Virus record (IMG/VR): IMGVR_UViG_3300049484_000199
Coordinates: 1-27,197 of that record
Strand: one strand, 5' to 3'
Length of the DNA stretch: 27,197 nucleotides
Source: a virus
The notes below the pieces were generated by a model. It saw nothing but the letters and a program-made list of their open reading frames with translations. It searched no databases and was not told the origin of the DNA. The position numbers and the translations under genes are program-made. Shown in pieces: positions 1-27,197 of this stretch (position 1 is its first letter; every line of letters begins with the position of its first letter).

Positions 1-1
1 T

Positions 2-673
2 GGATTTCATGCCATGGGGTATGAGGAAGATGAGTTCATGCGTAGGTGGGTTCGTAAAATAAGAACTGGAGAAGGACAAAAAGAACTGGTTCAGGTTCTA
101 TCCTCCCCACTTAACATAGTATCTAAGTATGCGAATAAACTACTTTATATTATACATGGAGATCCTGGTAAATTAGATTCAGTGTTTACCAGATTCTCTA
201 GAGCGATAGAAATGGAACTGCATCCATTGTGGACATCTCTCATTGGTCTTGGCAGAAACAAAACAATCAGTGGAGAAACTATCATCAACCCCAGAGATCC
301 ATTTTCAGAAGATGTGAAACATACGTTAAGTTATTTAATAAATACATTGGAACCTATCGTTAACTATTCCTACGGGGTAGCCTCAAATGAATTCCCATGG
401 GAGGGTAAGGCTCAGAAAATGGCACGAGAGGCTTACATGAAAGAGTCTGGAGTGTTCATGAACTATGCGATTGATGCTCTGGGTACTTTTAAATACGTAC
501 GAGACATACCAGCGAAGAGATTTTCAGAGGATATGAAACGCATAGCTGCTGGGTTGCCAAAAGAACTGGCTGAAGAGAAAAAGAAAACTGGTGTTCTTAG
601 AAGAGATTGGATTAGGGATCTGATAGATAGACGCAGAGAAGCAACAAAAAATTTCAAGGAACATAAATATTAA
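2..673 (+). CDS. Hypothetical protein, 5' end outside window
   Basis: The reading frame is open to the left edge of the window with no stop codon, so this is probably the C-terminal part of a longer protein. The first in-window ATG is at 14 and would give 219 residues. The product is mainly charged and looks helical, with a Lys/Arg/Glu-rich tail (about the last 50 residues) and no signal peptide or membrane segment. It precedes a rightward run of small membrane, lysis-like and enzyme genes, a place where virion proteins often end. I do not recognise the family; a virion-associated role is only a guess from position. Confidence 0.75.
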   Translation, partial: GFHAMGYEEDEFMRRWVRKIRTGEGQKELVQVLSSPLNIVSKYANKLLYIIHGDPGKLDSVFTRFSRAIEMELHPLWTSLIGLGRNKTISGETIINPRDPFSEDVKHTLSYLINTLEPIVNYSYGVASNEFPWEGKAQKMAREAYMKESGVFMNYAIDALGTFKYVRDIPAKRFSEDMKRIAAGLPKELAEEKKKTGVLRRDWIRDLIDRRREATKNFKEHKY

Positions 674-685
674 GTAGGTGAAATT

Positions 686-1222
686 ATGTATACGGGAGTA
701 GAACGTAGACATGAGGAAATGAACGGAAGGAGTGGGCGCAGGTCAGCTGACTGGCATTGCGGAGATCATGACTTAATACAAGATACCACTAAGGAACATC
801 GAGTCTTAGTCTGTTCTAAAATATCTAATCTAAAGGAAGACATCGAGAAAGACATATCTGAGTTAAAATCCCATATTGACCGTGACATGGAGACTACTAG
901 ATTGGGGATCGAAAAGAAGGCTGATGGTAAAGACTTGCGTGGCATGATAAAGATGGTGTCCATCTTGATTGTAATTTGTTGCGCTATCGTTGCAGGGCAA
1001 GCTGTGTGGTTGAAGAATGACATTGGGGTTGTTTCGACTGCTATCCAGAGATTGAATATACGGGTGACTGAATCGACAAACGATAGAATGAAAACAGACT
1101 TTGAACAGTCCCAAAAACTTGAGAGCATATCCGGCCAGATCAATGTTGTTTCGTGGCGGCTTTCAGCGATTGAGGACTCACATAAGACTGAAGTTAAAAA
1201 TAGAAGTGAGGTTGATAAATGA
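686..1222 (+). CDS. Membrane-anchored coiled-coil protein
   Basis: The product has 178 residues. The start follows an AGGTG ribosome site seven bases upstream. The N-terminal half is charged, with heptad-like helices (about residues 45-85). A single hydrophobic segment lies around residues 90-108 (ISILIVICCAIVAG region), and a second helical stretch follows. This architecture, a cytoplasmic helix, one membrane span and another helix, is seen in phage spanin-like and tail-associated proteins, but no family is recognised. Its stop overlaps the start of the next small gene by an ATGA junction, so the two are translationally coupled. Confidence 0.8.
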   Translation: MYTGVERRHEEMNGRSGRRSADWHCGDHDLIQDTTKEHRVLVCSKISNLKEDIEKDISELKSHIDRDMETTRLGIEKKADGKDLRGMIKMVSILIVICCAIVAGQAVWLKNDIGVVSTAIQRLNIRVTESTNDRMKTDFEQSQKLESISGQINVVSWRLSAIEDSHKTEVKNRSEVDK

Positions 1223-1320
1223 TAGAATGGATGGCAAAAAAACATGCTGAATGGCTGCTAATGTGTAAGCTGTGGCCTGATAAGTCATCAGTCTGGTGTT
1301 TTCAATACTACATTTTATAA
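1219..1320 (+). CDS. Small Trp-rich peptide (33 aa)
   Basis: A 33-codon reading frame begins in the ATGA overlap with the upstream gene and ends at TAA 1320. It is rich in Trp (four) and hydrophobic residues (AEWLLMCKLW), but shows no clear membrane span. Support comes from the coupled start and from filling the gap exactly up to the next ribosome site. No function is recognised. Confidence 0.45.
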   Translation: MIEWMAKKHAEWLLMCKLWPDKSSVWCFQYYIL

Positions 1321-1323
1321 AAT
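1312..1323. repeat. AT-rich perfect palindrome
   Basis: The 12 bases ATTTTATAAAAT form a perfect palindrome straddling the stop codon of the 33-aa peptide, just ahead of the AAAGGGAGAAA ribosome site of the next gene. It may be chance in AT-rich DNA. It could alternatively be an operator or part of a promoter, but no good -35 element was seen. Confidence 0.25.
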
Positions 1324-1346
1324 AAAATTAAAGGGAGAAATAATTT

Positions 1347-1598
1347 ATGGCGATCAGTATGAATTTTTTTAGCAAGATGATGTTTGGTATGGGGTTGGCA
1401 AATGCTGTTCTAATGGCGTTGGCTGACAGTAAGGTAACTCCTCAGGAGATCATGAGCATTCTGCAGTTTGCCATTAGCGGCATGGGTGTGAACTTCAAGA
1501 TCACCTCCGAGGATTTCCAGATTGTACAGAACGAAGATGGCAGCGTAGCTCTTGTGTTCTCCAAGAAACTCATTGACAAGTTGAATTTTTCTATTTAA
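1347..1598 (+). CDS. Hypothetical protein (83 aa)
   Basis: This encodes 83 residues with a good ribosome site (AAAGGGAGAAA, about eight bases upstream). The N-terminal third is Met-rich and hydrophobic (FFSKMMFGMGLANAVLMALA), then a polar helix and a strand-like C-terminus (EDFQIVQNEDGSVALVFSKK). It sits immediately before the holin-like peptide in a lysis-type neighbourhood. No family is recognised; it could be a membrane-associated partner of the holin or a small structural protein. Confidence 0.7.
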   Translation: MAISMNFFSKMMFGMGLANAVLMALADSKVTPQEIMSILQFAISGMGVNFKITSEDFQIVQNEDGSVALVFSKKLIDKLNFSI

Positions 1599-1612
1599 AT
1601 TAGAGGTGTCTT

Positions 1613-1774
1613 ATGATAGAGTTACTCAAAACTAAAACCTTTTGGGCGGCCATTCTAAGTATTGTAACATCGTTGGGAGCTTATTTCACAGGAGAGATTA
1701 ACCTTAATAGTCTGATACCTACTCTCACCACAGCAGTAGTTGGTATCTGCCTGCGCGACGGTATTAGAAAATAA
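1613..1774 (+). CDS. Holin-like small membrane protein
   Basis: A 53-residue peptide with an AGAGGTG ribosome site. It has a charged N-terminus (MIELLKTKTFW), a first hydrophobic segment (AAILSIVTSLGAYFTG, about residues 12-27), a short polar turn, a second hydrophobic segment (about residues 33-46) and a basic tail (RDGIRK). Size, two short spans and a basic end fit small phage holins. Its TAA overlaps the ATG of the phospholipase-like gene by one base, which suggests coupled expression. The pattern supports a holin-like call; pore formation is inferred from family resemblance. Confidence 0.65.
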   Translation: MIELLKTKTFWAAILSIVTSLGAYFTGEINLNSLIPTLTTAVVGICLRDGIRK

Positions 1775-2142
1775 TGAAACTATACGCACCCGTACCATAC
1801 TGGGATCTCTCCGCTGAAGAAAAGAAATACTATCGCTGTGGCCCAGGAAGAGGTCTTCTGGAGAGACTCATACCAGAGGATATATACGGTGTTTGCATCA
1901 CTGAATCCTGCGGCATCCACGACTACATGTATCAGATGGGAGAACCCTCGGATGAAGGTAAGGCGGAAGCAGACAGGGTGTTTCTGAATAATATGCTGAG
2001 ACAGATAGAAGAAGATCAAGACACAGATGCAGACCTTCTAATGAAACGATTGGATCTGGCACAACTGTACTTTACATTTGTGAGGAACTTCGGTGGACCT
2101 GCTTACTGGTTAGGTAAGAATTTACCAAGTCAACTTGGATAG
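1774..2142 (+). CDS. Putative phospholipase A2-like protein
   Basis: The product has 122 residues. Around residues 22-53 it shows a Cys-Gly-Pro-Gly loop followed by a helix carrying CxxHDxxY (C46, H49, D50, Y53), and a downstream Asp (D67) in an AD..F helix. This order, a glycine loop, His-Asp, then a second Asp, matches the minimal catalytic core of small secreted and viral phospholipase A2 enzymes, which hydrolyse the sn-2 ester of phospholipids with calcium. No signal peptide is visible, so export would need the adjacent holin-like peptide (TAATG overlap). Membrane attack at lysis or entry is an inference. The fold assignment rests on short motifs only. Confidence 0.55.
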   Translation: MKLYAPVPYWDLSAEEKKYYRCGPGRGLLERLIPEDIYGVCITESCGIHDYMYQMGEPSDEGKAEADRVFLNNMLRQIEEDQDTDADLLMKRLDLAQLYFTFVRNFGGPAYWLGKNLPSQLG

Positions 2143-2154
2143 GAAGTATGCTAA

Positions 2155-3261
2155 ATGGAACTCGTTAAATCTGATAGATACGAACCCCAATCTGGGAAAT
2201 CTGTACTGGAAACAATATCCCCTCATCAGGAGGATGAGTTTCAAAATTGGTATAAAAATAAAGCTGTTACCCTTGGATTAGACCCAAATCCTGATGATCC
2301 TAGACACTATTATGATTATCGTTCAGCTCATAAGGCTGGGATCGATCCTCAGATGAGGGGGGATCACTTCGGTTCCCCATTCAAGAGGGCGGGACATCCA
2401 GATAGATATCTGTCTCTTCCAGAACTGGGATACATTGATACCAAAACAATGAAACCTGAAGTTCCCAATGCAGTATCTACAATAACAGGTAAACCTACCT
2501 CCATGAAAGAGGAGTTAAGAGGTACTGGAGAACGTGGGATCAATTCAGGTCTGTTGAGTACATTGGATATTTTAGAAGGCAAACGAGAAGATCCCCGTTG
2601 GCAGATGGCTGCATGGCAGAAGGGAAAAGATCCCTCTACCAAGTTAGGTATTCTCAAGGGGTTGGCTCTAGATATTATTAATCTGCCTAAAGAACAAATC
2701 AATCCCACCATTCTTCGTAATCAATATAAAGCATTGCATAAGTTACCAACTGAAACGATCACTGAAAACGTAGACAGGTTAGCCTTCGTTCCAGAAATTA
2801 CAGCAAGCGGAAAACAATCATATGCCCCAGGAGTCCCCTTTGATTATACTTGGGGAAATCACAGGTATCATCCGATCACAGGTAAATCTGAAATTAAATT
2901 GAATCCTGGAACTAATGAGTTAACTCATCGATCTCAAGCAGAAATGGTAGAATTTGCTGCTCCATGGAATCGCACACCTATGCACGAAGTAACTCATTCC
3001 ATGACAAGCAACCCAGATAACCTAATGAAAATTGAAGACCCAGTTGCTCGTAAATATATGCGTGAGCTAATTAACTTATCTGATAAACAAAAATATGTAG
3101 AGAAATCTACAGAAAGAATTCCAAAGGAAATGGAGAGTTGGCAGAAAGCAATGGAGGGAGCGGGAGCAGGCATAACTCATAAAAGATTGAAATCGCATTT
3201 ATCAGAATCAATTAGGAGAGAAAGAATTTTACAAGAAATAAAACAGAATCGTAACAAATAA
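2155..3261 (+). CDS. Phage protein with HExxH metallopeptidase-like motif
   Basis: The product has 368 residues. Residues about 29-85 carry a pattern I associate with phage proteins: FQ.WY, then LDPNPDDPRHYYDY, AGIDP, a Gly-Asp-His, and a GHPDRY ending. Residues 277-281 read HEVTH, a HExxH zinc-protease signature, preceded by a strand-like stretch and followed by a helical, charged C-terminus. No signal peptide is present. It is the last gene of the rightward block and abuts the terminator. A virion or pre-virion protease is plausible, but the third zinc ligand was not identified and the function is uncertain. Confidence 0.8.
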   Translation: MELVKSDRYEPQSGKSVLETISPHQEDEFQNWYKNKAVTLGLDPNPDDPRHYYDYRSAHKAGIDPQMRGDHFGSPFKRAGHPDRYLSLPELGYIDTKTMKPEVPNAVSTITGKPTSMKEELRGTGERGINSGLLSTLDILEGKREDPRWQMAAWQKGKDPSTKLGILKGLALDIINLPKEQINPTILRNQYKALHKLPTETITENVDRLAFVPEITASGKQSYAPGVPFDYTWGNHRYHPITGKSEIKLNPGTNELTHRSQAEMVEFAAPWNRTPMHEVTHSMTSNPDNLMKIEDPVARKYMRELINLSDKQKYVEKSTERIPKEMESWQKAMEGAGAGITHKRLKSHLSESIRRERILQEIKQNRNK

Positions 3262-3280
3262 ACATCTTTAAAAAAACAAA

Positions 3281-3316
3281 AGGGAGCCACCGCGCAAGCA
3301 GTGACTCCCTTTTTTA
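3281..3316. terminator. Bidirectional terminator between convergent gene blocks
   Basis: AGGGAGCCAC and GTGACTCCCT form a ten-pair stem with one mismatch and a ten-base loop, followed by a T run on the + strand (CCCTTTTTTATTT). Read on the other strand the same stem is followed by TTTTGTTTTTT. It lies 20 bases after the last rightward gene and ten bases past the last leftward stop codon, so it can end both transcripts. Confidence 0.85.
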
Positions 3317-3325
3317 TTTATCTAA

Positions 3326-3412
3326 CTAGCATCCCTTGGATTTAGATTTACCAGACTTTGTTTTAGGTCCAGCTTTCTTCACACTCTTCCCTTTGTTCGG
3401 TCGTGCAGCCAT
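3326..3412 (-). CDS. Small basic peptide (28 aa)
   Basis: This 28-codon frame encodes a Lys/Ser/Gly-rich, strongly basic peptide ending in Cys. It has a strong ribosome site (GGGGGGAGGTG) with proper spacing. It overlaps the 3' end of the upstream 73-residue gene by about 50 bases in a different frame and ends just ahead of the shared terminator. It may bind nucleic acid through its charge, but no family is recognised. Confidence 0.55.
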   Translation of the reverse strand: MAARPNKGKSVKKAGPKTKSGKSKSKGC

Positions 3413-3584
3413 TACACATCACCTCCCCCCATTTGTTAGAATCATGGACCCAGTAATAGTCCACTCCCCACCAATTGTGTCTCAACACGTATCCCATTTG
3501 GTCCTCGGCTCCCGCCCATCCACCCGCGAAGACCGTTATAAAGAGGCATAGGATCAATAAAACGATACCAGTCACTACCTTCAT
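3363..3584 (-). CDS. Small exported or membrane protein (73 aa)
   Basis: The N-terminus has a classical signal or anchor: MKVV followed by a hydrophobic core (GIVLLILCLFITVFAGG) and a possible AxA cleavage region (GGWAGAED). The remaining 48 residues are aromatic and contain a CxxC and a further Cys, which fits a periplasmic disulfide-bearing peptide. A GGGGGGTGATG ribosome site precedes the ATG. It lies in the run of small membrane genes downstream of the lysozyme. No family is recognised. Confidence 0.65.
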   Translation of the reverse strand: MKVVTGIVLLILCLFITVFAGGWAGAEDQMGYVLRHNWWGVDYYWVHDSNKWGEVMCNGCTTEQREECEESWT

Positions 3585-3590
3585 CAGGCA

Positions 3591-3764
3591 TCACCCCCCT
3601 TCGCTGTCCCATTGTTCCTGCACCAATTCTTGTGCAGATTTAAAGCAAAGGTCTAGTTTCATAATAGCCCAACTACACCCCTTGAGAGGGACATAGAGAG
3701 CTGCCGCTACAATTAAACAAAACAACTGGGTTGCATAACCCACTCCCATTTTAAACCATCTCAA
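3591..3764 (-). CDS. Small membrane protein, TTG start
   Basis: I place the start at TTG 3764 because AGGAGG lies exactly six bases upstream; the nearest ATG is 18 bases farther from that site and poorly placed. The 57-residue product begins with a basic patch, then one hydrophobic span (TQLFCLIVAAALYVPL), then a polar helical tail with Cys residues. The ORF itself is open to ATG 3854, but that start has no ribosome site and would overlap the upstream gene. A holin or antiholin role is possible from location, not from sequence. Confidence 0.55.
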   Translation of the reverse strand: MRWFKMGVGYATQLFCLIVAAALYVPLKGCSWAIMKLDLCFKSAQELVQEQWDSEGG

Positions 3765-3774
3765 ATCGCACCTC

Positions 3775-4038
3775 CTAGTCATCCTCGTCAAAGGGTTGGT
3801 GTCGTTTCTTGTACCCCCATGGGTCCTTATATTCCTCGCTCTTTTCCCAAGCACGTGTGTTCTTCCAGTCGTCTTCCCACTTCGCCTGCTGATCGTTCAC
3901 CCACTGCTGTTGGATATAATTGTTCAACTCCTGTTGATAATGGGGAGAGGGATAGGTGGGAGGAGTGGGGGAATAATAATACTGGGCGCTACTTGGGATT
4001 GCAACAAGTACCAACAATAGAATCAATCTCTTTATCAT
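3775..4038 (-). CDS. Exported Pro/Tyr/Gln-rich protein (87 aa)
   Basis: From ATG 4038 (AAGGGGAA site upstream) the product has a signal peptide: MIKR, a Leu/Val core (LILLLVLVAIP) and a cleavage site after SSA. The mature part is rich in Pro, Tyr and Gln, then acidic and tryptophan-bearing. Its start lies about 50 bases inside the upstream coiled-coil gene in another frame, the arrangement seen in Rz/Rz1 spanin pairs. It lacks the lipobox Cys expected of an outer-membrane spanin, so the spanin call is only tentative. Confidence 0.6.
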   Translation of the reverse strand: MIKRLILLLVLVAIPSSAQYYYSPTPPTYPSPHYQQELNNYIQQQWVNDQQAKWEDDWKNTRAWEKSEEYKDPWGYKKRHQPFDEDD

Positions 4039-4213
4039 AGCTTTTCCCCTTGTTTCTAAGCAGTTGAAGTTCATGTTCAAGATCGTGTATTTTTACACGT
4101 TGCTGGGATATTTGTTCTCTCAACTCCTTGTTCTTTTCCTCCAGATCATGTATGTATCCAACAGTTGACCAAGCCATAAGCCCTCCCTCTATCGTTGCAA
4201 TTGTGAAAGACAT
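3989..4213 (-). CDS. Coiled-coil protein, possible inner-membrane spanin
   Basis: The product has 74 residues. It starts with a weakly hydrophobic segment (IATIEGGLMAWSTVGYI) and continues into a clear charged coiled coil (about residues 22-58, heptads of Leu/Ile with Glu/Lys). A TAGGAG ribosome site precedes the ATG. It directly follows the lysozyme gene and overlaps the next exported protein, as Rz-type inner-membrane spanins do, but the membrane segment is poorer than usual. Spanin function is inferred from topology and neighbours. Confidence 0.6.
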   Translation of the reverse strand: MSFTIATIEGGLMAWSTVGYIHDLEEKNKELREQISQQRVKIHDLEHELQLLRNKGKSYDKEIDSIVGTCCNPK

Positions 4214-4222
4214 GACATTCTC

Positions 4223-4726
4223 CTACAGGAGCACCCCACTTGCGGTGCGGTCAGGAATACGGGGATAAGAGTCGGTCAGTACTGTGTTCACCAGCCTCCT
4301 CGCTCTAGTACCTGTCTGGTTATACCACGCGCTCTGTTTCAGTGCGTTGGCAGCCTCTTCGAACTGTTCGTTGCGCATGAACCCGAACGTGTTCACAAAC
4401 TTCCTAACCTTTGTGTAGTTCATGTTGTAGCACATGTCCAGTATTACCATGCGTCGTGGACAAGATAGATTCTCAAGTCCGAACTCTTTGATGATTCGGA
4501 GGTAGTCGATGTAGGCTCGTTGATAATCCAATTCAAACAGCCAATCGGCGTACTCACGTGTACTGTTAAAGGGATGTTCGGATGTATAGCAATGTCCCCA
4601 GCCGAAAGTGGGATACTTTTTACTATCAAGGTATACTGTATCACGATAATCCTCCGAGAATTTAATGTGCTTTTTGGCAATTTCCTGCATCATAATTTCC
4701 ATGGCAACTTCACCACAACCATCCAT
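4223..4726 (-). CDS. T4-type lysozyme (GH24 endolysin)
   Basis: The product has 167 residues, close to the 164 of T4 lysozyme. It cleaves the MurNAc-GlcNAc bond of peptidoglycan. The catalytic Glu, Asp and Thr occur with exactly the T4 spacing (Glu, +9 Asp, +15 Thr) in the stretch SEDYRDTVYLDSKKYPTFGW, followed by GH. Later motifs also match: RRMVILDMCYNMN and GTRARRLVNTV. I chose ATG 4726 because AGGTG precedes it and the frame begins 13 bases after the reductase stop; the longer open frame to 4993 lies inside that gene. No signal or SAR anchor is seen, so release should need a holin. Confidence 0.92.
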   Translation of the reverse strand: MDGCGEVAMEIMMQEIAKKHIKFSEDYRDTVYLDSKKYPTFGWGHCYTSEHPFNSTREYADWLFELDYQRAYIDYLRIIKEFGLENLSCPRRMVILDMCYNMNYTKVRKFVNTFGFMRNEQFEEAANALKQSAWYNQTGTRARRLVNTVLTDSYPRIPDRTASGVLL

Positions 4727-4739
4727 ACAATCACCTCCC

Positions 4740-6476
4740 CTAGAGTTCACACGCGCCTGTCGCGCATCCAGCGGACTCAATGTCAGTAACAGCAGACTCA
4801 ACCACAACATCATTATCCTGTACATATTTCCTCGCTTCGTCAATAGAAATTGGGGTGAGTACTTGACCGGAGCGAGAGCCGTCGCGGTAAACCGTGACTC
4901 CTTTAATATCGTACAAGTACTCGAAGAGTATCGGAGATAGATCTTCAGCAGTGAAAGAGGAGGGAACGTTAATAGTCTTCGATACAGCCCCATCGATGTA
5001 ACGTTGACAAACAGATTGCATTTCTAAATGATCAACCGGATTAAGATCAGAAGTATCAACAACATAAGAAGGTACTTCGTTTCCAGCCTTAAAGCAGCTA
5101 CTAAGAGCAGGATGTACATAAGTACGAGTAGATACACGATCTCTCCTTATATATGCCTTAGAAAAAAGAGGTTCAATTCCACCCGTAACTTCCGGAATAA
5201 GCGAGATAGTGCCAGTAGGAGCCAATGCAAGCAGAGTAACATTCCTGATACCATTATCAGTAATATTGCGGCGAATAGTCGTAGGAAGTTTACGAACGAA
5301 TGAAGCTTTGTGATAATGTATTTTATCATAAGCTGGAAAGGCCCCCTTCTCCTTGGCGAGTTCAACTGAAGTGCGATACGCTTGGTCCCTTATTACCTTC
5401 AGTATTTCAGCAGTCTCATTGAGAGATGCTTTGCTCCCATATCTTGCTTCTTTGGCAAAGAGATACTCTGCCAATCCCATCACACCCAATCCCACTCTTC
5501 TACCATTGGTAGCCATTCTCTTGTTGGCTTCCAGTCTGTATTTGTTTACATCAATCACGTTATCCAGAAAGCGCACAGCAAGAGCTACGGTATGCTCCAG
5601 CTCCTGCCACTTGGTACGTCCCCCCACATCTACAAATGCTGGTAGTACAATTGATCCTAGATCACACACATCGTATGGCGCAAGAGCAGCTTCCCCACAG
5701 GGGTTGCACCCCATGATGGGAGCAAAGTAATAGCTGTTGTTCTTGATGAGGTTATCCCATACAAGTATTCCCGGCTCACCACACTTTACCATGTTCTCCA
5801 GTATCTTAAACCATAACTTCTTGGCAGACACAGTTTCATGTGCCTTTCCTCTGAATGTTAAGGGCCAAACTGAGTCGGCAAGTACGCATTCAAGAAAATA
5901 CTTAGTAATATTAACGCTAATGTTAAAATAACTGATAGTACCATCAACCAATTTGGCGTCGATAAACCTTTGAATTTCGGGATGAGCAACATCACAGGAG
6001 CCAAGAGAAGCAGCCCTGCGGCTACCCCCAGATTCAATGCATGCCGCCAGTCCATCAATTGCGCGCATAAAAGATACCAGTCCACTGGATTTACCTCCTA
6101 TACCTTTTATAATATCTTGGCTAGGCCGAAGAGAAGAAAAATTAATACCCACCCCGCCGCCATCAGCCCACAATTTAAGAGCGTTTGACGCACAGTCCCC
6201 GATCTCGTCGATGGAGTCCCCGATGGGGAGGTGGTAACAGTTGAAGAGTGATCCTCTAGGTCGTCCGGCATTACGCAGTATCCTCCCTCCTGGTATGAAT
6301 TTAAGATCGTAAATGAGTTGAGAAAACTGTTCAGCATAAGATGCTCTTTGTTCCAATGGTTCTGCCATGGCGATGGCATTCCCAACTCTAGTAGCCAGCT
6401 CCATCCATTCATTTTCCTCTCCTTCTACAAGGTATCTGTTACGTACTATTTGCTTTGCGCTTTCGCTTAGTATCAT
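4740..6476 (-). CDS. nrdJ: Class II (B12-dependent) ribonucleotide reductase
   Basis: The product has 578 residues and converts ribonucleotides to deoxyribonucleotides for phage DNA synthesis. Visible are the first redox Cys (C80, LFNCYHLP), the active-site NPCGE (N258, C260, E262), the partner Cys (C271, DVCDLGSI), the PTGT loop and the class II marker VTVYRDGSRSGQ near the C-terminus. The protein ends with a Cys pair (GCATGACEL) that would accept electrons from thioredoxin. No separate radical-generating subunit gene is nearby, which agrees with cobalamin dependence. The start at 6476 has GAGGAGGAG upstream; it overlaps the resolvase gene by 38 bases. It is shorter than many cellular NrdJ proteins. 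Confidence 0.93.
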   Translation of the reverse strand: MILSESAKQIVRNRYLVEGEENEWMELATRVGNAIAMAEPLEQRASYAEQFSQLIYDLKFIPGGRILRNAGRPRGSLFNCYHLPIGDSIDEIGDCASNALKLWADGGGVGINFSSLRPSQDIIKGIGGKSSGLVSFMRAIDGLAACIESGGSRRAASLGSCDVAHPEIQRFIDAKLVDGTISYFNISVNITKYFLECVLADSVWPLTFRGKAHETVSAKKLWFKILENMVKCGEPGILVWDNLIKNNSYYFAPIMGCNPCGEAALAPYDVCDLGSIVLPAFVDVGGRTKWQELEHTVALAVRFLDNVIDVNKYRLEANKRMATNGRRVGLGVMGLAEYLFAKEARYGSKASLNETAEILKVIRDQAYRTSVELAKEKGAFPAYDKIHYHKASFVRKLPTTIRRNITDNGIRNVTLLALAPTGTISLIPEVTGGIEPLFSKAYIRRDRVSTRTYVHPALSSCFKAGNEVPSYVVDTSDLNPVDHLEMQSVCQRYIDGAVSKTINVPSSFTAEDLSPILFEYLYDIKGVTVYRDGSRSGQVLTPISIDEARKYVQDNDVVVESAVTDIESAGCATGACEL

Positions 6477-6939
6477 TAAACCACTCCTCCTCAGGAATAA
6501 CATCACCATACGTGAACTTGTGCTTCTCTGCCCATACTCCATAGGTAGTTTTGCTGCCAGATGCTATCTTATTCTTAGCCCGTTCGAATACCACAAACAC
6601 TTTCTTGCTAGGGTTGCTTTTCTGAATGGCTAGAAGTTTCTTACGAACATCCTTTGTCATCTTTCCTTTAACTTCTATTACAAAGTCTCGTCCCGGCAGG
6701 ACAAAATCAGGGGTGTAGTGGGCAGGTTCGTACTGGTAGGTCCATTTCTCTGATTCGTAATCGTACTTAATTCCGTTTCGTATCAACCACGAAGCGCATC
6801 TTATTTCTGCTATGCTCTTCATCCCAGCCAACTTAGCATATTTACGTGCGTTGGCTGAGTGTTTATCTTCTCTTGGTAGAGCGTCCCACCTTTCTAATAC
6901 GTCTACCGGAGATTGTAGTTTCCCCTTCTTTTTGGGCAT
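6439..6939 (-). CDS. T7 endonuclease I-like Holliday-junction resolvase
   Basis: The product has 166 residues (T7 gp3 has 149). It resolves branched DNA by paired nicks, as a dimer. The PD-(D/E)XK active site is present with near-T7 spacing: E45 in SIAEIR, D78 in HYTPDF, E89 and K91 in VIEVKG. The downstream GSKTTYGVWAEKH also matches the T7 GSPTSYGEFCEKH region. Start ATG 6939 lies nine bases after GGAGG; the next in-frame ATG upstream is too close to it. It sits between the Cys-rich genes and the reductase, in keeping with phage DNA metabolism. Confidence 0.9.
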   Translation of the reverse strand: MPKKKGKLQSPVDVLERWDALPREDKHSANARKYAKLAGMKSIAEIRCASWLIRNGIKYDYESEKWTYQYEPAHYTPDFVLPGRDFVIEVKGKMTKDVRKKLLAIQKSNPSKKVFVVFERAKNKIASGSKTTYGVWAEKHKFTYGDVIPEEEWFNDTKRKRKANST

Positions 6940-7063
6940 TAGATCCATTCCTCCATAAGTAACACTTATCCTTACTGTTTCCAGTAAAGTTAGAACACTG
7001 CACACATGGAGCCTGTTCTGCCCCCATGTAAAAACAATAAGTACAATCTAATGAATATGTCAT
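6863..7063 (-). CDS. Small zinc-ribbon-like protein (66 aa)
   Basis: From ATG 7063 (GGAGA site upstream) the product carries CxxC pairs at C7/C10 and C20/C23 and a further C34, a pattern of small phage zinc-binding proteins. The C-terminus is basic. The frame runs 77 bases into the resolvase gene, so the tail is dual-coding. No function is recognised. Confidence 0.5.
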   Translation of the reverse strand: MTYSLDCTYCFYMGAEQAPCVQCSNFTGNSKDKCYLWRNGSNAQKEGETTISGRRIRKVGRSTKRR

Positions 7064-7082
7064 GCTAAATCTCCATACATAG

Positions 7083-7292
7083 TTAATCACTCACACATTG
7101 AGTTATGTGCCCACATCGCAGACATCTAGCCTGTCTTCCAAACCAACCCAATTCACGATATTGATGATCATGCCCATAATGACCACATTGATTGGTTGGG
7201 CACACAAATTTATAACATCTATTTCCAGTTTTGAAATCATACGCATCTGTATCTTTTTTAATTAGTTCTTTACCACATGTAATACAATACAT
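7083..7292 (-). CDS. Zinc-ribbon protein (69 aa)
   Basis: Two CxxC knuckles at the ends (C3/C6 and C57/C60) and central cysteines (C31, C36) make a double zinc-ribbon likely. AGGGGG precedes the ATG. Its 5' neighbour is the acyl carrier protein gene and its 3' neighbour another Cys-rich gene. No family is recognised. Confidence 0.65.
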   Translation of the reverse strand: MYCITCGKELIKKDTDAYDFKTGNRCYKFVCPTNQCGHYGHDHQYRELGWFGRQARCLRCGHITQCVSD

Positions 7293-7301
7293 AGTTTCCC
7301 C

Positions 7302-7553
7302 CTAATCTGAATTGTCCGTCGCTCCATCACTCCACTCAGTAAGTAATCTGATTACATCTTCCACCATACGTGCATCATTTATCTTATTCGTTGGTATGTT
7401 TATGTTGAACTCATCTTCAATATCCATTACAAGTTCCAGCATACCCAACGAATCAATGTTGAGATCCTCAAAGAAACGAGTCTCTGCTATGATGCAATCT
7501 TGCGGGAATCTGTTCATGACACATTTGATAACACGTTCTGCTATAGTTGCCAT
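7302..7553 (-). CDS. acpP: Acyl carrier protein
   Basis: The product has 83 residues, the typical ACP length. It carries the phosphopantetheine-attachment motif Asp-Ser-Leu (S35 in LNIDSLGML), followed by the characteristic acidic recognition helix (ELVMDIEDEFNINIP) that matches AcpP helix II. In cells an ACP holds growing acyl chains on the prosthetic group. No ketosynthase, ligase or phosphopantetheinyl transferase is in the window, so the phage protein would use host enzymes. The family call is strong; its phage role is unknown. It lies nine bases downstream of the nuclease gene. Confidence 0.9.
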   Translation of the reverse strand: MATIAERVIKCVMNRFPQDCIIAETRFFEDLNIDSLGMLELVMDIEDEFNINIPTNKINDARMVEDVIRLLTEWSDGATDNSD

Positions 7554-7561
7554 TTCACCCC

Positions 7562-8488
7562 CTAGAGTGGGAGTTTGTCGGTGAGGTTGCTGGTCCTTTT
7601 CTTGTCCATGTATTCCCTGTACTGAGTGCAGAATTTATTCACCGCGCAAAACTCCTCACATCTTTTAGCCTGTGCATAGCGTACCTCTATCCAACTTGTT
7701 CCTGGAACTACAGCTTTGGACGTGGACGCGAACTCCCTTGCATCCGCTTCCGTATCGCACACTCGTAATGCACGAGTAGCTCCCTCTTTTGTAATGATGG
7801 CGTACACACAGGGATTACCATTGTCGTGACGCATCCAACGTTCTTCCGTAGTGCATTCAGGCAGAGCCTCATCTGAGCACTCCTCGCTTGCCTTCATCAG
7901 TTCTATTCTCTGGTGCAGGAAGTTCTTTGCCACATCATCAGGCCAACAGCTCAACCTGTATTCCACAACAGGGGCGGGAGGATACCCACTACCCCGCATG
8001 GACATCATGCGAGACCAATCCATATAAATTGCAATGATATTAATGGTTTGGATGTCCAACCCCCTGTTTCGTAGAAGGTGGGCGTAGATGTTCAATTGCT
8101 GGTGCCACTCCACCATGTCGGGGTCGAACACTTTCTTCCATGTCTTGCACGACTTGAAATCGTACAAGTGCCTCCCATCCCAAAGCACATCAAACCTGCC
8201 TGATATGATGCGGTCATCTATCTTATCCATGACCGTGCGTTCTATGTCGTAACGAGGTTCCATAACCTGCTTGAATCTAAGGTTTTCCTCGAACATGGAG
8301 TGCACACCTGTACCCATGAATGCGGAGATTAGGGAGTCTAATGTCCGCTCCACTTCATGAGAATGTCTCTTCTCAAGGTGCACCACACGAGGAGGTTTGA
8401 GCAGGGTTGTTACGGAGTAGTCTCCGAACGATCTGTATCGCCTCTGCCACATTTCCACGGCATCTGCCAACATGAAGATATCGTTCAT
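7562..8488 (-). CDS. PD-(D/E)XK nuclease, Cas4/RecB-like
   Basis: The product has 308 residues. The core motifs are H63, GRFDVLW (D100), LYDFKS (D110, K112) and the Gln-Tyr helix EWHQQLNIYAH, in the order of RecB/Cas4-family exonucleases. The C-terminal region has CEEFCAVNKFC (C277, C281, C287), which recalls the iron-sulfur cysteines of Cas4-type nucleases, although a clear fourth Cys partner is not assigned. A DNA-end processing role in recombination or host DNA breakdown is likely. The start is joined to the upstream 55-residue gene by an ATGA overlap. Confidence 0.85.
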   Translation of the reverse strand: MNDIFMLADAVEMWQRRYRSFGDYSVTTLLKPPRVVHLEKRHSHEVERTLDSLISAFMGTGVHSMFEENLRFKQVMEPRYDIERTVMDKIDDRIISGRFDVLWDGRHLYDFKSCKTWKKVFDPDMVEWHQQLNIYAHLLRNRGLDIQTINIIAIYMDWSRMMSMRGSGYPPAPVVEYRLSCWPDDVAKNFLHQRIELMKASEECSDEALPECTTEERWMRHDNGNPCVYAIITKEGATRALRVCDTEADAREFASTSKAVVPGTSWIEVRYAQAKRCEEFCAVNKFCTQYREYMDKKRTSNLTDKLPL

Positions 8489-8652
8489 GCTCTCTCCTCG
8501 TTGCTAACAAAATACTTGCATTCATTCTTCTTTTTATTGTATGGTATAGTTGCGAAGAAAGATTGCCATGCTTCATTCTTAGCTGCTGTGTGTGTCAAGC
8601 ATTCGTCTTTGAACGGACAACTACCTCCTGTACACATAGTAATGTCTGGCAT
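8485..8652 (-). CDS. Small Cys protein (55 aa)
   Basis: This frame starts with a strong ribosome site (AGGAGG) and ends in ATGA overlap with the nuclease. Four Cys residues (C7, C12, C18, C45) in a C-x4-C-x5-C pattern, then an aromatic stretch, suggest a small metal-binding phage protein. No function is recognised. Confidence 0.6.
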   Translation of the reverse strand: MPDITMCTGGSCPFKDECLTHTAAKNEAWQSFFATIPYNKKKNECKYFVSNEERA

Positions 8653-8663
8653 TTTAGCACCTC

Positions 8664-9572
8664 CTATAGTACTTGTCCATCTAGTATAATCTTGTTACGT
8701 ACTTTAAAGTATCCTGTTACAGGGTTATATTTTACTGTTGCGAATCCGTGAATCCAGTTGTTCATGGGCTGGTATGCTTCGGACAGTTGGCACAGTCCTC
8801 CTACCATCCATGAACCATCATGCTTTCCATCCAGTTTCTTGAAGGTAAAGTGCTGTGCTTGATGATGGTGTCCGAAGATAACATTCCTGTGAGTTCTAAG
8901 ATACATGGTACGTGCTAGGTTGATTCCATCCCAAGACATCTTAACCTCATGCCCATGTAGCACGAACAACTTACCCAATGATAGGGGGCTCTGCCCATTA
9001 GTAAGCAGGGAGATGTTGGACACGTACTGTATGTCCAGATCATCCAGTTTCAACAAGGTAGGAACAGTCAGTTCAGGCAACCCATACAGTTCTGGAGCCT
9101 TGGTGTAGAGATAGCGGGCAAGACGAGCCTCATGGTTTCCTTCAAGATAGATAATGCGTTGAAGTGGAAACACATTTCTCAAGTTTGTAAGGTATCCTTT
9201 TACTATGGCGATTTCATCTGAAAAGTTAGCTCTCCCAGGTGCATCTTTCCAGAAGGATACGTGTTTGAAGTCAGCAAAGTCCCCCCCTATGATAACGTCG
9301 TCCGGTTGCCATTCCTTTGCGTAATTTATCGCCACTGCATAGGCGTTGAGATCATGGTATGGAATGTGCGGGTCGTACATGAGAAACGCCTTGCGCTCCC
9401 CTCCCTGCACCGCATGCACGGATCTCCGGCGCATCATGCGGGACTTCCATTCACCTGCGTACCTACGTACAGATCTCTCAGAACAGAACAGCTTTCGTGC
9501 TATTTCAGCGTTGTTCATGTGCGTAGTTTCGGCAAGATGTTTTATCTTGTCAGATAACAGATCATCCATCAT
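8664..9572 (-). CDS. Metallophosphoesterase with N-terminal helix-turn-helix
   Basis: The product has 302 residues. The N-terminal 50 residues contain a helix-turn-helix-like stretch (NNAEIARKLFCSERSVRRYA). The rest is a calcineurin-type phosphoesterase with all five metal-binding motifs: DPH (67-69), GGDF (97-99), GNHE (145-148), HGHE (206-209) and GHHH (234-237). Such enzymes hydrolyse phosphoesters of nucleotides or nucleic acids using two metals. The HTH suggests DNA binding. The start overlaps the coiled-coil peptide gene, with AGGAGG upstream; adjacent ATG codons leave a one-residue uncertainty. Confidence 0.88.
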   Translation of the reverse strand: MMDDLLSDKIKHLAETTHMNNAEIARKLFCSERSVRRYAGEWKSRMMRRRSVHAVQGGERKAFLMYDPHIPYHDLNAYAVAINYAKEWQPDDVIIGGDFADFKHVSFWKDAPGRANFSDEIAIVKGYLTNLRNVFPLQRIIYLEGNHEARLARYLYTKAPELYGLPELTVPTLLKLDDLDIQYVSNISLLTNGQSPLSLGKLFVLHGHEVKMSWDGINLARTMYLRTHRNVIFGHHHQAQHFTFKKLDGKHDGSWMVGGLCQLSEAYQPMNNWIHGFATVKYNPVTGYFKVRNKIILDGQVL

Positions 9573-9708
9573 AGTTGAGTAACCTCCTGAGGCGTCCTTC
9601 AATTTGTTTTCTATGTTCCACTTCCTCTTTCAATTTCTCCACCTCCTCTTCCAGTTTCTTTATCTTCTTCTTTTGACAAGCGATAATAAAAAATTGATTA
9701 ACTGCCAT
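9562..9708 (-). CDS. Short coiled-coil peptide (48 aa)
   Basis: The frame begins after AGTAGGAGG and overlaps the phosphoesterase start by 11 bases. After a short hydrophobic N-terminus (QFFIIACQ) the product is a highly charged Lys/Glu heptad coil. It could be a small membrane-tethered peptide. The function is unknown. Confidence 0.55.
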   Translation of the reverse strand: MAVNQFFIIACQKKKIKKLEEEVEKLKEEVEHRKQIEGRLRRLLNYDG

Positions 9709-9716
9709 AGAACCTC

Positions 9717-9944
9717 CTACTTCTTAAGTTTTTTCCAAGCAGCCAGTCCAACCAGTCCAGCCCCCACGAGAACGAGAGTCATGGGTTCAGGCACAGACTG
9801 AGGATTGTCAGGTGGCGTTTGCTGAGTCCTTTGTCTGTTTTTATTACCGTTATGCTGGTTTCCAAAGATGAAATCAAAGAATCCAGCGTGAACAGGTGAT
9901 GCTAATGCCAATGCCAATACTATAATTGCGAATATTTTCTTCAT
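9717..9944 (-). CDS. PEP-CTERM sorting-signal protein
   Basis: The product has 75 residues and is complete. It has a signal peptide (MKKIFAIIVLALALASPVHA), a short aromatic segment and a Gln/Asn/Pro-rich spacer. The C-terminus is a textbook PEP-CTERM tail: VPEP at 51-54, a hydrophobic span (MTLVLVGAGLVGLAAW) and a basic end (KKLKK). In bacteria such proteins are exported and processed by exosortase at the cell surface, usually in exopolysaccharide-producing Gram-negatives. Here the gene is coupled (ATGA) to the upstream helical protein and lies within an operon of DNA-metabolism genes. A surface role for this phage product is an inference. Confidence 0.85.
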   Translation of the reverse strand: MKKIFAIIVLALALASPVHAGFFDFIFGNQHNGNKNRQRTQQTPPDNPQSVPEPMTLVLVGAGLVGLAAWKKLKK

Positions 9945-10255
9945 ATTTTATTCACCTCCGCGAGTGCGGCCTTGAGTCTTGCACATAATGGGCCTGGGAA
10001 AAGTGCGTCTGATACTGCATCTACCTCTCTCACCAGCGCCGCGTGGCGGGCGCGGAGAGTTGCGACTTCCATCATGGCGGCTATTGATTTGTGTTGCGCC
10101 TCCTTGCGTTGAGCAAGTAGTATTGAGATATTTTCTATCAGCCTGTCCCGCTCGGCCTCAAGCTCACGATAATCGTCATAGTAGACCCACTTACCGTTGT
10201 CGTCTGGAAAATGGCATAGCTCAGTACATTCAGATGTATATCTGTCAACACTCAC
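9941..10255 (-). CDS. Helical hypothetical protein, GTG start
   Basis: I chose GTG 10255 because GGAGGTG lies about six bases upstream. The 104-residue product has a short Cys-containing N-terminus and a long charged helix (about residues 27-90) suited to a coiled coil. Its TGA overlaps the PEP-CTERM start by ATGA, so the two are co-translated. No family is recognised. Confidence 0.65.
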   Translation of the reverse strand: MSVDRYTSECTELCHFPDDNGKWVYYDDYRELEAERDRLIENISILLAQRKEAQHKSIAAMMEVATLRARHAALVREVDAVSDALFPGPLCARLKAALAEVNKI

Positions 10256-10294
10256 GGTTTCACCTCCAGGGCTTTCCTTGCCATAGCAACACAC

Positions 10295-10330
10295 CTAATA
10301 TTCTGATTTTCTAAACTCTACCGTCTTCAT
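10295..10330 (-). CDS. Putative 11-codon mini-ORF
   Basis: A near-perfect ribosome site (AAGGAGGAAGA) is followed by an ATG and an 11-codon frame (MKTVEFRKSEY) ending in TAG. It lies in the short gap between the ssDNA-binding-like gene and the GTG-started gene. It may be a leader peptide or a remnant. The strength of the ribosome site is the only support. Confidence 0.3.
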   Translation of the reverse strand: MKTVEFRKSEY

Positions 10331-10359
10331 TCTTCCTCCTTGAAGCGCCAGCTATAAAG

Positions 10360-10950
10360 TTATACTTTGGGTACTTTAAGTTCTTTCTTCGGTAACGCAG
10401 ACTCTTCTTCTGGAGTAGGCAACGTACCATCCTTGATGTATGGATAGATAAACAACTCTGCTACTTCAATACATTCTCTGGCATAGTTTTCTGGAGATGA
10501 TGGCACTGCTGCACCTTGCATAGATTCCACAGACATCTTCACCAGTTCCCTAGCCAAGTAAATAGCTGCGCTCCTATTGGTATCATCGCCGCGACTGCCG
10601 CCGTCAACACGACGAAAAGAAGTAGCACCCACAGAACCTCCAGCCTTACTTGCCCCACCTTTGGAGAATGATTGTTTAGTTTCAAGTTTCTTCTTATCCT
10701 CCTCAGTCATGAGAGTAATCTCCTTTATGTTCCACCATTTAGCGTTCTTTGGATCTTGTTCCATCACTACGTTTATCTCATCTCCAACGTCGATATCATC
10801 CATTGCCGCTTCAAGATGTGTGTTATTTTTCCCCTTGAAGAATTTCTTAGTCCATTCTTCATTCTTCGCCATATCCACGCCAGATATTTCCATGGCGGGA
10901 TAGGCCCCCAGTTTTGAATCTTTCTTAGACGTAAGCTTCAAATAAGGCAT
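10360..10950 (-). CDS. Possible ssDNA-binding protein, OB-like
   Basis: The product has 196 residues. The N-terminal half is strand-rich with GDEINVVMEQDPKNAKWWNIKEI (split by motif: DVGDEI, then the aromatic KWWNIKEI near residues 70-77), resembling the OB strands of phage ssDNA-binding proteins. A low-complexity Gly/Ser linker follows (about 94-120), then a helical segment that starts with an NRSAAIYLARELV helix, a layout I associate with phage replication accessory proteins. The tail is acidic then Lys-rich. It sits in the replication operon with AGGAGG-like translation signals. The call is tentative. Confidence 0.5.
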   Translation of the reverse strand: MPYLKLTSKKDSKLGAYPAMEISGVDMAKNEEWTKKFFKGKNNTHLEAAMDDIDVGDEINVVMEQDPKNAKWWNIKEITLMTEEDKKKLETKQSFSKGGASKAGGSVGATSFRRVDGGSRGDDTNRSAAIYLARELVKMSVESMQGAAVPSSPENYARECIEVAELFIYPYIKDGTLPTPEEESALPKKELKVPKV

Positions 10951-10967
10951 AAATTATTCCTCCTGTT

Positions 10968-11150
10968 TTATAACATCCCTTTAGATTTTAACAAAGATCC
11001 CAATTGGATCAACGCACCTTCCCTACCCAAAGTTTCGCAGGGACATCCTTTAGAAATGTTCCCCAGCTGAGAAAAATGGCCGCATAGTTCCTGACATGGC
11101 TGGCTGGTCTTCTCCTGGTTGAACTTGTTCTTCCCGAATGGGCAGGTCAC
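10968..11150 (-). CDS. Small Cys-rich protein, GTG start
   Basis: The frame is open to 11231, but the best start is GTG 11150, six bases after GGAG; an ATG six bases earlier (11156) is too close to that site. The 60-residue product has CPFGK, CQELC and CPC elements (C3, C19, C23, C36, C38), a metal-binding pattern. It overlaps the upstream phosphoesterase gene by 101 bases. The function is unknown. Confidence 0.55.
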   Translation of the reverse strand: MTCPFGKNKFNQEKTSQPCQELCGHFSQLGNISKGCPCETLGREGALIQLGSLLKSKGML

Positions 11151-11742
11151 ACTCATCTCCGCCAGTGTCGTGTTCAGGTAAAACGTCATTAGATGCTGCA
11201 GCTTCGATTTGGTGGTAGTCAAGGTTTGCATCTTTCATTCTCCCGTTTTGGGTTTTGATCAAAGTGTCCACTTCCTCGAAAGAAAGGGGACGGTATTCAC
11301 CGACAAGTTTCTTTGCGTTGTCCACACCCACATCCAACTGATTAAACATGGGTACTAACGTACCATGCGAGTGCCCGTGGAGATTGTACCCCCATACCCA
11401 CGATCTGAAGGGATAGTGGCAAACGGTAACGCGTGTTCCATTTATGGTTCTGTGGTAGATGTGGTCCATTTTAGTTTTACTCCAATGATCATGATTTCCC
11501 TTCAAAAATATCTTACTACCATTTAACTGATTAGTAAACATCTTCTCCACATAAGAATGACTACCTTTGTTAGCCCATGCAAAATCTCCAGCAATTACAA
11601 TAACATCCCCACGTCCAACTACTAAGTTCCATTGTTCTATTAAATACTCATTCATGGAATTAACGTACTTAAAAGGTCTATCGCAATGTCTTATTATATT
11701 ATCATGATCAAAGTGAGTATCAGCGGTAAACCACCACATCAT
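11050..11742 (-). CDS. Metallophosphoesterase (calcineurin-like)
   Basis: The product has 230 residues. The phosphoesterase motifs are intact: DTH (8-10), AGDF (51-54), GNHD (82-85), CHYP (108-111) and HGHSHG (122-127). This is the short phage-type family of about 170 residues that removes phosphate groups from nucleotide or nucleic-acid substrates. Residues after about 165 form an acidic, Gln-rich extension outside the usual domain; that part overlaps the following Cys-rich gene, so it may exist mainly because of the shared coding. The start follows GGAGGTGGG and is coupled to the sigma-like gene. Confidence 0.88.
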   Translation of the reverse strand: MMWWFTADTHFDHDNIIRHCDRPFKYVNSMNEYLIEQWNLVVGRGDVIVIAGDFAWANKGSHSYVEKMFTNQLNGSKIFLKGNHDHWSKTKMDHIYHRTINGTRVTVCHYPFRSWVWGYNLHGHSHGTLVPMFNQLDVGVDNAKKLVGEYRPLSFEEVDTLIKTQNGRMKDANLDYHQIEAAASNDVLPEHDTGGDECDLPIREEQVQPGEDQPAMSGTMRPFFSAGEHF

Positions 11743-12368
11743 CCCACCTCCTTTTTTAGACGGGTTAAAAGCCTATGCTTTCGGATAGCCAGTACAACAT
11801 GAGACACATGATAGCGTCTGCCCAAGGAACGCAACGATTGCACGTTAAATAGTATGGGGTAAATGTGCTTGTGAAAAATAGCCCTGTCCAGCTTGTCGGA
11901 CTTTTTAATCACCCGTTTAAGTTTCTTAAGTGTATCCAAGTGGATACAAGCTCCCTCCAACGATTCCGGCGCACAGACTAACATGGAATCAATCGAAATT
12001 GTATCGACAGATTTCCCACCCATGACAGAATCATACATTGCATTCCAACATGCAGACTGCAAATACGATACGAGATGCCGTGCTATTTTGTAATCCCCGC
12101 TCCGGATTTGTTTCCATAGGGACAAATAGCCAATTTGTACATAATCTGAAAGGGATTTGTTTCTATTTTTAAACTTAGTGGAAAACCTAGTCCCCACTCC
12201 GCGAGCTAACGACTTGTATTGATTGAATATTTCCACTTCCTCCACCGTGGCTGGAGGTTCGTCATAGTGGGAAACTTCAATTAATCCAATAGCTTGCTTG
12301 CGATGAAAATAACAAAGGGGTTTGCCCAACGTTTGTTGTGAGCACCCCTCTATAGCGCAGGAATACAT
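11739..12368 (-). CDS. Sigma-factor-like protein with N-terminal zinc motif
   Basis: The product has 209 residues. Residues 4-22 form a C-x4-C-x9-C-x2-H motif suggestive of zinc binding. Residues about 45-115 match sigma-70 region 2 in pattern: a helix with LARGV, then SLSDYVQIGYLSLWKQI (the DL.QEG.LGL element) and a long helix. The C-terminus (about 178-205) has a region-4-like helix-turn-helix (SLRSLGRRYHVSHVVLAIRK). Sigma factors direct host RNA polymerase to promoters; a phage version could switch on later genes. No phage RNA polymerase is in the window. The match is to a pattern only. Confidence 0.6.
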   Translation of the reverse strand: MYSCAIEGCSQQTLGKPLCYFHRKQAIGLIEVSHYDEPPATVEEVEIFNQYKSLARGVGTRFSTKFKNRNKSLSDYVQIGYLSLWKQIRSGDYKIARHLVSYLQSACWNAMYDSVMGGKSVDTISIDSMLVCAPESLEGACIHLDTLKKLKRVIKKSDKLDRAIFHKHIYPILFNVQSLRSLGRRYHVSHVVLAIRKHRLLTRLKKEVG

Positions 12369-12832
12369 ACTACCCCCCCTTGCATACTATAGACTGTATT
12401 TTTTTGGTTTTGTTCATATTTATTTTTCAACTCATGCTGTAACTCTGTGATATAACCTATAGTTCTGACGATCTCATCTTGATAAAACTGAAGCATGGCG
12501 AGATCTCGTATGTGACGAGATTTTCCCGTCACTAAAATGTCGTTCCAGCCGTTAGATCTTGATGCTCCTTCGGTAGAAAGTGGAGTGTTTTCATGCTGTT
12601 GGCGTAGACAGTTCAGTTCAGACAACCTCGATTCCGCATCTGAAATGCGTTTTCTCAGCCGCATCTCTGGTGTGTACTTGCGCGAACGAGTCTTCGATGC
12701 GCTCAAAGTGTGTTGCTTGTGTTTTCCCACATGGCAGAACGGACAATACGAAGTGTCCACCCACTCACGATCCCATACTGTGTGGCATTTTGTACAAAAT
12801 TTCTTAGGTGTTGCTTTCCAAGGTTTCGGCAT
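12350..12832 (-). CDS. Zinc-ribbon and coiled-coil hypothetical protein
   Basis: The product has 160 residues. The N-terminus carries CxxC pairs C13/C16 and C30/C33 (zinc ribbon). A basic segment and two helical, charged regions follow. It lies between polymerase and sigma-like genes with a 19-base overlap at the 3' end and 29 bases at the 5' end. A DNA- or RNA-binding accessory role is plausible; no family is recognised. Confidence 0.7.
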   Translation of the reverse strand: MPKPWKATPKKFCTKCHTVWDREWVDTSYCPFCHVGKHKQHTLSASKTRSRKYTPEMRLRKRISDAESRLSELNCLRQQHENTPLSTEGASRSNGWNDILVTGKSRHIRDLAMLQFYQDEIVRTIGYITELQHELKNKYEQNQKNTVYSMQGGVVCIPAL

Positions 12833-14765
12833 ACGAAATCTCCTTTAATTCCCCATAGTTAGTGCCATACTCACACTCTCCAGCAAGTTTCACATTCCAG
12901 TTTATGTTAAAATACTCGGATATGTATTGTGCCAGATTGTTTGAAATCAGATAACAGAGCTTAACTACCCGTTTTAATTCATCTTTGGGACAATCCAGTA
13001 CAATGGAATCATGTACTGTTAAGATGAGCCGGGACTGTAGACCATTCTGACGTAATCCTCGTCTGACCAGAACGACGACGAGTGGTAATATATCTCCCCC
13101 CGCAAGACCCTGAACGGGGTAATTCTTGATTTGTCGCTCGTTGTATTCCATATTAGCATGTTGGAATTTAGTTTTATGAAACTTGAATCGTCTCCCCGTA
13201 GCCAGACCCATACTTCCTCGTATGATGGTTCGAGCAATGTTATCGTCCTGCCATTGCTTAAGTCCTTCGTACTTATTATAGAACTCGTTAACAATACCCT
13301 TCCACTTTCCTTTAGTAAACGAAGGCATTTTAGGGTCAGAAAAGAAGCCATGCGCTGTTCCCCCATAAATCATTCTAAAGTTGAACACCTTTGCATAATC
13401 CCTGTTTATCTTGCTTTCAGGATCATGTTTATCTACAAATTTTAACCCCATAATTCCCTTGCACGCTTCTATGTGCTGGTCAACCCCTGTGTTGACCTCG
13501 TGCATCATTACTCTATCTTGAGAGAGCCAAGCGGCAGCTCTCCATTCAATCTGGGAGAGGTCAAATTGTACAAGAAAGTGTAATCTTGGAGATATACACC
13601 GCTTAATTGGGGATGTCGACCCCCTAGGTAAATTCTGAGAATTGGGATCGGATGATGACAATCTGCCTGTAGTCGTGACACATTGATTGAAACGTGGGTG
13701 TATGATACCATCATACGTTTTAGAGAGAAGGCCAGTCCCTTCATTTTTCCCCCTTAAGGTTTCCTTTACCTTGTCTATTGAAGAAATGAGCAATAGTAAC
13801 TTCTTAACTTTACGACGAACGGGCGTGTCTTTAGGCAGAGCATCAATGGCCGATTTGTCTGTAATATAAACACCTTCTCGCTTTGTTTCCTGTCGGACAG
13901 GCACAGGAAAGATACCCTGTAGAGACACTTTTTCCTTGTACGTCTTCTCATAATACCTCGTCTCCGGTTTAGTTTTGAGAGTCTTCGTAACCCAGGCAGT
14001 GCTCGACACTTCCACACTACCCCCGAAGAGAGCGGCTGAGAGCTGAGGGCCAGATCTAATGTTAAGGCGAGGTTCCCCAAAAATTTCAATGAGTTCCGTG
14101 TGTATAGCCTTGCTATTCTTATCGTATTCTTCATACATTTCCTCCGCGAGTTTAACGTTAAATCCGAATCCACCCACCTCCATATCTGAAAGCGACAATG
14201 TAAACTCGTTCTGTAAATCCACGAGTGCCGTCATGCCCTCTTCCAGTACTTCCTTAGCTTGTGCCATGTACAAAAGAGCAGTCAGTTCCACATCTCGTTT
14301 AGCGTAATGTTCCAATAAATCCAATGGGATATCGCATGTATGCATGCCCCGTTCCCACATTACAGACAAAGTACGGTCTTTAGACCCCAACCCACGATGT
14401 TCGCACACTTCATCCAACCCCCAAGATCTCTGGGCATCCTGCCCAGCCAGTAGATACTCTGTGAGCATGGTACACCAGATCTTAGGCAGTTCAAAATCAA
14501 CACCATAGTACCGGAGAATGTTCAGGTCGTGCTTTAAATTGTGGCCCACTACAAGGTCAGCCTCGTTGACCAATCGTTGAACCTGAGCGATAATGGGTGG
14601 CATGGGAGCCGGTTCTACCTCTTTATGCGTAACCCACAGGACAGATCCCTCTTGGTGGGCCCCATCCACAATCCAGCAATAGGCTATGCAGGATAGATAA
14701 AACCCCTCTTCCCACGGGCGCATGATCCCGTACTCATGCTCTGTGTCAAGAATCAGAATCTTCAT
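12804..14765 (-). CDS. polA: DNA polymerase, family A with 3'-5' exonuclease
   Basis: The product has 653 residues and should be the phage replicase. The proofreading domain is intact: exo I DTE (7-9), exo II HNLKHD (75-80) and exo III YAKRD (154-158). The polymerase domain shows TTGRLSSSDPNSQNLP (365-380), motif A DLSQIEWR with D402, motif B R455/K459/F463/Y467 in RDYAKVFNFRMIYG, and motif C VHDSIV with H585-D586. There is no 5'-3' exonuclease domain, as in T7-type polymerases. Motif A has Trp where cellular enzymes often have Leu (EWR rather than ELR). The neighbours are helicase and primase. Confidence 0.95.
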   Translation of the reverse strand: MKILILDTEHEYGIMRPWEEGFYLSCIAYCWIVDGAHQEGSVLWVTHKEVEPAPMPPIIAQVQRLVNEADLVVGHNLKHDLNILRYYGVDFELPKIWCTMLTEYLLAGQDAQRSWGLDEVCEHRGLGSKDRTLSVMWERGMHTCDIPLDLLEHYAKRDVELTALLYMAQAKEVLEEGMTALVDLQNEFTLSLSDMEVGGFGFNVKLAEEMYEEYDKNSKAIHTELIEIFGEPRLNIRSGPQLSAALFGGSVEVSSTAWVTKTLKTKPETRYYEKTYKEKVSLQGIFPVPVRQETKREGVYITDKSAIDALPKDTPVRRKVKKLLLLISSIDKVKETLRGKNEGTGLLSKTYDGIIHPRFNQCVTTTGRLSSSDPNSQNLPRGSTSPIKRCISPRLHFLVQFDLSQIEWRAAAWLSQDRVMMHEVNTGVDQHIEACKGIMGLKFVDKHDPESKINRDYAKVFNFRMIYGGTAHGFFSDPKMPSFTKGKWKGIVNEFYNKYEGLKQWQDDNIARTIIRGSMGLATGRRFKFHKTKFQHANMEYNERQIKNYPVQGLAGGDILPLVVVLVRRGLRQNGLQSRLILTVHDSIVLDCPKDELKRVVKLCYLISNNLAQYISEYFNINWNVKLAGECEYGTNYGELKEISYAETLESNT

Positions 14766-15036
14766 ATTTCACCATAATTTTACCGAAGCGGGAATTAGGA
14801 TACTCTTTTACTATTTCAAATCCACATTTTATATCATAACTACCTACCGCCATACTTAATTTAGGTGTCCCTCTAAATTTCATACACCATAGTCCAGGAA
14901 TATACCTATCCCCGCTATGAGTCATTATTCTCTCACCAAAATCTTGAACTTTAATCTGTGTTTCAATTCCAAATCTCTGATAAATTCTAAAAGTAAACGC
15001 CCTCCATCCCTTTATTTTACCTAAACCTCGTGCCAT
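14746..15036 (-). CDS. Hypothetical protein (96 aa)
   Basis: ATG 15036 is preceded by AAAGGAG at good spacing and gives 96 residues. The product is basic and aromatic, apparently beta-rich, with no recognisable motif. It overlaps the polymerase by 20 bases and the helicase by 16 bases, so it belongs to the replication operon. The function is unknown. Confidence 0.7.
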   Translation of the reverse strand: MARGLGKIKGWRAFTFRIYQRFGIETQIKVQDFGERIMTHSGDRYIPGLWCMKFRGTPKLSMAVGSYDIKCGFEIVKEYPNSRFGKIMVKYEDSDS

Positions 15037-16268
15037 TCGCACTTCTCCTTTATGAAATGAGTGGTAAACTTACAAGATGACCCATCCATAAGTTTATTCT
15101 TGGATACGTGTATGAATCGAAGGTCTTCTTTTGTGGGGTCATCCACAACTCTACCAATTCCAATTGCGTAATCCAGTTCTCCCTGCATGGATACCCTGCT
15201 TCCATACATGTCGCTCAATTTCAACCATCGTCTATTCTCTGCTTCTCCCACTGCTTGCGCCAGTACCAATATCGCAGTGTTCCATTCTTTCGCCTGTTCT
15301 CTGTAAAAATTGAACAGGTGCTGGGTCTGAGTTACTTCCGAAATATCTGACGATTTCCCCTCCATAGTCACTTTCGTTCCTTGATCTATAATAAGAATTA
15401 ATGGCTGATACTCTTTCAGTAAACGTGAAACTTGCTGTGTCGTCGTAATGTTGTCGAACAATTTGATCCTGCTCCAGCCCATATCCATCCGGGAAGTTGC
15501 GGAGTTTACGGGATCTGCGGTTATTTCTTGTCGTGTTTTGCACAGCATGCCTTGAGTCATGCGAAATGCGATTCGAGCCGCGCTCTCCTCGTTCCCAGCG
15601 TATATTAGATTCTCTGCAGTGCTCTTGAGCTGTTTGGCGAAGTGCACGAAGTTGGCTATCCCGAAGCTCGTTTTCCCGCTGTCTACATAAGCGAAAATAG
15701 TCCCCAGCGATCCCCGTATAATTGGCCCAATTGTTCTGTTCAACGTAGGGCATAGCCAGTTAATTCCTCCTTCCGGATAAACGATTTGAGTCAATTCCTC
15801 CACCGATTTCTCAAAGGGCATGAGGCTATCGCTTTGCCCAGGTGGGTTCCTCATACGGGACACGTAATCTTTTATCTCTACATCAAGGGTTTCCAGCACT
15901 CCATATTTGTTACCTTCCACTACAGGTATTAGCTTAGAAACAATAGCCCCTGCAAAATGCTTCTCCATCATTTGCTCAAGCAAATCCCTCGCTACGTCTG
16001 GGTTAGCTTCTGTTTCAAAAATAGAGGATATGATTTCACGATAAACCCCCCTATCCTTGTTGTTGGGGTACTGCACATCAAAGAATGTGAGCAAATCCCC
16101 CCTCGTTATTGCAAGAGAATCATACTTGCCATAGAAATCTGCAATTAGTCTACTGACAAGTTTCAACTCTCGTTCCAAACTCTTTAACGACTGTGTATAG
16201 ACATAATATAGGTCAAAGAGTTGTCGGTCAGCGCAGAACAGTTTAAGAACAGCCAGTTCACAACTCAT
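15021..16268 (-). CDS. Replicative DNA helicase, DnaB/RecA-like
   Basis: The product has 415 residues. An N-terminal helical domain (about 1-150) precedes a RecA-fold ATPase. The P-loop reads AYVDSGKTS (193-201), with Ala in place of the usual first Gly, preceded by GSLGTIF. Walker B is LILIIDQ (290-296), and the following Gln/aromatic segment (ILVLAQAVGEAE) matches the H3/H4 region of DnaB. It would unwind the fork as a hexamer with the adjacent primase. The stop and start overlap small neighbours (ATGA upstream). Confidence 0.85.
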   Translation of the reverse strand: MSCELAVLKLFCADRQLFDLYYVYTQSLKSLERELKLVSRLIADFYGKYDSLAITRGDLLTFFDVQYPNNKDRGVYREIISSIFETEANPDVARDLLEQMMEKHFAGAIVSKLIPVVEGNKYGVLETLDVEIKDYVSRMRNPPGQSDSLMPFEKSVEELTQIVYPEGGINWLCPTLNRTIGPIIRGSLGTIFAYVDSGKTSFGIANFVHFAKQLKSTAENLIYAGNEESAARIAFRMTQGMLCKTRQEITADPVNSATSRMDMGWSRIKLFDNITTTQQVSRLLKEYQPLILIIDQGTKVTMEGKSSDISEVTQTQHLFNFYREQAKEWNTAILVLAQAVGEAENRRWLKLSDMYGSRVSMQGELDYAIGIGRVVDDPTKEDLRFIHVSKNKLMDGSSCKFTTHFIKEKCEWHEV

Positions 16269-16495
16269 GGTTCCTCCACAACTTCATGTATATCTGATGG
16301 TACTAATTTATATCGAATTAGGTCTGTACTACCAGGATGATATGAATAATTATGAAGATATCCTCTGTTTCCGTTTGCTGCGCAAGCAGCTACGCTACTT
16401 TTGCCATCTGGTATAAAAGTGTTCACATAAACACTTGTTGTCCTGCTATCACGAGTAGGTCGATACAATCCAAATTGATATAATCTAGTAATCAA
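16265..16495 (-). CDS. Hypothetical protein, TTG start
   Basis: The start is TTG 16495, eight bases after GGAGG; there is no competing ATG in the right place. The 76-residue product is rich in Tyr, Arg and Ser with no motif seen. Its stop overlaps the helicase start (ATGA) and its start overlaps the primase stop by 11 bases. It may be a loader or linker in the replication operon, but there is no evidence beyond position. Confidence 0.6.
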   Translation of the reverse strand: MITRLYQFGLYRPTRDSRTTSVYVNTFIPDGKSSVAACAANGNRGYLHNYSYHPGSTDLIRYKLVPSDIHEVVEEP

Positions 16496-17387
16496 TTTGC
16501 TTACCTCCCAGAATAGAAACTATAGTTTTAGCGTTGTACTCTTTTGGATCACGAGTTGTGTGTATCACTTTTACATGCACACCCAACGAGCTACACTTTG
16601 CTGCGTAGGTTACTTTTGTTTGTAGCATATTTCCATCCAACCAAAGAAATGTACGGTACGGCCTCAATCGCACGATAATGTGCGTGGGCAGAAACGTAGT
16701 GTTTAACGCCAACGTGTTGAACCCCGTTGCTTCATGCACACGTATGGCAGAAATAACATCTTCAACTATGACAAGACAATTACTCTCACTCATGAGATGG
16801 TAATAGAAATACTTGGTTGTCTTATCCCTCTGCGTATGCCACTTGGGTATTTTCAACTCCCTTCTCTCCGTCTTTGTTCGTTCCACTACATCACGACCAA
16901 GCCAGCCAAGTAACTTGGTGGCACGATCTCCCCCAGACAACAGGATTGTGTCATAGATAGGCACAATGAGCCTCTTGTACGATGGAGACCATCCCAACCC
17001 ATACTTCGCCATAGTATCTAATTTGAAATGAAACTTCCAAAGCCAAATATACACTTCTGACGGTATGTTGGGCAGTATCTCTGTGGGACTAAGAGATATC
17101 ATATCCTGCGGCAACTGAGACACAGCCATAGCTTTGTACGTAGTGGCAATGTTGATGGTATCCCATTGCTTTAGCACATCCTTCGGGCTACATCTATCCG
17201 CTGATACAAAACCAGTAGTTGACTTGCATCTAAAGCAATAGTATAGCCATCCAGTCGTGGTACGAGTTATGGTCAAAGCCGCATCTTTACCATCCGAACA
17301 ACCCACGTGCACAATGCGTACTGTATCACCCAACGTCCAGCGATGCTCATCAATCGCTGTTTGTACTTCCTCCGGTATGCTGCTCAT
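16485..17387 (-). CDS. DNA primase with TOPRIM domain
   Basis: The product has 300 residues. Near the N-terminus H27, C30, C51 and C54 (VHVGC ... WLYYCFRC) make a zinc-binding module as in bacterial and T7 primases. The C-terminal half is a TOPRIM fold: the catalytic Glu in CLVIVEDVISAIRV (E209) and a DxN in place of DxD in FLWLDGN (D251). It should synthesise RNA primers for the lagging strand with the helicase. The start has GGAGG upstream. The weak second TOPRIM motif is unusual but seen in short phage primases. Confidence 0.82.
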   Translation of the reverse strand: MSSIPEEVQTAIDEHRWTLGDTVRIVHVGCSDGKDAALTITRTTTGWLYYCFRCKSTTGFVSADRCSPKDVLKQWDTINIATTYKAMAVSQLPQDMISLSPTEILPNIPSEVYIWLWKFHFKLDTMAKYGLGWSPSYKRLIVPIYDTILLSGGDRATKLLGWLGRDVVERTKTERRELKIPKWHTQRDKTTKYFYYHLMSESNCLVIVEDVISAIRVHEATGFNTLALNTTFLPTHIIVRLRPYRTFLWLDGNMLQTKVTYAAKCSSLGVHVKVIHTTRDPKEYNAKTIVSILGGKQIDY

Positions 17388-17544
17388 CCAGTTCCTCCTG
17401 AGTCAACTCTATAATAGCTTCGCGCAACCATTGTTGTTTTTCCCTCACTCTGCTTTTCCCCTTAGTGTGAGCGCCAGATTTACGGGCAAACACCTGTGCC
17501 ATAGCTTTCGATTTATTAGGCACTTGCCAAATCTTGACTGACAT
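17350..17544 (-). CDS. Small basic protein (64 aa)
   Basis: ATG 17544 lies downstream of an AGAGGAGG site and gives 64 residues; the longer open frame has no ribosome site. The protein is basic in the first half (ARKSGAHTKGKSRVREK) and acidic after, and appears helical. It precedes the primase and overlaps it by 38 bases. No function is recognised. Confidence 0.6.
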   Translation of the reverse strand: MSVKIWQVPNKSKAMAQVFARKSGAHTKGKSRVREKQQWLREAIIELTQEELDEQHTGGSTNSD

Positions 17545-17545
17545 T

Positions 17546-17980
17546 TTATCTTTCCTCCTCTGCCGGATCAAACATAGGTAGTGAATTGGGACGCATAGAT
17601 GAGGGATCAATACCTGTTAACGCCCAATTACGATTAGCCAATGGCCTGTTGGATCGTTGTGCACCCAACGCCTGATCCTGGGACAACCTGCGAGTTACCA
17701 GTTGAGTTTCCGGATCACGTTCTATGATCTGCATATCGAATGTACCTTCTTCCCAGAACTCTACAACAGAGGGCAGACACACCTTCAGCTTCTTTGGACG
17801 TTGAGCGTACACACGAAAACACCACCCATGCTCAGATCCCCCACCATACCTATCCCTGCGTACCCCGGGTACGTTGGGGCCGAATGTGATGTTCCACGAT
17901 GCAGGCATGGTAACAACCCTCTCTTGCCCTGACGAAAGCAGAAGACGATACTTAACAACGTTTTCGTTAGGTGACGGCAT
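17546..17980 (-). CDS. Hypothetical protein (144 aa)
   Basis: The product has 144 residues with an AAGGAGGG ribosome site. The N-terminal 75 residues are strand-like with GPNVPGVRRDRYGGG in the middle and HGWCFRVYA after it. The C-terminal 60 residues are polar and appear disordered. It lies between small phage genes in the primase operon. No family is recognised. Confidence 0.7.
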   Translation of the reverse strand: MPSPNENVVKYRLLLSSGQERVVTMPASWNITFGPNVPGVRRDRYGGGSEHGWCFRVYAQRPKKLKVCLPSVVEFWEEGTFDMQIIERDPETQLVTRRLSQDQALGAQRSNRPLANRNWALTGIDPSSMRPNSLPMFDPAEEER

Positions 17981-17982
17981 CT

Positions 17983-18204
17983 CTATCCCTCCTTGTATGG
18001 GTCAAAATTATGATCCTTGTAAACATCCCACAATAATTCCCAAACTATATCCCAAGTACATTCTGAGTTGTTGTCGTACTTCCATTTGTTTCTTATTCTG
18101 GCAGTCAAATCGAATATGACAGAATGAAAATCAGATCCAGCATTTGCCATATAATAGTCGATAGATTCTTCTGGTAAATCAAAGCTCATAGTTACTTTAG
18201 GCAT
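17983..18204 (-). CDS. Hypothetical protein (73 aa)
   Basis: The product has 73 residues, acidic and aromatic. It begins MPKVTMSFDLPEE and carries a helix with a DLTARIRNKWKY segment, a layout I recall from small phage proteins of unknown role. GGAGG precedes the ATG. Confidence 0.65.
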   Translation of the reverse strand: MPKVTMSFDLPEESIDYYMANAGSDFHSVIFDLTARIRNKWKYDNNSECTWDIVWELLWDVYKDHNFDPYKEG

Positions 18205-18213
18205 TGTTTCCTC

Positions 18214-18555
18214 CTAATCACACCATCCATAACTTGGGTTGCTGTAAAAGTCAGGTTGTGAGTAAGCCGCCTTAACCGCTGGGTTGTGCGGAGTTACATC
18301 TGTATACGGCTGTCTCTTTGCTGTGTCCCATGCGAACCTCTCGACAAGAACACAGGTGAACACCTGCAATGAAATCCATGCTTCCACCTTTTGAATGGGG
18401 GGAATGTCCTTATCGTTGAACTGATGCCTATACTCGTGCCACAAGGTTTTTACTTCCGCAAGACTTAGCCCATGACTTTTATCGTAGATATAATCATGGC
18501 TGTGCAACGTGTACCCCTTGTACTTCTTACCAGTTTTCAATGAAATTTCAGGCAT
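18214..18555 (-). CDS. Hypothetical protein (113 aa)
   Basis: The product has 113 residues. It contains an alpha-helical middle with HEYRHQF (about residue 40; not a HExxH zinc site) and many aromatic residues; the C-terminus ends GWCD. It immediately follows the amidotransferase gene by a 10-base gap. No function is recognised. A part in the neighbouring amide-ligase cluster cannot be excluded. Confidence 0.65.
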   Translation of the reverse strand: MPEISLKTGKKYKGYTLHSHDYIYDKSHGLSLAEVKTLWHEYRHQFNDKDIPPIQKVEAWISLQVFTCVLVERFAWDTAKRQPYTDVTPHNPAVKAAYSQPDFYSNPSYGWCD

Positions 18556-18564
18556 TTATCCTCC

Positions 18565-19818
18565 CTACATGTATCGGTTAGCGAGCAGTTCATCTGTTTG
18601 TGCGTCTATAATTTCCTGTTTCTCAGCCGGAGTGAGTTTACCAAAACTCTTGTCCACCTTTGTAGCGTCCTCAAAAGTTTTACGTGCTTTGTTGGCTATA
18701 GCAGACAACGAAACCGCTATAATAGTACCTGTTGCATCTTCAAATATAGATCCACAAGTCGCGCATATAGTGATTTCGGACGACCTCTCATACGATCCAA
18801 TGTATTTGTCTTCGAAACAGTTGGGGCAAATGAGGAAATTACTACCTCTGGATTTGATGTAGTCAAGGCTCTTGTCTCCCCATTCGACTGTTCCATCTTC
18901 TTCAAGGACGCAGAAGAGTTGTGCTCCAGTAAGTACAGATGAATGAGCCTCCTTTTCTTTGTCTTTTTTCTTCGCTTTACCTTTGCGTATTCTTGCTACG
19001 GCAAAGTTTACTGTTCCATCTTTGTTGGACGCGTCTGCCACCTTGGCAAAATCAGCCGTATGGGCGAGAGAAACATCATCTTCCCCCCACCGTTTCCACG
19101 TGTTGCCCACCATGCGCCCAAATTCATTAGCGTATCCACCCTTGTAGTCGGCCCAATTCGGGTTCTTCACACTTTTCTCAACTGCGCCTGCACTATAGTT
19201 TCCAGTAAATCCCATACCGGAACTCGCATAATAGATTGTCGAAGTTTTGGGCTTGAATGATGCGTTGGAAAAGAACCATCCTCTCTCCTGCTGCCACGTG
19301 TAGCCAAACTTCCACAACTTATCCCCTTTGGTTACTATCCACCGACTACCCCCATCGAAAATCTTTTGCAAGATGCCTGGTATTTTATCATGCACCCCCA
19401 GTTTGTCTATAATGGGTGCGACAAAATCCCGTACAAATATCATGGTGTCTGAATAATCCCCCTCCCCCCTACCCACAATTCCGTTATGAAATAGAATACT
19501 CTCACACGCAAAGTTAACTGCTCGCATCTCATCCAGATTTTCAACCACGGGAAAAGGATGAGTGTTACCCTCATCTTTTAATCCCGCTGTGCCGATACGA
19601 AAGTGACAAATAACAGAATCATCCAATTGAAAATCTCGCAACTTGTACGCTTTCCAGAACTTCTTAAATGTCATGAACCCCTTGCGTACTTCCCACAAGT
19701 TACTTTCTTTGTTATACCATGCAAATCCTGCGCCATCATCATTGTTTTCCCAACAAGCAGCCAATGTAATTTTATCCATACTGGCCGTACCTGTTGGTTT
19801 ATACGCAATGATACACAT
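18565..19818 (-). CDS. Class II glutamine amidotransferase-like protein
   Basis: The product has 417 residues. Cys2 (MCIIAYKP) is the expected N-terminal nucleophile after Met removal. Other class II amidotransferase elements are present: CHFRIGT with R74 (71-77), THPFP (86-90), FHNG (110-113) and YSDT (122-125). The enzyme would release ammonia from glutamine. The middle is Gly/Trp-rich, and a zinc ribbon lies near the C-terminus (C331/C334 and C352/C355), which is not part of the usual domain. It ends four bases after the amidoligase start side of the operon, strongly suggesting it feeds ammonia or removes Gln in the same pathway. Confidence 0.82.
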   Translation of the reverse strand: MCIIAYKPTGTASMDKITLAACWENNDDGAGFAWYNKESNLWEVRKGFMTFKKFWKAYKLRDFQLDDSVICHFRIGTAGLKDEGNTHPFPVVENLDEMRAVNFACESILFHNGIVGRGEGDYSDTMIFVRDFVAPIIDKLGVHDKIPGILQKIFDGGSRWIVTKGDKLWKFGYTWQQERGWFFSNASFKPKTSTIYYASSGMGFTGNYSAGAVEKSVKNPNWADYKGGYANEFGRMVGNTWKRWGEDDVSLAHTADFAKVADASNKDGTVNFAVARIRKGKAKKKDKEKEAHSSVLTGAQLFCVLEEDGTVEWGDKSLDYIKSRGSNFLICPNCFEDKYIGSYERSSEITICATCGSIFEDATGTIIAVSLSAIANKARKTFEDATKVDKSFGKLTPAEKQEIIDAQTDELLANRYM

Positions 19819-19821
19819 AAA

Positions 19822-21465
19822 TTACTCTCCCTTTTCCAAGTTAAGGTTAGCACCGTTCTTCTTCAAGTTCTTGCGAAATACTCTGCGCAACTCAGAGTTA
19901 ATGTTTGCGTCTCTAATCCAAACTGCGAGGTTACGATACTTATTAGCCACGTGTCTTTGAGCAAGCCATGCGAGAAACAGAGGAACTTTCTGATCCCTCA
20001 TGGATGTGTCAGTTGTGTACTCGTAAAGTGCATACACAAATTCGATGTTCTTGCAAAACGCTATGAAGTTTGTTGTGGAAGCAAAGAAACGCACCTCTAT
20101 GGTTGAGGCTCCTGTTGCATTTACTGCAGAATGACGCTCACTTGATGCGTTTCTCTTTGTCTTGGCAAATTTAGCCATGCCCATCGTATCAGTTCCACGA
20201 AATGAAGCAAAACTATTTTCCCCGCCTCTTTGGGACAAGTCCACGATAAACGACCTGTTCTCAGGGGAATAGATAAACTTGACAAATTTATACAATTGAG
20301 CGTACCCAAATGCTTTCTTGCTCATGTGGATGTGAATACCACACGTCGTGTCAGCCCTCAGGCCATTCTCGTAGGCTGTTTTAATAAGCACCTTCAACGG
20401 TTCTTTGTGGGACTTGTAAAACTCCCATGAGAATGGATGCGTAACAACTTCAAACCCGTTGTTCAAACTTCCATCCCGTTTGAAATAAAGCATACCATCA
20501 GGCATGATGGAGGAGAAAATATCCGCATGAGTTTCATGGCTTCTCTTTGGGCATGATCCACCTGAATGATTTTCCAACTCCCACTCAAATCCAGTAAGTA
20601 ACGAATGTTCTTGCACTTTCTCCAGCTTACTGTCTATTTTAAAGCGAGCTGCTGGTTTGTAGTTATACTGCTTTATCTGGTGCTGATCAGAAAAGCACTG
20701 GGAACACATTCCTCTGCGATCTCCCACATTTCGAGCAGAATCAAAGAAATGATTTCCGCAAGAAGCGCAGACATACAGGGAACTAAAGCAAGAAGGGCAG
20801 AGAGTATTTGTACGCGACAGCCCGTTAGATAAATTTAGCGTTATCTGGTTCTCAGTTCCCACGTTATAAATGTTATCGCACCTATTGCACCTGTAATAGC
20901 GCTCCGCAAAGCATGCAGAGCAATACATTCTTCCGTCATGTACTGTGCAATCTCTTGTGTGTTTAACCGCGTTGCACTCCATACACACATTGTATTTTGC
21001 CCTGAAACACGTTGCACACAAGGTACGTGTTTGGTTCTGGTACACAATTGATCTGTGTGGGATAACCTTGTGCAACTTACCACAATCCACACAGTACGAA
21101 TTTTTATTACGAGCAATGGCAGTTCGTGGGATTGTAGTTATCTTATCCCTGTTGTAGTTAGTAATCGATTTGATTACTGACTTAATACTCTCCACTTTCT
21201 CCAACGTAAGCACGACAGGAGGGGAATCTTGAGCAACCTCACCCTCGTCAATTTCTCCAAATAGACCCCCTCTCCTCATATGTTGATGCATCGTGTTGTA
21301 GTTTAGACGAGCATCATAGTTCCGTGGCAAAAACCCACCAAACATGGCGGGAACTGTCGCCATGTACAGCGCAAATCCGTCCAACTCCCGTTTCACGCGG
21401 CATTTATAGCACGCGCAATTCGTATGCTGGCGGTTCCCCAAAAATGCAGATACGTTGACTGGCAT
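19822..21465 (-). CDS. Amidoligase with N-terminal zinc-ribbon repeats
   Basis: The product has 547 residues. Residues about 125-257 contain four to five Cys pairs (C125/C128, C150/C153, C161/C164, C182/C185, C193/C196, C223/C226, C233/C236, C254/C257), apparently tandem zinc knuckles. The catalytic half has the amidoligase signature of the glutamine-synthetase fold: GFEWE (292-296), KRDGSL (329-334), GFEVVTHP (337-344), CGIHIHMS (375-382), RHSAVN (444-449) and TIEVRFF (455-461). Such enzymes join a carboxylate to an amine using ATP. Its neighbours on either side are an ATP-grasp ligase and an amidotransferase, the association described for amidoligase clusters. Substrate is unknown. Confidence 0.85.
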   Translation of the reverse strand: MPVNVSAFLGNRQHTNCACYKCRVKRELDGFALYMATVPAMFGGFLPRNYDARLNYNTMHQHMRRGGLFGEIDEGEVAQDSPPVVLTLEKVESIKSVIKSITNYNRDKITTIPRTAIARNKNSYCVDCGKLHKVIPHRSIVYQNQTRTLCATCFRAKYNVCMECNAVKHTRDCTVHDGRMYCSACFAERYYRCNRCDNIYNVGTENQITLNLSNGLSRTNTLCPSCFSSLYVCASCGNHFFDSARNVGDRRGMCSQCFSDQHQIKQYNYKPAARFKIDSKLEKVQEHSLLTGFEWELENHSGGSCPKRSHETHADIFSSIMPDGMLYFKRDGSLNNGFEVVTHPFSWEFYKSHKEPLKVLIKTAYENGLRADTTCGIHIHMSKKAFGYAQLYKFVKFIYSPENRSFIVDLSQRGGENSFASFRGTDTMGMAKFAKTKRNASSERHSAVNATGASTIEVRFFASTTNFIAFCKNIEFVYALYEYTTDTSMRDQKVPLFLAWLAQRHVANKYRNLAVWIRDANINSELRRVFRKNLKKNGANLNLEKGE

Positions 21466-21476
21466 ACACCCTCCTC

Positions 21477-22463
21477 TTACCGCAGATTGTTAATGAATTC
21501 AATCAGTTGAGCTGGTGATATAGTACTCTGTGAAGAAATACGCTCAATGATTAAGAGTTTGTGTGTCAAGTTCAAACTGCGGGGAGCAGTAGGAACAGGC
21601 GTCTCCTGTACAGGAACAGGAGGAGGTATGCTTGTTGCGAGGGTAATCGAAAGATCCTCATCATAAAAATGAGTATCCGCTAACTTGAGAAATGCGTTGC
21701 AATAGAACTCACGAGTCCGGTCTGTTGTGAACCCTGGAGCAAGGTTTGCCTCAATAAACCACACAGGCAGTTCTCCAGAACCGTTTTGTACGATGAAATC
21801 CACTGCTGCGAAGTCGTAACCAAGTGTTTGTATTGCCTTTTTTGCATACTGCTTGGCTCTCTTGAACACGCCTGTATTGCTTTCGTTCATCTCTATGTTG
21901 CTAAAAGATCCACCCTGATGGTGGTTCCAGGTAAGCTGGGCCTCTCCATCTGGGTGTGTGCGCTTGGACACAAGCCACTCCTCAACGGGGAGCCACTTCA
22001 CCCCATGCACACGCAACTCGTACCTGCGGTTGGTGATGCGCTTTTGCAAGTATTGTCGGGATGTTACCGCTTGTCCTGTGTATGGTACAATGCCACGTCC
22101 ACCAAACGAAAGCAACGGTTTAACGATAAATCCAGGTAATTCTGCATTTGAGGTGATTCTGCTTGCCCTACACTCAGGAACAGGCACACCCACTGCTCTA
22201 ACCTGCTCACAACATTGCAATTTATTGCCAAAAATGCTGTTGTTCAACGTAATTTCCCTACGATCCGTTCTCCATGTATTTGCTCTAACTGCCCAATCGA
22301 GTTGTTTCTCCCCAGTCAACCCATAATTCACAATAATATCACGAGTTTGCGCAAACCTTGGCCTGTCGTTTAGCAGCAGGGAGTCCACCCCATGTTGTTT
22401 AAGGTGTTTGTGTATCTCTTTGTAGTACGTACCCCTGCCTATCCACCCGATTTTCTTATTCAT
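21477..22463 (-). CDS. ATP-grasp ligase-like protein
   Basis: The product has 328 residues. The ATP-grasp elements are IVKPLLSFGGRGI (113-125), YELRVHG (148-154), the acidic DFAAVDF (217-223) and the metal-binding FIEANLAPG (236-244). This is the RimK-like organisation: it activates a carboxylate as acyl phosphate and couples it to an amine. The C-terminus (about 285-328) is Pro-rich then helical. The gene ends 11 bases before the amidoligase start. Together with the amidotransferase they form a likely peptide-bond-forming set. Confidence 0.85.
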   Translation of the reverse strand: MNKKIGWIGRGTYYKEIHKHLKQHGVDSLLLNDRPRFAQTRDIIVNYGLTGEKQLDWAVRANTWRTDRREITLNNSIFGNKLQCCEQVRAVGVPVPECRASRITSNAELPGFIVKPLLSFGGRGIVPYTGQAVTSRQYLQKRITNRRYELRVHGVKWLPVEEWLVSKRTHPDGEAQLTWNHHQGGSFSNIEMNESNTGVFKRAKQYAKKAIQTLGYDFAAVDFIVQNGSGELPVWFIEANLAPGFTTDRTREFYCNAFLKLADTHFYDEDLSITLATSIPPPVPVQETPVPTAPRSLNLTHKLLIIERISSQSTISPAQLIEFINNLR

Positions 22464-22704
22464 TCTCTTCTCCCAGGTTAAAGGTTACACTTCCATCTTC
22501 ATCTGACAAATCAAACCCCTCAGCCTCATTACCGCTTCCCCCTCTACCTACTCCCCCTATCATTCTCAAGCGAGACCACCGGTTGTGTCTATCAGTGGGA
22601 TCAAATGATGTGAGGTTCATACCATCAGCATGATCTCCATTGTTCTTTACACAATGGCATAACCCCCTGGAACCCAGTGATATAAATACATATCTCTTAT
22701 TCAT
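22456..22704 (-). CDS. Hypothetical protein (82 aa)
   Basis: The product has 82 residues, Gly/Asn/Asp-rich with an acidic tail. It contains a strand-like start (YVFISLG) and no recognised motif. It overlaps the ATP-grasp start by eight bases, so it is co-translated with the amide-ligase genes and could be a substrate peptide, but this is only a suggestion. Confidence 0.6.
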   Translation of the reverse strand: MNKRYVFISLGSRGLCHCVKNNGDHADGMNLTSFDPTDRHNRWSRLRMIGGVGRGGSGNEAEGFDLSDEDGSVTFNLGEENE

Positions 22705-22939
22705 GGATACCCTCTTTCACGTATAGGGGGGCATGGTTCCCCTCACTTAACGGAGTCCATACTTGTTTATCCACACTCGACTGGAATCTTAAACAAAATC
22801 TCAATCTCATTTCTACATCTGGTTTAAACACGACCAGATGACCACCCGAAAAATACCCCCCATCTCGTTTTACAGACATGAGAAACACCTTCTGTCGGTC
22901 AAAACTGCTCGATCTTTTCCATCCTATACGGTGCATCAT
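22697..22939 (-). CDS. Hypothetical protein (80 aa)
   Basis: The product has 80 residues, with an N-terminal basic stretch and strands (GHLVVFKP, RLRFCLRF). A GGGGAG ribosome site precedes the paired ATGs. Its stop overlaps the next gene by eight bases. No function is recognised. Confidence 0.6.
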   Translation of the reverse strand: MMHRIGWKRSSSFDRQKVFLMSVKRDGGYFSGGHLVVFKPDVEMRLRFCLRFQSSVDKQVWTPLSEGNHAPLYVKEGIHE

Positions 22940-22942
22940 TGT

Positions 22943-23002
22943 CTATTTTCTCCCCTTATGGGGTTTTAACGTGGTTTTAGCGTCAAAATTCAACGATCTC
23001 AT
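22943..23002 (-). CDS. Putative 19-codon basic peptide
   Basis: A short frame with an AGGGGG site encodes MRSLNFDAKTTLKPHKGRK. It fills the gap between two small genes. Support is only the ribosome site and position. Confidence 0.3.
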   Translation of the reverse strand: MRSLNFDAKTTLKPHKGRK

Positions 23003-23014
23003 GTTACCCCCTAC

Positions 23015-23287
23015 CTACCCTATACATTCAGGGGAGATAATTGCTGCAGCCTCTGCTGGAGGGGGTATAACTGGCATAGATTTTGATTTTACAGTGCGTC
23101 TCGTGTGCGATTTCCCATCCCTAAACGGAAAACAGGGGCAAGAGACGATATGACAGGTTCGAACTTCAACAATTGAACCACCCGCGCAATCAAGGCAATT
23201 GAACCTAATTGCTCGTGACGGAGACAGATCTCTCGTCTCCCACACCTCTTTACCGTTGAATAAATATCTAAATGTGTGTTTTACCAT
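23015..23287 (-). CDS. Small Cys-cluster phage protein (90 aa)
   Basis: The product has 90 residues. The central region carries CxxC (C31/C34), then C45, C50 and C52 followed by PFRDGK, a pattern of a small phage zinc-binding family (CxxC...C....CPxxPFRxGK). The C-terminus is Pro-rich. A protein or nucleic-acid binding role is likely; the exact role is unknown. Confidence 0.65.
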   Translation of the reverse strand: MVKHTFRYLFNGKEVWETRDLSPSRAIRFNCLDCAGGSIVEVRTCHIVSCPCFPFRDGKSHTRRTVKSKSMPVIPPPAEAAAIISPECIG

Positions 23288-23288
23288 G

Positions 23289-23549
23289 TTAGTCCTCCAC
23301 TAAATAGAATTCCCCGAGGTGATACCACGTCTTGCCTGTATCACGTCGTCTGATTTTACCGTCCAACGCTTTAAACCCAGGTTCAGGCACAAGGTAAAAC
23401 TCCACCCCTGCCTCGTCCCTGCAGCACAACCACCCATCTTTTGACCCGTAAATGGATATTTTACCATGCGGATCTGTTACGGGGAGCAGGGTGTCCTGCT
23501 CTGGTTGCACCAGAAACGTGTTGTTCTCTGCGGCTTTGTCGTAATGCAT
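23289..23549 (-). CDS. Hypothetical protein (86 aa)
   Basis: The product has 86 residues, beta-rich by appearance (GKISIYG, GWLCCRD, VEFYLVPEPG, WYHLGEFYLVED). The start has a GTGAGG site. It lies between a Cys-cluster gene and another strand-rich protein. No family is recognised. Confidence 0.6.
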   Translation of the reverse strand: MHYDKAAENNTFLVQPEQDTLLPVTDPHGKISIYGSKDGWLCCRDEAGVEFYLVPEPGFKALDGKIRRRDTGKTWYHLGEFYLVED

Positions 23550-23553
23550 GATT

Positions 23554-23910
23554 TTACCTCACCACTACAATGCGCCCCTCGGCGTCCATCGCCACAAACG
23601 ACAGGGCTGTACGGTTCAACCCCTTGATAATGTAGAATATTCCCCCGTCTATTACCCAAATGCACCCGTCTGGGATAAACGTGCCGTTCTCCTTCACACA
23701 AAATAGACCGATACAATCTTCGTACCCACCCTCTTCCAACTCTGTCTTGGGCTTGTGCAGGTTCTGGTTTGGGCAAACCGTGTCTTTCAAGGCTTGCCAG
23801 TTGCTTGTCGTGACTGGAATGAGCTGCAGATACACCCCTTCATGCAGCAGCACTCGCTCTGAGCAGTCAAATATGACGTGCTCAATCTTTTCCCCATTAA
23901 CTACTGGCAT
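23554..23910 (-). CDS. Hypothetical protein (118 aa)
   Basis: The product has 118 residues. It is strand-rich with a GCIWVIDGGIFYIIKG segment (about 82-97) and three or more Cys. A CTGAGGAGA site precedes the ATG, and the gene ends four bases before the next start. No motif is recognised. Confidence 0.6.
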   Translation of the reverse strand: MPVVNGEKIEHVIFDCSERVLLHEGVYLQLIPVTTSNWQALKDTVCPNQNLHKPKTELEEGGYEDCIGLFCVKENGTFIPDGCIWVIDGGIFYIIKGLNRTALSFVAMDAEGRIVVVR

Positions 23911-23921
23911 CTTTTGTCTCC

Positions 23922-24011
23922 TCAGTTTGAAAGTAGTGTTAGCATCACGTAGAACATGAACGATACAATCACGATAGTTTCAATCAACTCAATCATTGTT
24001 TCCCTTTGCAT
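23922..24011 (-). CDS. Small single-span membrane peptide (29 aa)
   Basis: A 29-codon frame with a GGAGA site. The product is MQRETMIEL followed by a hydrophobic segment (TIVIVSFMFYVMLTLL), so it is likely a single-pass membrane peptide. The spacing to both neighbours is tight. The function is unknown. Confidence 0.5.
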   Translation of the reverse strand: MQRETMIELIETIVIVSFMFYVMLTLLSN

Positions 24012-24019
24012 CTTGTCTC

Positions 24020-24193
24020 CTAAATCCCTGGAATGTATGGTAATCTTGGTTGGCATCCCGTGAAGAGGAGGCACAACAGCACGCCCATAGCCATCCCTGT
24101 GAGGGCAAATATGCCGTACACCACAAGAGTAGCCGCCCTATTCGCGTCGTACCATCTCCTTCCCTCTGCCCATTTGTTGCGTCTCTCGTTCAT
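24020..24193 (-). CDS. Small membrane protein with lipobox-like segment
   Basis: A 57-codon frame preceded by GGGAGG at seven bases. The basic, Arg-rich N-terminus (about 20 residues) is followed by a long hydrophobic span ending LLFTGC, which resembles a lipoprotein cleavage box, then a Pro-rich tail. The long positively charged lead is unusual for a signal peptide, so a plain membrane anchor is equally likely. It is coupled to the upstream gene by a four-base overlap. Confidence 0.55.
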   Translation of the reverse strand: MNERRNKWAEGRRWYDANRAATLVVYGIFALTGMAMGVLLCLLFTGCQPRLPYIPGI

Positions 24194-24426
24194 CCCTCTT
24201 CCCTCCCTTCGTTTATGAAGTATGGAAAACCATCTTCCCCATTCTTATAACGCACCACTAAACCAAACACCTCGTCCACGCCTGAAAATAAAGAGATCAC
24301 AACCTTGAAACCTTCCTCGAAATTTTTTAAGAAGATGCTATGTATCACATTTCTACGATCTGCAAACCTCACATTTAACTCATAATATTCATCGTAACCC
24401 TCGAATGATAATCTAACGATCCTCAT
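24190..24426 (-). CDS. Hypothetical protein (78 aa)
   Basis: ATG 24426 has an excellent GAGGAGG site and gives 78 residues; the longer open frame lies inside the upstream gene. The product has a strand, a charged loop and a helix (LKNFEEGFKVVISLFSGV). It resembles the first half of the neighbouring upstream protein in pattern, which suggests a duplicated fold. Confidence 0.65.
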   Translation of the reverse strand: MRIVRLSFEGYDEYYELNVRFADRRNVIHSIFLKNFEEGFKVVISLFSGVDEVFGLVVRYKNGEDGFPYFINEGREEG

Positions 24427-24790
24427 TGCTATCCTCCTCATAATCCTCTTGCTCATACTCATCCTCATCATGTCCCTCATGCGGGAACAGCCTGTCTTCT
24501 CGCTCAAATGAATCAAACGCTCGGAAAGGCTCATTATCCTCGTATGCTACACATGGGTACGAGGACATATTCTGGTCTCCTCTGGTTATCTGTCTTATGC
24601 CAATTACATTTGCTGTGTGAGCAAACAGGGTGGATATGAGCAGATACACTTCGTTCAAATCCCCCCTGTCGATTATCTCGAATAGGCACTGCTCATCCAC
24701 ATCTGTGTTCTTGAAAACAAGGGGGATGACAAACTCATCATCATCTGAGCCATACCTGTCCTCAAGGGAAACAAGAATAGTCTTAGACAT
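24413..24790 (-). CDS. Hypothetical acidic protein (125 aa)
   Basis: The product has 125 residues. The N-terminal 65 residues have a strand-loop-helix pattern (ILVSLEDRYG, FVIPLVFKN, VYLLISTLFAHTANV) similar to the downstream gene. The last 35 residues are extremely acidic (Glu/Asp runs). An acidic tail suggests protein binding or DNA mimicry, but no family is recognised. It overlaps neighbours by 8-14 bases. Confidence 0.65.
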   Translation of the reverse strand: MSKTILVSLEDRYGSDDDEFVIPLVFKNTDVDEQCLFEIIDRGDLNEVYLLISTLFAHTANVIGIRQITRGDQNMSSYPCVAYEDNEPFRAFDSFEREDRLFPHEGHDEDEYEQEDYEEDSNEDR

Positions 24791-24968
24791 AGAAATTTAT
24801 CCCATCCTCTCCCGTGAAATGCCACGTGCATGTGAAAGTTTCCCCGCATCTCAAGCTGTGACACCTGCTGCATAGGTAAATCTCCACTTCCACTTCCACA
24901 CTTTCCTCTGGATAAATACAATCCAGACAATCTACACAAACTACGTAGAATTTCTCATGTTCGCTCAT
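24783..24968 (-). CDS. Small zinc-ribbon protein (61 aa)
   Basis: The product has 61 residues with CxxCxxC at C11/C14/C17 and CxxC at C33/C36, plus C41 and C47. A Glu/Val strand separates the pairs. This is a zinc-ribbon pattern. It is linked by an ATGA junction to the gene upstream. Confidence 0.6.
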   Translation of the reverse strand: MSEHEKFYVVCVDCLDCIYPEESVEVEVEIYLCSRCHSLRCGETFTCTWHFTGEDGINFYV

Positions 24969-25150
24969 GGCTCGTTCTCCGTTTCCACCCTTCCTTCAGA
25001 GTTTACCATCATCCCAGAACTGCTGCTTACATGTTCTATGAAACACATTATGAGATCCCATGATCGCATAACTACAAATGTCCACCCCTCACCTGATAGA
25101 TGGATTGAATCTCTCGGTTTTGATAGTCTTATAGGGAATAACATACTCAT
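24965..25150 (-). CDS. Hypothetical protein (61 aa)
   Basis: The product has 61 residues. Both ends overlap neighbours by ATGA junctions, which supports it as a real gene. It has a short aromatic strand region (GEGWTFVVMRSWDLIMCFIE) and a polar tail. No function is recognised. Confidence 0.6.
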   Translation of the reverse strand: MSMLFPIRLSKPRDSIHLSGEGWTFVVMRSWDLIMCFIEHVSSSSGMMVNSEGRVETENEP

Positions 25151-26016
25151 GACAGCCCCTCTTGCTTCTTATCTTCCCTGATTTGTGCGATTATTTCCTC
25201 ATGCGATCTGCCCACCACAACTGTGGGCTTGATGTACCTGCGCCATGCGCCCCCATCATCGCTTGTCCACGTGCCGCACATACCTCGTGCATCTGCTGTT
25301 ACCTTACGAGCGTCCGCTATGTTCTGTTTATCCCGCTCCCGTACCCGTCCTATAACTTCCATAACTGCTATCTTTTCAGCAGGTTTGCGTTCCATACCAC
25401 GATCTTCCATGATCTTTTCCACCAGCTTGTTAGGCACGTATTCATAGAATGTGGGTGAACGTGACTCCAGCTTGCAAGCGTCCTGCAACCCCATTAGCGT
25501 GCGCCTGTAGGCGTATGTCCTGTGCTGCAACTCATCCCATCGCTTGTCCTGCTTCCTCTCCAGCATGGTATCAGGACTGTACTCTTGCACCCATCCTCTT
25601 GCAGGCATTTCCCCCATGATTACAACAGGTTGCCTCTCTTCCAGCATCGCCTCTCGCGGCAAGGCGTAGCTCAAGATACCCTCTCGTGTGTGCCTGTACC
25701 ATGCGATTTCCCCATGCCTAAACAAGCGGATCATGGCTCGGTGCACCTTGCCCCATCTCAAGCGCACCACACGCTCAGGGTGCGGGGTCCAAACTGTAAC
25801 CTCGTGTATCTTCTGGACTTTCTTCACTTGTTCTGCATCCCCCACTACTGGAAAATAGTACATCCCACGCTTTGTCATCTTCTGCGTGGTGTAATATCCA
25901 GCAAGGGTGGGGTTGTCCCTCGCTGTTTCGTCTGATACAATCTTCCAATCCCCTTGTGGATCGTACCCTGATACAAGCGGGGTGTACTGATACCACCACT
26001 TCCAATCTCTTGCCAT
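25147..26016 (-). CDS. Hypothetical protein (289 aa)
   Basis: ATG 26016 follows AAGGGAG and gives 289 residues. It is Trp/Arg/Lys-rich throughout (ARDWKWWYQY at the start) with alternating basic strands and helices; a helical, charged region lies near residues 195-245. It is the largest gene of the right-hand early block and shows no known motif. A DNA- or RNA-binding role is possible from its basic charge. The stop overlaps the next gene by ATGA. Confidence 0.7.
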   Translation of the reverse strand: MARDWKWWYQYTPLVSGYDPQGDWKIVSDETARDNPTLAGYYTTQKMTKRGMYYFPVVGDAEQVKKVQKIHEVTVWTPHPERVVRLRWGKVHRAMIRLFRHGEIAWYRHTREGILSYALPREAMLEERQPVVIMGEMPARGWVQEYSPDTMLERKQDKRWDELQHRTYAYRRTLMGLQDACKLESRSPTFYEYVPNKLVEKIMEDRGMERKPAEKIAVMEVIGRVRERDKQNIADARKVTADARGMCGTWTSDDGGAWRRYIKPTVVVGRSHEEIIAQIREDKKQEGLS

Positions 26017-26049
26017 AATGTCTCCCTTCCGCACTTTAAAAGCACGTGT

Positions 26050-26077
26050 AGGGGATGGAACCGTAGCTCCATCCCCT
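26050..26077 (-). terminator. Strong hairpin between early genes
   Basis: AGGGGATGGA and TCCATCCCCT form a perfect ten-pair stem with an eight-base loop, in the gap between the 59-residue gene and the 289-residue gene. No T run follows on either strand, so it may be a processing or stalling element rather than a simple terminator. Confidence 0.45.
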
Positions 26078-26087
26078 CAACTTGCCT

Positions 26088-26267
26088 TTAGGCTTGCGTG
26101 TTTTCGTCGATAAACACTTCAGGCTCGTATCTAACCCATGCCTTTTTCATCTGGGTTGACGCTGCGTGGCGTGTGCTGTAGGCTTCCGCCTTGCGGATAA
26201 TGGCCCACGCCTTGTCCAGCTTGCTATCAATCCTCTTGCTCCATCCCGTATTCTTGCGCTTTGACAT
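26088..26267 (-). CDS. Small basic protein (59 aa)
   Basis: A 59-codon frame with an AAGGACG site. The product is Lys/Arg/Trp-rich and helical in the middle (KLDKAWAIIRKAEAYSTRHA), with an acidic end. It lies just upstream of the strong hairpin. It could bind nucleic acid; no family is recognised. Confidence 0.55.
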   Translation of the reverse strand: MSKRKNTGWSKRIDSKLDKAWAIIRKAEAYSTRHAASTQMKKAWVRYEPEVFIDENTQA

Positions 26268-26280
26268 GGTTCACGTCCTT

Positions 26281-26454
26281 TCATGCTTCGCTAATGGTTG
26301 CCTCAATAGCCTTGAGGTCGGCATGCATACTGTCGAGCAACAGCTTGGCTATGCGTTGTTGCTCCATGCTCGTGGCTTGCATGATAGCCTGTTGATAGTA
26401 GTCCAGCAGCTCCCGCATCTGTTGCCGCATCTTGAGATGATGATTGAGTGTCAT
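26281..26454 (-). CDS. Small helical protein (57 aa)
   Basis: The frame starts with a TGAGGTG site and encodes 57 residues, mostly Gln/Leu/Ala/Glu helix (about residues 6-55) suitable for a coiled coil. A + strand frame and another - strand frame overlap it but have no ribosome site. The function is unknown. Confidence 0.55.
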   Translation of the reverse strand: MTLNHHLKMRQQMRELLDYYQQAIMQATSMEQQRIAKLLLDSMHADLKAIEATISEA

Positions 26455-26457
26455 GTG

Positions 26458-26604
26458 TCACCTCACAATGTGCGATATGCCCCAAGCCCATGCTTCCACA
26501 TCGGCTTGGAGCGTCCAGAAAAACCCCGCCTTGTACGCATGATACAGGTGCAAGAGGATATATCCTGCCCCTGTTATCATAATCGTGTTAATCAGCTTAT
26601 TCAT
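26458..26604 (-). CDS. Small membrane peptide (48 aa)
   Basis: A GAGGAG site precedes ATG 26604. The product is MNKLINT followed by a hydrophobic, glycine-bearing span (IMITGAGYILLHLY), then aromatic residues, so it is probably a one-span membrane peptide. It is three bases upstream of the next start. Confidence 0.55.
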   Translation of the reverse strand: MNKLINTIMITGAGYILLHLYHAYKAGFFWTLQADVEAWAWGISHIVR

Positions 26605-26646
26605 AACCTTTTCTCCTCTATCTACTTAACACACCGAAACAGTAAA

Positions 26647-26668
26647 GCGGATACGTTGCCGTATCCGC
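26647..26668 (-). terminator. GNRA-loop hairpin, probable attenuator/terminator
   Basis: GCGGATACG and CGTATCCGC form a perfect nine-pair stem. On the transcribed (-) strand the loop is GCAA, a stable GNRA tetraloop, followed by TTTACTGTTT. It lies just after the stop of the first right-hand gene (26692-27099) and before the 48-residue peptide. The U run is broken, so partial termination or RNA protection is likely. Confidence 0.6.
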
Positions 26669-26691
26669 CTTGCTTTGCCGATGTGTGCCTG

Positions 26692-27099
26692 TTAGCGGAT
26701 GAACAGGGAGGCGTAACTGGGCTTTGCCGTACCCTTCGGGCCTTTGACCTTCGGTGCGCACGCAACCTCAAAGGCGGCTACGTTCTTGACCATCGCTTCG
26801 ACCAGCTTGGTGGACTGGGCAGAGGTCATGTGGGCAAGGGAAGCGCGGGCTGTGGCCTGCTCAAGGGCTGCAATTGCCTTCGCAGCCGACTTGCACACGT
26901 TGATAATGCTGTTCTGTGCGCGAAGCGCGTCCTTCTCAGCCTTGTCGAGAGTCTCTGTGAGGAAGTACTCTCCAGTCAGGTTGTCCTTGAGGACAGCCGA
27001 TCCGGGTATGGCGGTGCCGGTACAGGCTGCCGTGGTGTAATACTGTGTAACGTCCTTGCCCTCTACCGTGCTCGTCTTGGGGTACACTTTGTTTTTCAT
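26692..27099 (-). CDS. Hypothetical Ala/Lys-rich protein (135 aa)
   Basis: ATG 27099 is eight bases after GGAG (an ATG six bases earlier is too close). The 135-residue product has a strand-rich first third (VTQYYTTAAC, GEYFLTET) and an Ala-rich helical region (about 65-115) with a Lys/Pro-rich end. It is the first gene after the edge promoter and is followed by a stable hairpin, which is often the place of an abundantly made early protein. The coding region is clearly GC-richer than the left of the window. No family is recognised. Confidence 0.7.
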   Translation of the reverse strand: MKNKVYPKTSTVEGKDVTQYYTTAACTGTAIPGSAVLKDNLTGEYFLTETLDKAEKDALRAQNSIINVCKSAAKAIAALEQATARASLAHMTSAQSTKLVEAMVKNVAAFEVACAPKVKGPKGTAKPSYASLFIR

Positions 27100-27122
27100 G
27101 CTCATACTCCAGTGTGGGTTAT

Positions 27123-27197
27123 AGAACAGAAGCTGTTCTCACCTACCTATCACACAAACCCAGAAATTAAGCATCCTTTCGTGTAGCTACATTATAG
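27123..27197 (-). promoter_or_regulatory. Promoter -10 box and leader hairpin
   Basis: On the leftward strand a consensus TATAAT lies at 27191-27196, with any -35 element outside the window. A leader of roughly 85 bases follows. It contains AGAACAG-AAG-CTGTTCT (27123-27139), a perfect seven-pair inverted repeat that could be an operator or leader hairpin. No gene is seen between 27100 and 27197. Confidence 0.45.

Follow-up and report, generated by a model that had tools for sequence, protein, structure and literature searches.

A phage amide-ligase gene set with a constant amidoligase-amidotransferase pair and an optional RimK-like ATP-grasp ligase

Described phage cassettes and the layout of the locus

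Sets of genes for amide bond formation are widespread in bacterial viruses, and the usual guess is that they serve to remodel the host cell wall. In LUZ24-like phages, phiEco32, Salmonella 7-11, RIO-1 and PSA-HP1, such a set has been termed a "peptidoglycan modification cassette" (PMC5498523, PMC11945000), and its proposed role is a modification of the wall that blocks superinfection (PMC5498523, PMC11945000, PMC10580990). Other functions have been put forward as well: nitrogen metabolism for the similar genes of a planctomycete phage (PMC10945688) and host-protein modification for other phage ATP-grasp ligases (PMC4431377). The literature we searched yielded no enzymatic assay for any of the proteins of the set.

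We analyzed a virus record of 27,197 bases (IMG/VR IMGVR_UViG_3300049484_000199), the whole of which we refer to as the window. Its minus strand encodes, in this order, a predicted RimK-like ATP-grasp carboxylate-amine ligase (positions 21477..22463, 328 amino acids), a zinc-module amidoligase (19822..21465, 547 amino acids), and a class II glutamine amidotransferase with a zinc ribbon (18565..19818, 417 amino acids). All three open reading frames are intact and are separated by gaps of 11 and 3 bases, bearing out a sequence-only reading of this DNA that had described three tightly spaced consecutive genes; every motif quoted in that reading is found in the translations. At its start, the ATP-grasp gene shares 8 bases with the end of a small upstream ORF. 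A purine-rich, Shine-Dalgarno-like stretch is located directly upstream of each of the three starts. The set is part of a long same-strand block, and three small ORFs lie between it and the genes for a DNA primase (16485..17387, minus strand) and, downstream of the primase, a DnaB-like helicase (15021-16268) and a DNA polymerase (12804-14765), each assigned by a PHROG match. A promoter scan returned no more sites than shuffled sequence, PADLOC reported no defence-system match, and a DNA-level search of phage records gave no match. Weak Pfam matches such as FlxA and Mltc_N were disregarded. The gene set is real and intact, and it is probably functional.

As in LUZ24-type cassettes, an amidoligase, a class II amidotransferase and a RimK-like ATP-grasp gene cluster by replication genes in the window, which thus contains together the three genes by which we recognize this type. 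LUZ24-type cassettes also hold a COOH-NH2 ligase and, in several cases, a gamma-glutamyl cyclotransferase, whereas neither was detected in the window (no match to PF14395 or PF06094 at E 1, in a record that may be a fragment). Their gene order differs from that of the window, and their amidoligases, most of which have no zinc array at the N terminus, fall in a separate clade. The window set is a divergent variant of a phage system already named in print.

Mycobacterium phage Marvin and the OM43 phages MEP401/402 share with the window a zinc-bearing amidoligase that is directly followed by the amidotransferase. Unlike the window, the stretches read showed no RimK-like ATP-grasp, and the proteins are only 22-32% identical to those of the window. 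Two IMG/VR contigs, L062 and L140, match the order of the window, from ATP-grasp through zinc-clade amidoligase and amidotransferase to primase; their amidoligases share about 30% (L062) and 26% (L140) identity with the window protein. L062 differs from the window in having two ATP-grasp genes and an extra gene between amidoligase and amidotransferase.

Three enzymes with intact active sites

Among PHROG families, phrog_2599 (ribosomal protein S6 glutaminyl transferase) is matched by the ATP-grasp protein with an E value of 3e-21, and a profile built from 22 ATP-grasp relatives returned RimK and alpha-L-glutamate ligases as best hits in the PDB (E 4e-16). The protein scores 16.9 bits against the curated RimK family TIGR00768, far below the cut-off of 143.4 bits, and we therefore call it RimK-like rather than RimK. 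Its predicted model (mean pLDDT 78) is closest to RimK among solved structures (PDB ID 5zct, Z 19.9, r.m.s.d. 2.9 comparing 243 residues), followed by ArgX bound to LysW (PDB ID 3vpb, Z 19.4), and RimK with RpsF is also among the nearest folds. The comparison with RimK that the sequence-only reading had proposed hence places the model next to RimK and to the ArgX/LysX alpha-L-glutamate ligases. D-Ala-D-Ala ligases are nearly as close (Z 18.6, within about 1.3 Z units of RimK), so the fold does not fix the substrate. The lysines expected to contact ATP (K81 and K115) and the metal-binding residues (D222, E238 and N240) are present, which together with the fold are the hallmarks of the ATP-grasp superfamily. 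A lysine kept in 21 of 22 ATP-grasp sequences corresponds to Val165 in the window protein; Lys167 is located two residues further on, in a region where the alignment is uncertain. The modelled ATP-grasp fold supports the assignment as a carboxylate-amine ligase.

The amidoligase matches Pfam PF12224 (Amidoligase_2) with 26.2 bits, above the gathering cut-off of 22. Its catalytic domain comprises residues 292-525 (19891..20592, minus strand), and the model of this domain resembles YbdK-type ligases at Z 11.3 and 11.2 and, somewhat less, glutamine synthetases at a Z of about 10 and PafA, the Pup ligase, at Z 9.4. Comparison with known ligases, again a proposal of the earlier reading, thus supports the YbdK/glutamine-synthetase fold. 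Twelve candidate active-site residues (E294, E296, K329, D331, S333, E339, H378, H380, R413, N449, E457 and R459) are invariant across 22 diverse aligned sequences, and the domain combines the glutamine-synthetase/GCS2-like fold of Amidoligase_2 proteins with conserved active-site residues. The loss of catalytic residues, which had been named as grounds for abandoning the assignment, is not seen.

N-terminal to this domain, four tandem Cys4 modules (residues C125-C257, 20695..21093, minus strand) contribute 16 cysteines, each of which is kept in 15-20 of 22 sequences. The description of these modules as tandem zinc knuckles holds for the tandem Cys modules ahead of the amidoligase domain, but not for the CCHC knuckle type, since the motif is CxxC-n-CxxC instead. 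In LIM domains, a 2-residue linker connects the modules; in the amidoligase, the Cys positions define linkers of 6-7 residues. The modules score 11.1 bits against the Pfam LIM family, below its cut-off of 22.9, and other comparisons show only weak similarity to LIM domains.

For the amidotransferase, a profile of its phage family identifies the glutaminase domain of GlmS in the PDB (E 3.5e-10). The protein itself scores 15.9 bits against PF13230 (E 0.006), under the curated cut-off of 23, and its class II membership therefore rests on the family profile. Residues C2, R74, H87, N112 and G113 align with relatives, and C2, R74, N112-G113 and an SDT motif align with both relatives and GlmS; the protein thus has the cysteine following Met1 and the Arg, Asn-Gly and Asp of the glutamine site that characterize class II enzymes. 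Near its C terminus, two CxxC pairs (C331, C334, C352 and C355) form a putative zinc ribbon (18754..18828, minus strand). We see no synthase domain in the amidotransferase, which suggests that a separate partner would have to use its ammonia. The families, folds and intact catalytic residues of the set are established, and the three enzyme identities given by the sequence-only reading are supported by them.

The conserved pair in related loci

We located relatives in viral contigs by profile scans, as scanning these contigs with a single protein gave no match; the diversity of the amidotransferase alignment made it unsuitable as a scan profile. In viral contigs, 585 of 599 pattern matches encode an amidoligase relative. 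In the 80 amidoligase-sampled loci, 80 amidoligase genes have a next gene, which is an amidotransferase for 73 of them, and over all loci the amidotransferase directly follows the amidoligase in 102 of 128 cases, mostly with gaps of -14 to 24 bases. Relatives of the window genes adjoin each other in >100 other loci, so their association is far beyond chance. No locus surveyed contains a fusion among the ATP-grasp, amidoligase and amidotransferase domains, and three loci have tandem amidoligase genes (L103, L109 and L125).

A RimK-like ATP-grasp gene occurs in only two of the 80 amidoligase-sampled loci (L062 and L140, both with the gene order of the window), and in 1 of the 30 with enough flank. 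Loci sampled via the ATP-grasp protein are mostly of the LUZ24 type, with COOH-NH2 ligase family and amidotransferase genes close by. We built a quick maximum-likelihood tree from 64 amidoligases. It has several long branches, and we rely on its deep split alone, which separates LUZ24-type from zinc-type amidoligases with 98% SH-aLRT. The window amidoligase is found within the zinc clade, in which an ATP-grasp accompanies only some of the entries. The window thus combines an ATP-grasp gene with an amidoligase of the zinc clade, as do L062 and L140. The genes described from the sequence alone as a trio do cluster in other phages, and a complete lack of such conservation, which would have spoken against that reading, is not observed; the constant part, however, is the pair, and the full order recurs in those two contigs. 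Amidoligase and amidotransferase form the constant core, the adjacency of which is established, and the ATP-grasp is an optional third member in the zinc clade.

Among relatives, both proteins of the pair repeatedly carry zinc parts. Among 125 amidoligases with a placeable catalytic motif, 79 have at least one upstream CxnC pair and 46 have none, and at least two CxnC pairs are present in 101 of 124 amidotransferase relatives, most of them near the C terminus. The ribbon is thus more general among relatives than the amidoligase array, and the recurrence of such parts on both proteins would fit a possible docking function.

In bacterial genome contigs, both genes of the pair are present in 66 of 80 loci. 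One Ruminococcus assembly contains 8-9 amidoligase matches, and a gene family that recurs in the Ruminococcus loci resembles serine recombinases by sequence, which makes a location on mobile elements likely for these amidoligases. Wherever a carrier has a named host, this host is a bacterium; mycobacteria, clostridia, OM43 and Acinetobacter are among them. One contig, L142, is labelled Lokiarchaeota, and its translations include SSB-like, DnaB-like and packaging-like genes; of 195 genomes sampled from its phylum, the other 194 gave no match. We considered an archaeal home for the pair, but these observations make a misbinned phage contig likelier. A single match in 195 genomes, on a contig with phage genes, lends weak support to a link between the set and peptidoglycan, and the all-bacterial hosts agree equally with a wall target and with a conserved bacterial protein as target.

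A putative glutamine-dependent amide synthase and its possible target

We infer ammonia transfer, zinc docking, a target and a benefit to the phage as follows. We lean slightly toward a two-subunit, glutamine-dependent amide synthase formed by the pair and helped by the RimK-like ligase. The class II amidotransferase, with its N-terminal cysteine, would free ammonia from glutamine; the amidoligase, with its glutamine-synthetase fold, would activate a carboxylate with ATP and couple it with either this ammonia or an amino group; the zinc modules would hold the subunits together or bind the substrate; and the ATP-grasp ligase would extend a carboxylate of this pathway by an amino acid. A two-subunit synthase is favoured because an amidotransferase without a synthase domain of its own directly follows the amidoligase in 73 of 80 cases in the amidoligase-sampled loci. 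Because the ATP-grasp is missing from most zinc-clade loci, this enzyme may act at a different step. MurT-GatD of Staphylococcus aureus combines a Mur-ligase fold with a class I amidotransferase and is not a relative of the window set with its glutamine-synthetase fold and class II amidotransferase. It resembles our proposal in that a glutaminase subunit feeds a separate ATP-dependent ligase (PMC3267633).

By analogy with the proposal in print for related phages, we tentatively suggest a host cell-envelope peptide as the target. This is the likeliest candidate, with a host protein in second place. In the latter case, the RimK-like enzyme would add glutamate-like residues to a host protein, the pair would amidate or cap it, and the zinc modules would recruit the protein, comparable to the recognition of LysW, a carrier with a zinc ribbon, by LysX/ArgX. 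The nearest folds of the ATP-grasp model (RimK 5zct, RimK with RpsF, ArgX with LysW), the similarity of the amidoligase to the protein-modifying ligase PafA (Z 9.4), and the host-protein modification proposed for other phage ATP-grasp ligases (PMC4431377) all point in this direction. A common fold is no proof of substrate, with D-Ala-D-Ala ligases within about 1.3 Z units, and most zinc-clade loci lack the ATP-grasp, so that we regard protein tagging as possible but doubtful. A narrower version, which we consider unlikely, leaves the modification to the pair: zinc-module amidoligase and zinc-ribbon amidotransferase would amidate or tag one specific host protein, the zinc modules would recruit or carry it as LysW does with LysX/ArgX, and the ATP-grasp would provide a swappable extension step.

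Two further explanations seem improbable to us. The genes could be auxiliary metabolic genes that aid nitrogen assimilation of the host during infection, as proposed for the planctomycete phage, but the conserved zinc parts and strict pairing point to a single specific product and not to assimilation in general. Hosts also have their own glutamine synthetase and amidotransferases, which speaks against this explanation. Slightly less probable still is nucleic-acid modification, in which the zinc modules would bind DNA or RNA and the enzymes would decorate phage nucleotides with amino groups or amino acids. Binding of nucleic acids by zinc modules is known, and replication genes are located near the set in the window (downstream), in LUZ24, in an Alcaligenes phage and in phage HSd1; against this, the ORFs scanned in the window, from a record of only 27 kb, include no base-modification gene.

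We return to the proposed amide synthase with a host-envelope peptide as its likeliest target. Environmental phage contigs commonly carry the pair, which also recurs in gut-bacterial genomes, and Mycobacterium phage Marvin, which carries it as gp105-gp106, has M. smegmatis as laboratory host. The central question for the core pair is which carboxylate becomes amidated, and telling the constant two-gene core apart from its optional partners defines a small, testable unit.

Nuclease, ribonucleotide reductase, metallophosphoesterase and possible sigma-factor genes in the window

The window encodes, on its minus strand, an endonuclease I of the T7-like phage type (6439-7005, E = 5e-24), the gene of which adjoins that for a ribonucleotide reductase large subunit of 600 amino acids (4740-6542, minus strand, E = 3e-125). 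Two calcineurin-like metallophosphoesterase genes are located at 8664-9602 and 11050-11742 (both minus strand), and the N-terminus of the former product shows weak matches to helix-turn-helix domains. The 11739-12368 (minus strand) product matches sigma-70 region 2 with 24.7 bits, barely above the Pfam cut-off of 24, and is possibly a phage-encoded sigma factor. Upstream of the ATP-grasp, amidoligase and amidotransferase trio, we located a small, Cys-rich ORF (CLDC...CHIVSCPC; 23015-23287, minus strand), which has no Pfam match and may encode a zinc protein.

Amidoligase copies in surveyed loci and genomes

In the surveyed loci L103, L109, and L125, two tandem amidoligase genes precede a single amidotransferase gene. 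Eight to nine amidoligase matches are found in the Ruminococcus flavefaciens assembly G002, which contains locus L154. Such a match is present in 21 of the 198 genomes sampled from the family of this assembly, and several amidoligase copies within the family contain in-frame stops. A recombinase-like gene family recurs in the amidoligase loci.

A contig binned as Lokiarchaeota

L142, a contig labelled Lokiarchaeota, combines the amidoligase-amidotransferase pair with phage-like replication and packaging genes, and is likely a misbinned phage contig.
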